A program made the translations under genes and the position numbers. Of a DNA stretch of 64,000 bases, positions 1-64,000 are shown piece after piece; the stretch's first letter is position 1, and the number at the start of each line of letters is the position of its first letter. Below the pieces are notes generated by a model. It did not search any database. It had not been told where the DNA came from and was given only the letters and a program-made list of their open reading frames with translations. The stretch is from Sphingopyxis sp. (lineage in GTDB: Bacteria; Pseudomonadota; Alphaproteobacteria; Sphingomonadales; Sphingomonadaceae): positions 1-64,000 of the forward strand of contig NZ_JAEMQX010000006.1 of NCBI RefSeq assembly GCF_016463645.1, read 5' to 3'.

Positions 1-524
1 GCGTGCATGTCATAGAGGCAGGTGATGTAGGTGAATTCGAAAATCTGCTCGTCGTTCCAGAAGGTCTTGAGCTTGTCGAAGATTTCGAGCGGCACGCGTC
101 CGCCGGCCTGCGCGAGGCAGTCTGCATAGGCGAGCACGGCGCGCTCCTGCTCGTCATAGCAATCGGCAACCTGCCAGTGCGCGATGGCGGCGATCTTCTC
201 TTCGCTGACGCCGAGGCCGCGGAGCGACTTGCAATGCTGCGAGAAGACGAACTGACTGCTCTTCACCCAGCCCGCACGCGTCTGGCCGAGCTCGCGAAGA
301 ACGGGGTCGATCGTGCGCGCCGGGTTGCGGTACACGGCGAAACCCTTGACCGCATGTTCGAAGATGTCGGGCGACAGCGCGAACACCGTCCACCAATCGC
401 CGGGCGTGCCGGTTGCGGTGCCGGGCTCGGCGACGGGATCGCGATCGCCGAACAGACGGTTGTAATAGGCGAGGACGGTTTCGTCGGTGACTTCCGAGCG
501 GGGGACCTGGCGCAGGACGGGCAT
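1..524 (-). CDS. carboxymuconolactone decarboxylase family protein (3' end beyond window)
   Basis: Minus-strand reading from ATG at 524: MPVLRQVPRSEVTDETVLAYYNRLFGD...; open through position 1, so absent from the ORF track; AhpD/CMD-like sequence. Confidence 0.75.
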   Translation of the reverse strand, partial: MPVLRQVPRSEVTDETVLAYYNRLFGDRDPVAEPGTATGTPGDWWTVFALSPDIFEHAVKGFAVYRNPARTIDPVLRELGQTRAGWVKSSQFVFSQHCKSLRGLGVSEEKIAAIAHWQVADCYDEQERAVLAYADCLAQAGGRVPLEIFDKLKTFWNDEQIFEFTYITCLYDMH

Positions 525-535
525 GGAGCTACTCC

Positions 536-931
536 TCAGGCGTTCGCAAATTTGCGGAATTCGGCGACATGCGCGCTGTCGAAATATTCGTCGAGCCGCG
601 TGATCTTGCCGTCGACAACCTTGCACACGATCGCGCAGGGGAGGCGGACGGGGCCGTCGTCGTGGACGCGAATGCCCTTCAGGACATGCTGCTGGACGAA
701 GCCGCCGGGGAAGGCAGTGAGCCGGCGCTCGGCATATTCGCGGTCCTTGATCCGCGCGACCATGCCGGTCAGCGTCTGCGCGGTCTGCGCGGGGGTGACG
801 ATCAGTTCGTCGGTGTTGTGCCAGATCTCGGCGTCGGGGGTGAAGCTGTTCACCATCGTCTCGATGTCGCCCGCCTCGATCGCGTCGAAGAAGCGCTGCG
901 CCATCGCGCGAATATCGTCCTGCTCTGCCAT
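536..931 (-). CDS. SnoaL-like / limonene-epoxide-hydrolase-like (NTF2 fold) protein
   Basis: MAEQDDIRAMAQRFFDAIEAGDIETMVNSFTPDAEIWHNTDE; start trimmed from the 145-aa ORF. Confidence 0.75.
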   Translation of the reverse strand: MAEQDDIRAMAQRFFDAIEAGDIETMVNSFTPDAEIWHNTDELIVTPAQTAQTLTGMVARIKDREYAERRLTAFPGGFVQQHVLKGIRVHDDGPVRLPCAIVCKVVDGKITRLDEYFDSAHVAEFRKFANA

Positions 932-941
932 GTCTCTCTCC

Positions 942-1829
942 TTAAACCCTGGCGCCGAACATGCGGCCGCCATTCGCCGCGATCAGCCCGTCGATGTCGT
1001 CGCCCCTATAGGCGGGGTCGGCCGAAGGACCGAAGGACGCCAGCATGTCCTGCGTCACCAGTTCGGCCATTTTCTTCCATTCGGGGTGGGTGAAGATCCA
1101 ATATTCACCCGCCTCGATCGCCTCGACCACGCGCGCGCCGATCCTGTCGGGCGACATGCCGCCGGCGAGCACGCCCTGCATCGCCTGGCTCGTCGCCGCG
1201 GCCTTGCCGACCTCGACCTCCACCGGGCGCAGTTCGCGCGTCGTCTCGACGATCCGCGTCGCCGACATGCCGGGCATCAGCACCGAAATATCGACACAGC
1301 TATCTGCAAGCTCGTTGCGCAGCGCCATCGCGATGCCGAGCGTCGCATATTTGGAGCTGATATAGGCCACCGAGATCGGCGGTGGCACGATCGCGACCAT
1401 CGAGCTCGTGATGACGAGGTGCGATGCCTCGCCGCTCGCCTTCATGTCGCCGAGGAAGGTACGGCAGGCATAGAGATGCGCGTGCGCGTTGACGGCATAG
1501 TTCCAGCGCCAGACGTCGGTGTCATATTGCTCGAACGGCCCCGATCCGCCGCCGACCCCGGCGTTGCTGAACAGGATGCGCACCGGCCCGAAGTCGCGCG
1601 CCCTCGCGCCTGCCTCCGACCAGCTTTCTTCGCTAGTGACGTCGAGCCGGAGGCCGAGCGCCTTGCCGCCTGCGCTACGCAGTGAGGCGGCTGCCGCTTC
1701 GGCTCCGGCACCGTCGATGTCGGCGAGGATCACCGACGTGCCTTTCGCGGCGAGCGCCTTGGCAGTGGCGAGGCCGAGCCCGCTCGCGCCGCCGGTGATG
1801 AAGGCGGTCTTGCCCGCGACGTCGGTCAT
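942..1829 (-). CDS. SDR family oxidoreductase
   Basis: MTDVAGKTAFITGGASGLGLATAKAL, S/YxxxK region (AYISSKYA); start overlaps upstream MFS stop by 4 bp. Confidence 0.9.
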   Translation of the reverse strand: MTDVAGKTAFITGGASGLGLATAKALAAKGTSVILADIDGAGAEAAAASLRSAGGKALGLRLDVTSEESWSEAGARARDFGPVRILFSNAGVGGGSGPFEQYDTDVWRWNYAVNAHAHLYACRTFLGDMKASGEASHLVITSSMVAIVPPPISVAYISSKYATLGIAMALRNELADSCVDISVLMPGMSATRIVETTRELRPVEVEVGKAAATSQAMQGVLAGGMSPDRIGARVVEAIEAGEYWIFTHPEWKKMAELVTQDMLASFGPSADPAYRGDDIDGLIAANGGRMFGARV

Positions 1830-3121
1830 TCGGCGAAGTCCTTTTCGAGGTGGCGGGTCATGCGATACTGCGCGATGCCGGCCGCGGCGGCGAAGGGCAT
1901 CAGCGCCATCAGCGCCCAGCGCAGGCTGTCGACGCCGTGGGCGTCCTTGAGCGCATCGCTGACGATCCCGGCGAACAGCGGGCCGAGCCCGAGACCGACG
2001 ATGTTGAACATCAGCATCAGCACGGCGGCGGCGGTCGCGCGGCTGCGCGGCGGGGTCAAATTCTGCACCAGCGCCAGCGCGGGGGCGACATAGGCGGTGC
2101 AGGCCGCCATCGGGATCAGCATCAGCGCGAGTGAGGCCTGCCAACTGTCGACCAGAAGGGCAGCGATGAAGGTCGGAATCAGCACGGCGGTCGCAAGCGC
2201 CGGGATCGAGCCATAGGCGCGCGCCGAACGTTTGGCGCGGTGACTGACGAGCCAGCCGCCGCCGAGAATGCCGATGCCGAAGGTGATGCCCGCCGCCGGG
2301 CCGAACCAGGTCGCCATCGCGTCGAGCGGCATCTTCTGCGTGCGCATCAGGAAGGCGGGAATCCAGTTGAGCATGCCATAGCTCACGAAGGCGGCGAGCC
2401 CGCTGCCGATCATCACCATGCGCAGTGACGGACGGCGCCAGAACATGGCGAGGCTCTGCGCAAAGGGCAGGGCTTCGTCGGCGGGCTTGTGGGTGTCCAT
2501 CGCGCCGCGTGCGGGTTCGCGGACGAGCCAGATCAAGAGCGGCGCGACGAGAATGCCGACGATCCCGATGACGATGAAGGCGTTTCGCCAGCCGATATGC
2601 GCGGCCGCCCACGCGCCGAAGGTTGCGCCGACGAAGACGCCGAACGGACCGTTGCAGGTGAAGAGGCCGATCGCAAGCGGGCGCTGCGCGGGCGGGTAAT
2701 AATCGGCGATGACCGACAGCGACGGCGCGGTGCCGCCGGCTTCGCCCGCGCCGACGCCGAAGCGCATCAACGCCAGTTGCCAGAAGTTCGAGACCATCCC
2801 GCACGCCGCGGTGAAGCCGCTCCACACGACGCAGGCGATGCCGATCAGCTTCACCCGGTTCCAGCGGTCGGCGACCATCGCCACCGGTACGCCGGCCGCG
2901 GCATAGAAGAGCGCGAAGGCGAAGCCGGTGAGCAGCCCGAATTGCGTGTCGCTGAAATCCATCTCGGCGCGGATCGGTTCGACGAGCACCGACAAGAGCT
3001 GGCGGTCGACGAAGTTGATCGTGCCGACGATGAACAGCATCGCGAGCGCGACATTGCGGCGCAGCGCAAGGCCGCTGTCGGACGCCAGGGCGCCTGCGTT
3101 AACGGCGGTGGCCTCGGTCAT
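1826..3121 (-). CDS. MFS transporter
   Basis: 431-aa polytopic protein, NFVDRQLLSVLVEPIRAEM and GxxxADRWNR loop. Confidence 0.9.
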   Translation of the reverse strand: MTEATAVNAGALASDSGLALRRNVALAMLFIVGTINFVDRQLLSVLVEPIRAEMDFSDTQFGLLTGFAFALFYAAAGVPVAMVADRWNRVKLIGIACVVWSGFTAACGMVSNFWQLALMRFGVGAGEAGGTAPSLSVIADYYPPAQRPLAIGLFTCNGPFGVFVGATFGAWAAAHIGWRNAFIVIGIVGILVAPLLIWLVREPARGAMDTHKPADEALPFAQSLAMFWRRPSLRMVMIGSGLAAFVSYGMLNWIPAFLMRTQKMPLDAMATWFGPAAGITFGIGILGGGWLVSHRAKRSARAYGSIPALATAVLIPTFIAALLVDSWQASLALMLIPMAACTAYVAPALALVQNLTPPRSRATAAAVLMLMFNIVGLGLGPLFAGIVSDALKDAHGVDSLRWALMALMPFAAAAGIAQYRMTRHLEKDFAE

Positions 3122-3160
3122 AACTCTCCCCAGATCGCGCGAGTCTTCTCGGCGAAAAAA

Positions 3161-3178
3161 TACTTAGGTATTTAAGTT
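3161..3178. promoter_or_regulatory. candidate operator site A (TACTTAG-GTAT-TTAAGTT)
   Basis: Degenerate 18-bp palindrome in divergent MFS/SDR intergenic region; same pattern at three other divergent promoters. Confidence 0.6.
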
Positions 3179-3228
3179 TATCTGTCAATGTGCTTTACGG
3201 TAGCGACAGGATGACCGGGAGAGAAGAT

Positions 3229-3996
3229 ATGGATATCAAGGGCAAGCGCGCGATCGTCACGGGCTCGGCGGGCGGCATCGGCCGGGCGACGGCGGTGATG
3301 CTGGCGGCGCGCGGCGCGGCGGAAATCGCGCTCGTCGACGTGAAGGAAGAAGCGCTGGCCGAAACGGCGCGGCTCGTCGAGGCGGAGGGAACGAAGGCGA
3401 CAACGCACAGTCTCGACCTGTCGGACGTTCCCGCGGTCGAGACGTGGTTCCAAGCCCATGGCGACGTCGATATTCTCCACAACAATGCCGGCGTCGTGTC
3501 GGGCCTGCCGCAATTCCCCGACGTCGACGCGGCGCGCATCCGCTGGATCATCGACGTCAACATCACTTCGCTCGTCGCGGCGACGCAGATCGCGGTACAG
3601 GCGATGAGGAAGCGCGGGGGCGGGGTGATCGTCAACACCGTTTCGACCGTCGCGCTCGGCACCGGTTTTTACGACGCGATGTATGCAACCACCAAGGCGG
3701 CGGTGATGATGTTCACGCGCTGTTGCGCGCCCTTGAAGGAGGAATGCAACGTCCGCGTCGCGGGGATGCTGCCCGGGCTGGTCGACACGCCGATCCTCGA
3801 CACAACCGGGGCAGGGGGCAAATCCGAATGGATGAAGACCGTGCTCGCGAACAATGAGGCATGTCTGCCCGAGGATATCGCGGGCGGTGTGATCAAACTG
3901 GTCGAGGACGATAGTCTGGCGGGCGGCGACTGGGTCGCGGTGCGGCGGCTGGGCGGCAAGGTCGAATATCAGTGGGGGCATGCGGATACCATCTGA
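3229..3996 (+). CDS. SDR family oxidoreductase
   Basis: MDIKGKRAIVTGSAGGIGRATAVMLAARG; NNAGVVSG; YATTKAAV. Confidence 0.9.
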   Translation: MDIKGKRAIVTGSAGGIGRATAVMLAARGAAEIALVDVKEEALAETARLVEAEGTKATTHSLDLSDVPAVETWFQAHGDVDILHNNAGVVSGLPQFPDVDAARIRWIIDVNITSLVAATQIAVQAMRKRGGGVIVNTVSTVALGTGFYDAMYATTKAAVMMFTRCCAPLKEECNVRVAGMLPGLVDTPILDTTGAGGKSEWMKTVLANNEACLPEDIAGGVIKLVEDDSLAGGDWVAVRRLGGKVEYQWGHADTI

Positions 3997-3998
3997 TA

Positions 3999-4018
3999 CC
4001 CTCCCGCAAGCGGGAGGG
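3999..4018. terminator. bidirectional terminator-like hairpin between convergent genes
   Basis: CCCTCCCGC-AA-GCGGGAGGG followed by GAAAAG. Confidence 0.6.
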
Positions 4019-4027
4019 GAAAAGAGA

Positions 4028-4738
4028 TCAGCGCACCGGCGCTTCCAGCATGTTCCTGCCGAACAAATTCGACCATTGCTCGTCGGTCAGCACCGGGCGC
4101 GCGCTCGACAGGTTCGCGGCGTTCTTGACGTCGGTTCCCGCGACCACCGCGGGCCGCTCGCCGATGCGCGCGAACCAGTCGGCGACCGCGGGATAATCGT
4201 CGAGCGTCAGCCCGATCGCACGGATCGCGCGCGTCCACGGCCAGCAGGCAATGTCGGCGATCGAATATTCCCCGGCCAGATATTCGGCTTCGGTCAGGCG
4301 TCCATCGAGCACGTGGAGCAGCCGCAGAGTCTCGTTGCGATAGCGTTCGACCGGATAGGTCTGCCCCTCGGGCGCGTAGCGGATGAAATGATGCGCCTGC
4401 CCCTGCATCGGGCCGAAACTCGCCATCTGCCACATCAGCCATTGCTGCGCCTGGCTGCGGCGGCGCGGGTTTTCGGGCAGCAGCTGGCCGCTCTTCTCGG
4501 CAAGATAGAGCAGGATCGCGCCGCTTTCGAACACCGGGAGCGGCGCGCCGCCGCCGACGGGTTCATGATCGACGATCGCCGGAAGCCGCCCGTTCGGATT
4601 GATCCGCCGATATTCGGGAGTCAGATGGTCGCCCTCGAGCATATTCATCGCGATGAGCCGGTGCGCAAGCCCCACCTCCTCGAGCATGATCGAAACCTTG
4701 TGCCCATTCGGCGTTGGCGTGAAATAGACGTCGATCAT
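4028..4738 (-). CDS. glutathione S-transferase family protein
   Basis: MIDVYFTPTPNGHKVSIMLEEVGLAHRLIAMNMLEGDHLTPEYRRINPNGRLPAIVD. Confidence 0.9.
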   Translation of the reverse strand: MIDVYFTPTPNGHKVSIMLEEVGLAHRLIAMNMLEGDHLTPEYRRINPNGRLPAIVDHEPVGGGAPLPVFESGAILLYLAEKSGQLLPENPRRRSQAQQWLMWQMASFGPMQGQAHHFIRYAPEGQTYPVERYRNETLRLLHVLDGRLTEAEYLAGEYSIADIACWPWTRAIRAIGLTLDDYPAVADWFARIGERPAVVAGTDVKNAANLSSARPVLTDEQWSNLFGRNMLEAPVR

Positions 4739-5232
4739 GCGGGATTTCCTTCGGCGAAAATGGCGCGCGCGGCGGCGAAAGCGGCTTCGAACGCCTCTCT
4801 TCCCGCAGGGTAGGCGACGACGGTCAATGTCACGCCCGCGATCTTCCAGCCGTCCCGCCGCACCAGCCGATGCGTGTAGCGGCCGATGAGATCGCCGAGG
4901 AGCGCGCGGTTCTCGACGCCGACAACATGGACGGCATCGACGATGCTCGTCACCGTCGCGCGGTCGCCGCCGATGGTCGCGATGATGTTGTGCAATTGGT
5001 GCGCGGTCGCGTCGAAGCCTTCGAGCGTCCGGCAGCGGTATGTCCATTCGTCGGCGGACACCGTCGCGACGAGGGAACCGATCGAACCATAATCGATCGC
5101 GATCTCGTCGATGAAGAGTGCGCGATAAGCGCTCCAGTCGCGCGCATCGAGCGCGGTGGCATAACAGGTCACGACCGCGGCCGCCGCTTCCCTGTCGAGG
5201 AAAGCTTGAGCCGCGGCCGATCCCTGGGACAT
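4735..5232 (-). CDS. SnoaL-like / nuclear transport factor 2 family protein
   Basis: 165-aa ORF, LDREAAAAVVTCYATALDARDWSAYRALFIDEIAIDYGS. Confidence 0.8.
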   Translation of the reverse strand: MSQGSAAAQAFLDREAAAAVVTCYATALDARDWSAYRALFIDEIAIDYGSIGSLVATVSADEWTYRCRTLEGFDATAHQLHNIIATIGGDRATVTSIVDAVHVVGVENRALLGDLIGRYTHRLVRRDGWKIAGVTLTVVAYPAGREAFEAAFAAARAIFAEGNPA

Positions 5233-5246
5233 CGTCGAATCCGATC

Positions 5247-7559
5247 CTAGAATTTGATCCCGGCCTCGACCGAAATGTTGCGGGTGGGCTCAAGATAGAG
5301 AATCGCCCGCGGAACCGGGGTGATCGGCGAGGGCAGGTTGAACGCGCTGCCGATCGTCTTCTGGTTGGTCAGATTCTTGCCGACGAGGGCGAGGTGCCAA
5401 CGGTCGTCCTGATCGGCGAGTTGCACGCGCAGGTCGAGTTTCACATAGCCGTTCTGGACGCCGAAGATCGGGCTCTGATTGTCCGAGTTGAAATATTTCG
5501 ACCGGCCTGCCCCGACGCCGGTGATGTCGAGCTTCATATCGTCCGACAGGTCGAAGCGCGCGTGTGCCGTGACGCTTCCCGTCCATTTCGACGCATAGGC
5601 CACCGGATAGCCCGCAAGATTGTTCGTTGCCGGGGTACAGGTGACCGGTTGCGACGCGAGGCAGGCCGCACCCGGATAATCGTCATATTTGATGTCCGAA
5701 TAGGCCGCCGACGCGCTGATGTCGAAATTGGGGACGGGGAAGATGCTGAGCGATCCTTCGATCCCTTTCGACGTTGCGCTCGCCGCATTGCCGGTCAGAT
5801 AGCTCGAAGTCGCGGGCTGATAGACCGAAACCTGCAGATCCTTGAATTGCGTGTGATAGGCCGAGACGTTCGCGACGACCTTGCCGTCGAACAGCGTCGA
5901 CTTGATGCCCGCCTCGAAATTTTCCGACTGTTCGGGTTCGAAGGTGAAGGTGCTGTCGACCGTACCGAGCGTGTTCGAGACGAAGCCGCCCGACTTGGAC
6001 CCGCGGCCCCAGGTCGCATAGAGCATGACGCGCGGCGCGACGTCATATTGCACCGTGACCGAGGGATCGACGTTGCCTTCGCTGATCGAGCCATCGGCAT
6101 TGGTGATCGGACGCAACGCGAAGGGCTGTCCGTTCAGCCCGTCCGACGCATAGGGGAGTGTGGTGCGGAACGAACCGTCCTTCCTGGTGTGGGTATAGCG
6201 CAGGCTGCCGATGACGCGCAGCGCGTCGGTCGCGTTGAGCGTGCCCTGTCCGAACACCGACCAGCTTTCGGCCTTCTGCCGGAAAATGCTGTCGATGCGG
6301 GCAAGATAGGGCCCGTCATAGATCGGAATGCGCGGATCGGTCGGCGTGGCGCCGGGAATGGTCAGGAACAGGTCGGGGATGTTGAAGCCCTGATATTGTT
6401 CGAGCGTATAGTTCGATTTGTCGTAATAGGCGCCCGCTATGAACTCGAAGGTCTCGCCGACCGGCGACAGGATACGGATTTCCTGCGAGAACTGGTCGAA
6501 GCGTTCGGGGAAGGCATTATAGACCGAGTTGGCGGTAAAGGCGCCGCCGCTGTTCGGGATCGTCTGGTCGAAGCCGTTGACGATCTTCGACTTGAACCAG
6601 CTGTAGCCGGTGACCGAGGTCAGCGTGAAATCGCCGAGCGCGAGATTGCCGACGCCCGAGATCATCACCGACTTGTTGTCGTTACCCTCGTCGCCGAGCG
6701 CCGAGCGTTCGAGATAGCGGTCGGTCTGCGGGTCCTGGTCGCTGGTCAGCGGGCTCGACACGGTGATGCCGCCGATGACCTCGCGGTTTCCATATTCGAC
6801 CTTCGCGGTGTAATCGAAATTGGCCGACGGCTCCCACTTCAGCGTCAGGCGCAGCAGCTGCGACTTGATTTCAGGATCGTCGTGATCCTTGGCGCGGTTA
6901 TAGATATAGCCGTCCTGATTGACGATCTTGTACGCGAAGCGCGCGCCGAGCGTGTCGGTGATCGGTCCCGACAGATAGCCCGAAAAGTCGGTGCCCTTGT
7001 GATCGAAATTATAGAGGCCGGTGATCGCGCCCTCGAAATCCTTCGTCGGCCCCGCCGACACTACACTGACCGCGCCCGCCGCCGTGTTCTTGCCGAACAG
7101 GGCGCCCTGCGGACCACGCAACACCTCGACGCGTTCGAGGTCGAAGAAGGGGGCCTGTGCCTGGCGGTTGCGACCCGCGTAAATGCCGTCGACATAGAGC
7201 GAGACCGACTGGTCGAAGGCGAAATTCGCCGGCGGCGAACCGAAGCCGCGGATATAGATGACGTCGTTGCCCGCGGTCGACTGGACGAAGACGTTCGGCG
7301 TGTAGTTCATCACCGCCTTGATGTCGCTCGTGTTGAATTCGGCGAGTTTCGCGCCGCTCACCACTTCCATCGAAATCGGCACGTCCTGCAGGCTCTGCTC
7401 GCGCTTCTGCGCGGTGACGATGATTTCGTTGTTGCTGCTGTCGTCGATCCCCGCCGCGTCGGCGGGCGCCGACTGTGCCATCGCCGGTGCGGCATTGGCG
7501 AGCATCGCGATCACCGCGGCGCCGGACAGCAGAAACTGGTTGCGAGCCGTCATATTCAC
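5247..7559 (-). CDS. TonB-dependent receptor
   Basis: Signal peptide, EIIVTAQKREQSLQDVPISMEVVSG TonB box/plug, C-terminal ...ISVEAGIKF. Confidence 0.95.
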   Translation of the reverse strand: MNMTARNQFLLSGAAVIAMLANAAPAMAQSAPADAAGIDDSSNNEIIVTAQKREQSLQDVPISMEVVSGAKLAEFNTSDIKAVMNYTPNVFVQSTAGNDVIYIRGFGSPPANFAFDQSVSLYVDGIYAGRNRQAQAPFFDLERVEVLRGPQGALFGKNTAAGAVSVVSAGPTKDFEGAITGLYNFDHKGTDFSGYLSGPITDTLGARFAYKIVNQDGYIYNRAKDHDDPEIKSQLLRLTLKWEPSANFDYTAKVEYGNREVIGGITVSSPLTSDQDPQTDRYLERSALGDEGNDNKSVMISGVGNLALGDFTLTSVTGYSWFKSKIVNGFDQTIPNSGGAFTANSVYNAFPERFDQFSQEIRILSPVGETFEFIAGAYYDKSNYTLEQYQGFNIPDLFLTIPGATPTDPRIPIYDGPYLARIDSIFRQKAESWSVFGQGTLNATDALRVIGSLRYTHTRKDGSFRTTLPYASDGLNGQPFALRPITNADGSISEGNVDPSVTVQYDVAPRVMLYATWGRGSKSGGFVSNTLGTVDSTFTFEPEQSENFEAGIKSTLFDGKVVANVSAYHTQFKDLQVSVYQPATSSYLTGNAASATSKGIEGSLSIFPVPNFDISASAAYSDIKYDDYPGAACLASQPVTCTPATNNLAGYPVAYASKWTGSVTAHARFDLSDDMKLDITGVGAGRSKYFNSDNQSPIFGVQNGYVKLDLRVQLADQDDRWHLALVGKNLTNQKTIGSAFNLPSPITPVPRAILYLEPTRNISVEAGIKF

Positions 7560-7620
7560 CCTCCCATGGAGCCTATCGCTGCCGGTCCCGGAAAGTCTTC
7601 CGATCCGTCAATCTGATTGA

Positions 7621-7638
7621 CCCTTAGTATACTAATTG
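7621..7638. promoter_or_regulatory. candidate operator site B (CCCTTAG-TATA-CTAATTG)
   Basis: Core TTAGTATACTAA perfect palindrome in divergent TBDR/DUF3237 intergenic region. Confidence 0.5.
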
Positions 7639-7676
7639 TTTTATGCTTGTCCATAGGCAGGAAGAGGATTCGCATC

Positions 7677-8183
7677 ATGAACGCAGAAAATTCACGCAGG
7701 GCCCCGGCCGCGCTGGCCACCCGTCATCTATGCACCGTCGAGTTCGAGGTGGGTGGTGGTATCATCGGGATCGGGGCCTCGCCCTTCGGCGATCAGCGGC
7801 TCGGCTATATCAGCGGCGGACGGTTTTTCGGTCCGCGGGTCAACGGCATAGTCCTGCCCGGCGGCGGCAACTGGTCGCGGAGCGGACGCCTCGGCGACGA
7901 TGCCTCGGTCGGCACCTTCGATGCCCGCGCGGTGTGGCAAACCGACGACGGCGACCTCATCTATCTGAGCTATACCGGGCGCAGCATCATTCCCGACGAT
8001 GTGCGTGCGACCTTCGCCGATCCGGGGGTGCCCGACGCCGATCCGTCGCGATATTATCTGCGAATCGCGCCGGTGTTCGAGACCGCGAGCGCGAAATATG
8101 CCTGGCTCAACGGCGTGCTCGCGGTGGGCGTCGGCGAACGCACCGATTTCGGCGTGCGGCATGTGATCCACGAGGTGTTGTGA
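7677..8183 (+). CDS. DUF3237 domain-containing protein
   Basis: MNAENSRRAPAALATRHLCTVEFEVGGGIIGIGASPFGDQRLGYISGGRFFGPRVNG. Confidence 0.75.
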   Translation: MNAENSRRAPAALATRHLCTVEFEVGGGIIGIGASPFGDQRLGYISGGRFFGPRVNGIVLPGGGNWSRSGRLGDDASVGTFDARAVWQTDDGDLIYLSYTGRSIIPDDVRATFADPGVPDADPSRYYLRIAPVFETASAKYAWLNGVLAVGVGERTDFGVRHVIHEVL

Positions 8184-8908
8184 TGATCGACCTCCATTAT
8201 TCCGCGACGCCGAACGGCCAGAAGATCGCGATCATGCTCGAGGAGATCGGTGCGCCCTATCGTGTCATCCCCTATGATATCTTCGATGGCGACCAGCTGA
8301 CCGCTGAATTCGGGCGCATCAATCCAAACCACAAGCTGCCGGCGATCGTCGATCGGGATCCGGCAGGGGAGAGCGATCCGGTGACGGTGTTCGAATCGGG
8401 CGCAATCCTGCAATATCTCGCCGAGAAGAGCGGGCGCTTTCTGCCCGCCTCGGGTGCCGCGCGCGCGGCGACCCTGTCGTGGCTGACCTGGCAGGTCGCG
8501 GGGCTGGGGCCGATGGGCGGGCAGGCGAGCCATTTCCTGCGCTATGCCCCGGCTGGGCAGGATTACGCCGTCGAGCGTTATACGAAGGAACTGAACCGCC
8601 TGCTCACCGTGCTTGAAAAACGGCTCGAGAAAAGCGCCTATGTCGCGGGCGACGAATACAGCGTTGCCGATATGGCGATCTGGCCGGGTCGCGCGTCGGC
8701 GTTCGTGATGGGCATGGGACTCGACGAATGGCCGGCGATGCACGGCTGGTTCGAGCGCATTCGTGCGCGACCGGCGGTGATGCGAGCGATGGCGCGCGAG
8801 GATCTGAAAGCGCCGGCCAAATATGTCGGCCGGCACCAGACGCTCGACGAGAAGGAATGGTCGAACATGTTCGGCGCGGCGAACCACGCGGCGGTAGCGA
8901 AGGACTGA
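8183..8908 (+). CDS. glutathione S-transferase family protein
   Basis: MIDLHYSATPNGQKIAIMLEEIGAPYRVIPYDIFDGDQLTAEFGRINPNHKLPAIVD; start overlaps preceding stop. Confidence 0.9.
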   Translation: MIDLHYSATPNGQKIAIMLEEIGAPYRVIPYDIFDGDQLTAEFGRINPNHKLPAIVDRDPAGESDPVTVFESGAILQYLAEKSGRFLPASGAARAATLSWLTWQVAGLGPMGGQASHFLRYAPAGQDYAVERYTKELNRLLTVLEKRLEKSAYVAGDEYSVADMAIWPGRASAFVMGMGLDEWPAMHGWFERIRARPAVMRAMAREDLKAPAKYVGRHQTLDEKEWSNMFGAANHAAVAKD

Positions 8909-8911
8909 GGT

Positions 8912-9616
8912 TCAGCGCTTCGCGTGCTGGCGATCGCCCCACAGGATTGCGCGGTGCTCGTCGGTGAAGCCGGTGAGCCCGCCCTCGATCGTTTCGGCGC
9001 GGGCGACGCCGACAGTCATCCCTTCGGCAACGGCCGGGCGTTCGAGCATCGCGGCGCCCCAGCGGTCGACGTTCGGAAAACGCCCCGCCTTTTCGACCAG
9101 CTGGCGGCGCAGATAGGGCAACGTCGCCATGTCGGCGATCGTATAATCGTCGCCCCCGAGCCACTCGGCTTCGCCCAGCCTCCTGTCGAGCACCATCATC
9201 AGCCGGTCGACCTCGCGACTGTATCGCGCAATGGCATATTCATGCCGGTCCCTGGCATAGTGGGTGAAATGCGCCTCCTGCCCGAACATCGGGCCGACGC
9301 CCGACACCTGGAACATCAGCCATTGCCAGCAGATCGCGCGCTTCGCCGGATCGGCCGGCAGAAAGCGCCCGGTCTTTTCGGCGAGATAGAGCAGGATCGC
9401 TCCCGTCTCCCATAGGACGAAGCCCTGACCGTCCGGCCCCTCGTCGTCGACGATCACCGGCGTCTTGTTATTCGGGTTGAGCGCAAGGAATTCGGGGGTC
9501 AGTTGGTCGCCCGCAAGGATGTCGATATATTCGAGCCGCCAGTCGAGCCCCATCTCGAGGAGCGCGATCGCGATCTTGCGCGCGTTGGGAGTCGGGCCGC
9601 CGTAGAGGGTGATCAT
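8912..9616 (-). CDS. glutathione S-transferase family protein
   Basis: MITLYGGPTPNARKIAIALLEMGLDWRLEYIDILAGDQLTPEFLALNPNNKTPVIVD. Confidence 0.9.
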   Translation of the reverse strand: MITLYGGPTPNARKIAIALLEMGLDWRLEYIDILAGDQLTPEFLALNPNNKTPVIVDDEGPDGQGFVLWETGAILLYLAEKTGRFLPADPAKRAICWQWLMFQVSGVGPMFGQEAHFTHYARDRHEYAIARYSREVDRLMMVLDRRLGEAEWLGGDDYTIADMATLPYLRRQLVEKAGRFPNVDRWGAAMLERPAVAEGMTVGVARAETIEGGLTGFTDEHRAILWGDRQHAKR

Positions 9617-9620
9617 GGCG

Positions 9621-10784
9621 TCAAACCTCCCGTCCGAGCCAACGCGCGAGCACCTCGTCTGTGTCCTGTCCGACGCCGAGCGGGGCAGGTCGGCGGACGC
9701 TGCCGGGGGTGGCCGACAGCTTCGGGAAGACGCCCTGCATCGTGACCTCGCCGAACTCCGCGTCGGTGACCGTCACCAGCGCTTCGCGCGCCGCGAAATG
9801 CGGGTCGGCGAGCATGTCCTCGGCATCGTACACGCGGCCCGCGGGCACGCCGGCCTCGACCATCTTCGCCTCGAGTTCGTCGATCGTCAGCGTCGCGGTC
9901 CACTCCCCGATCAACGCGTCCAGCTCCTCCTGCCGCGCACCGCGCGCGCGGTGCGTCGCGTAGCGTTCATCGCCCGCGAGTTCAGGCCGGCCCATCGCGG
10001 CGGCGAGCCGTGCGAAGACCCCGTCCTGGTTGGCGCCGATCAGATATTCGCCGTCCTTGCACGGATAGACGTTCGAGGGCGCGATCGCGGGGAGAGTGGA
10101 GCCGGTTCGGCGGCGCTTGGTGCCGCTCGCCGAATAGTCCGACACGGTCGATTCCATTACCTGGAGCACCGCTTCATAGAGCGCGGAATCGACGATCTGG
10201 CCTTCGCCGGTCTTGCTGCGATGATGGAGCGCGGCGAGTGCGCCCATGCACCCGTATGTGGCGGCGAGCGTGTCGCCGATCGACACGCCCATGCGCGCGG
10301 GCGGCAGGTCGGGATAGCCGACGATGCCGCGCCAGCCGCCCATCGCTTCACCAATGCCGCCGAAACCGGCGCGCGCCGAATAGGGACCGGTCTGGCCGTA
10401 ACCCGACACACGCACGACGATCAGCCCGGGATTGGATTTGCGCAGCTCGGCGGGGTCGAGGTTCCATTTCTCGAGCGTCCCGGGGCGGAAATTCTCGATC
10501 AGTATGTCGGCCTTGGCGATCAGTTCGCGTGCGAGGGCTTGCCCCTCTTCGCTGCGCAGGTCGACCGCGACCGAATATTTGTTGCGCGCGATCACGCGCC
10601 ACCAGCTTGGGCGGTCGCCCTGACCCCAGTTGCGCATCTGGTCGCCGGTCACAGGCGGTTCGAGCTTGACGATCTCGGCGCCCATGTCGCCGAGGAGCTG
10701 GCCGCAGAAGGGGCCGGCGATGAGCTGCCCCATCTCGACCACCCGGATGCCTTCCAGCGCGCCCCCGCTGCCCGTCTCGCTCAT
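9621..10784 (-). CDS. CaiB/BaiF family CoA-transferase
   Basis: LEGIRVVEMGQLIAGPFCGQLLGDMGAEIVKLEPP; start trimmed to MSETGSGG. Confidence 0.93.
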   Translation of the reverse strand: MSETGSGGALEGIRVVEMGQLIAGPFCGQLLGDMGAEIVKLEPPVTGDQMRNWGQGDRPSWWRVIARNKYSVAVDLRSEEGQALARELIAKADILIENFRPGTLEKWNLDPAELRKSNPGLIVVRVSGYGQTGPYSARAGFGGIGEAMGGWRGIVGYPDLPPARMGVSIGDTLAATYGCMGALAALHHRSKTGEGQIVDSALYEAVLQVMESTVSDYSASGTKRRRTGSTLPAIAPSNVYPCKDGEYLIGANQDGVFARLAAAMGRPELAGDERYATHRARGARQEELDALIGEWTATLTIDELEAKMVEAGVPAGRVYDAEDMLADPHFAAREALVTVTDAEFGEVTMQGVFPKLSATPGSVRRPAPLGVGQDTDEVLARWLGREV

Positions 10785-10842
10785 ATCGTTCCTTTCGCGG
10801 CCGACTCTGATAAGACGGCCTGCTACGCCCATGGCCTTTGTA

Positions 10843-10860
10843 TACTTAGAATGCTATGTA
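10843..10860. promoter_or_regulatory. candidate operator site C (TACTTAG-AATG-CTATGTA)
   Basis: 18-bp palindrome with one arm mismatch, in divergent CoA-transferase/HMG-CoA lyase region. Confidence 0.65.
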
Positions 10861-10902
10861 ATTTTCAACCTGCTAAATGACTCGGGATAATCGGGGCGCA
10901 AG

Positions 10903-11805
10903 ATGTTGAAAAACCATGCTGTGGAACTGGTCGAGGTCGGTCCGCGTGACGGGCTACAGAATGAGGTGGCGATCATATCGACCGCCGACAAGCTCGCGCT
11001 GGTCCGCCGCGCGATCGATTATGGCGTACGCCGGATCGAGGTGACGAGCTTCGTCAATCCGAAGAAGGTGCCGCAACTCGCCGACGCCGAAGAACTTGTC
11101 GCGATGCTGCCCGACCGCGACGATCTGACATATATCGGCCTCGTGCTCAACCGGCGCGGTGCCGAGCGCGCGCTTGCGACCGGACGCATCGACGAACTCG
11201 GCGCGGTGTGCGTAACGAGCGACGGTTTCGGCGTTCGCAATCAAGGCCAGAGCTCTGACGAATCGCTCGCCGCAGCGATGGAGATCGTCGGGCTGGCGAA
11301 GGAAGCGGGGCGCAGCGGACAGATCACCATCGCCACCGCTTTCGGCTGTCCGTTCGAGGGCCGGGTGGCGATCGAGCGCGTCGTCGAGATGGCGAAGCGT
11401 GCGGCCGAGGCGCGTCCGCGCGAGATTGCGCTTGCCGATACGATCGGCGTCGGCGTGCCGGCGCAGGTGTCGGAGATGGTCGGGCGGATACGCGAGGCGG
11501 TCGGCGATCTGCCCGTGCGTGTCCATTTCCACAATACGCGGGGCACCGGCATCGCCAATGTCTGGGCGGCGGTGGAGGAAGGCGCGGCGACGGTCGACGC
11601 ATCGCTCGGGGGGCTCGGCGGCTGCCCCTTCGCGCCCGGAGCGGCAGGCAATGTCGCGACTGAAGACGTCGTCTATATGCTCGAACGCAGCGGGGTCGTC
11701 ATGGATATGGACTTTCCGAAGATGGTCGAAGCAGCAGGCTGGCTGACGGGCGTGATGGGGCGTCCCTTGCCCGCGATGGTCAGCAAGGCGCCCGCCTTCC
11801 CCTAA
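10903..11805 (+). CDS. hydroxymethylglutaryl-CoA lyase family protein
   Basis: VELVEVGPRDGLQNE; GGLGGCPFAPGAAGNVATED. Confidence 0.93.
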   Translation: MLKNHAVELVEVGPRDGLQNEVAIISTADKLALVRRAIDYGVRRIEVTSFVNPKKVPQLADAEELVAMLPDRDDLTYIGLVLNRRGAERALATGRIDELGAVCVTSDGFGVRNQGQSSDESLAAAMEIVGLAKEAGRSGQITIATAFGCPFEGRVAIERVVEMAKRAAEARPREIALADTIGVGVPAQVSEMVGRIREAVGDLPVRVHFHNTRGTGIANVWAAVEEGAATVDASLGGLGGCPFAPGAAGNVATEDVVYMLERSGVVMDMDFPKMVEAAGWLTGVMGRPLPAMVSKAPAFP

Positions 11806-12713
11806 AAGGTCGCGAGCAGCGCCATCACGACGCCCCCGACGACGAGCAACAGGCCGAAAATCTCGTGCCAGCGGACCGGTTCGCGCAGGTAGAAGTGGGC
11901 GAACCCGATCGTGAAGACGACCTCGACCTGCCCGACGATCCGCACCAGCGCCGCAGGCGCCGCGGCAAAGCCGATGTACCAGCAGGCCGAACCGAGCGCC
12001 GACAGCAAGCCGACCTGGCTCGAATTGCGCCACGTGCGGAACACCGCGCGCAGCGTGTCGCGGTCGCGCAGCGCGACCCATAGCATGTGCAGCCCGGTCT
12101 GGATCGCCATCACGACGACGAGCGTGACGAGCGCCGATCCGATCAGGTCGACATTTTCGAGCTCGGCGGTGGCGAGCTTCACCGCGATCGCCGCGAGCGC
12201 GAACATCGACCCCGCGCCGAGGCCGCAGAGCGCCGCGGGCTGGCCGAGCGCGCGCCAGATCTCGCGCTTCGAAACACCGCGTCCTGCAAGTGCGAGCACC
12301 AGCACCCCCGCGACGCCCGCGACGATCCCGATCCATGCGAGCAACGGCAGCCGCTCGCCGAGAAAAATCGCGGTGACGAGCGCCGCCTGCACCGCCTCGG
12401 TCTTCGAAAAGGCGGTGCCGACGACGAAACCGCGATGGCCGAACGCCATGATCAGCAGGATCGTGCCGGCCATCTGGGTGATCGCGCCCGCGAGGGCGAA
12501 GCCCGCGAAAGCGGCCCCGAACGCGGGGACCGCCTCGTGCCGGATCGCCAGCCAGATGGCAGCGAAGGCGAGGGCGAACGGAAGGCCGTAAAGATAACGG
12601 ACGAGACCCGCGCCGCTGACGCTGAGTTCGGCGCGCAGGCGCTGTTGCAGCGCGGTGCGCCACGCCTGGAACAGGCCGCCGAACAGCGATGCGGGAAGCC
12701 AGATCGGGTTCAT
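11802..12713 (-). CDS. DMT (EamA-type) transporter
   Basis: MNPIWLPASLFGGLFQAWRTALQQRL, approximately ten hydrophobic segments. Confidence 0.8.
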   Translation of the reverse strand: MNPIWLPASLFGGLFQAWRTALQQRLRAELSVSGAGLVRYLYGLPFALAFAAIWLAIRHEAVPAFGAAFAGFALAGAITQMAGTILLIMAFGHRGFVVGTAFSKTEAVQAALVTAIFLGERLPLLAWIGIVAGVAGVLVLALAGRGVSKREIWRALGQPAALCGLGAGSMFALAAIAVKLATAELENVDLIGSALVTLVVVMAIQTGLHMLWVALRDRDTLRAVFRTWRNSSQVGLLSALGSACWYIGFAAAPAALVRIVGQVEVVFTIGFAHFYLREPVRWHEIFGLLLVVGGVVMALLATF

Positions 12714-12778
12714 GCCGCCGACCGGACCGGTGCTGCGATATCGACTCGTCTTCTCCCGTTCATTCTGCCCCCATGCAA

Positions 12779-12796
12779 TACTTTGATTACTAAGTA
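12779..12796. promoter_or_regulatory. candidate operator site D (TACTTTG-ATTA-CTAAGTA)
   Basis: 18-bp palindrome with one arm mismatch, in divergent DMT/acyl-CoA dehydrogenase region. Confidence 0.65.
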
Positions 12797-12937
12797 TATG
12801 GGCGTTGCACCGGCGCCGCGCCCCACCTGCCACGCCAATCAGCTAGACCCGCGACGCGGCAGGTTGCAGGAAGGGCGCGGGAGAGCAAATGACGCAAATA
12901 TACGCAAAGTCGCGGCCTGCCGGGCGGGGGATCTGAC

Positions 12938-13951
12938 ATGGCCGAACTTGACCTGCCGCTGGGCGAAGCACAACAGATGCTGCAGGACAGCGTCCAGCGT
13001 TTCCTTGCCGATAACGAGCGCCCCGGCTGGCGCGACCTGTGCGAAACGCTTGGCCTCGCCGGCATCGCGCTGCCCGAAAGCGTCGGCGGTTTCGGCGGCG
13101 GCATGATCGACATTGCGGTGGTGATGGCCGAGCTGGGCCCGGCGCTCGCGGGTGCCGACTGGCTTTCGCATGTCGCGGCGACGGCACTCCTTGCGCGCGT
13201 TGCACCCGATCATCCCGCGCTCGCCGATCTGGCAGCAGGCAGCCGGCGGATCGCGATCGTCTGTAGGGCTTCGACGGCGGCGATGCCGGCCGTCGACGAT
13301 GGGCTGGTTCGCGGCAGTGCGGCGCTGGTCGCGGGCGCGGCGGAGGCCGACCTGCTCCTGATCGCGAGCGACGAGGCGTTGCTGTTCGTCGCCGCCGACG
13401 GCGACAAGATCGAACAGCGGCATCGGATCATGCATGACGGCAGCGTTTCGGCCGACCTTGCCTTCACGCTCAAGCCCGGCGATGCCGCGATGCTCGCGAA
13501 CGGCGATGACGCGCGCGCATGGGCCGAGCAGGCGAACGACCTGATCCTTGCCGGACGCTGCGCCGAGGCGGTGGGGTTGATGCAGCGGATGATCGCGGAC
13601 AGCATCGACTATCTCGGTCAGCGCACGCAGTTCGGCAGCCCGATCGGGCGCTTCCAGTCGTTGCGCCACCGCGCGGCCGACATGAAGCTTGCGGCGATGA
13701 AGGCGGCGGCGCTCACCGAGGTGGCAATCCTCGCGGTCGATCAGGGGCGCGCCGACCGCGCGCAGGCGGTCAGCGCGGCGTGTATCGAGGTCGGCGACGC
13801 GGTGCGCACGGTCGGCGAAAGCGCGGTGCAGATCCACGGCGCGATGGGATTGACCGAGGAGCTCAGCCTTGGCGGTCATTTCAAGCGCGCGCTCGCGATC
13901 GCCGCGGCGTTCGGGCCGCGCGCCGGTCATCTCGCGCGGTTTGCGGTCTGA
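12938..13951 (+). CDS. acyl-CoA dehydrogenase family protein
   Basis: YLGQRTQFGSPIGRFQSLRHRAADM; VQIHGAMGLTEE. Confidence 0.9.
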   Translation: MAELDLPLGEAQQMLQDSVQRFLADNERPGWRDLCETLGLAGIALPESVGGFGGGMIDIAVVMAELGPALAGADWLSHVAATALLARVAPDHPALADLAAGSRRIAIVCRASTAAMPAVDDGLVRGSAALVAGAAEADLLLIASDEALLFVAADGDKIEQRHRIMHDGSVSADLAFTLKPGDAAMLANGDDARAWAEQANDLILAGRCAEAVGLMQRMIADSIDYLGQRTQFGSPIGRFQSLRHRAADMKLAAMKAAALTEVAILAVDQGRADRAQAVSAACIEVGDAVRTVGESAVQIHGAMGLTEELSLGGHFKRALAIAAAFGPRAGHLARFAV

Positions 13952-13971
13952 CGTCCGGCCAACCATGAATG

Positions 13972-14047
13972 GTCATCCCGGCGAAGGTCGGGATCTCATC
14001 CTTGCGTCGGGCCGCCACGGTGAGATCCCGGCCTCCGCCGGGATGAC
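13972..14047. repeat. REP-like imperfect inverted repeat between convergent genes
   Basis: GTCATCCCGGCGAAGGTCGGGATCTCA ... TGAGATCCCGGCCTCCGCCGGGATGAC, 27-bp arms with 2 mismatches. Confidence 0.8.
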
Positions 14048-14086
14048 GATCCGGATAGGGGGCGTTTCAGCCAACCCCCATCAGCC

Positions 14087-15217
14087 CTATCCCAGCATCG
14101 TCCGCGCGATCAGGTCGCGCTGGATCTCGTTCGACCCGGCATAGATCGTCGCCGCGCGGTCGTTAAGGTAGCGGGGCACCGCGACGGCGAGGTCGGCGGG
14201 GGTCTGGCCGTCGGCGTCGGCCCAGGCGGCATGGCCCGCGGCCTCGCACGCCAGCGTGTCGATGCGCTGCGCGGCCTCGGTCCCGAGAATCTTGAGCGCC
14301 GAGGCGTAAAGCGCCGGGCTGTCGCCGACGCCGCGCATCGCCTTCAGCTCGAGCGCCTGCAGCGCCTTCAGCGTCACCGCCTCGCGGTCGAGCTGCGCGC
14401 GCAGGACCGGATCGACGTCACCCCGGGCGCGCAGCCGCTCCAGCCGCCCAATCAGTCCCGGCGCATATTTGCCGCCGCGCTCGAAGGTCAGAAGATGCTT
14501 TGCGACCGACCAGCCTTCATTCTCGCCGCCGAGCCGGTTCGCCCGCGGCACGCGGACGTCGTCGAAGAAGACCTGGTTGAACTCATGATCGCCCGCAAGT
14601 GTGCGGATTGGCTCTATCGTGATGCCCGGCGTAGCCATGTCGAGCAGCAGAAAGCTGATCCCTGCCTGCGGCTTGCCTTCGTTCGACGTGCGCACCAGCG
14701 CGAACATGCGGTTCGCGAAATGCGCGTGCGTCGTCCAGATCTTCGACCCGTTCAGGACATAGTCCGCACCGTCGGGCACCGCGCGCAATTGCAGCGCCGC
14801 GAGATCCGAGCCCGCGCCGGGCTCCGAAAAGCCCTGACACCAGTAATCCTCGCCCGACAGGATGCGCGGCAGATAATAAGCGCGCTGTTCGGGGCTGCCA
14901 TAATGCATGATCACCGGCGCGACCATCTTCAGCCCCATCGGCGCGAGATTCGGTGCCCCGGCCGCGGCGCATTCGGCGGCGAAGATATAGCGCTCGATCT
15001 CGCTCCAGCCCGGGCCGCCATATTCGGCAGGCCAGTCGGGCGCCGCCCAGCCTTTGGCATGGAGGATGTGCTGCCACGGCAACGAAATGGCGGGGTCGAT
15101 GAAGACGCTCGTCGCGCGCGCTGCGCCGCGACGGATGTCGCCCGGCAGATGCGCGGCGAGAAAGGCGCGAACCTCTTCGCGAAAGGCCGCAAGGGCCGGG
15201 TCGTTCAGCATGTCCAT
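14087..15217 (-). CDS. acyl-CoA dehydrogenase family protein
   Basis: MDMLNDPALAAFREEVRAFLAAHLP; QGFSEPGAGSDLA; IYAGSNEIQRDLIARTMLG. Confidence 0.92.
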   Translation of the reverse strand: MDMLNDPALAAFREEVRAFLAAHLPGDIRRGAARATSVFIDPAISLPWQHILHAKGWAAPDWPAEYGGPGWSEIERYIFAAECAAAGAPNLAPMGLKMVAPVIMHYGSPEQRAYYLPRILSGEDYWCQGFSEPGAGSDLAALQLRAVPDGADYVLNGSKIWTTHAHFANRMFALVRTSNEGKPQAGISFLLLDMATPGITIEPIRTLAGDHEFNQVFFDDVRVPRANRLGGENEGWSVAKHLLTFERGGKYAPGLIGRLERLRARGDVDPVLRAQLDREAVTLKALQALELKAMRGVGDSPALYASALKILGTEAAQRIDTLACEAAGHAAWADADGQTPADLAVAVPRYLNDRAATIYAGSNEIQRDLIARTMLG

Positions 15218-15266
15218 GACGCCGGTTTGTAGGTCGCGGCGGGGCCGGGCCAAGCTGGCACCTGCA

Positions 15267-16016
15267 TCAGGCGGCGCGCGCACCGACGAAGCCGAGCCCT
15301 GCGGCGATCTGGATCGACTGCGCGCGCCCCGTCGCGCCGAGCTTCGCCGCGGCGTTGCGGAGGTGGAAGCGCACCGTCGATACCGACAGCGACAGGATGA
15401 TGCCAATCTCGCCGTCGGTCTTTCCCGCCGCCGCCCAGCGCAGGCACTGGACCTCGCGCCGCGTCAGCGTTTGCGGCACCGTGGCGTTGCGCGGGCGCCC
15501 GCGCGCCTCGTTGTGCGTCGCGATCAGCTTGACCGCGAGATTGTGGAGGTTGCCGGCGTGTTCGGCGAAGATGGCCTCGACCCCCACCGGCTCGCGCGAA
15601 CACCAGAAGACCGCGCCGACGAGCCCGCGCGGGAGGTGCACCGGCGCGATGATCGCCTCGCCGAAATTGGGCGTGTTCTTCGCCTGCGAGCAGTCGACCT
15701 CGTCGAGCAGGTGCGTCGAGCGCCACATGCCGAGATGCCCATCGCTGTAATAGAAGGGTTCGGCGACAAGCCGCGCGGCAGTCAGGAAGGTGAGCTGCAG
15801 CGCCAGCTTGCGGTCGCGCCAATAGGCATAGCTCGGATCGACCCAGTGAAAGCTGGTTTCGGCATAGGGGCGGCCTTCCTCGTCGCTCATCGGTTCGGGG
15901 TCGCCAAGGTCGGCCTGCGCTGCGACATAGGGCAGGCCGATCGCGTCGCCGGCGGCCTGCACCGCTGCGATCAGCGCGGGCATTTCTGCCCAGCATTCGG
16001 CCCTCTGATCGGTCAC
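15267..16016 (-). CDS. LuxR family transcriptional regulator (possible autoinducer-binding-type N-terminus)
   Basis: C-terminal LTRREVQCLRWAAAGKTDGEIGIILSLSVSTVRFHLRNAAAKLGA; ~170-aa N-terminal domain. Confidence 0.85.
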   Translation of the reverse strand: MTDQRAECWAEMPALIAAVQAAGDAIGLPYVAAQADLGDPEPMSDEEGRPYAETSFHWVDPSYAYWRDRKLALQLTFLTAARLVAEPFYYSDGHLGMWRSTHLLDEVDCSQAKNTPNFGEAIIAPVHLPRGLVGAVFWCSREPVGVEAIFAEHAGNLHNLAVKLIATHNEARGRPRNATVPQTLTRREVQCLRWAAAGKTDGEIGIILSLSVSTVRFHLRNAAAKLGATGRAQSIQIAAGLGFVGARAA

Positions 16017-16036
16017 GCGCTCTTCCCTCCGCTATC

Positions 16037-16052
16037 CTGACACAGGTGTCAG
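16037..16052. promoter_or_regulatory. lux-box-like perfect palindrome CTGACAC-AG-GTGTCAG
   Basis: CTG-N10-CAG palindrome in divergent luxR-type/TBDR intergenic region. Confidence 0.65.
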
Positions 16053-16152
16053 CTTGTTCGTCCGGCCGCAATCCTTTGTTCTGTCACGGTCCGGTTTCGC
16101 ACGACGCTCGCACAAAGACGAGCCCGGCGACAAGCCGTTTGAGGGAGGATGA

Positions 16153-18627
16153 GTGATGAAGGCAATGCGTATTTTCCTGGGAGCGGGTTCCGCAATGGGT
16201 CTCGCTCTGGCGGCGCCGGCGTTCGCCGCCGAGGAAGCGCCGGCCGACACCGCCGCATCGGAAGGCGACATCATCGTCACTGCGCAGCGCCGCGCGGAGT
16301 CAATGAACGACGTCGGCATGGCAATCCAGGCGGTCGACGGCGCAACGCTCGAAAATCTGCGCGTTACCGACATGCGCGACCTGACTGCGGTCGCGCCGAG
16401 CTTCACCGTCTCGCAAAGCTATCAGGGCGTGCCGACCTATACGCTGCGCGGGATCGGCTTCAACACGATCAACCTCTCGGCGACCTCCACCGTCGGCACC
16501 TATGTCGACGAGGTCGCCTATGCCTATCCGATCATGAACACCGGCCCCGTCATGGATCTCGAGCGCGTCGAGGTTCTCAAGGGGCCGCAGGGCACGCTCT
16601 ATGGCCGCAACACGACCGCGGGTCTGATCAACTTCATCACCGCCAAGCCGACCGACAGCTTCGAGGGCAGCATCAAGGCCGATCTCGGCAATTATCAGAC
16701 CTACAACATCGGCGGCCATATCTCGGGCCCGCTCGGCGAAGGCGTCGCCGCGCGCATCGCCTTCCGCAGCGAAAATAGCGACAAGGGCTGGCAGATCAGC
16801 AATTCGCGTCCCGACGAGCGGCTCGGCGAGGTCGACAAGCTCGGCATCCGCGGCTCGCTGGCGATCGACCCCGGCGCCGGCACCAGCATCGACCTGTCGG
16901 TGACCTGGTGGCAGAACAAATCGGACACCGTGGCGGGGCAGGGGATCGGCTTCACGCCTGCGACCGATCCGGTCAGCGGCACCAGCAATTCGCGCTTCTT
17001 CAACGCGCCGGGCCTTGCCGACTATCTCGCCGCCAATTTCCCGACCAGGGCGAGCCAGGCAGACTGGGCGCCCGAAGCCGGCCGTTCGGCCGACGTCGGG
17101 CGCGGCGCCGGTCTGCCAGGCGGCCTTGCGGAGAATAATCGCTTCTGGGGCCTGAAGGCGCGGCTCGATCAGGACATCACCGACACGGTGAAATTCGTCA
17201 GCCTGACCAGCTATAATGATTTCCGGCGCAAGGCGCTATCCGACTGGAGCGGCGCCCCCTATGAAATCCTGCTGCAAAAGGCGGACGGCCGCATCAAGAG
17301 CTTTGCCCAGGAGATCCATTTCGAGGGCGAGACCGGCGCGGTGAACTGGCTCGTCGGCGGCTATTACGGCCACGACAAGATCGTCGACAGCAACCGCACG
17401 CTGCTCGGCGACAACGCCAACTCGCGCTTCATTCGCGCGGCGCCCTATCTCATCGTGCCGGGTATCAGCCTGCTGGACACGCCGTTCAACTCGGACGGCT
17501 ATACCGACGCCGATATGGCCACGGCGTTCCGCACCTATGAAGATATCGGCACGATGAACACGAAGACGTGGAGCATTTTCGGCAACGCCGATGCCGAACT
17601 GACGGAGCAACTGAAACTGACCGTCGGTCTGCGCTATACCGAGGACAAGCAGGACTATGTCGGCTGCTCGCGCGACTATAAGGGCAGCATGTTGCCCAAC
17701 GTCAACGTCGTGAACCGCTTCCTCTTTTCCGCGGGCGGTACGCTGCCGATCCCGGCGCCGATCACCGAGGGACAGTGCAATACATATGACGATGTCACCA
17801 ACAGCTTCGGTCCCGTCGTTTCGACGCTCGACGAGAATAATCTCGCGTGGCGCATCGCGCTCGACTGGTCGCCGAACGATGACACGCTCGTCTATGCGTC
17901 GGTGTCGCGCGGCTACAAATCGGGCACGTCGCCGGTCAACGCGGCCAGCAAGGCGCGCCAGAACGCGCCGGTGGTCCAGGAGAAGCTGACCGCCTATGAA
18001 CTGGGCGTAAAGGCGACGCTCGCCGATCGTCTGCTGCAGGCCAATTTCGCGGCCTTCTATTACGACTACAAGGACAAGCAGATCAGCACCTATTTCGCCG
18101 ATCCGATCTACACCGCGCTGTCGCGGCTCGACAATGTACCGAAGTCGAAGGCTTACGGGTTGGAAGGCGAGTTGACGCTGCGTCCGGTCCAGGGCGTCAC
18201 GATCGCGGCCAACGGTCTGTGGCTGAAGACGCGGGTGATCGACTATCTCGGCACCAATGCGGCCGGCCAGCCCGAGAATTTCGACGGCGCCGAATTCATC
18301 TATAGCCCGCGTTTCCAGGGCAGCGTCGTCGCCGCATATGATACGCCGGTCAGCGACACCCTCGATTTCAACGGTGCGCTCAGCCTGCGCTATCAGGGCA
18401 AGGCGAACACGATCTTCGAGGATGATCCGCTCTACAAGGTCGACTCCTACGTCGTCGTGAACGCCAGCCTGGGTCTGAAGTCGGAGGCCGGCTGGTCGGT
18501 ATCGCTCTGGGCGAAGAATCTCTTCGACAAATATTACTGGTCGGCGGTCGCCAGCAACGCGAATGTCGTCGTGCGCTTCGCCAACCAGCCGCGAACCTGG
18601 GGGCTCACGCTGGGTTACGACTTCTAG
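16153..18627 (+). CDS. TonB-dependent receptor
   Basis: Signal peptide, GDIIVTAQRRAESMNDVGMAIQAVDG, C-terminal WGLTLGYDF. Confidence 0.95.
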   Translation: MMKAMRIFLGAGSAMGLALAAPAFAAEEAPADTAASEGDIIVTAQRRAESMNDVGMAIQAVDGATLENLRVTDMRDLTAVAPSFTVSQSYQGVPTYTLRGIGFNTINLSATSTVGTYVDEVAYAYPIMNTGPVMDLERVEVLKGPQGTLYGRNTTAGLINFITAKPTDSFEGSIKADLGNYQTYNIGGHISGPLGEGVAARIAFRSENSDKGWQISNSRPDERLGEVDKLGIRGSLAIDPGAGTSIDLSVTWWQNKSDTVAGQGIGFTPATDPVSGTSNSRFFNAPGLADYLAANFPTRASQADWAPEAGRSADVGRGAGLPGGLAENNRFWGLKARLDQDITDTVKFVSLTSYNDFRRKALSDWSGAPYEILLQKADGRIKSFAQEIHFEGETGAVNWLVGGYYGHDKIVDSNRTLLGDNANSRFIRAAPYLIVPGISLLDTPFNSDGYTDADMATAFRTYEDIGTMNTKTWSIFGNADAELTEQLKLTVGLRYTEDKQDYVGCSRDYKGSMLPNVNVVNRFLFSAGGTLPIPAPITEGQCNTYDDVTNSFGPVVSTLDENNLAWRIALDWSPNDDTLVYASVSRGYKSGTSPVNAASKARQNAPVVQEKLTAYELGVKATLADRLLQANFAAFYYDYKDKQISTYFADPIYTALSRLDNVPKSKAYGLEGELTLRPVQGVTIAANGLWLKTRVIDYLGTNAAGQPENFDGAEFIYSPRFQGSVVAAYDTPVSDTLDFNGALSLRYQGKANTIFEDDPLYKVDSYVVVNASLGLKSEAGWSVSLWAKNLFDKYYWSAVASNANVVVRFANQPRTWGLTLGYDF

Positions 18628-18642
18628 CAGGAGCGGATTACG

Positions 18643-19554
18643 GTGGTGCGTGCGCCGATGCAGGCCGACTATCTGGGGACGGAGATCGATTTCGCCGCTC
18701 CCCTCGGCGAGCCCGCGCTGCTGCCGCCGGACAGCGTCCAGTGGCGCGTCTACAAGAACCCGATCGCGCTTGGCATCGGCGGTATCGCCGCGGTGCTGCT
18801 CGAATTCGCCGAGCCGCGCATCCGGTCGGGCGTGTGGGATCATTCGACCTACAAGGTCGACCCGATCGGCCGCTCGCGCCGCACCGGCCTCGTCGCGATG
18901 CTCGCCTGCTACGGCCCGGCGAGCACCGCGAAAGAGGTGATCGGACAGGTCAACCGGATGCACGGCAAGGTGAAGGGCGAGACCCCGGCGGGGGACAGAT
19001 ATCGCGCGATGGACCCGGCGCTGCTCGACTGGGTCGCAGCGACCGCTTCCTATGGTTTTCTCATGGCCTACGACCGTTTCGTCCGCCCCGTCAGCGACGC
19101 CGACAAGGACCGCTTCATGGCCGACGGTGATGCGATCGGGCGCGAATTCGGCGCGCGGCGCACGCCGCCGACGGTGGCCGCCTTCATGGAGATGATGGCC
19201 GAACTCGAACCGCGCTTCGAGCCGCATCCGATCATCTTCGAATTCCTCGATATCATCCAGTCGGGCCGCGCCGCGCCCGGCGTGCCGCGTTTCCTGCACC
19301 GCGCGATCGCGCGCGCGTCGGTGTCGTTGCTTCCCGACCATATCCGACGGAAGCTCGATCTGGGGCGGCGCTTCGATCTGACGCTGCTCGACCGCACCGC
19401 GCTGCGCATCGCGGGCTGGCTCGCCGATCGTCACGTCGACCGCGCCGCGCCGCATTGTCAGGCGAGCGTCCGGCTCGGCCTGCCGCACGATTTCCTGTTC
19501 AAATCGCCCGCCGAGCAGCGGCGTTTGCTTGGCAGGCCCGCGATCGCGGCCTAG
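18643..19554 (+). CDS. oxygenase MpaB family protein (DUF2236)
   Basis: WRVYKNPIALGIGGIAAVLLEFAEPRIRSGVWDHSTYKVDPIGRSRRTG. Confidence 0.85.
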   Translation: MVRAPMQADYLGTEIDFAAPLGEPALLPPDSVQWRVYKNPIALGIGGIAAVLLEFAEPRIRSGVWDHSTYKVDPIGRSRRTGLVAMLACYGPASTAKEVIGQVNRMHGKVKGETPAGDRYRAMDPALLDWVAATASYGFLMAYDRFVRPVSDADKDRFMADGDAIGREFGARRTPPTVAAFMEMMAELEPRFEPHPIIFEFLDIIQSGRAAPGVPRFLHRAIARASVSLLPDHIRRKLDLGRRFDLTLLDRTALRIAGWLADRHVDRAAPHCQASVRLGLPHDFLFKSPAEQRRLLGRPAIAA

Positions 19555-21248
19555 GAGCAGCGCCCGAAGCCGGGGCCGCGCACCGCGCGCCCGGGGGTCG
19601 CGCCGCTGTGCTCGCCGTCCCGCAGCACGCCAACGCCGTTGACGAACACATCGCGCACGCCGACCGAATATTGGTGCGGCTGCTCGAAAGTCGAGCGATC
19701 GCCGATCGTCGCGGGATCGAAGACGACGACATCGGCATAATAGCCGGGCTTCAGTGCGCCGCGATCCTTGATGCCGAGATTGGTCGCGGGCAGGGTGGTG
19801 AGCCGGTACACCGCCTGTTCGAGCGGGATCAGTTTCTCGTCGCGGACATAGCGGCCGAGCAGCCGCGCGACATTGCCATAGGTGCGCGGATGCGCGCCCG
19901 ATTTCAGGAACACGCCTTCGGGCGCCTGCGACGCGGCGTCGGAGCCGAAGCTCATCCACGGCAGCTGGATCTGCTTGCGGACATTGTCCTCGGACATCAG
20001 GAAATAGACGGTCCCGACGCGCGAGCCATCCTCGACGACGAGGTCCATCGCGGTCTCTTCGGGTGACTTGCCGCGCATCGCCGCGACCTCGGCCAGCGTC
20101 TTGCCGGTCAGCGGCTTGAGCGCATCATTCTTGAACCCCGACAGGATCATCTTGTCGGCCCCCGCGCCGAAATAGAGATTCTCCCAGTCGCTGCCGGGCT
20201 TCTTCATTTCCTCGGCGACGCGGGCGCGGGTTGCAGGGTCCTTCAGCCGCTCGATCCATTGCTCGAGCCCCCCTGCCTGCACCCAGGTCGGCATCGCGGC
20301 GTCGAGTCCGGTTGCGCCCGCGGTATAGGTATACATGTCGGTCGTGATGCGCAGCCCCGCGGCCCGCGCGTCCTCGATCTTCTTCACGATCGTGTCGAGC
20401 TTGCCCCAGTTGCCGCGTCCCGCCATTTTCAGGTGATAGATTTCGGCGGGCGCGCCCGAGCGGCGCGAAATCTCGACCAGCTCGTCGACCGCCTCCTCGA
20501 TCCGGTCGCCTTCGGATCGCATATGGCTGATATACATGCCGCCGCATTTCGCGGCCTCGCTGGTCAGCGCGACGAGTTCGTCGGTCTCGGCGTAGGAACC
20601 GGGCGCGTAGATGATCGAACTCCCGACCCCCATCGCGCCTTCGTTCATCGCCTGCTTCACCAGCGCGCGCATCCGGCCGAGCTGTTCGGGGGTCGGGTCG
20701 ACGTCCCCTTCGCCCAGTTCATGGACGCGCACCGTCGCGGCGCCGACGAAGCTCGCGACATTGGTCGAGATGCCGCGCTTTTCCAGATAACCCAGATAAT
20801 CGCCGAGGCTCGTCCACTCGATCGGAAATTTGATGTCGCCCTGTCGCTCGGTTTCGAGGGCCTTCATCGTTGCGTTCATCGGCCCCATCGACCAGCCTTC
20901 GCCCATCACTTCGAGCGTTACGCCCTGCCTGATGTCGCTCTGGCTTTTCGGGTCGGCGATCAAGGATTCGGTCGCCCAGCTCAGCATGTTGATGAAGCCC
21001 GGCGCGACCGCCATACCCTTTGCCGCGACCTCGCGCTCCGCCTTGCCCGCAACCTTGCCCACCGCGACGATGCGGTCGTCCCTGATCGCGACATCGCCGA
21101 CGACAGGCGGCTTGCCCGACCCGTCATAGATCGTGCCGCCGCGGATGATCAGATCGTAGGTCGGCGTTTCTGCGGCAAGCGGCGCCGAAACCAGCATCGA
21201 GCTGCACAGCAGCAAAAGCGAAGGTGTCAAGCGCCGGGGCCGTGTCAT
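19551..21248 (-). CDS. N-acyl-D-amino-acid deacylase-like amidohydrolase, exported
   Basis: Signal peptide; YDLIIRGGTIYDGSGKPPVVGDVAIRDDRIVAVG; D-aminoacylase-like body. Confidence 0.85.
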   Translation of the reverse strand: MTRPRRLTPSLLLLCSSMLVSAPLAAETPTYDLIIRGGTIYDGSGKPPVVGDVAIRDDRIVAVGKVAGKAEREVAAKGMAVAPGFINMLSWATESLIADPKSQSDIRQGVTLEVMGEGWSMGPMNATMKALETERQGDIKFPIEWTSLGDYLGYLEKRGISTNVASFVGAATVRVHELGEGDVDPTPEQLGRMRALVKQAMNEGAMGVGSSIIYAPGSYAETDELVALTSEAAKCGGMYISHMRSEGDRIEEAVDELVEISRRSGAPAEIYHLKMAGRGNWGKLDTIVKKIEDARAAGLRITTDMYTYTAGATGLDAAMPTWVQAGGLEQWIERLKDPATRARVAEEMKKPGSDWENLYFGAGADKMILSGFKNDALKPLTGKTLAEVAAMRGKSPEETAMDLVVEDGSRVGTVYFLMSEDNVRKQIQLPWMSFGSDAASQAPEGVFLKSGAHPRTYGNVARLLGRYVRDEKLIPLEQAVYRLTTLPATNLGIKDRGALKPGYYADVVVFDPATIGDRSTFEQPHQYSVGVRDVFVNGVGVLRDGEHSGATPGRAVRGPGFGRCS

Positions 21249-21271
21249 TTTTCTCTCCGTTTTTCGGGTGG

Positions 21272-21907
21272 TTATCCGTGAAGGCTCATCAGCGAATCCA
21301 TCAGCCCGTCGTCGGCGCTCGAACAGACGCCGAGCACCAGTGCCTCCTCAAAGCCGTCGGCGACGACATAGGCGTGGCCCATCGACGAATCGATGTAGAT
21401 GCCCTGACCGACGTCGAGCGTGACGGGATCGTAGAATTCGCTGTGCACCTCGATCCGGCCTTCGAGGACATAGATGAACTCCTCGCCCTGATGATGGACG
21501 AGTTCGCCGAATTCGCGCGCGCTGTGCGCGCGGATGCGCGTCAGGATCGGGATCATCCGTTTCTGGCGCAAATCGGTGCAGAGATAATGATAATCGTAAT
21601 TGTCGGTTGTGACGCGCGCCGCGCGCTCGATCGTCCCGATGCTGCGGCGCCCGGTCACACGCGGCGCCATCTCTTCCTCATCCTCGGCGAACAGGTCCGA
21701 CATGCGAATCTTGAGTCGCTGGCTCAATTGCTGGAGCTTGTCGTAGCTGAGCGTCAGCCGGTCATGTTCGACCTTGGACAATGTCGATACGGGAATGCCC
21801 GACTTCGCGCTCATTTCCTTGAGCGTCCAGCCGTTTCGCGCGCGAATCCCCTTCATCACCGCGCCGAGCGTCGGCGGGGTTGCACGGTCCGCCATCAGTT
21901 TTTCCAT
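21272..21907 (-). CDS. XRE family transcriptional regulator with C-terminal cupin domain
   Basis: IRARNGWTLKEMSAKSGIPVSTLSKVEHDRLTLSYDKL; HHQGEEFIYVLEGRIEVH. Confidence 0.93.
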   Translation of the reverse strand: MEKLMADRATPPTLGAVMKGIRARNGWTLKEMSAKSGIPVSTLSKVEHDRLTLSYDKLQQLSQRLKIRMSDLFAEDEEEMAPRVTGRRSIGTIERAARVTTDNYDYHYLCTDLRQKRMIPILTRIRAHSAREFGELVHHQGEEFIYVLEGRIEVHSEFYDPVTLDVGQGIYIDSSMGHAYVVADGFEEALVLGVCSSADDGLMDSLMSLHG

Positions 21908-21914
21908 TCCATAT

Positions 21915-21935
21915 TTGACAATTTTCCAATCAGGA
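21915..21935 (+). promoter_or_regulatory. promoter/operator TTGACAATTTTCCAATCAGGA (TTGACA -35; CATTAT 16 bp downstream)
   Basis: 18/21 identical to element at 25049-25069. Confidence 0.65.
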
Positions 21936-22037
21936 TCATTATGTCCCTATCGGGCTAACAGATGTTGGTCCCTTGGTAAGGGGTCGCGCGGCTTGCCGCA
22001 AGGTGTGACAGGGCGCGCCGGATAAAAGGGGAAAGCG

Positions 22038-24020
22038 ATGCGTTTCATCCGCAAGGCGATGATCGGGCTGGCGGCTTTTGCCGCGCTGCCACTGGCCGCG
22101 CAGGGGCCGGTGCCGGCCCCCGCCGCGAAGAAAGTCGAAGCCGCTGCCGTTCCGGCCGCAAAGTCCACCGCGACGCCCGTCGCGCTCGATCCCAAGGATC
22201 TCGAAGCCTGGATGGACGGCTATCTGCCCTATGCGCTCGAACGTGCGCGCATTCCGGGAGCGGTCGTGGTCGTCGTGCGCGGCGGGCAGGTGGTGCTCGA
22301 AAAGGGCTATGGCTTCTCCGACGTCGCGAAAGGTGCGCCGGTCCTTCCCGAGACGACACTTTTCCGCCCGGGGTCGGTGTCGAAGCTTTTCACCTGGACG
22401 GCGGTGATGCAGCAGGTCGAGGGGGGCAGGATCGACCTCGACAAGGACATCAACACCTATCTCGATTTCAAGATTCCGCCCTATGAGGGCAAGCCCGTGA
22501 CGATGCGCAACATCATGACGCACACGGCAGGTTTTCAGGAATCGGTGCGCTATCTGATCAGCAGCGATCCCAAGGCGGTCATGGCGCTCAAGAAGCAGAT
22601 GCCGCTCGCGCTGCCCGACCGCGTCTTCGCGCCGGGTACGACGCCGGCATACTCGAACTATGCCACGGCGCTCGCGGGGTATATCGTCGAGCGCGTCAGC
22701 GGCGAGCCGTTCGACGATTATGTCGAAAACCATATCTTCAAGCCGTTGGGTATGACGCACTCGTCGTTCCGTCAGCCGCTTCCGGCCGGTCTCGTGCCGC
22801 ATATGTCAAAGGGCTATCCCGACGTCACAGGCAAGGCGCAGCCTTTCGAAATGGTCATTCCGGCACCCGCGGGCAGCCTGTCGGCGAGCGGTTCCGACAT
22901 GGCGAAGTTCATGATCGCGCACCTCAACGACGGCGCGGGGTTGATGAAGCCCGAAACCGCGAAGATGATGCACGATTTCAAGGCGCCCGGCGTCGGACCG
23001 CTCAACAGCATGGCGCTCGGCTTCTACGAGCAGTGGGTCAACGGCCATCGCGCGATCGCGCACGGGGGCGACACCGTCTGGTTCCACTCCTATCTATGGC
23101 TGTTCCCGGATGCCGACACCGGCGTCTTCATCTCGATGAACAGCGCGGGCAAGGAAGGCGCGGCGGGGGCGGTGCGCAGCGCATTGTTCCACAAATTCGC
23201 CGACCGCTACCTGCCTGGCCCGGCCGAAAAGGCGGCCGAAGTCGATGCCAAGACCGCTGCGCAGCACGCGCAGATGATGGCCGGCCATTACATCAGCAGC
23301 CGGGGTTCCTTCACCAACTTCATGAGCCTGTTCGGCCTGTTGGGGCAGGCGACGATCGGCCTGACCGAGGATGGCAAGATCACGCTGCCCGCGCTCGACG
23401 GTCTGGGAGCCGGCGCGCGCGACTGGGTCGAAGTCGAACCCTTTGTGTGGCGAGACACAGGTACGGGTGAACGCCTCGCGGCCGAGGTCAAGGACGGCCG
23501 CGTCGTACGCTGGAGCCTCGATGCCGGATCGCCCTTCATGGTCTTCGAACCCGCGCCCGCCGGCGTCAACGCAGGCTGGCTCAATCCGGCGCTGATCCTT
23601 GCCTTCGGCATCATCCTGCTCGCGGCGCTGGCGTGGCCGGTACGCGCGCTGGTGCGCCGCAATTTCAAGGCCGAGTTCGCACTTCAGGGCCCATCGCTTC
23701 GCGCGTATCGCCTGTCGCGCATCTTCGCCTGGCTCGCGATCGGCGCGCTCGCGGGCTGGATCGGGCTGATCGCGGCCTTCTCTGCCGATATCGGCAGCAT
23801 CGGCGGTCCGCTCGACTGGCTCATTCATCTGCTGCGCATCCTGACGCCGCTCGCCGCCTTCGGCCTGTTCGCCACCGCGGCGTGGCATCTGTGGCTCAGC
23901 ATCAAGGACAAGCGCCGCTGGACGATGAAACTCGGCGCGGTGCTGCTGATCCTTGCGGCTCTGGTACTCGTCTGGGTGACGCTGGCCTTCCATCTCTATG
24001 GCTTCGGGATGGTCTATTGA
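22038..24020 (+). CDS. serine hydrolase (beta-lactamase/S12 family) with C-terminal membrane segments
   Basis: LFRPGSVSKLFTWTAVMQQ (SxxK), YSNYATALAG; hydrophobic C-terminus. Confidence 0.9.
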   Translation: MRFIRKAMIGLAAFAALPLAAQGPVPAPAAKKVEAAAVPAAKSTATPVALDPKDLEAWMDGYLPYALERARIPGAVVVVVRGGQVVLEKGYGFSDVAKGAPVLPETTLFRPGSVSKLFTWTAVMQQVEGGRIDLDKDINTYLDFKIPPYEGKPVTMRNIMTHTAGFQESVRYLISSDPKAVMALKKQMPLALPDRVFAPGTTPAYSNYATALAGYIVERVSGEPFDDYVENHIFKPLGMTHSSFRQPLPAGLVPHMSKGYPDVTGKAQPFEMVIPAPAGSLSASGSDMAKFMIAHLNDGAGLMKPETAKMMHDFKAPGVGPLNSMALGFYEQWVNGHRAIAHGGDTVWFHSYLWLFPDADTGVFISMNSAGKEGAAGAVRSALFHKFADRYLPGPAEKAAEVDAKTAAQHAQMMAGHYISSRGSFTNFMSLFGLLGQATIGLTEDGKITLPALDGLGAGARDWVEVEPFVWRDTGTGERLAAEVKDGRVVRWSLDAGSPFMVFEPAPAGVNAGWLNPALILAFGIILLAALAWPVRALVRRNFKAEFALQGPSLRAYRLSRIFAWLAIGALAGWIGLIAAFSADIGSIGGPLDWLIHLLRILTPLAAFGLFATAAWHLWLSIKDKRRWTMKLGAVLLILAALVLVWVTLAFHLYGFGMVY

Positions 24021-25027
24021 TGGCGACGCAAAGCACGCGGGGATTGACGCTCGACCTTCGGGTCGAGCGCTTTCCCTATCACCAGCCTTTTCGCATTTCG
24101 GGTCATGTCTTCACCGAGACCGCTCTGCTCGTTGCCGAATTGTCCGACGGCGGGCATGTCGGTCGCGGCGAGGGGGCGGGGGTCTATTATCTCGGCGACG
24201 ACATCGACCATATGCTGTCCGAGGCGACGCGGGTGCGCGGCGCGATCGAAAGCGGTGCGACGCGCGAAGAATTGCAGCATCTCCTGCCTCCGGGCGGCGC
24301 GCGCAACGCGCTGGACTGCGCCTTCTGGGACCTCGAGGCGAAACAGACGGGGCGGCCGGTATGGAGTCTTGCGGGTCTCGATCCGCCCAAGGCGTTGCGT
24401 TCGACGCTGACGCTCGGTGCCGACAGCCCGGAGAATATGGCCAAGGCCGCGCTTGCCATCGATCCCGAGGCGCCGATCAAGGTCAAGCTGACGGGGGATC
24501 TCGCCGACGATATCGCGCGCGTCGTTGCGATCCGAACCGCGCGGCCTGACGCGTGGATCGGCGTCGACGCCAATCAGGGTTATGACGTCGACACGCTCGC
24601 CGAATTGTTGCCCGTGCTGGTTTCGACCCGCATTTCGCAACTCGAACAACCGCTGAAGCGCGGGCGTGAGGCCGATCTCGACGGATTGAAGCGGCCCTTG
24701 CCCTTCGCCGCCGATGAAAGCGCGCTGTCGCTGGCGGATACCGCATCGCTCGTCGGACGCTTCGATATCGTGAATATCAAGCTCGATAAATGCGGCGGGC
24801 TGACCGAAGGCCTCGCGATCGCGCGGCAGGCGAAGAAGCTCGGGCTCGACGTCATGGTCGGCAATATGATGGGCACCAGCCTGTCGATGGCGCCCTCGTG
24901 GCTGGTCGGGCAGCTCTGCGACATCGTTGATCTGGACGGACCGACCTTCCTCGCGCGCGATCGCGTGCCCGGGGTGGCATATCGGAATGGAATGATCGAC
25001 TGTCCGGCAGGAATTTGGGGTTCATGA
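24020..25027 (+). CDS. dgcA: N-acetyl-D-glutamate racemase-like / dipeptide epimerase (enolase superfamily)
   Basis: MATQSTRGLTLDLRVERFPYHQPFRISGHVFTET; IKVKLTGD; GVDANQGY; ADES; NIKLDKCGGLTE. Confidence 0.75.
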   Translation: MATQSTRGLTLDLRVERFPYHQPFRISGHVFTETALLVAELSDGGHVGRGEGAGVYYLGDDIDHMLSEATRVRGAIESGATREELQHLLPPGGARNALDCAFWDLEAKQTGRPVWSLAGLDPPKALRSTLTLGADSPENMAKAALAIDPEAPIKVKLTGDLADDIARVVAIRTARPDAWIGVDANQGYDVDTLAELLPVLVSTRISQLEQPLKRGREADLDGLKRPLPFAADESALSLADTASLVGRFDIVNIKLDKCGGLTEGLAIARQAKKLGLDVMVGNMMGTSLSMAPSWLVGQLCDIVDLDGPTFLARDRVPGVAYRNGMIDCPAGIWGS

Positions 25028-25048
25028 CAATTTCATGTCCTAAACGGG

Positions 25049-25069
25049 TTGACAATTTTCTGATTAGGA
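25049..25069 (+). promoter_or_regulatory. promoter/operator TTGACAATTTTCTGATTAGGA (TTGACA -35; AATAGT 16 bp downstream)
   Basis: 18/21 identical to 21915-21935; flanked by TGTCCTAA (25036-25043) and TTAGGACA (25064-25071) inverted arms. Confidence 0.65.
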
Positions 25070-25111
25070 CAATAGTCGTTGAATTGAGATTTTCATAAGA
25101 GGGAGGCTGGA

Positions 25112-26254
25112 ATGACGTCGTCATTCCCGATGACGCGCCGCGCGGCACTCGCGGGTGCGGTCGGGGTCGCTTTGTCTGCGCCCATGATCAATCGCGGTGC
25201 CTACGCTTTCGCGGCGGCGCCCGCGAAGATCTACTCGCGCCGCGCAGTCGACCTTGTCGCCTCGTCGCTCGTCATCGACATGCTCGCGCCGCTCAAGATC
25301 ACCATGTCGCCGGACTATGTCGCGCATCGGCTGACCGACGCCGAGACGGCTGAATTCAGGGCTTCCGGCATCACCGGTTTCCACAACGCCTACGGCCTCG
25401 GCGGTCCCGGTGCGAAGGGGCAGGCGCTCGAGTTTCTTGCCGGTTGGCAGGGCTTTGCCGGGCGCAACAGCCACGTCTTCACGCTCGTCGATAGCGTTGC
25501 CGATCTCGATCGCGCCAAGGCGGACAAAAAATGCGCGGTCATCATGGGAATCCAGAACGCCGAGCAATTCGAGAAGATCGAGGACGTCGCGCTGTTCCGC
25601 CGCCTCGGGCTTCGCTGTGCCCAGCTTACCTACAATACACAGAATATGATCGGCTCGGGTAGTACCGAACGCGTCGACGGCGGCGTCAGCGACTATGGCG
25701 CGGCGATTGTCGCCGAGATGGAGAAGCAGAAGATGCTGATCGACGTCTCGCATTGCGGTGACAGGACGACGCTCGACGCCATCGCAATCGCCAAGGGGCC
25801 GATCGCGATCACCCACAGCAACGCCCGCGCGCTCGTCGACCATCCGCGCGTCAAGACCGACGCGGCGATCAAGGCGCTCGCGGCGAAGGGCGGGGTGATG
25901 GGCATCACCGGGGTGCGCATGTTCGTGCGCACGAGCGACCCGACCAACGTCGGGCATATGGCCGATCATATCGATCATGTCGCGAAGCTCGTGGGTGTCG
26001 ACCATGTCGGCATCGGTTCCGACGCCGACCTCAACGGCTACGATGACATGCCACCGCAAGAATATGCCGCGCTCAAGGGCAGTTACAAGGGCAGTTACGC
26101 CTTTCGCGACAAGATCGACATCGATGGCTTCGACCATCCGCTCAAGACCTTCGACCTCGTCGAGGAACTCATTCGCCGCGATTATTCGAACGATAACATC
26201 CGGGCCGTGCTCGGTGGCAATTTCCGCCGCCTGCTCGCCCAAGTCTGGGGGTAA
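25112..26254 (+). CDS. membrane dipeptidase (peptidase M19), Tat-type signal
   Basis: MTRRAALAGAVGVALSAPMI; LIDVSHCGDRTTLDAIA; HSNARALVDHPR; HVGIGSDADLNG. Confidence 0.93.
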   Translation: MTSSFPMTRRAALAGAVGVALSAPMINRGAYAFAAAPAKIYSRRAVDLVASSLVIDMLAPLKITMSPDYVAHRLTDAETAEFRASGITGFHNAYGLGGPGAKGQALEFLAGWQGFAGRNSHVFTLVDSVADLDRAKADKKCAVIMGIQNAEQFEKIEDVALFRRLGLRCAQLTYNTQNMIGSGSTERVDGGVSDYGAAIVAEMEKQKMLIDVSHCGDRTTLDAIAIAKGPIAITHSNARALVDHPRVKTDAAIKALAAKGGVMGITGVRMFVRTSDPTNVGHMADHIDHVAKLVGVDHVGIGSDADLNGYDDMPPQEYAALKGSYKGSYAFRDKIDIDGFDHPLKTFDLVEELIRRDYSNDNIRAVLGGNFRRLLAQVWG

Positions 26255-26258
26255 GACG

Positions 26259-28445
26259 ATGAACAAGGGACTTTTTATTGCGGCAAGCGTCGTCGCGGTC
26301 GCCGCAGCGACACCGGCCCACGCGCAGGAAGCGGGCGCAATCGAAGCTGCCGGCGAAATCGTCGTGACCGCGCAAAAGCGTGTGCAGAATGTGCAGGACG
26401 TGCCGATCTCGATTGCGGTCGTCAGCGGCGAGGAACTGCAGGAGCAGGGCTCGGCATCGCTGGTCGACTATGCGGGCTATGTCCCCGGCATGAACGTCAG
26501 CAATGGCGGCACGCCGGGACAGACGACGATCACGCTGCGCGGCGTCGCGCCGCTCAACGCCAGCCAGACCGTCGGCATCTATCTCGACGATGCGCCGGTC
26601 GGGTCGAGCGCGCTCTACAACCGCGCCGGGCAATTCACCATCGACCTGATGCCCTATGACCTCGAACGCATCGAGGTGCTCAAGGGGCCGCAGGGCACCC
26701 TCTACGGCGCGAGCTCGATCGGCGGGCTCGTCAAATATGTGACCGTCCAGCCCGACACGCGCGAATTCAAGGTGCGCGCGGGCGTCGAAGGCTTTACGAT
26801 CAAGAATGCCGGCAGCCTCGGCTGGGGCGGGCAGGTCTATGCCAACGCGCCGATCGTCACCGACACGCTCGCGATTTCGGGCAGCTTCGCGTGGCGCAAG
26901 ACGCCGGGCTGGGTCGACAGCGTCAACAATGCGACGCTCAAGGACCAGAATGATTATGAACAGCGCGGCGGCCGCGCGGCGCTGCTGTGGCAGCCGACGC
27001 CCGAACTAAGCGTCAAGCTCGCGGGCATCTGGCAGTCGCTCGATTCCGATGGCAACGGTCTTTATGCGGCTGATCTCGACGGCAACCGGCTCGGCAACGG
27101 CCATTCGTTCAACAATTATGTCCCCGAATCCTACGACGTCGATCTCGACTATTATTCGGCGACGATCGATTATGATTTCGGCGCTGCGACGCTGACTTCG
27201 GCGACCACCTACAGCAAGACGCAGAGCCGCCAGTTGCAGGATGCGAGCTATGCGTTCGGCGTGCTCTTCCCGTTTCTCACCGATGGTGAGATCCCGCCGG
27301 GTATCACACCTTTCTCGCTCGACCTGGGGCTCAAGAAATGGACGCAGGAGTTGCGGCTCGCCTCGCCGAGCGGCGGTCGCTTCGAATGGATGATCGGCGG
27401 CTTTTTCACCGACGAGGAAACGAGCAATTCCCAACTCGTCCGCTCGTTCGACATGGACGGCAACGTCATCGACGGCCTCGATCCGCTCGCAATCGTCGGC
27501 CTGCCCGCGACCTACAAGGAATATGCGATCTTCGGCAACGCGACCTTCAAGCTGAGCGAGCAGTTCGAGGTCACCGGCGGCCTGCGCTGGGCGCGCAACG
27601 AGCAGACCTTCACGCAGATCAGCGAGGGCGCGATCGTTCCCAGCGCCAACGATCCGGGCGAGTCCGCCGAAAGCGTCTGGACCTTCTCGGTCAGCCCGCA
27701 GTTCCATATCAATGAAGACGCGATGCTCTATGCGCGCGTCGCGACGGGCTATCGACCCGGCGGCCCGAACGTCATCGTTCCCAATGTCCCGCCGAGCGTC
27801 GATGCCGACCGCATGACCAATTACGAGGTCGGGCTGAAGGCCGATTTCGCCGACCGCATGGTGTCGGTCGACGCCGCCTTCTTCTGGATGGACTGGACCG
27901 ACATTCAGGTCACGCGCGCCTTCGGCGGCGTGTCGGGCGGCGCCAACGGCGGCAAGGCAACGAGCAAGGGCTTCGAAGGTAGCCTGGCGCTGCGCCCGGC
28001 ACCGGGCCTGACCATCAGCGCGACCGGCAGCTATACCGATGCGGCGCTCAGCGAAGACGTGCCCGAGATCAGCGGCGTCGACGGCGACCGCTTGCCCGCG
28101 GTACCGAAGTTCAGTGGCGCGCTGCGCGCCGATTACGCGTTCGAACTGGGCGGCGGCAACAAGGGCAGCTTCGGCGCCGGTATCCGCCACGCGAGCAACC
28201 GGCTGTCGCTGGTCGAGAGCGATCCGCTCGTCGCGCGCGCCAAGGCTTATACCTCGGTCGATATCAATGCGTCGGTGACCTTCGACGACCACTGGACGCT
28301 ACGCGCCTATGCGCGCAATCTCCTCGACAACAAGGGCGAAATGGCGCGGTCGACGCTGGCCGACGGGCTCAACCAGCCAAGTTTCCTCGCGATCTCGCCG
28401 TTGCAGCCGCGCACGATCGGCGTGGCGCTCGACATGGCTTTCTGA
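26259..28445 (+). CDS. TonB-dependent receptor
   Basis: Signal peptide, GEIVVTAQKRVQNVQDVPISIAVVSG, C-terminal RTIGVALDMAF. Confidence 0.95.
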   Translation: MNKGLFIAASVVAVAAATPAHAQEAGAIEAAGEIVVTAQKRVQNVQDVPISIAVVSGEELQEQGSASLVDYAGYVPGMNVSNGGTPGQTTITLRGVAPLNASQTVGIYLDDAPVGSSALYNRAGQFTIDLMPYDLERIEVLKGPQGTLYGASSIGGLVKYVTVQPDTREFKVRAGVEGFTIKNAGSLGWGGQVYANAPIVTDTLAISGSFAWRKTPGWVDSVNNATLKDQNDYEQRGGRAALLWQPTPELSVKLAGIWQSLDSDGNGLYAADLDGNRLGNGHSFNNYVPESYDVDLDYYSATIDYDFGAATLTSATTYSKTQSRQLQDASYAFGVLFPFLTDGEIPPGITPFSLDLGLKKWTQELRLASPSGGRFEWMIGGFFTDEETSNSQLVRSFDMDGNVIDGLDPLAIVGLPATYKEYAIFGNATFKLSEQFEVTGGLRWARNEQTFTQISEGAIVPSANDPGESAESVWTFSVSPQFHINEDAMLYARVATGYRPGGPNVIVPNVPPSVDADRMTNYEVGLKADFADRMVSVDAAFFWMDWTDIQVTRAFGGVSGGANGGKATSKGFEGSLALRPAPGLTISATGSYTDAALSEDVPEISGVDGDRLPAVPKFSGALRADYAFELGGGNKGSFGAGIRHASNRLSLVESDPLVARAKAYTSVDINASVTFDDHWTLRAYARNLLDNKGEMARSTLADGLNQPSFLAISPLQPRTIGVALDMAF

Positions 28446-28465
28446 GCGAATTGGAGTTGGACAAG

Positions 28466-29506
28466 ATGAACGCGCCCACCGGCAGACTGGCCGAAAGCCT
28501 GACCCTGCCGCAACCCTATCTGCTGTTCCTCGGCGACACGACCGAGGCGGGCTATGCCAAGACCGCCTTTGGCTTGGCTGACTGGGCCGCCGACCGCTGT
28601 GTCGGCGAGTACGGGATCGGTGCCTGCTCGGTCAGCGCCGGCCTGCCGCGGCTGTCGCCCGCCGAGGCGCGCGGGGCGGGGGCACGGTCGCTGGTGATCG
28701 GCGTCGCAAACCAGGGCGGCGTCATCGGCGACGCGTGGGTCGCCGTGCTCGTCGAGGCGATGGAGGCCGGGCTCGACATCGTCAGCGGCCTCCACACCCG
28801 GCTGACGAGCATCCCCGCGCTCGTCGAGGCGGCGCGGCGCACCGGTCAACGGTTGATCGACGTCCGAACACCGCCCCCATCGATCCCGATCGCCAACGGC
28901 CGCAAGCGGAGCGGCAAAAGGTTGCTGACGGTCGGCACCGATTGTGCGCTCGGCAAGAAATACACCGCGCTTGCGCTGCACCGCGCCTTTGTCGCGCGCG
29001 GGATCGACGCTGATTTTCGCGCGACCGGCCAGACCGGCATCATGATCGCGGGCGGCGGGATACCGATGGATGCCGTCGTATCGGATTTCGAGGCTGGGGC
29101 GGCGGAAATATTGAGCCCGGACGCGCCCGGCAATCACTGGGATCTGATCGAGGGGCAGGGGTCGATCTTCAACCCCGCCTATGCGGCGGTCTCGCTGGGG
29201 CTGTTGCACGGCAGCCAGCCCGACGTGTTCGTCGTCTGCCACGATCCGGCGCGCAAGGTGATCCTCGGCATGGAAAGCTTCGCGCTGCCCGGCATCGAGG
29301 AGGTGATCGACCTGACGATCCGCCTCGGCAGCCGCACCAATCCGGCGATCCGCTGCGGCGGGGTGAGCCTCAACACCTCGGCCTATGACGCTGCCGCCGC
29401 CGAGGCGCTGATGGCGGCCGAACAGCAGCGGCTAGGACTGCCGGTCGCCGATCCGATCCGCGGCGGCGCATCGTTCGACGCGCTCGTGGACAATATTCTC
29501 GCATGA
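28466..29506 (+). CDS. dgcN: DUF1611 family protein, DgcN-like (D-glutamate N-acetyltransferase family)
   Basis: RLLTVGTDCALGKKYTALALHRAF; EGQGSIFNPAYAAVSLGLLHGSQPD; alternative start at 28451; dgcA homologue in the same gene block. Confidence 0.75.
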   Translation: MNAPTGRLAESLTLPQPYLLFLGDTTEAGYAKTAFGLADWAADRCVGEYGIGACSVSAGLPRLSPAEARGAGARSLVIGVANQGGVIGDAWVAVLVEAMEAGLDIVSGLHTRLTSIPALVEAARRTGQRLIDVRTPPPSIPIANGRKRSGKRLLTVGTDCALGKKYTALALHRAFVARGIDADFRATGQTGIMIAGGGIPMDAVVSDFEAGAAEILSPDAPGNHWDLIEGQGSIFNPAYAAVSLGLLHGSQPDVFVVCHDPARKVILGMESFALPGIEEVIDLTIRLGSRTNPAIRCGGVSLNTSAYDAAAAEALMAAEQQRLGLPVADPIRGGASFDALVDNILA

Positions 29507-30642
29507 GTGTGGGCGAGACGGGTGGCAGGTCGAGCTGGTTTCAGCGCTTCCTGCTGCCCGGCTTTGCACTGAAGGCCGTGATCATCGGCGGCGGCTATGC
29601 CACGGGGCGCGAATTGGCCGAATATTTCGTGCCGTCGGGGCCATGGGGCGGACTTTCCGCGATGCTGCTCGCGACGCTGGTCTGGAGCGTGGTCGCGGCG
29701 CTGACCTTCGCGCTGGCACGCAAGCTGGGCGCCTATGATTATCGCGCCTTTTTCAAAGGGCTTCTCGGCCCCGCCTGGGTCGCGTTCGAGGCTGCATATC
29801 TGATCTTCGTCGTCCTGATCCTCGCGGTGTTCGGCGCCGCGGCGGGCGCGATCGGCGCCGCGACCTTCGGCTGGCCCGAGCTTGCGGGGACGGCGCTGCT
29901 CGCGGTGTCGATCGTCGCGGTGACTGCGTGGGGCACCGGCGTCGTCGAGCAGATGTTCAAATATGTCTCTATCCTGCTCTACACCGTCTATGGCCTGTTT
30001 CTGGTCCTTGCGCTCGCCAGCTTCGGCGGACTGATCGGGCAGGGGTTCGCCAATGCCCCGCCGCCGTCGGGCAACTGGATGGCGGGCGGGCTGACCTATG
30101 CGACGTACAATATCGTCGGCGCGGTGGTGATCCTGCCCGTGCTGCGCCATCTGACCAGCCAGCGCGACGCGGTTGTCGCGGGGCTGATCGCCGGGCCGCT
30201 GTCGATGCTGCCCGCGATCCTCTTTTTCGTCGCGATGATGGCCTTCTATCCCGCGATCGGCGCCGAGACGCTGCCATCCGATTTCCTGCTGCGCCAGATG
30301 ACCGTGCCCGGATTTCATGTGCTGTTTCAGGTGATGATCTTCGCCGCCCTGCTCGAAAGCGGCGCGGGCGCGGTGCACGCGATCAACGAGCGCATTTCGG
30401 GTGCTGTCGAGGGCCGCGGGCGGCCGCCGCTGACGGCCGGCGCGCGCGCGATCATCGGTGCGGTGATCCTGACCGGTTGCATGTTCGTCGCGGGCGAGGT
30501 CGGCCTCGTCGACCTGATCGCCAGCGGATACCGCTTCCTCGCGTGGCTGTTCCTCGCCGTTTTCGTCCTGCCGCTCGTCACCATCGGCATCTGGCGCCTG
30601 CTGCGCCCGTCGACCGCTCCCCATATGGAGGCCCTGCCATGA
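29503..30642 (+). CDS. YkvI-like integral membrane protein, putative amino-acid permease
   Basis: FLLPGFALKAVIIGGGYATGRELAEYFVPSGPWGG; ~10 TM; start overlaps dgcN-like stop by 4 bp. Confidence 0.75.
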   Translation: MSVGETGGRSSWFQRFLLPGFALKAVIIGGGYATGRELAEYFVPSGPWGGLSAMLLATLVWSVVAALTFALARKLGAYDYRAFFKGLLGPAWVAFEAAYLIFVVLILAVFGAAAGAIGAATFGWPELAGTALLAVSIVAVTAWGTGVVEQMFKYVSILLYTVYGLFLVLALASFGGLIGQGFANAPPPSGNWMAGGLTYATYNIVGAVVILPVLRHLTSQRDAVVAGLIAGPLSMLPAILFFVAMMAFYPAIGAETLPSDFLLRQMTVPGFHVLFQVMIFAALLESGAGAVHAINERISGAVEGRGRPPLTAGARAIIGAVILTGCMFVAGEVGLVDLIASGYRFLAWLFLAVFVLPLVTIGIWRLLRPSTAPHMEALP

Positions 30643-32210
30643 AACGCCTGCTTGCCCTGTCGCTGATGCTGTCAGTCGCCGTGCCCGCATGGGCCGAACC
30701 GCCCGCCGACATCGGCGAAAGCGTCGAGGCGCTGCGCAAGAAGGTCGGCGCGGCGGGCGTGTCGATCGCGATCGTCGAGGACGGCAAGACGACGCTGTCG
30801 CGCGGCTGGGGCGTGCGCAAGATCGGGGAGAGCGCATCGGTCGACGCGCAGACGATCTTCCAGACCGGCTCGACCGGCAAGGCGATGACCGCCGCCGCGC
30901 TCGCGATCCTCGTCGACGAGGGCCGCATCGCGTGGGACGATCCGGTGATCAAGCATATGCCGTGGTTCCGCATGTACGACGCATGGGTGACGCGCGAGAT
31001 CACGATCCGCGATCTGCTCGTGCACCGCAGCGGGCTCGGGCTCGGGCAGGGTGACCTGATGTTCGTGCCGCGCACCCACCTGACGCGCAAGCAGACGGTC
31101 GAGCGCGTCGCTTACCTGAAGCCGCAGACGAGCTTTCGTTCGGCCTATGCCTATGACAATATCCTCTATGCTGTCGCCGGCCAGCTGATCGAGGAAGTCA
31201 CCGGCCAGACGTGGGAGGATTTCATCCGTTCGCGCGTGCTGCGCGCGGGGGGCATGAAGAATGCGACGAGCGACAGCGAGGATCGCTTCCGTATCCCCAA
31301 CCGCAGCTGGCCGCATGCGCGCCTGTCGGGACCGCTGCGCGGCCTTGGTCCGCAGGAAGCGCTTGATGAACGCGACGAACTCGGCCGCAACGGCGCGCCG
31401 GCGGGCGGTCTTGCTCTCAGCGCCGACGACATGGCGGCATGGCTCAAGATTCAGCTTGCGCACGGCGCGCTGCCGGACGGGAAGCGGCTGTTCAGCGAGC
31501 AGCAGGCCGCCGAAATGTGGGCTCCGGTCACCCCGATGCCGATCACGCCGCTGCCCGACGCGCTCAAGCCCGCGCAGCCGACGCAACAGGCCTATGCGCT
31601 CGGGTGGCAGGTGCAGGATTATCGCGGCCACCGCATCATCCAGCACGGCGGCGGCGTCTTCGGCTCGATCACGCGCGTCGTCATGATCCCCGACAAGAAT
31701 GTCGGCTTCGCGATCATGATGAACAGCGAGGACAGCGGGATGCTCCTCGGCCTCACCTATGATCTGCTCGACCATTATCTCGATCAGCCCGACTATGGCT
31801 GGATCGCGAAATGGGAGGACTGGTATCAGTCGCGGCTCGCGGGCGGAGTCGAGTTTCTGAAGCAGTCCGGGGCGTCGCCGGCGAAGTCGGGGCCGTCGCT
31901 CGCGCTCGCGGGCTATGCCGGCCGCTACCGCGATCCCTGGTATGGCGACATCGTCGTCGGATCGGGCGCGAAAGGCCTGACGATCGACTTCACCTCGACG
32001 CCGCGGATGGCGGGACGACTCAAGCATTGGCAATATGACAGCTTCGTTACCGAGTTCGACGATCCGGCGATCGAGCCCGCCTATGTGACCTTCGCGCTCG
32101 ATGCCGAGGGCAAGGTGGCGGGCGTGACGATGAAGGCGGTGAGCAAGATCGCCGACTTCAGCTGGGATTATCACGATCTCGACCTGAAGCCGGTGGAGGA
32201 CAAGAAGTGA
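30639..32210 (+). CDS. serine hydrolase (beta-lactamase/S12 family), exported
   Basis: MKRLLALSLMLSVAVPAWAEPP signal; FQTGSTGKAMTAAALAIL (SxxK); YAYDNILYAVAG; start overlaps previous stop. Confidence 0.92.
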   Translation: MKRLLALSLMLSVAVPAWAEPPADIGESVEALRKKVGAAGVSIAIVEDGKTTLSRGWGVRKIGESASVDAQTIFQTGSTGKAMTAAALAILVDEGRIAWDDPVIKHMPWFRMYDAWVTREITIRDLLVHRSGLGLGQGDLMFVPRTHLTRKQTVERVAYLKPQTSFRSAYAYDNILYAVAGQLIEEVTGQTWEDFIRSRVLRAGGMKNATSDSEDRFRIPNRSWPHARLSGPLRGLGPQEALDERDELGRNGAPAGGLALSADDMAAWLKIQLAHGALPDGKRLFSEQQAAEMWAPVTPMPITPLPDALKPAQPTQQAYALGWQVQDYRGHRIIQHGGGVFGSITRVVMIPDKNVGFAIMMNSEDSGMLLGLTYDLLDHYLDQPDYGWIAKWEDWYQSRLAGGVEFLKQSGASPAKSGPSLALAGYAGRYRDPWYGDIVVGSGAKGLTIDFTSTPRMAGRLKHWQYDSFVTEFDDPAIEPAYVTFALDAEGKVAGVTMKAVSKIADFSWDYHDLDLKPVEDKK

Positions 32211-33397
32211 AGCGTCTTGCGACCCTGTTGGCGGCAACGGCCCTGTCGGCCTGCTCGGCCGCCGAGGACAAGCCGAAGGCACCCGAGGCCCCGCCGCACA
32301 GCCGGATGCTCGTGCTCGACACCCATCTCGACACGCCGCTGCATTTCGAGCGCGCGGGCTGGAGCTTTGCCGACCGCCACGGCCAGGCCAACGACATGGC
32401 GCAGCTCGATATCCCGCGAATGAAGGACGGCAATCTCGATGGCGGTTTCTTCGCCATCTATACCGAACAGGGGCCGCTGACGCCGAAAGGCTATGCCGAT
32501 GCGCTGGCCTTTGCGCGGGGGCGGTCGGAGCTGATCGACAAGACCATCGCCGCCAATTCGGCCACGATCGCCCCGGCGCTGACCTCGGCTGACGCGCTGC
32601 GGCTGAACAGGGAAGGCAAGCTCATCGCCTTCAAGTCGATGGAGAACAGCTATCCGCTCGGCGAGGACCTGTCGCTGCTCAAGGAATTCCACGACAAGGG
32701 GCTGCGTCTTGCCGGGCCGGTGCATTCGAAGGACAACCAGTTCGCCGACAGCGCGACGGGCGAGGGGCGCTGGAAAGGGCTGAGCCCGCTCGGCAAGCAA
32801 TGGGTCGCCGAAATGAACCGCCTCGGCATCGTGATCGATGCGAGCCATTCGTCCGACGCCGCGTTCGACCAGATTCTCGCGCTGTCGAAATATCCGATCC
32901 TGCTCTCGCACTCGAGCCTGCGCTCGGCCTATGATCATCCCCGCAATCTCGACGAAGGGCGGCTGAAAGCTCTCGCGGCAAAGGGCGGGGCGATGTGTAT
33001 CTCGACGATCTTCATGTCGGAGATGAATATGTCTCCCGCGCGGGGCGCGCTGTTCGGCAAATATGAGCGGATCGGCACATTGTCGTCCGCCGAGCAAGCC
33101 GACCTCAACCGCCAGTGGCGCGAACTCGACAAGACGGAAAAGCTGTGGGCGGCCGATTTCGACGATTATATGAATATGGTGCTGCGCGCGATCGAGGTCG
33201 GCGGCGTCGATCATATCTGCTTCGGTGCCGACTGGGACGGCGGCGGCGGCCTGCCGGGCTTCGAGGATATCTCGGCGCTGCCCAAGGTCACCGAGCGGCT
33301 GAAGGCCGCCGGTTATTCGGATGCCGATATCGAGAAGATGTGGAGCGGCAATATCCTGCGTGTGCTCGCGGCGCAGGGAAAGCCGGCGGCGCGTTAG
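32207..33397 (+). CDS. dipeptidase (peptidase M19), lipoprotein
   Basis: Lipobox LSACSA; LDTHLDTPLHF; IVIDASHSSD; HSSLRSAYDHPRN; ICFGADWDGGGG. Confidence 0.93.
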   Translation: MKRLATLLAATALSACSAAEDKPKAPEAPPHSRMLVLDTHLDTPLHFERAGWSFADRHGQANDMAQLDIPRMKDGNLDGGFFAIYTEQGPLTPKGYADALAFARGRSELIDKTIAANSATIAPALTSADALRLNREGKLIAFKSMENSYPLGEDLSLLKEFHDKGLRLAGPVHSKDNQFADSATGEGRWKGLSPLGKQWVAEMNRLGIVIDASHSSDAAFDQILALSKYPILLSHSSLRSAYDHPRNLDEGRLKALAAKGGAMCISTIFMSEMNMSPARGALFGKYERIGTLSSAEQADLNRQWRELDKTEKLWAADFDDYMNMVLRAIEVGGVDHICFGADWDGGGGLPGFEDISALPKVTERLKAAGYSDADIEKMWSGNILRVLAAQGKPAAR

Positions 33398-34731
33398 GCG
33401 CGGAAGCTTTTGGGGTCGATCCCGAGCTTCTGCATCTTGTCGTAGAGCGTCTTTCTCGGGAGCCCCAGCCGCGCCATCGTTTCGGCGATATTGCCGCGCG
33501 TCTGCGCCATCGTGTCGTGGATGATCGTCGCCTCGAACCGGCGCACGCGTTCGGCGAGCGGCGCGTCGGCCGGCATCGCCGACAGGCCGGGATCCGAGGG
33601 CAGGTCGAGCACGACGCTATAGGCGAAATTCTTGAGCTCGCGGACATTGCCGGGCCAGTCGTGCTCTACGAGGTGGCGGCGGATGCCGTCGTCGATCCGG
33701 AAGTCCGTCACCCCCATCTTCGCCGCGGCTTCGTCGAGGAAGAAGGCGAAGGTCTGCGGAATGTCCGATCGCCGTTCGCGCAGTGGCGGAATGCGAAGCT
33801 TCACGACGTGCAGGCGATAATAGAGGTCTTCGCGGAACGCACCGCTTCGCACGGCATCCATCAGGTCGGTCTTGGTCGCCGCGACGACGCGAAGGTCGAC
33901 GGGCTCGGGCGTGCTGGCGCCGATCGGTTGCACCTCGCGCTCCTCGATCACGCGCAGCAGCTTCGCCTGCACCGCCGGGTGCATCGTGTCGATCTCGTCG
34001 AGGAACAGTGTCCCGCGATGCGCAGCGCGGACGCGCCCCGCCTGACCGAGCTTGCCGGTCGTCCGGTCGATGAGGTCGCTGCCGAACAGTTCGGCTTCGG
34101 CCAGTTCCTGCGGCAGCGCCGCGCAATTGACCGCGACGAGCGAAGCGGCGCTGCGCCGGCTCTGGCGGTGGAGCATATGCGCAACGAGTTCCTTGCCGGT
34201 TCCGGTCTCGCCCTCGATCAGCACGTCGATATCGGCCTGTGCGAGTTGCGCGATCGTGTCGCGGAGCCGGACCATCGCGGCGCTTTCGCCGATCAGCGGG
34301 CTGTCGATCGCCGCCGCCGCCGCGGTCAGCCGGCGGTTGTCGAGGATCAGCGCGCGATGCGCGAGCGCGCGGCGCGCGATGCCGACGAGATGGTCCGCCG
34401 CAAAGGGTTTGGCGAGGAAGTCGAAAGCGCCGTCGTGCAGCGCGCGTACCGCCATCGCGACATCGGCATGGCCGGTAATCAGGATGACGGGGATATCGGG
34501 ATCGATCGCATGGGTCGCCGCGCGTAGTTCGAGCCCGTCCATTCCCGGCATCCGGATGTCGGTGACGATGATTCCCGGGAAATCCCTGTCGATGCGGGGC
34601 AAGACGCTCCGCGCATCGGGAAAGGCCTCGATGGCGAGCCCCGCGAGGTCGAGCGTCTGGGCGTTCGCGGCGCGCAACGCCGCATCGTCGTCGACGAAGA
34701 AAATCGTCTGTTCGTCGGTGAAGAAGCTCAT
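33394..34731 (-). CDS. dctD: DctD-like response regulator (receiver - AAA+ - Fis HTH), GAFTGA motif absent
   Basis: IFFVDDDAALRAANAQTL; DVLIEGETGTGKELVAHML; GTLFLDEID; GNIAETMARLGLPRKTLYDKMQKLGI. Confidence 0.85.
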   Translation of the reverse strand: MSFFTDEQTIFFVDDDAALRAANAQTLDLAGLAIEAFPDARSVLPRIDRDFPGIIVTDIRMPGMDGLELRAATHAIDPDIPVILITGHADVAMAVRALHDGAFDFLAKPFAADHLVGIARRALAHRALILDNRRLTAAAAAIDSPLIGESAAMVRLRDTIAQLAQADIDVLIEGETGTGKELVAHMLHRQSRRSAASLVAVNCAALPQELAEAELFGSDLIDRTTGKLGQAGRVRAAHRGTLFLDEIDTMHPAVQAKLLRVIEEREVQPIGASTPEPVDLRVVAATKTDLMDAVRSGAFREDLYYRLHVVKLRIPPLRERRSDIPQTFAFFLDEAAAKMGVTDFRIDDGIRRHLVEHDWPGNVRELKNFAYSVVLDLPSDPGLSAMPADAPLAERVRRFEATIIHDTMAQTRGNIAETMARLGLPRKTLYDKMQKLGIDPKSFRA

Positions 34732-36524
34732 GCCGGCCTCAGCGTCAGGCGGAACCCCGCGCCGCCGAGCGGCGAGGGGATGAGCGTCAGCGTGCCGCCG
34801 AACTCGGTCATGATATCGCTCGCGATGGCGAGCCCCAGCCCGAGCCCGTCCGGGCGACCGGTCACGAAGGGAGTGAAGAGCTGTGGCAGCAGGTCGGCCG
34901 GGACGCCGGGGCCGTCATCGCAGATATCGATGTGAACCGGGTCGGCGCCGTGCGCGTGGAGCGAAATATGGGGATCCTTCATATCATGGACTGCCTCGGC
35001 GGCGTTCTGCAGCAGGTTGACGAGCACCTGTTCGAGCCGGACCCGGTCGGCGTGAACGCGCTCCGCCGGGTCATCCACCGCGATATCGAGTGCGATGCCC
35101 TGCGCGCGCAGCCGGTCGCCGATCAGCAGGCTGGTGCCGTCGATCGCCGATTGCAGGTCCACCGGGCCGAGCGGCGTCGGCTTGCGGCGCGCGAAATTGC
35201 GCAGTTCGTTGGTGATCGCGCCGACACGTGCGGTCAGCTCGACGATGGCGCCGAGGTTGCCGCGCGCCTTGTCGGGCTCTGCACGCTCGAGATAGCGCAG
35301 GCTGTTCTCCGCAAAGGTGCGGATCGCGGCGATCGGCTGGTTGATCTCGTGCGCGACGCCCGCGGTAATCTGGCCGATGGAGCCGAGGCGGCTTGCCTGC
35401 GCCAGTTCTTCGCGCGCGGCGCGGTAGCGGCGATCGGTTTCGCGCTGCCGCTCGGAGGCGAGCCGCAGTTCGTCGTTCGCGGCGCGCAGGTCGCGCGTGC
35501 GCGCCGCGACTTCGCGTTCGAGCGCTTCGTGCGCCGCCTGTCGCAGCGACTGCCGCTCGACGATACGGAGCAAGGTCATGATTGCCGTGCCGACGAGGAT
35601 CAGGAGGATGAGGAAAGCAACGCGCGCGGTCGCATTGGCGCTGGCACGCGCGGGCCCGGCGGGCTGGAGCAGGCGGAGCGTGCCCCCGGGAAAGGATACG
35701 CGCTCGTCGGCCTCGCGAAACAGATCGGTGCCGACGCGGATCGCATCGCCGTCGCGGCTGACCGGTAATGGATCGAGCCGCGCATCGCCATAGCTGCGCG
35801 TCGCGCGCAGCCGCTGCTGTTCCTCGGCTAGGATCGGGGCGAAGGAGCGGAAGCGCCAGCGCGGCTCGCTGCTCATCACGACGATCCCCGCGGCATCGGT
35901 GACGAGCGTCGCTGCAGCCGAGTCCGCCCAGCGCGCTTCCAGCTTGTCGAACTCGACCTTGAGCACGATCACCCCGAGCTGCCGTCCGTCGAGGTCGACA
36001 CGGCGCGCGAGATAGAGGCCCGGGCGTCCGCTGACGGTGCCCAGCGCGAACAGCTCGGCTTCGCCCTTGCGCATCGCGCCCTGGAAATAGGGCCGGAACC
36101 GGTAGTTCTCGCCGACGAAGCTCGTCGGCGCGCGCCAGTTGCTCGCGGCGATCGTCGTGCCGCTGGCGTCGATCACATAGATCACCGTGGCGTCGGTGCG
36201 CGCCGCGAGCTGTTCGAGTTCGCGATCAAGCCGGCGCGACGCGGCGTCGCTCTTGTCGGCCAGCGCGGCGCGGACGTCGGGAAATTCGGTGAGTACGCGC
36301 GGCAACAGGCGGAATTTCTGCAGTTCGCTTTCGAGCAGGCTCGCGTGCGCGCGTGCATTCTGCCGCGCCTCGACGTCGGCCTGCGCCCCGGCGCGCCCTG
36401 CGGCCCATTGCGCGAGGCCGAGCCCCGCAACGAGCAGGATCACCAGCCCCGCCGTAACCGCAACGATCAGGCGCCGGCGGTTGGTGGGGGGACCGATAAG
36501 GGACGAATCGCCTTTGAAGAGCAT
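34728..36524 (-). CDS. dctB: DctB-like sensor histidine kinase
   Basis: Periplasmic sensor domain, GQITAGVAHEINQPIAAIRTFAENS, DDGPGVPADLLPQLFTPFVTGRPDGLGLGLAI. Confidence 0.88.
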   Translation of the reverse strand: MLFKGDSSLIGPPTNRRRLIVAVTAGLVILLVAGLGLAQWAAGRAGAQADVEARQNARAHASLLESELQKFRLLPRVLTEFPDVRAALADKSDAASRRLDRELEQLAARTDATVIYVIDASGTTIAASNWRAPTSFVGENYRFRPYFQGAMRKGEAELFALGTVSGRPGLYLARRVDLDGRQLGVIVLKVEFDKLEARWADSAAATLVTDAAGIVVMSSEPRWRFRSFAPILAEEQQRLRATRSYGDARLDPLPVSRDGDAIRVGTDLFREADERVSFPGGTLRLLQPAGPARASANATARVAFLILLILVGTAIMTLLRIVERQSLRQAAHEALEREVAARTRDLRAANDELRLASERQRETDRRYRAAREELAQASRLGSIGQITAGVAHEINQPIAAIRTFAENSLRYLERAEPDKARGNLGAIVELTARVGAITNELRNFARRKPTPLGPVDLQSAIDGTSLLIGDRLRAQGIALDIAVDDPAERVHADRVRLEQVLVNLLQNAAEAVHDMKDPHISLHAHGADPVHIDICDDGPGVPADLLPQLFTPFVTGRPDGLGLGLAIASDIMTEFGGTLTLIPSPLGGAGFRLTLRPA

Positions 36525-36573
36525 GTGCGGATTATTGCACAAATGTTTATGTTCGTATGTGGAATTTTGCACA
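36524..36573. promoter_or_regulatory. paired 18-bp dyad sites (candidate DctD-like binding sites)
   Basis: TGTGCGGATTATTGCACA (36524-36541) and TATGTGGAATTTTGCACA (36556-36573), 14/18 identical, 32-bp period. Confidence 0.6.
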
Positions 36574-36739
36574 AATTATGATGGCCAGCCGCTTCTCTGG
36601 CGACTAAACGCTATATCTTACAGATATATAGATGATAATCTTCGGCTGTTTGACCCCCCGTCTGTGCGCTCCCTAAAATCGCGCAAAGGCCGCCGAACGG
36701 CTCGAAGGCGTCGATGGGCGCAAATATGGGGAGAGGCTG

Positions 36740-38086
36740 GTGGCAGCCACGATCGACATGAATGCGATGCACGAGGCTGCGAAGAGCCGACCTTGGTGGT
36801 CGCATCTGTATGTGCAGGTGCTGGCGGCGATCGCCGGCGGCGTGCTGCTCGGCCATTTCCGGCCCGAAATCGGCGTCCAGTTCCAGCCGCTCGGCAAGGG
36901 CTTCATCGACCTCGTCAAGATGATCATCGCGCCGGTGATCTTCCTGACCGTTTCGACCGGTATCGCATCGGTGGGGAGCGGCAAGACGCTCGGCCGCCTC
37001 ACGGCAAAGACCTTCGCCTATTTCCTCTTCTTCTCGACCCTCGCGCTGATCATCGGCCTGATCGTCGCCAATGTGGTCCAACCGGGGGCGGGGATGAATA
37101 TCGATCCCCGGACGCTCGATCCGAACGCCGTCGCCAAGATCGCCGAATATGACGCGAAGGCGCACGACACTTCGCTCGTCGGCTTTGTCCTTGCGATCAT
37201 TCCGACGACCTTCGTTTCGGCGCTGACGTCGGGGTCGATCCTGCAGGCCTTGTTCGCCGCGATCCTGTTCGGGATTGCGCTGTCGCACACGGGTGCCGCC
37301 GGAGCGCAGGTGCTCGGCATGCTCGAAAAGCTCTCGACCGTTTTCTTCCACCTCGTCGGCATGCTGATGCGCTTCGCGCCGATCGGCGCGTTCGGTGCAA
37401 TGGCGTTCACGATCGGCGAATATGGTGTCGAATCGCTCGTCAATCTCGGCGCACTGATAGCGACCTTCTACCTCACGTCGATCCTGTTCGTGGTCGTCGT
37501 CCTCGGCACGATGGCGCGGATTTGCGGCTTTTCGATCTTCCGGTTGATCGCCTATCTTAAGGCCGAACTGCTGCTCGTGCTCGGAACCTCGTCGTCCGAA
37601 GCGGCGCTGCCCAGCCTGATGGAAAAGCTGGAGAAGGCGGGCTGCGCCAAGCCGGTGGTCGGCATGGTCGTGCCGACGGGATATAGCTTCAACCTCGACG
37701 GCACGAACATCTATATGACGCTCGCGGCGTTGTTCGTCGCGCAGGCGACGGGCGTCGACCTCAGCCTTGGCGACCAGGTCGCGCTGCTGCTCGTCGCGAT
37801 GGTGAGCTCGAAAGGCGCGGCGGGGGTGACCGGCGCGGGGTTCATCACGCTCGCCGCGACGCTGACGGCGGTACCCACGGTGCCGGTCGCGGGGCTCGCG
37901 CTGATCCTCGGCATCGACCGCTTCATGAGCGAGTGTCGCGCGCTGACCAACTTCATCGGCAATGCGCTCGCCGCGATCGTCGTCGCGAAGTGGGAAAAGG
38001 CGCTCGATCGCGACGCACTCGACCGCGCGCTGGGCGGCCAGCCTGCACCCATCGCAGCGGCTCCGATCGAAACCGACGCAGATTGA
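36740..38086 (+). CDS. dctA: dicarboxylate/amino acid:cation symporter (DctA family)
   Basis: [68 protein letters not shown]. Confidence 0.93.
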
Positions 38087-38135
38087 GGCCGGCAGGCCGG
38101 CCGACCGGACAACGATAAACAAGGGGAGTGAGATC

Positions 38136-41100
38136 ATGATTTCGACCAAAGCCCGCTGGGCACGTCACAGCAGCCGCGCCGTATTGGTCCTTGCCGGTAT
38201 CGGTGCGCTGGCCGCGCCGCTTGCTGCGCAGGAAACCCCGGCGGAGGGCACCGCCGCCGCGGCGGGCGAAGACGCGATCATCGTTACCGGCAGCCGTATC
38301 GCGCGCGAAACCTATGACACGCCCGCGCCCGTAATCGGGGTGTCGGCCGAGGATCTGGTCGAGGCGGGCGACAGCGAGCTCAGCGAGACGCTCGCCGACC
38401 TGCCGCAACTATCGTCGACCACCAATGATTCGACCGTCACCGGCAACACCCAGAATTCGGGCCTCAGCTCGATCGAGCTGCGCAACCTCGGCGCGAACCG
38501 TACGCTCGTCCTCATCGACGGTCGCCGCACCGTGTCGAACTCGGGGATCATCAACCTGGTCAGCCTGTCGACGATCCCCACCGACTTCGTCGACCGGGTC
38601 GAGATCGTTACCGGTGGCACCTCGTCGGTCTATGGTTCGGATGCGGTGGCGGGCGTCGTCAACATCATCACCAAGAAGAACGAACGCGGGCTGACCTTGC
38701 GCGCACGCACCGGCATCACCTCGCGGGGCGACGGACAGGAACTCACGCTCGGCGCGACCTGGGGCACGCGCTTCGCCGACGGGCGCGGCTATTTCCTCGT
38801 GAGCGGCACCTACGACCGCGACTGGGGCATCCGCGCGACCGACCGCGAATGGGCGGTGCGGCCGGTTTCCTACGAATATGATTTCGACACCGGCCGCAAC
38901 ATGTTCGAAGGCGTCTATCTGAACGCCAGCGGCGTCCCGACGAGCGGATCGCAGCCCGCCTCCTCCTTCCCGCCGCTGAGCATGAGCGATCTCAGCAGCT
39001 TCATCCCCGGCGGCGTCTTTTCGGGCGGCAACTCGTCGCGCGACCGTTTCTATCGGAACGGCCAACTGGTCCCCCTCGGCCCCGACGTGCAGACCGGCGA
39101 GCCGATCGACGTGGGGACGACCGACAATGGCAACACCGGCTATTTCCTCCCGAACCGCGACGGTTACAACCAGCGCACCGGCCGCTCACTGATCCTTGCG
39201 CGCAAGCGCTATCTCGGCGCCGCCAAGCTCGATTTCGAATTTTCCGATAATCTCGAAGGCTTCGCGCAGGTTCAATATTCGCGGATCGATTCGGGCGAGA
39301 CGCGCGAATCCTACGGTATCGGCTGGGATTCGACGTTCCCGATCACCGATCCCGTCACCGGGATCACGACCGAAATCGAATATGGCAAGATTCCCTGCCG
39401 CCGCGCACCCGGCCCCTGCAACCCGTTCGTCCCGCCTGAGCTGCGCGGTTCGGAAACGCCGTCGACCGGCGCCGGCATCGCCTGGGATCGCCGCTTCGAC
39501 GAGGTTGGCGGCCAGATCACCGAGAACAAGCGCGAGACGATCCGCAGCTGGGCGGGGTTGCGCGGCAAGATTTCGGACAGCTGGAACTGGGAGGCCAGCG
39601 TCGGTTTCGGCCAGTATAAGCAGGACCAGTGGCGCCGCAATGAGATCAACGGGCTCAACCTGATCCAGGCGCTCAATGCCGAAACGGGGCCGAGCGGCCC
39701 GCAGTGCGTCGACGCCGATGCGCGCGCCGCGGGCTGCGTCGCGATCGACCTGTTCGGCGAGGGATCGATCACCCCCGAGATGGCAAACTGGATTCGCGCC
39801 GACCTGCATCAGGACCTGACGATCCGCCAATATACCGGACAGGCGTTCGTGACCGGCGAACTGCTCCAGCTCCCCGCGGGGCCGGTCGCCGCTGCCTTTG
39901 GCGTCGATTTCCGCAAGGACAGCCAGCAATTGCGCGGCGACCTTCTGGCGCAGACCGGCGGGACCACCGGCAATGCGATCCCCGACTTCGGCGGGTCGAT
40001 CAGCGCCTATGAAGGCTATGGCGAAGTCAGCGTGCCGCTGCTCAAGGATGCGCCGGGCGCCTATCTGCTCAGCGTCGATGCCTCGGCGCGTGTCGCGCAC
40101 TATGACATCGACAATGTCGGTACGGTGCTGAGCTACCGCGGCGGCATTCAATATGCGCCGATTCCCGATATCCGCTTCCGCGCCCAGTTCGCCCGCGCCC
40201 AGCGTGCGCCCGACATCGCGGAGCTCTATTCGCCGCCGCGCGGCAATTTCGAGGCCGCCGACGATCTGTGCGACGGGATAACGCCGACGACCGCCGGCCG
40301 CCTGGCCGCCAATTGCCGGCTCGATCCGGGCATTCAGGCGCTTTTCGCGCGGCAAGCCAGTCAAAATCAGGAGCAGCTCTACGAGCAGGCGGGCAACAAC
40401 ATCTACAGCCCCAACGGCGGCAACCTCGATCTCAAGGAGGAAACCGCCGATACGCTGACGCTCGGGGCGGTTTTCGCGCCGCGCTTCATCCCCGGGCTGT
40501 CGCTCGCGGTCGATTATTACGACATCAGCATCAAGGATGCGATCGACGCCTATTCGAACCGCGACACACAACTGCAATGCTATGACGTCGACGTTCCGGC
40601 GGCGGAGAATCCGTTCTGCGCCGATATCACCCGCAATCCCGTGAACGGCCAGATCGTCTCGCTCGTCCAGCGGCAGGCGAACCTCGCGAGCTTCGATACG
40701 ACGGGGATCGACGTCGCGTTCAACTACCGCTTCCGCCTCGACGACGCGCTCGGCATCCCCGGCCGGTTCGACCTGCGCTATGACGGGACGCACGTGTTGA
40801 AGCAGAAACAGCGCTTCCAGGGTCTCGACGGCGTCGTCACCAATGATTTCGCCGGCGATCTTCAGAACGGCAGCTTCAAATATCGCGCGCGGGGTTCGCT
40901 CGCCTGGACGGTCGACAAGTTCCGCATTCGCTGGACGACGACCTATTACGGCAAGATCAACGACAGCAATCATCTGCGCGACGATTATCTCGCGCTGCTC
41001 GAAACCAATCCGAATGCCGAGGTGCCGATCTTCCTCAACATCGGCGACGTGTGGGAGCACGACCTGTTCCTGTCGTTCGACCTCGATACCGGCGGCAAGG

Positions 41101-41252
41101 AATTCCGTCTTTATGGCGGGGTGAACAATCTGTTCGATTCGACCAGCCCCTTCCTGCCGAGCGGGACCGAAAGCGGCCGATTGACCAACCAGAACGGCGT
41201 CTATGATATTGCCGGCCGTCGCTTCTATGTCGGCGCAACGGTGAAATTCTGA
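38136..41252 (+). CDS. TonB-dependent receptor (long form)
   Basis: DAIIVTGSRIARETYDTPAPVIGVSAEDL; LGANRTLVLIDGRRTV; C-terminal RRFYVGATVKF. Confidence 0.95.
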   Translation: MISTKARWARHSSRAVLVLAGIGALAAPLAAQETPAEGTAAAAGEDAIIVTGSRIARETYDTPAPVIGVSAEDLVEAGDSELSETLADLPQLSSTTNDSTVTGNTQNSGLSSIELRNLGANRTLVLIDGRRTVSNSGIINLVSLSTIPTDFVDRVEIVTGGTSSVYGSDAVAGVVNIITKKNERGLTLRARTGITSRGDGQELTLGATWGTRFADGRGYFLVSGTYDRDWGIRATDREWAVRPVSYEYDFDTGRNMFEGVYLNASGVPTSGSQPASSFPPLSMSDLSSFIPGGVFSGGNSSRDRFYRNGQLVPLGPDVQTGEPIDVGTTDNGNTGYFLPNRDGYNQRTGRSLILARKRYLGAAKLDFEFSDNLEGFAQVQYSRIDSGETRESYGIGWDSTFPITDPVTGITTEIEYGKIPCRRAPGPCNPFVPPELRGSETPSTGAGIAWDRRFDEVGGQITENKRETIRSWAGLRGKISDSWNWEASVGFGQYKQDQWRRNEINGLNLIQALNAETGPSGPQCVDADARAAGCVAIDLFGEGSITPEMANWIRADLHQDLTIRQYTGQAFVTGELLQLPAGPVAAAFGVDFRKDSQQLRGDLLAQTGGTTGNAIPDFGGSISAYEGYGEVSVPLLKDAPGAYLLSVDASARVAHYDIDNVGTVLSYRGGIQYAPIPDIRFRAQFARAQRAPDIAELYSPPRGNFEAADDLCDGITPTTAGRLAANCRLDPGIQALFARQASQNQEQLYEQAGNNIYSPNGGNLDLKEETADTLTLGAVFAPRFIPGLSLAVDYYDISIKDAIDAYSNRDTQLQCYDVDVPAAENPFCADITRNPVNGQIVSLVQRQANLASFDTTGIDVAFNYRFRLDDALGIPGRFDLRYDGTHVLKQKQRFQGLDGVVTNDFAGDLQNGSFKYRARGSLAWTVDKFRIRWTTTYYGKINDSNHLRDDYLALLETNPNAEVPIFLNIGDVWEHDLFLSFDLDTGGKEFRLYGGVNNLFDSTSPFLPSGTESGRLTNQNGVYDIAGRRFYVGATVKF

Positions 41253-42241
41253 TGCGAAACGCAAAACATCGAGCTTCGGGGCGTCTATCCACTGGATCCC
41301 TGAGGGCCATGTCGGGAGCGGTGCTGCTGGCGCTGGCAGGGTGCGCGCCCGGCCAGGCGGTCGCCAGTACCGCCCCGCATGGTGAGGCGGCGGCAAGCGC
41401 GCCCGCGCCGACCGCATCGTCGACCCCGCCCGCAAAGACGGCGCCGAAGACGATCCTGTTCATCGGCAACAGTTTCACGCAGGGGGCCCATTCGGCCGCC
41501 CGCAACTGGCGCGCGGGGTCGGTCACCGATCTCAACAACGCGGGCTATGGCGGCGTGCCCGCGCTGTTCAAGCTGTTCGCCGAGCAGGCGGGGCTCGACT
41601 ATGACGTCAGCCTCGAAACGCAGGGCGGAAAGTCGCTGGGCTTCCACTATGACGAACGGCGCCAGCTGTTCGACCGGTCGTGGGACATCGTCGTGCTGCA
41701 GGAATTCAGCACGCTCGACCGCGCGAAGCCCGGCGACCCCACCGATTATATGCGCAACATTGACCGGCTCGCAGCGCTGTTCAAGGCGCGCAATCCTGCG
41801 GTCGATATTCGTCTTGCGGCGACATGGACGCGCGCCGACCAGACCTACAAGTCCGGGGGGCATTGGTATGGGAAACCGGTGACGGCGATGGCCGATGACC
41901 TCCGCGCCGCAGCCGACCGTGCACGATCCGCCAATCCGTCCGTGGCGGGTATCGTGCCGGTCGGCCAGGCCTGGAACCGTGCGATGACGTCGGGTGTCGC
42001 CGACCCCAATCCCTATGACGGGATCGGCTATGGTCAGCTCGATCTCTGGGCGTACGACCATTATCACGCCAGCGTCGCGGGCTATTATCTCTCGGCGCTC
42101 GTCACTTTCGGCGCGATTACCGGAATCGACCCGACGACGCTCGGAGCGAAGGAAAAGGGTGCCGACGAACTGGGATTGTCGGACGCGCAGGCGGCCGCCT
42201 TGCAGCGCGTCGCTCGGGATACGCTCGCGAACGGATCATAG
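41252..42241 (+). CDS. putative SGNH/GDSL-type hydrolase lipoprotein
   Basis: ALAGCAPG lipobox; TILFIGNSFTQG; start overlaps TBDR stop (TGATG). Confidence 0.65.
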   Translation: MRNAKHRASGRLSTGSLRAMSGAVLLALAGCAPGQAVASTAPHGEAAASAPAPTASSTPPAKTAPKTILFIGNSFTQGAHSAARNWRAGSVTDLNNAGYGGVPALFKLFAEQAGLDYDVSLETQGGKSLGFHYDERRQLFDRSWDIVVLQEFSTLDRAKPGDPTDYMRNIDRLAALFKARNPAVDIRLAATWTRADQTYKSGGHWYGKPVTAMADDLRAAADRARSANPSVAGIVPVGQAWNRAMTSGVADPNPYDGIGYGQLDLWAYDHYHASVAGYYLSALVTFGAITGIDPTTLGAKEKGADELGLSDAQAAALQRVARDTLANGS

Positions 42242-42494
42242 GCCCTTGTCGAAATGGGGAGCCGGACAGGTAGGATGCTCGCCTGCCAATTCGTTGGCCG
42301 CAGGGAGAAACCGGAAAAACCCCTGCGTTCATCATCTCTGTCGCGTCCGATTAACACGGCTCCGCAAGTTCGCGCATTGTCCGATGCGGTCGGGACGAAC
42401 CGCGCGAGGAGGGGGAAGAGTGCGCGATCCATCTCGACAGGCAGGTTAGAGCAGCGTGCATCGATCCCGGTAAGGTTCGAGATTTGACCGGCCG

Positions 42495-42530
42495 ATTGTA
42501 CCAACGGCATCGGAAGGCCGGATGGTACAG
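42495..42530. promoter_or_regulatory. inverted GGTACA sites (ATTGTACCAA ... TGGTACAG)
   Basis: Inverted repeat upstream of the SDR-led cluster; GGTAC(A/T)G also occurs twice upstream of the MocR gene. Confidence 0.35.
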
Positions 42531-42629
42531 TGGCTTTCGCACCTCTCAGGTCTGCAGTCATCCGGGCCGCCCGGCTACTCCCGAGGCAACGGACGCATTC
42601 GGCGTCGTCGCAGGGAAAGGGCAAAAGCC

Positions 42630-43388
42630 ATGAAGATCGTCGTGATCGGCGGAACCGGGCTCATTGGTTCAAAGGTCGTCAGCAAACTCAACGCACTGGG
42701 GCATCAGACGATCGCCGCCGCTCCCAATACCGGCGTCAACACGCTGACCGGCGAAGGTCTGGCCGAGGCGCTTGCCGGCGCTGACGTGGTCGTCGATCTC
42801 GCCAACTCGCCGACCTTCGACGAGGCCGCGATCGATTTCTTCAAGACGGCGGGCCGGAATGTCGCCGAGGCCGAAAAGGCCGCAGGCGTCGGCCATCATA
42901 TCGCGCTGTCGGTCGTCGGCACCGAAAAAATGGGGGTCAGCCCCTATTTTCTCGCCAAGCAGGCGCAGGAAAAGCTGATCCGTGAAAGCGGAATTCCCTA
43001 CACGATCATCCACGCGACGCAGTTCATGGAATTCCTCCGCGGCATCGGTCAGTCGGCGGTGGTCGGCGACGAGGTCCGCCTCTCGCATGCTTACATTCAG
43101 CCGATGGCGGCCGAGGATGTCGCCGACGCGGTGACCGCGGTTGCGGTCGCCGAACCCGCGAACCGGATCGTCGAGATCGGCGGGCCCGAGAAGTTCCACC
43201 TCGACGAAATCATCGGCAAGGTGATGGCATTCGATGGTGACAAGCGCCCGATCGTGGTCGACCCCGAGGCGCGTTATTTCGGCCTGCGGCTCGAGGATGA
43301 CTCGTTGACTCCGGGCCCCGGCGCGAAGCTCGGTTCGACGCGCTTCGACTGGTGGCTCGAAAACGTCCCGCCGCCGCCGAGGAAGTAG
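42630..43388 (+). CDS. SDR / NAD(P)-binding (NmrA-like) protein
   Basis: MKIVVIGGTGLIGSKVVSKLNALGHQTIAAAPNTGVNTLTGEG. Confidence 0.88.
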   Translation: MKIVVIGGTGLIGSKVVSKLNALGHQTIAAAPNTGVNTLTGEGLAEALAGADVVVDLANSPTFDEAAIDFFKTAGRNVAEAEKAAGVGHHIALSVVGTEKMGVSPYFLAKQAQEKLIRESGIPYTIIHATQFMEFLRGIGQSAVVGDEVRLSHAYIQPMAAEDVADAVTAVAVAEPANRIVEIGGPEKFHLDEIIGKVMAFDGDKRPIVVDPEARYFGLRLEDDSLTPGPGAKLGSTRFDWWLENVPPPPRK

Positions 43389-43418
43389 AGGCATCAGCGA
43401 TTGAAGGGGAAAGCAATA

Positions 43419-43843
43419 TGCTCAGGACCATCTGTATCTGGACCGCCGTCATTCTGGGGATCGGCGCCGAAGCGAACGGGCTCTTCATGCTCTGGTCGCC
43501 CGGCGACTGGTATCTCGCAGTGCCGGGCGTCACCACAACGGGCCCGTTCAATCAGCATTTCATTCGCGATATCGGGCTGATCTTCCTGTTTGTGGGAACA
43601 TCGCTGCTCGTCGGCGCCTTCCGCCCGCAACATCGCGTGCTGCTGTGGACGACCGCGACGTTGTGGCTATGGGGCCATGCGTTCTTCCACTTCTGGGAAG
43701 TCACGGTCGGTATCTGCGGTCCCGATGCGATCGCCCGTGATTTTCCGGCCGTCACCTTGCCCGCGATTCTCACGGGATTGTTGAGCTTCTGGGCCATCGC
43801 CGATGCGCGGCAGGAGCATTCACGCACTCTTGCCGCCCTCTAA
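43419..43843 (+). CDS. small integral membrane protein (~4 TM)
   Basis: MLRTICIWTAVILGIGAEANGLFMLWSPGDWYLAVPG; hydrophobic segments. Confidence 0.7.
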
Positions 43844-43869
43844 TCCCCATGAAGAACAAGGAGAAAACA

Positions 43870-44328
43870 ATGACTCCCCGTATGAATATCTTCCAGGCCG
43901 CACCCGATGCGATGAAGGCCATGCTCGCCCTCGAGGCCACGTTCGAAAATTCGGGCCTCGACCATGGCCTCCTCGAACTGGTGAAGCTGCGCGCATCGCA
44001 GATCAACGGCTGCGCTTTCTGCATCCATATGCACGTCACCGACGCTGTGAAACATGGCGAAAGCAATATGCGGATCCACCTGCTCGACGCCTGGCGCGAA
44101 TCGCCGCTCTATACCGACCGTGAACGCGCGGCGCTGAACTGGACCGAGAAGCTGACCCGGATTGGCAAGACACACGGGCCGGATGCCGATTACGAGATGC
44201 TGAAGGCGCATTTCGACGACAAGCAGGTCGCCTACCTCACCGTCGCGATCGCCGCGATCAACTTCTGGAACACCGTCCAGATCAGCCTGCGTGCCGTTCA
44301 TCCCGTCGAGCAGGCAGCCGCGGCGTAA
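43870..44328 (+). CDS. carboxymuconolactone decarboxylase / AhpD-like protein
   Basis: LELVKLRASQINGCAFCIHMHVTDAVKHGES (CxxC...H motif). Confidence 0.92.
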   Translation: MTPRMNIFQAAPDAMKAMLALEATFENSGLDHGLLELVKLRASQINGCAFCIHMHVTDAVKHGESNMRIHLLDAWRESPLYTDRERAALNWTEKLTRIGKTHGPDADYEMLKAHFDDKQVAYLTVAIAAINFWNTVQISLRAVHPVEQAAAA

Positions 44329-44340
44329 CGAGCCCCCGGG

Positions 44341-44411
44341 TGCCGGACACCTGACCCTGCCGTCCGGCATCGACCCGCCGCCGGGACACCGCCCTCCGGT
44401 GTCCCGGCGGC
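44341..44411. terminator. tandem hairpins in intergenic space (possible attenuator/processing element)
   Basis: TGCCGGAC/GTCCGGCA (44341-44369) and a 15-bp perfect stem GCCGCCGGGACACCG/CGGTGTCCCGGCGGC (44377-44411, 5-nt loop). Confidence 0.6.
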
Positions 44412-44431
44412 CCCCAGTCAGGAGATGATCG

Positions 44432-45016
44432 ATGAAGCTCTATTATTGTCCCTGGGCCTGCAGCCTTGCCGCCCATATCGTGCTGCACGAGGTCGGCGTC
44501 CCGTTCGGGAATGAGAGCGTCGACATCCGCACCAAGGTCACGGCGGACGGCACCGATTTCAACAAGGTCACGCCCAAGGGCTATGTCCCCGCGCTCCAGC
44601 TCGACAATGGCGAGATCGTCACCGAGAATATCGCCGTGCTCGACTATCTCGCGGGCGTCTATCCGCAGTTCGGGGTCGATGGCGCGCTTGGCCGGACCCG
44701 GCTGGTCGAGGCGCTCGCCTATATCTCGACCGAACTCCACAAGAGCTTCAAGCCCTTCTGGCATAATGGTACCGACGAGCAGAAGGCGGCCGCGAGCGCC
44801 TATATCACCGCGCGGATGCGCTATCTCGGAGACACGATCAAGGGCGACTATCTTTTCGGTGACCAGCCGACCGTCGCCGACTTCTATCTGTTCGTGAACA
44901 CGCGCTGGGCCGAACGTTTCGGCGTTGAAATCCCGCCCGCGATCGCCGCGATCCACGAACGGCTGAACGCGCGTCCGGCGGTGCAGGCGACGCTGAAGGC
45001 CGAAGGTCTCGCCTGA
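44432..45016 (+). CDS. glutathione S-transferase (GstA-like)
   Basis: MKLYYCPWACSLAAHIVLHEVGVPFGNESVDI. Confidence 0.92.
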   Translation: MKLYYCPWACSLAAHIVLHEVGVPFGNESVDIRTKVTADGTDFNKVTPKGYVPALQLDNGEIVTENIAVLDYLAGVYPQFGVDGALGRTRLVEALAYISTELHKSFKPFWHNGTDEQKAAASAYITARMRYLGDTIKGDYLFGDQPTVADFYLFVNTRWAERFGVEIPPAIAAIHERLNARPAVQATLKAEGLA

Positions 45017-45097
45017 CGGCGGCGCTTCGCTTCCTCTCGTCCTCTGGTATTTTGTGCTACCGATCACCGATCAGACTGGCAACGACCGGAGATTGTG

Positions 45098-46300
45098 ATG
45101 CCGACGCGTCCGTTCGACTTTCCCAACGCCAACGGCGATCTCCTGTCGGGGCGCCTCGAATTGCCCGTCGGATCGACGAAGGCGTGGGCACTCTTCGCGC
45201 ATTGCTTCACTTGCGGAAAGGATAACAAGGCCGCGGTACGGATTTCGCGCCGCCTCGCCGGTGCGGGCATCGGCGTGCTGCGGTTCGATTTTACCGGCCT
45301 TGGCGCTAGCGAGGGCGATTTCGGGTCGTCGGGTTTCAGTCACAATGTGAAGGATCTGGTGGCCGCTGCCGATGCGATGACCGCCGCGGGCATGCCGCCG
45401 ATGCTGCTCGTCGGGCACAGTCTGGGTGGCGCGGCCGTCCTCGCCGCGGCCGGGTCGCTGCCCGGCATCCACGCGGTCGCGACCATCGCCGCGCCTTTCG
45501 ACGTCGAACATGTTCTGACCCAGTTCGATCCCGAAGCGCTGGCGAAGGTCGAAACCGAGGGGCGCGGGATGGTGTCGATCGGTAGCCGTCCCTTCCTCGT
45601 AGGCCGCGAGCTTGTCGTCAACCTCCGCGAGCAGGATCAGGGTGCGCGCGTCGCTGGTCTGAAACGCCCGCTGCTGTTGCTCCATTCGCCGATCGATCAG
45701 GTGGTCGGCATCGAGAATGTGACGAGCCTCTATCTTGCGGCCAGGCATCCCAAGAGCTTCGTGTCGCTCGACGGCGCTGACCATCTGCTGAGCAATGCGC
45801 GCGACGCGGACTTCGCGGCCGACATGATTTCGGCCTGGGCCGGTCGCTATTTGCCCGCGATGCCGCCGACGGCGGAAAGCCGCTTCGATGCCGAGGCGGA
45901 AGAGACACGGCTCGGCAAGTTCCAGCTGGCGATGCGCGCGGGCAAAGCCGCCTTTATCGCCGACGAACCCGAAAGCGTCGGTGGCCTGGGGTCGGGACCG
46001 ACCCCCTTCAACCTCCTTTCGTCCGCGCTCGCCGCGTGCACGACGATGACGCTGCGTCTCTATGCCGACCGCAAGGGCTGGCCCGTCGATCGCATCCGTA
46101 CCGGCGTGACGCACCGGAAGGAGAAGGATCAGGAAAAACCGGACATTTTCAGCCGCCGCGTCGAGATCGAGGGCGATCTGGATGAGGCGCAGCACGCCGA
46201 ACTGATCGGCGTTGCGGATCGTTGCCCGGTGCATCGTACGCTCGAAACCGGCTCACGCTTCGAGCCCACCGAGGCCGGGTGGACGACGGGAGAAGAATAA
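45098..46300 (+). CDS. bifunctional alpha/beta hydrolase - OsmC family protein
   Basis: N-terminal hydrolase LVGHSLGGAAVLAAAG; C-terminal OsmC GPTPFNLLSSALAACTTMTLRLYADRKGWPV; CPVHRTLE. Confidence 0.9.
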   Translation: MPTRPFDFPNANGDLLSGRLELPVGSTKAWALFAHCFTCGKDNKAAVRISRRLAGAGIGVLRFDFTGLGASEGDFGSSGFSHNVKDLVAAADAMTAAGMPPMLLVGHSLGGAAVLAAAGSLPGIHAVATIAAPFDVEHVLTQFDPEALAKVETEGRGMVSIGSRPFLVGRELVVNLREQDQGARVAGLKRPLLLLHSPIDQVVGIENVTSLYLAARHPKSFVSLDGADHLLSNARDADFAADMISAWAGRYLPAMPPTAESRFDAEAEETRLGKFQLAMRAGKAAFIADEPESVGGLGSGPTPFNLLSSALAACTTMTLRLYADRKGWPVDRIRTGVTHRKEKDQEKPDIFSRRVEIEGDLDEAQHAELIGVADRCPVHRTLETGSRFEPTEAGWTTGEE

Positions 46301-46398
46301 CTCCGCTTAGTGCAGGGCGATTGTCGCTTCTCGGTCCTGCCGCTCCTTTTCGGGGCGGGATAGGACAGGTCAACAGTCGAATTGCAGAGAGGAGCGCC

Positions 46399-47148
46399 AT
46401 GAAGATCACCGTCATCGGGGGCACCGGACTCATCGGGCGCCGGCTCGCCGCGCATCTGCGCGATGCGGGGCACGAGGTCTTCGCGGCGGCGCGCTCGACC
46501 GGTGTGAACACGATCAGCGGCGAAGGGCTGGCGGCGGCGCTGGAGGGGGTGGAGGTGGTCGTCGATGCCTCCAATTCGGGCTATGGCGATGCTGCCGATA
46601 TGCAACGCTTCTTCGCCATGTCGACCGCAAATCTCCTTACTGCGGCGCGTGCGGCGTCGGTCGGTCATTTCATTGCCCTGTCGGCGGTCGGCGCCGATAC
46701 GCTGAAGGACGGCTATTTCCGGGCCAAGCGCGGCCAGGAAGAACGGATATGCGATGCGGGTATACCCTTCACCATCGTCCGCTCGACCCCCTTTTTCGAG
46801 TTCATCTACAAGATCGTCGATGCCGGCGGCGATGGCGACCGGATGCGGCTGGCACCCGTCACCATGCAGCCGATCGCGGCGGACGATGTGGTCAAGACGC
46901 TGGCCGGTTTCGTGACCCGCGAACCGGCGAACGACATCGTCGAGATTGCCGGACCCGATATATTCGGACTTGCGGACCTCGCGCTCGAAATCCTGACCGC
47001 GAACGAGGATCCGCGCTGGATATCGGTCGATCCCGACGCGCACTATTTCGGGGCGAGTTTCGACGGCGAGCCGCTTACCTGTAGCCGTCCGCAAGCCGCA
47101 CCGACGCGGTTCGAGGACTGGCTGCGTGACTGGATCGCGTTCGCCTGA
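46399..47148 (+). CDS. SDR / NAD(P)-binding (NmrA-like) protein, paralogue of 42630-43388
   Basis: MKITVIGGTGLIGRRLAAHLRDAGHEVFAAARSTGVNTISGEG. Confidence 0.88.
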   Translation: MKITVIGGTGLIGRRLAAHLRDAGHEVFAAARSTGVNTISGEGLAAALEGVEVVVDASNSGYGDAADMQRFFAMSTANLLTAARAASVGHFIALSAVGADTLKDGYFRAKRGQEERICDAGIPFTIVRSTPFFEFIYKIVDAGGDGDRMRLAPVTMQPIAADDVVKTLAGFVTREPANDIVEIAGPDIFGLADLALEILTANEDPRWISVDPDAHYFGASFDGEPLTCSRPQAAPTRFEDWLRDWIAFA

Positions 47149-47152
47149 CCGA

Positions 47153-47575
47153 TCAGCCGACGCGGTTGATTCGCACAATCGTGTTCTCGTCGACCATATT
47201 GTCGAACCAGGTGATCAGGACCGAACGCAGCAGCACCTCGTTCGATGCCTCCGCGAACAGCGTGAGGGATGCGTGGAGTTTGGCCGCATCGACATCGCCG
47301 AACATCTCGCGCGCGGTCGTCCGGACGAGGCGGAAGAGCGTTTCCACGCATTCGCGGTACCGGTTTCCGAGAAGCGGAAAATCCAGATAGGCGCGGGCCT
47401 CGTCCAGCGAGGACAGGGCGTAGATGCTGCCATCGCCTGCATCCGCTCCCAGACGCGGAAAGATGAAATCCATATAGGGCGTGCACATCGCGCCGCGGCG
47501 GAGGATGTCGATCGCGTCGTCATAGGCATCGGCCTGCGCGGCGATGAAACGCTCGAGATTATATTCGTCAACCAT
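47153..47575 (-). CDS. DUF1810-like family protein
   Basis: MVDEYNLERFIAAQADAYDDAIDILRRGAMCTPYMDFIFPRLG; IYALSSLDEARAYLDFPLLGNRYRECVETL. Confidence 0.7.
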   Translation of the reverse strand: MVDEYNLERFIAAQADAYDDAIDILRRGAMCTPYMDFIFPRLGADAGDGSIYALSSLDEARAYLDFPLLGNRYRECVETLFRLVRTTAREMFGDVDAAKLHASLTLFAEASNEVLLRSVLITWFDNMVDENTIVRINRVG

Positions 47576-47583
47576 GGCGGCGA

Positions 47584-47868
47584 TCAACCGGCGACGACGT
47601 CGGAAAATTCGGGATGCCGACCGAAAAAATTGACCATGAACTGGCAGCGCAGCACGGCCTTGCGTCCCGCCTGCCGCATCAGATGGACGGCGCCTTCGGC
47701 GAGCTGCGAGGCGATGCCCATGCCCCAGAATTCGGACGGTACCTCTGTGTGGATCAATACCAGCCGGCCTTCGTCATCGATCCTGTAAAAGGCCGACGCG
47801 GTCGAGCCATCGGGCAGATCGAGCTCGAAACAGCGCTTTTCGACATTGTCGACGACTTCGGCGTCCAT
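47584..47868 (-). CDS. GNAT family N-acetyltransferase (YjdJ-type)
   Basis: AFYRIDDEGRLVLIHTEVPSEFWGMGIASQLAEGAVHLMRQ. Confidence 0.82.
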   Translation of the reverse strand: MDAEVVDNVEKRCFELDLPDGSTASAFYRIDDEGRLVLIHTEVPSEFWGMGIASQLAEGAVHLMRQAGRKAVLRCQFMVNFFGRHPEFSDVVAG

Positions 47869-47963
47869 GGCAGCTTGCCCTTGCTTGAGGAAGACATGGA
47901 CAGCCTAGGCCTGCCGCAGCACCGCGACAGACCCAAGGGCTGGCGATATGATTGTACTATCGC

Positions 47964-48626
47964 CTATCCCGTCTGCGACAAGATGGCGGCGGATCCGGTA
48001 CAGCCCCAATATTTGGCGAGGGCTGCAAGCTCTTCCCTGGCACGCCGCATGGCAGCCGCCCGTTCGACCTCATGCGCGAATTGCAGTGGTTGCGCATCGA
48101 CGAAGGCCGGGTCGGCCACTCCGATGAAGCCGAACGCAGCGCGCAGGGCGGGCGTCAGCGCGTCCATCGCCGAAAACGGCGTTCCGGCCCTGAGGTCGAC
48201 GCCGCGCGTGGTGATGAAAAGCACCCTCTTGTCACCGAGCCTGCCGACATATCGCCCGTCATCGGTCGCGACATAGGTGAGTCCGCCGCGAACGATAGTA
48301 TCGACGAACAGCTTGAAGGCCGCCGGCATCGTCCAGTTATGCATGGGCATGGCAAACAGCAGCGCGTCGGCACCCAGCAGCCGCGCGCACAGCGCGTCGG
48401 ACACTGCGAGAGTCTCCCGCATTTCGCGGGTGCGATCGTCGGTAGGCGTATAGGTTGCGCTGGCGAACAGTCCGGTAATCGGCGGCAGCGCTTCGGCTGC
48501 AAGATCGAGATAGTCGACCGACAGCGACGGATCATGCGTGCGTAGCTGGTCGACGAAAAAGCGCGACAAGGCGCGCGAGCCGGAGTGGGCGCTCTTGGGG
48601 CTGGAATCGACGTGCAACAGTTTCAT
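47964..48626 (-). CDS. FMN-dependent NADH-azoreductase family
   Basis: MKLLHVDSSPKSAHSGSRALSRFFVDQL; MPMHNWTMPAAFKLFVDTIVRGGLTY. Confidence 0.9.
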   Translation of the reverse strand: MKLLHVDSSPKSAHSGSRALSRFFVDQLRTHDPSLSVDYLDLAAEALPPITGLFASATYTPTDDRTREMRETLAVSDALCARLLGADALLFAMPMHNWTMPAAFKLFVDTIVRGGLTYVATDDGRYVGRLGDKRVLFITTRGVDLRAGTPFSAMDALTPALRAAFGFIGVADPAFVDAQPLQFAHEVERAAAMRRAREELAALAKYWGCTGSAAILSQTG

Positions 48627-48637
48627 CCGGGTCTTCC

Positions 48638-50089
48638 CTAGGCTGCCTGCGCCGGCAGCGGGCGGACCGCACCCTCGTCGATCAGCGCGGCCAGCGCATC
48701 GCAGGCCTTGTCGAGTATCGGCGCACGCAAATTCGTGACGCACAGCACCAGACCGGGTTGCGCATCCTCGGGCTTGGCGTACCAGATCGAGAGCGGCGCC
48801 GGTGCGATGCCGAGTTCGGGCGCCCGGCGCACCAGCGCGATATCGTCATATCCGCGCGGCAGGTGTGCGATCACGGCGAGCCCCGCGAAGGCATCGACCG
48901 CGATCCTGCGATCGAGCCGCGCGTGCAGCGCATCGCGGCGTTCGCGGTAAAGGCTCTTCATGTGGCGCAGGTGCCGCAGGAAATGGCCGTCGGCGAGGAA
49001 GCCTGTCAGTGCGAGCTGCGTGGTCACATTCGGCGCGGGATTGAGATAGCCCGCGACCTCGCCGAAGCGCGCGGCGATCTCGACCGGCGCAACGACGAAG
49101 CCGAGGCCGAGCGAGGGGCTGATCGTCTTGCCGAAGGTGCCGATATGGATCACGCGGCCCGCAGGATCCTGCGCAGCCAAGGCCGGTGCGGCGCGGCCAC
49201 CCAGCTGCAATTCGCTGAGATAGTCATCCTCGACGATCCACGCGCCTTCGCGTTTCGCCCAAGCGAGCAGCGCCGCGCGGCGTTCGGCCGAAAGGGTGAC
49301 GCCGGTCGGCGCCTGCTGGCCGGGTGTGACGATGGCGAGCGCGGCATCGGGCGCGGCGCGCACGCCCATGTCGACGCGTATGCCCTTGGCGTCCACGGGA
49401 ACCGGCACCGCCTTCACGCCGCCGATCGCCAATCCCATACGGTTGACGGGGTAACAGGGATCCTCGACCCATGCGGTGCGGCCCTGCACGCCGAGGGCCA
49501 GCAGCGTGAGACACAGTCCGTTCTTGTACCCGCTCGTCAGGATGATCTGATCGGGATGGCAGCAGATGCCGCGGGTGATAGCGAGCTGCGCGGCGATCTG
49601 CCCGCGCAATTCGGGCTCGCCGCGCGGATCGGGCGGACCGACGGGGGCCATCGCATTGGCGCGCACGGCGCGGGTGCGAAGCCGCGCCCACAGCTTGGCG
49701 GGGAAGGCGTCCTGCGCCGGAACGCCCATCTGGAAGGGCAGTGGGCGAAGCGAAAAACCGCGCTCCATATCCTGCAGCGGTCGCGGGATATCGACCTGCT
49801 GCGCTTCGACCGGGCGGGGGGCGCGACGTTCGGCGACCCGGGTTCCCGCAGCGCCGGCCGAAAAGACAAGGAACTCGTCGGCCAGCGCCTCATATGCGGC
49901 CTTCACGGTTCCGCGCGCCACGCCGAGCTGCGCCGCTAGGTCGAGCCACGATGGCAATCGCGTGCCCGGCCGGAGCCGGCCCTCGACGATCGCCGCGCGC
50001 AGCGTCGCGGTGATCTGGGCGGTAATCGGTGTCGCATGCGAACGATCGATCGCAAAGGTGACACATCCGGGGTCCCATGGTGCAGTCAT
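48638..50089 (-). CDS. MocR-type GntR/aminotransferase transcriptional regulator
   Basis: N-terminal wHTH ATLRAAIVEGRLRPGTRLPSWLDLAAQLGVARGTVKAAYEAL; PLP region IHIGTFGKTISPSLGLGFVV. Confidence 0.93.
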   Translation of the reverse strand: MTAPWDPGCVTFAIDRSHATPITAQITATLRAAIVEGRLRPGTRLPSWLDLAAQLGVARGTVKAAYEALADEFLVFSAGAAGTRVAERRAPRPVEAQQVDIPRPLQDMERGFSLRPLPFQMGVPAQDAFPAKLWARLRTRAVRANAMAPVGPPDPRGEPELRGQIAAQLAITRGICCHPDQIILTSGYKNGLCLTLLALGVQGRTAWVEDPCYPVNRMGLAIGGVKAVPVPVDAKGIRVDMGVRAAPDAALAIVTPGQQAPTGVTLSAERRAALLAWAKREGAWIVEDDYLSELQLGGRAAPALAAQDPAGRVIHIGTFGKTISPSLGLGFVVAPVEIAARFGEVAGYLNPAPNVTTQLALTGFLADGHFLRHLRHMKSLYRERRDALHARLDRRIAVDAFAGLAVIAHLPRGYDDIALVRRAPELGIAPAPLSIWYAKPEDAQPGLVLCVTNLRAPILDKACDALAALIDEGAVRPLPAQAA

Positions 50090-50362
50090 CTCGTCACCTC
50101 ATGGTACTGTAAAAGCATTTCCGATGACGCCGAGGCTATGCCGCACGCGCCGCTTCTGTCGAGACGGGGGCGACCTATGCCAAGGTTCAGGATGCTTTGC
50201 CTCGTCGGGTAGGTCGGGCGCCCTCCACCGCGGCGCCCCGGCTGGTGGACCGGCGATTTGGTACAGGCGGCTTGTCAGCTCTCGCGCCTGACCCCTGACA
50301 GCAGGCGCCCTTATCCTGAGCAGACTGTCGGGCCGTCCATGGCCCATGAGGAGGGTTTGAAC

Positions 50363-52306
50363 ATGGACGGCCAGACTGCCGTAAGCCGCGAGAAGATTCT
50401 GCACGCACTGTACGAAGCGGCCGAACTCGAACAAAATCTGATGTGCGCCTATCTGTACGCCGCCTTCAGCCTGAAGGACGGCGAAGCCGAAGGGCTGGGT
50501 GCGGCCGAAGCAGAAGCTGTCGCGCGCTGGCGCCGTACAATCCTCGACGTCGCGATCGGCGAGATGAGCCATCTCGTCGCGGTATGGAACATCACTGCGG
50601 CGCTCGGCGGCGCCCCGCGCTTCGGACGCGCCAATTTTCCACTCGATCCGGGCTACCTGCCGGCTAACATCAACGTGAAGCTCGCGCCCTTCGGCCCGGA
50701 CGTTATCCAGCATTTCATCTATCTCGAACGTCCGGAGGATTCGGGCGAGCCCGACGGTGCGGCGTTTCTGGTCACGAACGGCGCAACCCGCACGGTCGTT
50801 TCGCCGCAGCTCACGCCGGCGAGCGGCGACTATGCCACGATCGGAATCTTCTATCAGCGGATCGAAGCGGAACTGCGCGCACTTGTCGACGCGATCGGCG
50901 AGGTGGCGGTGTTTTGCGGCGATCCGGCGCTGCAATTGTCGAGCGCCGAGGTGGATTTCGAGGGCGCCAGGCCCGTCGCGGACCTGGATAGCGCGCTCGC
51001 GGCGCTTGCCGAGATCATCGAAGAGGGCGAGGGTGCGCCGAAGCACCGCGACGGATCGCATTTCCAGCGTTTCGTAACGATACGTTCGGAACTGGAGGGG
51101 CTTGGCTCGGCCAATCCCGATTTCATTCCGGCGCATCCCGCCGCGACCAATCCCGTTCTGCGCAAGCCCCCGCGACCCGAAGGTCACGTCTGGATAGGGC
51201 ATGTCGATGCGGTTGCGACGGTCGATCTTGCGAATGCCATCTATGCGCTGGCGCTGCGATTGCTGGCCGGCGCCTATGCCGTGCCCCGACCGGATCCCGA
51301 CAAGAGCCTCTATGTCGGCTGCGCGATCGGGCTCATGCACGCCTTGACGGCGGTCGCCGAACGGGCGGCGCGCCTGCCCGCCGGACTTTCGAATCCGGGG
51401 TGCAATGCCGGGATATCCTTCACTGCGCTGCGCGACGCCGCGGCGCTCCCGCCGGGAGAAAGCGCCCGGCATGTCTATGTGGAACGCGCGGAAGAACTGG
51501 CGGCGGTCGCCCGGGATATGGATGCCTCCGATCCCCGCTGTGCCCGCGCTGCCCGGATTCTGGAAAAGCAGGTCGCGCGGTTGCGCGATGCGCCGATCGG
51601 TCCGGCCGCCCCGGTGGCCGCGTCCGCCGTCGTTGTGCAACCGTCCGCGGGCCTGCCGCAGACGACAACCGTCGACGGCGTCGACCGCATCGAGGGCAGG
51701 GACATCATCGTGATGTTCGACGGCAAACGCTGTATCCACGCGCGGTTCTGCGTGACGCAGGATCCCGCCACCTTCCTTGCCGATGTCGACGGCCCGTGGA
51801 TCATCCCCGACGCGACCGGGATCGATTATCTTTGCGGGACGATCCGCCAATGCCCTTCCGGCGCGCTGACCTATCAACGCCGTGATGGAGAGCCCGAGCC
51901 GGTGCCGCCGGTCAATCTGATCACGCTGCGCGAAAACGGTCCCTATGCGGTCCGTGCCGATCTGTCGCTCGATGGTAAAAAGGCCGGTTTCCGTGCGACG
52001 CTCTGTCGCTGCGGCGCATCGAGACGAAAGCCCTTCTGCGACAAATCGCACAAATATATCGGTTTCGAAGCAACGGGCGAACCCGAGAGCCGCAAGACAG
52101 CGAGGCTGGCCGTGCGCGATGGCCCTCTTGCCGTCGAACCAGAACTCGACGGGCCGCTTGAGGTCCGCGGGAACCTGGAAATCCTCAGCGGAACGGGCCG
52201 GACGATCGCCTGCGCGGAGACCGCGCGTCTTTGCCGCTGCGGCGCGTCGAAGACCAAGCCTTTCTGCGATAATTCGCATCGCAGGATCGGTTTCCGTAGC
52301 GCATGA
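50363..52306 (+). CDS. ferritin-like (iminophenyl-pyruvate dimer synthase-type) / Fer4 mono-cluster / 2x CDGSH fusion protein
   Basis: ALYEAAELEQNLMCAYLYAAFSL; FDGKRCIHARFCVTQ...CPSGAL; CRCGASRRKPFCDKSH and CRCGASKTKPFCDNSH. Confidence 0.88.
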   Translation: MDGQTAVSREKILHALYEAAELEQNLMCAYLYAAFSLKDGEAEGLGAAEAEAVARWRRTILDVAIGEMSHLVAVWNITAALGGAPRFGRANFPLDPGYLPANINVKLAPFGPDVIQHFIYLERPEDSGEPDGAAFLVTNGATRTVVSPQLTPASGDYATIGIFYQRIEAELRALVDAIGEVAVFCGDPALQLSSAEVDFEGARPVADLDSALAALAEIIEEGEGAPKHRDGSHFQRFVTIRSELEGLGSANPDFIPAHPAATNPVLRKPPRPEGHVWIGHVDAVATVDLANAIYALALRLLAGAYAVPRPDPDKSLYVGCAIGLMHALTAVAERAARLPAGLSNPGCNAGISFTALRDAAALPPGESARHVYVERAEELAAVARDMDASDPRCARAARILEKQVARLRDAPIGPAAPVAASAVVVQPSAGLPQTTTVDGVDRIEGRDIIVMFDGKRCIHARFCVTQDPATFLADVDGPWIIPDATGIDYLCGTIRQCPSGALTYQRRDGEPEPVPPVNLITLRENGPYAVRADLSLDGKKAGFRATLCRCGASRRKPFCDKSHKYIGFEATGEPESRKTARLAVRDGPLAVEPELDGPLEVRGNLEILSGTGRTIACAETARLCRCGASKTKPFCDNSHRRIGFRSA

Positions 52307-52311
52307 CCGCG

Positions 52312-53211
52312 TCAGTCCTTCACGACATGTGCCGACAGTGCCGCGGCAACGAAATCGATGAAGAGGCGAACGCGCAGCGGCGGAAAACGCCCGAAGGCGT
52401 GCAATGCCAGCGCGGGAACGCGCGACAGCGGGTGCTGCGGCAGCACCTCGACGAGACGACCGGATTCCAGGTCACCCGCGACCGCGACGCGCAACAATTG
52501 GGCAATGCCCAAGCCGTTGAGCGCCGCGATGCGCATCGCCTGTCCCGAATCGGAATCGAAGACGCCCGGCGGCGACAGGCTTTCTCCGTCCGCGAAACCG
52601 ATGGGGTAGACCCGGGCGCCGAGAAGGTAACGGACATGTGCCGCCTGCATCAGCGCATCGACCGACTGCGGATGGCCAGCCTGCTCGAGATAGGCGGGCG
52701 AAGCAACGAGTGCGAGCGGCAGTTTGCCGAGCGGGCGCATGATCCAGTCGCCATCGACCACGCTGCCTATACGCAGCGCGACGTCGAAGCCTTCCCGAAC
52801 CAGATCGACGTGGCGGTCCGAAACGCTGATCCCGAGCCGGATATCGGGATAGTGCGATACGAAATCGCTGGTCAGTGCGTCGACCAACACCGGTGCGAGA
52901 ATGTCCGGAATGCTGACACGCAGCACACCGCTCGCGCGGCCCGCCCCGTCGAGCACCTCGTCGGCATCGTCGAGCGCACGAAGCAGCGGCGCGACCCGCT
53001 CGTAATAGGCGGTTCCGTCAACGGTAAGCGACAACGAGCGCGTTGTCCGCAAGAACAGTTTGACGCCGAGCCGCCGTTCGAGCCGCTCGACGTTCTTCGA
53101 TACCGCGGAAGGGGTCGTTCCGGCCAGCCGCGCGGCGGCGCTGAACGAGCCCGCCTCGACGGTCCGGACAAAGGCGAGCAGGCCGGTGGTTCGTTCGTAT
53201 CCTGTCCTCAT
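52312..53211 (-). CDS. LysR family transcriptional regulator
   Basis: GLLAFVRTVEAGSFSAAARLAGTTPSAVSKNVERLERRLGVKLFLRTTRSL. Confidence 0.93.
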   Translation of the reverse strand: MRTGYERTTGLLAFVRTVEAGSFSAAARLAGTTPSAVSKNVERLERRLGVKLFLRTTRSLSLTVDGTAYYERVAPLLRALDDADEVLDGAGRASGVLRVSIPDILAPVLVDALTSDFVSHYPDIRLGISVSDRHVDLVREGFDVALRIGSVVDGDWIMRPLGKLPLALVASPAYLEQAGHPQSVDALMQAAHVRYLLGARVYPIGFADGESLSPPGVFDSDSGQAMRIAALNGLGIAQLLRVAVAGDLESGRLVEVLPQHPLSRVPALALHAFGRFPPLRVRLFIDFVAAALSAHVVKD

Positions 53212-53309
53212 TCGATAGTTTTTGGCAAAGATGATGTGACAAAGTCCAGTCTTATAAGATCATTGGGAACATCCATATCGATCCTTCCACTGAATAAGGA
53301 AGGTGATTT

Positions 53310-54059
53310 ATGAAGAATCTCAAAGGAAAGGTCGCCGTGATCACCGGCGGCAACAGCGGTATCGGCCTCGCCGCCGCGAAACTTTTTGCCGCCGAGGGCG
53401 CGCAGGTGGTGATCACCGGCCGCCGCCAGCAGGTTGTCGACGACGCGGTGCGCGAAATCGGCCCTGCGGCATTTGGCGTCCGGGGCGACGTCGCCGATCC
53501 CGATCACCATAGTCATGTCGCCGAAATCGTCCGCGACCGCTTTGGCCACGCTGACATCTATATGGCGAACGCCGGCGTCAATACGATCACGCCGTCGCAG
53601 GACGTTTCCGAGGACGAATATGACGCGCAGTTTGCGATCAATGCGCGCGGCACCTTTTTCGGGGTGCAGAAGATCGCGCCGTTACTGCGCGACGGTGGCT
53701 CGATCATCCTCGTCGGTTCGCTGGCGAGCGACAAGGTGCTCGACGGCCATGCGGTCTATGCGGGCACGAAAGCCGCAATCAACGCCTTTGCGCGTAGCTG
53801 GGCGCTCGAATTCAAGGCGCGCGGCATCCGGGTCAACATGCTGAGCCCCGGGCCCACCGAAACTGCGATCCTCGAAAAACTCGGCGTGGCGCCCGAAGAT
53901 CGCGGCGCATTCATCGACATGATGTCGGGCGCAATCCCCCTCGGACGTCTCGGGCGACCCGACGAACTGGCCAGCGCCGCGCTGTTCCTCGCATCGGACG
54001 CCAGCAGCTTCATCACCGGCATCAACCTGCGTGTCGATGGCGGCATGGCGCTGCTTTGA
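53310..54059 (+). CDS. SDR family oxidoreductase
   Basis: MKNLKGKVAVITGGNSGIGLAAAKLFAAEGAQVVITGR; YAGTKAAINAFARS. Confidence 0.94.
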   Translation: MKNLKGKVAVITGGNSGIGLAAAKLFAAEGAQVVITGRRQQVVDDAVREIGPAAFGVRGDVADPDHHSHVAEIVRDRFGHADIYMANAGVNTITPSQDVSEDEYDAQFAINARGTFFGVQKIAPLLRDGGSIILVGSLASDKVLDGHAVYAGTKAAINAFARSWALEFKARGIRVNMLSPGPTETAILEKLGVAPEDRGAFIDMMSGAIPLGRLGRPDELASAALFLASDASSFITGINLRVDGGMALL

Positions 54060-54092
54060 AAGCGAAAAATTCCACAGCAAAGGACCATACGA

Positions 54093-54518
54093 ATGACCAG
54101 ACAATCCATTGATCCCGCAATCGGCCAGCTGATTTCAGACGTCGTGAACAAGGGCAGTGCCTATGACCTCGACGCCATGGACAAGCTCTATACCTCCGAT
54201 GAATCCTACCTGATCCTTGGCGGCGACGGGCAGGTTACGCGTGTCGGCCGCGGCGAGATGATGGCCGAATTCCGGGCCCGCCGTGACGAAGGTGACGCGC
54301 CGCTTTCGACCGAGCATCGAATTCTCCACGTCGAACAACAGGGCAATCACGCCACCGCCATCCTGTATCGCCGCATGAGCCCCGAACATCCGGCGGCCAT
54401 GTACGAACTCCGGCTTCGCAACGAGACGGGACGCTGGCAGGTTGCGGGCGAAACCGTGACGCCATGGCCCGGCGGCATCGACGGCTCGGTCCTGCCACCG
54501 CGCCGCCGTGCCGCTTGA
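54093..54518 (+). CDS. SnoaL-like / DUF4440-type NTF2-fold protein
   Basis: AYDLDAMDKLYTSDESYLILGGDGQVTRVGRGEMMAEFRARRD. Confidence 0.65.
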   Translation: MTRQSIDPAIGQLISDVVNKGSAYDLDAMDKLYTSDESYLILGGDGQVTRVGRGEMMAEFRARRDEGDAPLSTEHRILHVEQQGNHATAILYRRMSPEHPAAMYELRLRNETGRWQVAGETVTPWPGGIDGSVLPPRRRAA

Positions 54519-54551
54519 CCGGACGCGGAGAGAGCCGGGATCGACCATAAC

Positions 54552-54580
54552 GGGGAGCGGGACGTTCGTTACCGCTCCCC
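54552..54580 (+). terminator. hairpin GGGGAGCGG...CCGCTCCCC
   Basis: 9-bp perfect stem, 11-nt loop, downstream of the SnoaL-like gene; no U-tract. Confidence 0.5.
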
Positions 54581-54590
54581 CAAATGGGGG
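54577..54590. promoter_or_regulatory. palindrome CCCCCAAATGGGGG upstream of response regulator
   Basis: Perfect 5-bp arms around AAAT; overlaps the preceding hairpin. Confidence 0.45.
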
Positions 54591-54730
54591 TGGTGAAGTA
54601 TCGTCGCCGCGCCCTAGTGGCGAGCAGATGCAATATGGCATCGAAATCGACCGCGCCTGGCCGTCCGATCGGGGAAGCGGTGGCATCTGCGATGCCGATG
54701 GGATAATATCGTGCGCAAGGGGCGATGATC

Positions 54731-55372
54731 ATGGCCAATGATTATGAACCGCCGCTGGTCCTCGTCGTTGACGACGATGACGAGGTGCGCACAGCGATCA
54801 GCGAATTGATGCTGTCGGTCGGCATCGAGGCGACCTGCTTCGGTTCGACGCGCGAATTGCTTGAATCTCCGCTGCTGGAACGTGCGAACTGCCTCGTTCT
54901 CGATGTGCGTATGCCCGGATCGAGCGGGCTCGATCTGCAACAGCATCTGGCGGCTGCCGGTGTCGTGACTCCCGTCGTTTTCCTGACCGGTCATGGCGAC
55001 ATTCCGATGTCGGTCCAGGCAATGAAGGCCGGAGCGGTCGATTTCCTGACCAAGCCGGTTCGCGACCAGACGTTGCTCGATGCCGTCGTCGCGGGAATCG
55101 AGCGCGACGTTGCCGAGCGTGCAAATGCCAAGGTCGTTCAACAACATGTCGAACGTTTCGGGACGCTTACGCCGCGAGAAAGTCAGGTCATGCGGGAAGT
55201 CGCGCGCGGGCGGCTCAACAAGCAGATCGCCTACGACCTTGGTATTTCCGAAATTACGGTGAAGTTGCATCGCAGCAACGTGATGAGGAAAATGCAGGCG
55301 GCAACGGTGGGAGAACTGATCCGGGCATGGGAAAAACTGCCGGTTTCGATCCGCGAAACCGAGAGGTCCTAG
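54731..55372 (+). CDS. FixJ/NarL-type response regulator
   Basis: LVLVVDDDDEVRTAISELM; LTPRESQVMREVARGRLNKQIAYDLGISEITVKLHRSNVMRKM. Confidence 0.93.
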   Translation: MANDYEPPLVLVVDDDDEVRTAISELMLSVGIEATCFGSTRELLESPLLERANCLVLDVRMPGSSGLDLQQHLAAAGVVTPVVFLTGHGDIPMSVQAMKAGAVDFLTKPVRDQTLLDAVVAGIERDVAERANAKVVQQHVERFGTLTPRESQVMREVARGRLNKQIAYDLGISEITVKLHRSNVMRKMQAATVGELIRAWEKLPVSIRETERS

Positions 55373-55457
55373 ACTTTGGTATGGTTACAAAGCCTTACAA
55401 GCTGCGCAACTATGAGGTCGTTGGCCGCTCCGGTCGTGTTGAAAAGGGCCAAATCGT

Positions 55458-55853
55458 TTGCCCAGGACGCCTCTTGTCGCAGTCGTCGATGATGATGAAG
55501 CCATCCGTGAAGCCCTGTGCGATCTGCTGATGGTCACGGGGCTTTCCTGTAGCACCTTCGACAGTGCGTCGGCGTTCCTCAATGATGACGCTTCGCCCGA
55601 TATCGACTGCCTGATCACCGATGTGCGGATGCCCGGCATGAGCGGGCTCGATATGCTCGAACATATGCGGGCCACGGGGTCGGACCTGCCGGTGATAGTC
55701 CTGACATCGGTTCTGGACGCCAGCGCTCGCGCGCGGGCGCTCGAACTGGGCGCCCAGGCCTGGTTGACAAAACCTGTCGCCGACGACGCGTTGCTCGACG
55801 AACTCCGGTCAGCGATTGGCGAGGATCAGTGGCCCGACGGGCCGGAACGGTGA
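55458..55853 (+). CDS. stand-alone receiver-domain response regulator (TTG start)
   Basis: LVAVVDDDEAIREALCDLLMVTGLSC; LITDVRMPGMSGLDML. Confidence 0.88.
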   Translation: MPRTPLVAVVDDDEAIREALCDLLMVTGLSCSTFDSASAFLNDDASPDIDCLITDVRMPGMSGLDMLEHMRATGSDLPVIVLTSVLDASARARALELGAQAWLTKPVADDALLDELRSAIGEDQWPDGPER

Positions 55854-57922
55854 ACCCGGCACCGCCCGGCGAGCCGGCTCCGTCGGTGCAGAAGGATCCG
55901 CTTTACGTCGCGGCGCGGGCATCCGAACCAGAAATCGCGGATTTCGCTTCGGAAAGCGTCATCATTTTCGATATCGAGGGTGCGGTCCACTACTGGAACC
56001 CCGCCTCGGAAGCGCTATACGGATGGCCCGCACTGACGATTGTCGGCCGCGGCATCGGCCATCTGACGACGCGCAGCGAAAATGAGCGCGAGCACTGGCG
56101 CATGCTGCTTCAGGAAGGAACCTGGCAGGGGGTGGTCAGCCGGCGCACGCCATCAGGCATCCACATTGCGGTCGATATTCGCCAGTATGTCCGTTTCGCG
56201 CAGGACGGGACCCCGCGCGACGTGATCGAATATGGCCGACAGTCGCTGAATGAAGGTGCGGTGGCGGGGGCGGACTGGCATATTCCCGACCGGCTGATGG
56301 CGGCGAGTTGGGAAATCGACGTTTCGGATGCCGTGCCGTTGATCGCGAGGATCGCGCAGCAGCGCAAGCTGGCCGATGCGATCGACGAACGCGATCTCAA
56401 CGCGCTCTATCTCCAGCTGGTGAAGGCCGCACGCATCGTCAATGTGAACGAACGGACGATGCGGCTGGTCGGAGGCAATCGTGGCCGCGACCTGATGATC
56501 GGACAGTCTGTCTCGGGATTCTGGCCGCTCGAAAGCCGGGTCGCGGTCGGTGGCCTAATCGCCGATGCGATGACCGGCGAGGTCGACGGGGCGACCTGCC
56601 GGCGCCAGATGCCTTCGGACGGCATCTTGCGCGACCCGCTCGTGACGGTTTGGCGCGCCGAGACGCCCGGGCGGATCTATGTCGCCGTCAACGGGACGGT
56701 CGATGACGACCGCTCCTATGTCTATCTGCGCGCAAGCGAGGCGCGCTACCGCAAGCTCGTCCATCATATGCCGGTGGCTTTGTGGCAGGTCGATGCCAGC
56801 CATATGGGGCGGATATATGCCGACATCCGCGCGGCGGGCGTCACCGATTTCGCCGCCTATCTCGACGCGCATCCCGAACTGGTCGATCTTGCCGCGACCA
56901 CGGTGCAGGTGACTGACGTCAATCGCGCCGCGGTCGCGATGTTCGGGGGAGGAAGCGCGCTCGATCTGATGCGGCCGGTGGGCTATCTGTTCACGGCCAG
57001 CCGCCGCTCGCTCCGCAATGTGATGATCGGACGCTTCAATGGGCAAGCGGGCCACGACGAGATTACGAAAGTCCAGACCCTCGATGGCCGCGTGCTCGAC
57101 GTACGCATGTCGGTCACCTATCCCAAGGCGCTTGCCGAACTCGACGTAACGATCTTCAGCTTCGAGGATGTGACCGAACGACTGAGCATCGAAGCGGAGT
57201 TGCGCCAGCTCCAGGCTGACTTTACCCACGCTGCGCGGATATCGATGCTGGGTGAATTGACGACATCGATCGCGCACGAAATCAATCAGCCGCTTGCTGC
57301 CATCGTCACCAACGCCGAAACGAGCCTGCGCTGGCTGTCGCGCGACGATCCCAATGTCGAGAAGGTCAAGGCGCTGACGGCGCGTATTGCGGCGAGCGGA
57401 CGGCGCGCCAGCGATATCGTCCAGCATGTTCGCGGAATGGCGGCGAAACGCCGACCCGAACGATCGGCCATCGACCTCAACGAGATCGTGCAGGAATCGC
57501 TGACCTTCATCCGTCATGAAATCGAATCGCATTCGATCGGCATCGCCACGAATCTTGCGCGGGGCCTTCCTCGCACGATGGGCGACCGGATCCAGTTGCA
57601 GCAGGTCATCGTCAATCTGCTGATCAACAGCGTTCAGGCGGTCGAGACGCAGGGAAGGGACGGGCGCGCGATTTGCATCGGTACGCATTTGACCGACCGT
57701 GGCGCGCTTGCCTTCACCCTTCGCGATACCGGCCCCGGTATTCCGCCCGACGACATCGATCGCATCTTCGAAGGCTTCTTTACGACGAAGGAGGCGGGAA
57801 TGGGGATCGGGCTTGCTATCTGCCAGTCTATCATTTCCGAGCATGGCGGATCGATCACCGCTGCGAATCACCCCGACGGCGGCGCGCAGTTCCGTTTTGA
57901 AATACCCGTCGAAACTGTCTGA
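55829..57922 (+). CDS. PAS-domain sensor histidine kinase (FixL/DctB-like kinase core)
   Basis: FDIEGAVHYWNPASEALYGW (PAS); ISMLGELTTSIAHEINQPLAAIVTNAETSLRWL; GIPPDDIDRIFEGFFTTKEAGMGIGLAI. Confidence 0.92.
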   Translation: MARRAGTVNPAPPGEPAPSVQKDPLYVAARASEPEIADFASESVIIFDIEGAVHYWNPASEALYGWPALTIVGRGIGHLTTRSENEREHWRMLLQEGTWQGVVSRRTPSGIHIAVDIRQYVRFAQDGTPRDVIEYGRQSLNEGAVAGADWHIPDRLMAASWEIDVSDAVPLIARIAQQRKLADAIDERDLNALYLQLVKAARIVNVNERTMRLVGGNRGRDLMIGQSVSGFWPLESRVAVGGLIADAMTGEVDGATCRRQMPSDGILRDPLVTVWRAETPGRIYVAVNGTVDDDRSYVYLRASEARYRKLVHHMPVALWQVDASHMGRIYADIRAAGVTDFAAYLDAHPELVDLAATTVQVTDVNRAAVAMFGGGSALDLMRPVGYLFTASRRSLRNVMIGRFNGQAGHDEITKVQTLDGRVLDVRMSVTYPKALAELDVTIFSFEDVTERLSIEAELRQLQADFTHAARISMLGELTTSIAHEINQPLAAIVTNAETSLRWLSRDDPNVEKVKALTARIAASGRRASDIVQHVRGMAAKRRPERSAIDLNEIVQESLTFIRHEIESHSIGIATNLARGLPRTMGDRIQLQQVIVNLLINSVQAVETQGRDGRAICIGTHLTDRGALAFTLRDTGPGIPPDDIDRIFEGFFTTKEAGMGIGLAICQSIISEHGGSITAANHPDGGAQFRFEIPVETV

Positions 57923-57957
57923 CGGCAGGAGGCGGCGCCGGGCCGGCTCCTGCCGTC
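57921..57957. terminator. bidirectional terminator-like hairpin
   Basis: GACGGCAGGAG ... CTCCTGCCGTC, 11-bp perfect stem between convergent genes. Confidence 0.7.
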
Positions 57958-57961
57958 GCGA

Positions 57962-58933
57962 TCAGGCGCTGGCCGCGAAGACGGCGCGCATATAGTCGAC
58001 CGCCTGTGCCACGGCGCCGCGTGCGGCGGGCGTGCCGGTGATCGGGTTCAGCATCATGAAATCGTGAATGGTCGCGTTGTAGCGAACCGCGGTAACCGGC
58101 ACGCCGGCCTCCGCGAGCTTGCGGGCATAGGTTTCGCCTTCGTCGCGCAGCACATCATTTTCGTCGACGATCAACAGGGCCTGGGGGAGGCCGGCAAGCT
58201 GCACCGTCGCCGCGTTGACGGGCGATGCGAGGATTTCGGCACGGCGCGCGGTATCGGGCAGATACTGGTCCCAATACCAGGCCATCGCCCTGGCGGTGAG
58301 CCACGGACCGTCGGCGAACTCCCTGTAGGAGGCGCTGGACATCGATGCGTCGGTGACGGGGTAAAAGAGCAGTTGGGCGACGAAATCGGGCCCGCCGCGC
58401 TCCTTGGCCATCAGCGTCACCGCCGCGGCCATATTGCCGCCCACGCTGTCGCCCGCGACGGCGATACGCCCGGCGTCGGCGCCGAACGCATCCGCGTTCT
58501 CGGCGACATGACGCGCGACGGCATAGGCCTGTTCGATCGCGTTCGGATACTGGCTTTCCGGCGAGCGGTCATAATCGACGAAGACGAGAACCGCATTCGC
58601 CCCGATCGCGAGTTCGCGAACGAGCCGGTCGTGCGTCTGCTTGTCGCCGAGAACCCAGCCGCCGCCGTGGATATAGATGATCGCGGGAAGCGTGCCGGTC
58701 ACGCCGGCAGGGCGGACGACGCGGATGTTCGTCTTGCCGGCCGGCCCCACGGGCAGCGCGCAGTCCTCGCTGTCGACCGCGAGCAGCGGAACGGTGGCCG
58801 ATTGTTGCACCGACGACAGGACCGCGCGCGCATCGGTCGGCGTCAGCGTGTAGATCGCCGGCCCGTCGGGCAAGCCTTCGACAAAGGCCTTGGTGTCGGG
58901 CTCGAGTGGGGAGGGTGCCTTGTTCTTCGTCAT
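57962..58933 (-). CDS. alpha/beta hydrolase fold-3 esterase
   Basis: IYIHGGGWVLGDKQTHDRLVREL; AVAGDSVGGNMAAAVTLMAKE. Confidence 0.93.
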   Translation of the reverse strand: MTKNKAPSPLEPDTKAFVEGLPDGPAIYTLTPTDARAVLSSVQQSATVPLLAVDSEDCALPVGPAGKTNIRVVRPAGVTGTLPAIIYIHGGGWVLGDKQTHDRLVRELAIGANAVLVFVDYDRSPESQYPNAIEQAYAVARHVAENADAFGADAGRIAVAGDSVGGNMAAAVTLMAKERGGPDFVAQLLFYPVTDASMSSASYREFADGPWLTARAMAWYWDQYLPDTARRAEILASPVNAATVQLAGLPQALLIVDENDVLRDEGETYARKLAEAGVPVTAVRYNATIHDFMMLNPITGTPAARGAVAQAVDYMRAVFAASA

Positions 58934-59169
58934 GTCGGTCCTTTCGATCCGGGCGGGAACGCCCCGCCTCGGTCACCGGTCTGCCATCCGCCGGAGGCGC
59001 CCGGCTATCGTCCCGAAGCAGGTCGGCGACTGGCGAAGCCTTGCATGCCGCCTAACCTTTGGTTTGGGGGCTGCAACGTTCGCAGAGGGGTGGATCATAC
59101 TTTGAACCGATAGGCGGCGGGGCGCGAAGACCGCATATCGGGCCATCCAATCAGAGGAAGGATGACCCC

Positions 59170-59952
59170 ATGTATCGCTCCATTCGTTCGGCGGCGCTGG
59201 CCGCATTGCTCTTTTCCGGGACTGCCAATGCGCAGGCGGCAGATGACGCAGCCAAGCCGACGGTCGTGCTCGTGCATGGCGCATTCGCCGACTCCTCGGG
59301 CTGGAACGGCGTGATCGAACGTCTCGAAAAGGACGGCTATCCGGTGATCGCGGCGGCGAACCCGCTGCGCAGCGTCGCGGGCGACGCCGAAAGCGTCGCC
59401 GCCGTCGTCCGTTCGATCCCGGGGCAGGTGATTCTCGTCGGTCACAGCTATGGCGGCGTGGTCATTACCGAAGCCGCCAAAGGCAACGCCAATGTGAAGG
59501 CGCTCGTCTATGTTGCGGGCTTCCTGCCGGACACCGGGGAATCTGCGCTCACGCTGTCGGCAAAATTCCCCGGCAGCACACTCGGCGGCGCTCTTGCTCC
59601 GGTCGGCCTGCCGAACGGCGGGACCGATCTCTATATCCAGCCTGCCAAGTTTCATGAGCAGTTTGCCGCCGACGTTTCCGCCGAACAGGCGACATTGATG
59701 GCTGCGACGCAGCGCCCGGTAACGCAGGATGCGCTCAGCCAGCCGTCGAAGGCGGCGACGTGGAAGAGCCTGCCGAGCTATGTCATCTATGGCGCGGAGG
59801 ATCAGAACATTCCGGCGGCAGCGATGAAATATATGGCCGATCGCGCTCACGCGCGCAAAACCGTCGCGGTCGCAAACGGCTCGCATGCGCTGATGGTATC
59901 GCACCCCCTCGAGGTTGCCGAACTGATCGAAAACGCCGCGACCGACCGGTAA
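59170..59952 (+). CDS. alpha/beta hydrolase, exported
   Basis: MYRSIRSAALAALLFSGTANAQA; VVLVHGAFADSSGWNGVIERL; VGHSYGGVVITEA. Confidence 0.92.
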   Translation: MYRSIRSAALAALLFSGTANAQAADDAAKPTVVLVHGAFADSSGWNGVIERLEKDGYPVIAAANPLRSVAGDAESVAAVVRSIPGQVILVGHSYGGVVITEAAKGNANVKALVYVAGFLPDTGESALTLSAKFPGSTLGGALAPVGLPNGGTDLYIQPAKFHEQFAADVSAEQATLMAATQRPVTQDALSQPSKAATWKSLPSYVIYGAEDQNIPAAAMKYMADRAHARKTVAVANGSHALMVSHPLEVAELIENAATDR

Positions 59953-59974
59953 CCGGCCGGCGCGCCGCCCCCGA

Positions 59975-61906
59975 TCAGTAGATCGGTGTAATCTGCATCT
60001 GCGGAAGCGGGCGCGGCGTTCCGTCGCTGAGATCGGGGCCCAAGTCGGCCCATTCGTTACCCTGTGCAACCAGATCGGCGAACAGCTTTTGCGAAGCGGC
60101 TTCGGCTGCGGCGGATCGGAACTTGTATGAAACCGGCGGCGGCGCGCCTGCTCGCACCGCTTCGAACGCCGGCGCATAGGCGGGGATCGGCGGCGCGAGC
60201 TTCGTGCTCGCAGCGATCCGGATCGAATAGCGTTGCAGTCCGGATGCAACATTGCGCCAGCGCACCCAATGATGATTGGCGAAAGAAAACTGGTACAGGC
60301 GTTCGCCCGCCGCGGTGCCCTTCCGCGATATGCTGTCGAGTATTTCCTGCGACATGTCGAGGTTCATGCCGCCCTCGGTCCGGTCGAGCGAGATGTGAAC
60401 GATCCGGTCGCGCTGTCCCGGCGCGCGCGACTGGAGCAGGTCGCGCCAGTTCTGCATGGTGCTGATGATGCCGAACAGGAAGCTCGACATTTCGGCCAGC
60501 GCAAGGCGGCGGGCGATCGAACTATAGCTGCGTTGCCAGCCGCGATTGTTGTGGAGTGGGAGCCACACGGCCGCCTCGGCCCGGTCGCGCGGAAGCGGGA
60601 GTTCGGGGTTCTCCGTCGCGGAGGCGCCATCATTGCCTTGCGGATAGACGAGGTTGATCGCGAAAGTCGGCCAGCGGGGTAGCGGTGCGTCGAACAGGTG
60701 AAGCGGGAAATTGCTCGACACACCACCGTCCGAGAACCAGCAGATGCGGAAACGCTCGATCGACGAAACTGGGGCGTCGCCCCCCGTCGCCAGACTGTCG
60801 GTACTCTGACCAAGCGAGTTTTCATTTGTCTCTTCGCTATCATCGGACGTTTCGCCTTCCATGCCGCCCAGCGGCGTTCGCCGCGCGGCCGGTTCGTGGA
60901 GCGGCACCGCGCTGATGAGCAGCGGAAAGCTCAAACTCATCCGCATCGCGACAAGAACCGGCATCCGGCCCTCGACCGGCAGGCGGTAATAATCCCGCCC
61001 GTCAACGCGATCGGGCGGACCCGCCATCACGACCATCGCATCGACGACGGCGTTGGGAAACAGAAGGTCGAATTCCTCGCGCAGGAACCAGAAGGTGGCG
61101 TCGGTGAAGGGCAGGGTGCGCGGTTCGTGATGCGACACGCCGGTCGTGATCATCTGGAGCGAGATCGCTCTGTCAGTTTCGGGCTCGCCCGGATACCGGG
61201 GGGCGGTCCAAAGGTCGCCGAACAGCAACGGCTCCGACACGGGCTTGCCCGACAGTGACTGCAGGATTCCGTGGAGCCATTCGGTCAGCGCCGGCTTTTC
61301 ACTGCCTTCGCGCGGAGCAAGACCTGAACAGAGGCCAAGCAAATTCCGCCGCGCCGTGCGCGCTACGCGCAGCACCGCACAAACCGCCGCGCCGAGATAG
61401 GCGCAGACCACCGACGGCAGCGCGGCCGCGGCGAGGCCGGGAGACCCTGCAAGCCAGAAACCGAAGCCGAGGAAGAGGCCGAGCAGAAGCAGCGTTTCGA
61501 GCGGCGCGATGGCCACCACCGCCACGGCGGCGGCAAGGCCTTTGCGGAGCGGACCCGCATTGCCCGCGAGCATCACGATCAGGCGATAGGCACTTCGTGC
61601 GCCGCGTGCGGGTTGAAAGAGGTTGAAGATGAAGCCTTGCGACGAAAGCTGCGCTGCAACGCGCCCAAGGCCCGCGAAGCCGAGCGTCGGCGGGCAGGGC
61701 GCGTCGGAGCCTGACGCGGCATGCTTGCGGTCGCCGAGCGCTGCCGCCGCGGTCGCCGCAGCGGCGATTGCGCCCGCCGAGGTTCCTCCGATATTCTTGA
61801 ACCGGAAATCGCGCGAAAGTGCGAGTACGGCATTGGGATAAACGACGCCGCTCGTGATGCCGCCCTTCATCACCAGGTCGCAATAGCGGGTGGGAGTCTG
61901 GCTCAT
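59975..61906 (-). CDS. patatin-like phospholipase family protein
   Basis: MKGGITSGVVYPNAVLALSRDFRFKNIGGTSAGAIAAAATAAA (GxSxG). Confidence 0.88.
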   Translation of the reverse strand: MSQTPTRYCDLVMKGGITSGVVYPNAVLALSRDFRFKNIGGTSAGAIAAAATAAAALGDRKHAASGSDAPCPPTLGFAGLGRVAAQLSSQGFIFNLFQPARGARSAYRLIVMLAGNAGPLRKGLAAAVAVVAIAPLETLLLLGLFLGFGFWLAGSPGLAAAALPSVVCAYLGAAVCAVLRVARTARRNLLGLCSGLAPREGSEKPALTEWLHGILQSLSGKPVSEPLLFGDLWTAPRYPGEPETDRAISLQMITTGVSHHEPRTLPFTDATFWFLREEFDLLFPNAVVDAMVVMAGPPDRVDGRDYYRLPVEGRMPVLVAMRMSLSFPLLISAVPLHEPAARRTPLGGMEGETSDDSEETNENSLGQSTDSLATGGDAPVSSIERFRICWFSDGGVSSNFPLHLFDAPLPRWPTFAINLVYPQGNDGASATENPELPLPRDRAEAAVWLPLHNNRGWQRSYSSIARRLALAEMSSFLFGIISTMQNWRDLLQSRAPGQRDRIVHISLDRTEGGMNLDMSQEILDSISRKGTAAGERLYQFSFANHHWVRWRNVASGLQRYSIRIAASTKLAPPIPAYAPAFEAVRAGAPPPVSYKFRSAAAEAASQKLFADLVAQGNEWADLGPDLSDGTPRPLPQMQITPIY

Positions 61907-62033
61907 GTCTTCCTCTCCGGGACGTAGGGGCCTCGAATGTCTCGCCGATTCCGGCGCATGGGGCAAGTCGGCGCCGGGCAATCCACAAGCCATTTGCTTC
62001 TGCTGTGTTGGGATTGTAATACGGGCGCCGCGC

Positions 62034-64000
62034 ATGAAATGGTTCCGTAAACCCGCAGGCCCCGACCCGACCCTCGCCATGACGCCGGGCGGCCCGTTCG
62101 CCGATATCCCCCCGGCGCCCTCGCCACCCGTTCCCGAGACGCGGCGGCGTAAATGGATGCGCCGCATCTCGCGCGGCTTTGCGATCTTCAGCATCGCTTT
62201 CCTGCTGCTCGTCGGCTGGCTTGCGCTCACGGCCCCTCTGTCGAAATCGCTCGAACCGATCGCGCCGCCCCAGATCACCCTTCTGGCGTCCGATGGCACG
62301 CCGATTGCGCGTACCGGTGCGATCGTCGATACGCCGGTAAAGGCAAGGGACCTGCCGAGACATGTGACCGGCGCCTTTCTCGCGATCGAGGACCGGCGCT
62401 TCTACACCCATTGGGGCGTCGATCCGCGCAGTATCGCGCGCGCGGTCTGGAGCAATGTTACGGGCGGCCGGACGCAGGGCGGCAGCACGATTACCCAGCA
62501 GCTCGCCAAATTCACCTTCCTGACGCCGAAGCGCACACTCGGTCGCAAGGCGCGTGAGGCGCTGATCGCCTTCTGGCTGGAAGCCTGGTTGACGAAGGAC
62601 GAGATCCTAGAACGCTATCTTTCGAACGCCTATTTCGGCGACAATACCTATGGCCTGCGGGCCGCCTCGCTCCACTATTTCTATCGCCAGCCCGAAAAGC
62701 TGACCCCGGCGCAGGCGGCGATGCTCGCGGGACTGGTGCAGGCGCCATCGCGCCTCGCGCCGACGCGCAACCCTGACCTCGCTGAAAAGCGCATGAAGCT
62801 CGTGCTCGCGGCAATGGTCGACACCGGCTATATGACCGAGGCGGAAGCGAAAGCCCTCCGCACCCCGCGTATCGATGTACGTACGCGCAACACGCTGCCG
62901 ACCGGTACCTATTTTGCCGACTGGGCGCTGCCCGAGGCACGCAAGCTCAGCGATGTCGGCTATTCGCGCCAGACGATCACGACGACGCTCGATGCCCGAC
63001 TGCAATCGGTCGCGCGCCGCGTGACGAGCCGCGCGGGTCTCGGCAAGGCGCAGGTTGCGCTTGTCGCGATGCGCCCGAACGGCGAGGTCGTCGCGATGAT
63101 CGGCGGCAAGGACTATGCGGCCTCACCCTTCAACCGCGCGACGCAGGCACGGCGCCAGCCGGGCTCGACCTTCAAGCTCTTCGTCTATCTCGCCGCGCTG
63201 CGTGCGGGCTGGGATCCCGAAGACATGATCGACAATAGCGCGATCGAGACCGGGGCCTATCGTCCCAAAAATTCGGGCGGCGCCTATTCGAAGGAAATCA
63301 GCCTCGAAGATGCCTTCGCTTCGTCGAGCAACGTCGCCGCGGTGCGCTTGCTCCGCGAGATCGGCGACGACAAGGTGATCGACATGGCGCGCGACCTGGG
63401 CGTCACCGCGCCGATGACGCAAGGCGACCCCAGCCTTGCGCTCGGCACATCGAGCATGACCCTGCTCGAACTCACTGCCGCCTATGCCGCCGTCGCGGCG
63501 AACCGCTATCCGGTCGAGCCCCACGCGTTCGAGGCCGAGGAAAAGGGCTGGTTCGAAAATCTGATCTGGGGTCCGTCGAGCTTCGGGTCGCGCGAGCATG
63601 AGGATATCGAAAAAATGCTGCGCGCCGCGGTCAATCGCGGCACCGGTCGCGCGGCTAGGCTGCCGCAGGCGAATTTCGGCAAGACGGGGACAAGCCAGGA
63701 CAATCGCGACGCGCTCTTTGTCGGCTATGCCAACGGCCTCGTCGTCGGGGTATGGATCGGCAACGACGACAATACACCGCTGCAGGGCATCTCGGGCGGC
63801 GGCCTGCCGGCGCGCATCTGGCGCGATTTCATGACTCAGGCATCGGGAAGGCCTGCCGCGCCGCGGCCCAGGCCCGCCGATCCCGCCGGGCCCATCGAAC
63901 CGCTCGACATTCCGGACATCGGCGACATCCCTGTCGGGGATCGCACGCGCGTCGGCATCGAAGGCGGCGATGCGGTGATTTCGACCGAGATCAACGGCAG
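62034..64000 (+). CDS. penicillin-binding protein 1A-type transglycosylase/transpeptidase (3' end beyond window)
   Basis: AIEDRRFYTHWGVDPRSIARAVWSNVTGGRTQGGSTITQQLAKF; RQPGSTFKLFVYLAALRAG; SSSN; GKTGTSQDNRDALF; open at right edge so absent from the ORF track. Confidence 0.92.
   Translation, partial: MKWFRKPAGPDPTLAMTPGGPFADIPPAPSPPVPETRRRKWMRRISRGFAIFSIAFLLLVGWLALTAPLSKSLEPIAPPQITLLASDGTPIARTGAIVDTPVKARDLPRHVTGAFLAIEDRRFYTHWGVDPRSIARAVWSNVTGGRTQGGSTITQQLAKFTFLTPKRTLGRKAREALIAFWLEAWLTKDEILERYLSNAYFGDNTYGLRAASLHYFYRQPEKLTPAQAAMLAGLVQAPSRLAPTRNPDLAEKRMKLVLAAMVDTGYMTEAEAKALRTPRIDVRTRNTLPTGTYFADWALPEARKLSDVGYSRQTITTTLDARLQSVARRVTSRAGLGKAQVALVAMRPNGEVVAMIGGKDYAASPFNRATQARRQPGSTFKLFVYLAALRAGWDPEDMIDNSAIETGAYRPKNSGGAYSKEISLEDAFASSSNVAAVRLLREIGDDKVIDMARDLGVTAPMTQGDPSLALGTSSMTLLELTAAYAAVAANRYPVEPHAFEAEEKGWFENLIWGPSSFGSREHEDIEKMLRAAVNRGTGRAARLPQANFGKTGTSQDNRDALFVGYANGLVVGVWIGNDDNTPLQGISGGGLPARIWRDFMTQASGRPAAPRPRPADPAGPIEPLDIPDIGDIPVGDRTRVGIEGGDAVISTEING

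Follow-up and report, generated by a model that had tools for sequence, protein, structure and literature searches.

Sequence comparison indicates that four 18-bp palindromes lying between divergent gene pairs in a Sphingopyxis gene island are operators of a MarR-family protein, MarR1, which would repress these pairs until an inducer releases it; we assign this reading a probability of about 0.82. The analysed stretch of 64,000 nucleotides (the window) carries the four candidate operators (A–D) and the following genes, and MarR1 lies on a neighbouring contig, C88, of the same assembly.

3161..3178, no strand, operator A, TACTTAGGTATTTAAGTT, between the MFS transporter (-) and SDR2 (+)
7621..7638, no strand, operator B, CCCTTAGTATACTAATTG, between the TonB-dependent receptor (-) and the DUF3237 gene (+)
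10843..10860, no strand, operator C, TACTTAGAATGCTATGTA, between the CoA-transferase III (-) and the HMG-CoA-lyase-like gene (+)
12779..12796, no strand, operator D, TACTTTGATTACTAAGTA, between the EamA/DMT transporter (-) and the acyl-CoA dehydrogenase (+)
3..536, -, carboxymuconolactone-decarboxylase-family (AhpD-like) gene, its end shared with the end of C88 (55-bp overlap)
536..931, -, SnoaL_2-domain gene
942..1829, -, SDR1
1826..3121, -, MFS transporter, adjacent to operator A on its left
3229..3996, +, SDR2, orthologue in 37/70 Sphingopyxis
4028..4738, -, GST1, downstream of the TonB-dependent receptor on the same strand
4735..5232, -, SnoaL_4-domain gene
5247..7553, -, TonB-dependent receptor
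7677..8183, +, DUF3237 gene, orthologue in 52/70 Sphingopyxis
8183..8908, +, GST2
8912..9616, -, GST3, downstream of the CoA-transferase
9621..10784, -, CoA-transferase family III, best NCBIfam score for the succinate-glutarate type, below cut-off
10903..11805, +, HMG-CoA-lyase-like gene, orthologue in 54/70 Sphingopyxis
11802..12713, -, EamA/DMT transporter
12938..13951, +, acyl-CoA dehydrogenase, homologue in 39/70 Sphingopyxis
G000:C88:2182-2772, about 13.4 kb left of window base 1, MarR1, true start probably near 2272

The letters and coordinates of the four 18-mers matched the original prediction exactly, and each was flanked by a divergent gene pair, as it had said. Compared with the pattern proposed there, TACTTAG-N4-CTAAGTA, A had two mismatches and C and D one each; B had more than three over 18 bp and a single mismatch over 14 bp in its CTTAG-N4-CTAAT core. 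At up to three mismatches, the window contained three matches (0.09 expected), a number reached in 0/100 shuffles. A weight matrix was then built from the six best sites, all on contigs other than that of the window, and no other 18-mer of the 64-kb window scored as high as A–D (C: 28.2; D: 25.0; B: 21.8; A: 15.3); since the six matrix sites had been picked via the original consensus, this test is out-of-sample and not fully independent. The best score in 300 simulated windows was 16.2, which was exceeded by C, D and B and not by A, so that A is significant only in combination with its conservation.

The consensus derived from 170 distinct sites was (A/T)TA(C/G)TTAG-NATN-CTAA(G/C)TA(A/T), with TTAG and CTAA nearly invariant. 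The shared palindrome first proposed was thus retained, but its free N4 centre was not: the centre is constrained to NATN (refined core TA(C/G)TTAG-NATN-CTAA(G/C)TA), and all 18 bp are therefore palindromic. Across homologous loci, 153 matrix matches were intergenic, compared with 0 in 530 kb of coding sequence, and the intergenic sites comprised 118 divergent, 35 co-directional and 0 convergent positions. An equal frequency in coding or convergent regions, which the original prediction had named as evidence against itself, was checked in this way, and none of the 153 sites was of either kind.

To cover the host genome, a 4.5-Mb draft, we scanned it by pattern and not by matrix, so weaker sites may be missing. 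At a tolerance of three mismatches, the scan recovered three of A–D; the matches elsewhere were three on C88, two on C211, one on C124 and two whose centres are off-consensus. The last two (C15:19130 and C118:1654, three mismatches; centres ACGA and ATCG) were assigned to background, and C118:1654 lies near the edge of a called ORF. A reversed-pattern control gave 51 matches at three mismatches; since the reversed pattern contains GAATC/GATTC words, this is not a fair estimate of background, and genomes without MarR1 were used instead. The regulon reaches beyond the window, with further sites on C88, C124 and C211, and amounts to about a dozen sites on four contigs. On C88, the first site (AACTTAGTATGCTAAGTA, C88:2088-2105) lies directly upstream of MarR1, between a LeuD-like gene and MarR1, the second (TACTTAGTATACTATCTA) between a further MarR gene, MarR2, and the divergent acyl-CoA ligase 1, and the third has a MetE-like gene on one side and a second acyl-CoA ligase on the other. 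A weaker C88 site is located between MarR1 and a co-directional FMN reductase gene, so the regulon sites are not all divergent. C211 has one site in the interval separating a glyoxalase-family gene from a flavoprotein gene, and another ahead of a TonB-dependent receptor.

C88 ends with the same 55 bases with which the window begins, and the assembly contains this 55-mer at no other place. In another genome (G299), the same genes are contiguous across the point matching the junction. Because C88 abuts the window by this unique overlap, MarR1 falls at about -13,978 to -13,388 in window coordinates (C88 position - 16160), and the island extends about 14 kb beyond the left window edge, regulator gene included. 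The original prediction was right to place the regulator gene outside the window and wrong to state that none lies inside the island: MarR1 sits in the same island, cut off by the window edge. The proposed search for a site beside a TetR/MarR/GntR-type gene led to this MarR gene on C88.

Several lines of comparison suggest that the regulator of A–D is very probably MarR1, whose own gene is also preceded by a site. Among 301 family genomes, the motif (up to one mismatch) was present in 13, a MarR1 orthologue (threshold at least 55%) in 15, and both in 9 (Fisher P = 7e-11). MarR1 was found in 7/7 of the genomes with two or more sites, while the four motif genomes lacking it had one site each; the background was about 0.004 per Mb, and site density was about 86-fold higher in genomes with MarR1. 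A MarR1 search yielded 63 named loci, mostly from Sphingopyxis, and the site precedes MarR1 in nearly all Sphingopyxis loci. The recognition-helix segment GMREPTTVVALKGL was nearly invariant in MarR1 orthologues (down to 57% identity) that retain the upstream site. Two observations count against MarR1: six of the 301 family genomes have MarR1 and no site at up to one mismatch, and some close MarR1 relatives (L112, L114 and L115; 70-75% identity) have the same helix with no site nearby. The original claim that one dimeric regulator serves every divergent pair is supported by the shared sites and their co-occurrence with MarR1, from which we infer binding.

By sequence and predicted fold, MarR1 is a standard MarR protein. 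Its winged-helix domain scored 54.8 bits with PF01047 (cut-off 24.6) and 46.0 bits with PF12802 (cut-off 27.0), and its AlphaFold model (pLDDT 89.5) has a MarR fold with helical dimerisation ends and a wing. Every one of the best PDB matches of the model was a MarR protein (TM(target) up to 0.90), with DNA-bound SlyA and OhrR among those matched. As in other members of the family, a palindromic site lies in its own promoter (C88:2088-2105), and this site is kept in nearly all orthologous loci. MarR1 scored below the curated cut-offs for the SlyA subfamily (NF002926, 46.8 bits vs 120) and the HpaR subfamily (TIGR02337, 54.4 bits vs 121.2), and belongs to none of the curated subfamilies tested. 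Within the window, the LuxR (15267-16016) and XRE-cupin (21272-21907) genes were rejected as candidates, as no adjacent site scored at least 9 and the regulator adjoining sites at the other loci of the regulon is a MarR protein.

The second MarR gene of the island, MarR2 (C88:3412-3864), could regulate the sites alone or together with MarR1, a reading that we consider unlikely. MarR2 adjoins the site TACTTAGTATACTATCTA, on whose other side acyl-CoA ligase 1 is transcribed divergently; MarR2 is present in 10 of the 301 family genomes and co-occurs with the motif (P = 3e-7), and a paralogous island in G299 again contains one MarR1-like and one MarR2-like gene. However, this co-occurrence is weaker than that of MarR1 (P = 3e-7 vs 7e-11), and MarR2 was rejected as the main regulator. 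Moreover, MarR2 is missing from the whole genome (E <= 1e-25) in G072 and G283, although both carry MarR1 and the motif; G295, which encodes MarR2 but not MarR1, lacks the motif at up to one mismatch; and in L105, L110 and L111 the site at the corresponding place is retained although the neighbourhood lacks MarR2.

The regulatory system attributed here to MarR1 is conserved across Sphingopyxis and relatives. Retention of the sites in orthologous islands, a check named with the original prediction, was observed for A–D in 21-30 of 30 relatives (best loci, up to 30 Sphingopyxis genomes per site). Site A scored at least 17 in 29/30 orthologous loci and 15.9 in the remaining one, at 50-51 bp from the SDR2 start. 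B was present in 30/30 loci with 17/18 columns invariant, and the 18 bp of C were identical in 30/30 loci, with the start codon 41-43 bp away; spacing to the start codon was nearly fixed for A–C. D scored at least 17 in 21/30 loci and was absent only among homologues of at most 76% identity; it is kept wherever a close orthologue of its gene is kept. Several of the homologues lacking D belong to genomes in which the island is absent. Mean column identity was 92-100% in the sites vs 71-89% in the remaining intergenic region, and at this level of flank identity the conservation among Sphingopyxis orthologues partly reflects shared ancestry. The genes to the right of C, B, A and D have homologues in 54, 52, 37 and 39 of 70 Sphingopyxis genomes, respectively. 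In other genera (G072, G145 and G192), gene order is reshuffled and the sites move along with the genes. These data also bear on whether A–D are chance AT-rich palindromes within GC-rich intergenic DNA. A and B are individually imperfect, and A alone scores below the best of the 300 simulated windows; nevertheless, the first ranks of A–D with the out-of-sample matrix, the approximately 86-fold enrichment with MarR1, the sequence and spacing conserved in up to 30 genomes, and the 153:0 ratio of non-coding to coding matches refute a chance origin, which we regard as extremely improbable.

In the proposed mechanism, a MarR1 dimer would occupy one 18-bp site per intergenic region and, since this site overlaps or adjoins the core promoters, hold down both divergent transcripts, including that of marR1 itself. 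A small molecule derived from the substrate, most likely an early acyl-CoA, would then release MarR1, leading to joint induction of uptake (TonB-dependent receptor, MFS and DMT transporters) and of a CoA-linked degradation pathway. A CoA thioester as inducer is a sensible guess only, made because two acyl-CoA ligase genes have their own operators. Repression rather than activation, the inducer and the substrate are likewise inferred. For example, predicted promoter boxes reading leftwards are TTGACA-N17-AAGTAT at A and TTGAAA-N18-TATACA at C; all such -35/-10 predictions near the sites are matches to the consensus only, and at D they are weak. Their positions suggest that the operators sit in or over core promoters, which would favour repression by blocking of RNA polymerase. 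The palindrome could instead be a shared symmetrical promoter element: -10-like words occur in the sites, most start codons are about 40-65 bp away, and TAGTATACTA has TATACT on both strands, i.e., back-to-back -10 boxes. However, the motif is limited to one gene set and to MarR1 genomes and is not genome-wide, the strongest constraint falls on TTAG/CTAA and not on the -10 positions, the conserved stretch is at least 18 bp, and the predicted boxes flank the operator at several sites. A promoter element is thus very unlikely, and we retain the operator reading.

Through A–D and the further sites, MarR1 probably controls the joint induction of genes for the uptake and breakdown of an organic compound. 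Besides the window genes, C88 encodes a LeuC/LeuD-like pair, an FMN reductase, acyl-CoA ligases, two alpha/beta hydrolases, an APH-type kinase, a second enolase, a 2-hydroxyacid dehydrogenase, a MetE-like protein, a glyoxalase-family protein, a GST and an SMP-30-family protein. At 44% identity to the housekeeping enolase, the second enolase retains the catalytic residues E208, K341 and K392 (E. coli numbering); SHRSGET is changed to SARSGES and SGAST to AGASR, so its substrate may differ. We tentatively raise the possibility, with more doubt than confidence, that the regulon is an undescribed degradation pathway of about 30 genes, in which the 2-hydroxyacid dehydrogenase, the APH-type kinase and the active-site-altered second enolase might act one after another on an intermediate that is CoA-derived or an organic acid, alongside the LeuCD-like hydratase, the MetE-like protein and GSTs, and in which MarR1 might sense a product of the pathway. 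Loosely clustered genes known only from annotation can now be treated as a single testable regulon, for which the regulator, the operator consensus and the target promoters are named. This offers a route to the substrate, as the compound that lifts repression would point to it, and after identification of the inducer the operator could be used with its regulator as a sensor. Of the 70 Sphingopyxis genomes sampled, 52-54 carry the marker genes of the pathway, which are also partly found in Phenylobacterium and in other genera.

A literature search on the motif, Sphingopyxis MarR regulons and the gene set found no description of this system. The closest parallels are CouR of Rhodococcus jostii RHA1 and FerC of Sphingobium sp. 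SYK-6, MarR repressors of hydroxycinnamate catabolism, and by analogy MarR1 is most likely a single-operator repressor of this kind, released by a pathway intermediate, perhaps an acyl-CoA. CouR acts at one inverted repeat between divergent promoters and is released by p-coumaroyl-CoA (PMC4737184), and a review describes induction by CoA thioesters as a feature increasingly seen to be common to MarR proteins of lignin-derivative catabolism (PMC5487221). As with CouR and FerC, a MarR protein lies within its catabolic cluster, an inverted repeat serves divergent promoters, the pathway involves a CoA ligase and CoA thioesters, and the same box recurs at several promoters (PMC4737184, PMC5487221). 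In contrast, the CouR box (cATTGA-N5-TCAATg) differs from TAS-TTAG-NATN-CTAA-STA, so the operator is not of the CouR type; gene content also differs, and the regulon here has about a dozen sites on four contigs. With SlyA/RovA of Enterobacteria, the proposed SlyA site TTAGCAAGCTAA is the core TTAG-N4-CTAA of this operator (PMC5797941), and the predicted fold of MarR1 is shared, DNA-bound SlyA being among the best structural matches. The present operator is longer and stricter, with TA-S flanks, and SlyA antagonises H-NS at many genes, whereas the system here is a local catabolic island. HucR of Deinococcus radiodurans controls uricase and senses urate, and its target genes are unrelated to those here. 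The HucR site TACTTAGATGTCTACCTA may resemble this operator. HucR likewise uses a single MarR site in a divergent intergenic region with release by ligand (PMC5487221). Taken by analogy, the regulon appears to work like CouR/FerC-type MarR control, with a SlyA-type operator core.

The only perfect match to the motif, TACTTAGAATACTAAGTA, was found at positions 154-171 of L012 (host contig C124), close to the contig end, where it precedes an MHYT-GGDEF-EAL gene. At locus L068, this gene is likewise accompanied by a perfect site, both of them a few kb upstream of LeuC, so that C124 is probably placed directly left of C88, the contig that joins the left end of the window.

At two operators an additional, third half-site stands 9 bp away and overlaps the palindrome:
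Window 10834-10851, overlapping operator C, score 10
L013 (C88) 3958-3975, overlapping the ACS1 site between MarR2 and acyl-CoA ligase 1, score 17
Both are arranged as if two operators had one half-site in common.

C88 also carries an additional enolase gene of diverged sequence:
L013 (C88) 7763-9079, second enolase, 44% to the housekeeping enolase on C42
Its substrate-loop and SHRSGET motifs are altered, and its apparent operon partners are an acyl-CoA ligase, an APH-type kinase, a 2-hydroxyacid dehydrogenase and hydrolases.

The recognition helix of the candidate regulator MarR1 is unchanged in relatives of 70-75% identity at L112, L114 and L115, with no operator in their vicinity and few or no regulon genes around them. 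The MarR2 orthologue of another genome (G277:C1:2283746-2284186) may, judging by its in-frame TAG, be a pseudogene; the regulon sites are still present in G277.

A paralogous island was identified in genome G299:
L055, G299:C1:166165-186164, with its own MarR1-like (41-45%) and MarR2-like (39%) genes
It also contains the sites TACTTAGTTTGCTAAGTA and TCAATAGTATTCTAACTA, and genes for TonB-dependent receptors, DUF3237, MFS, CoA-transferase and GST. Going by this island, the MarR1-like and MarR2-like gene pair may be a recurrent unit.
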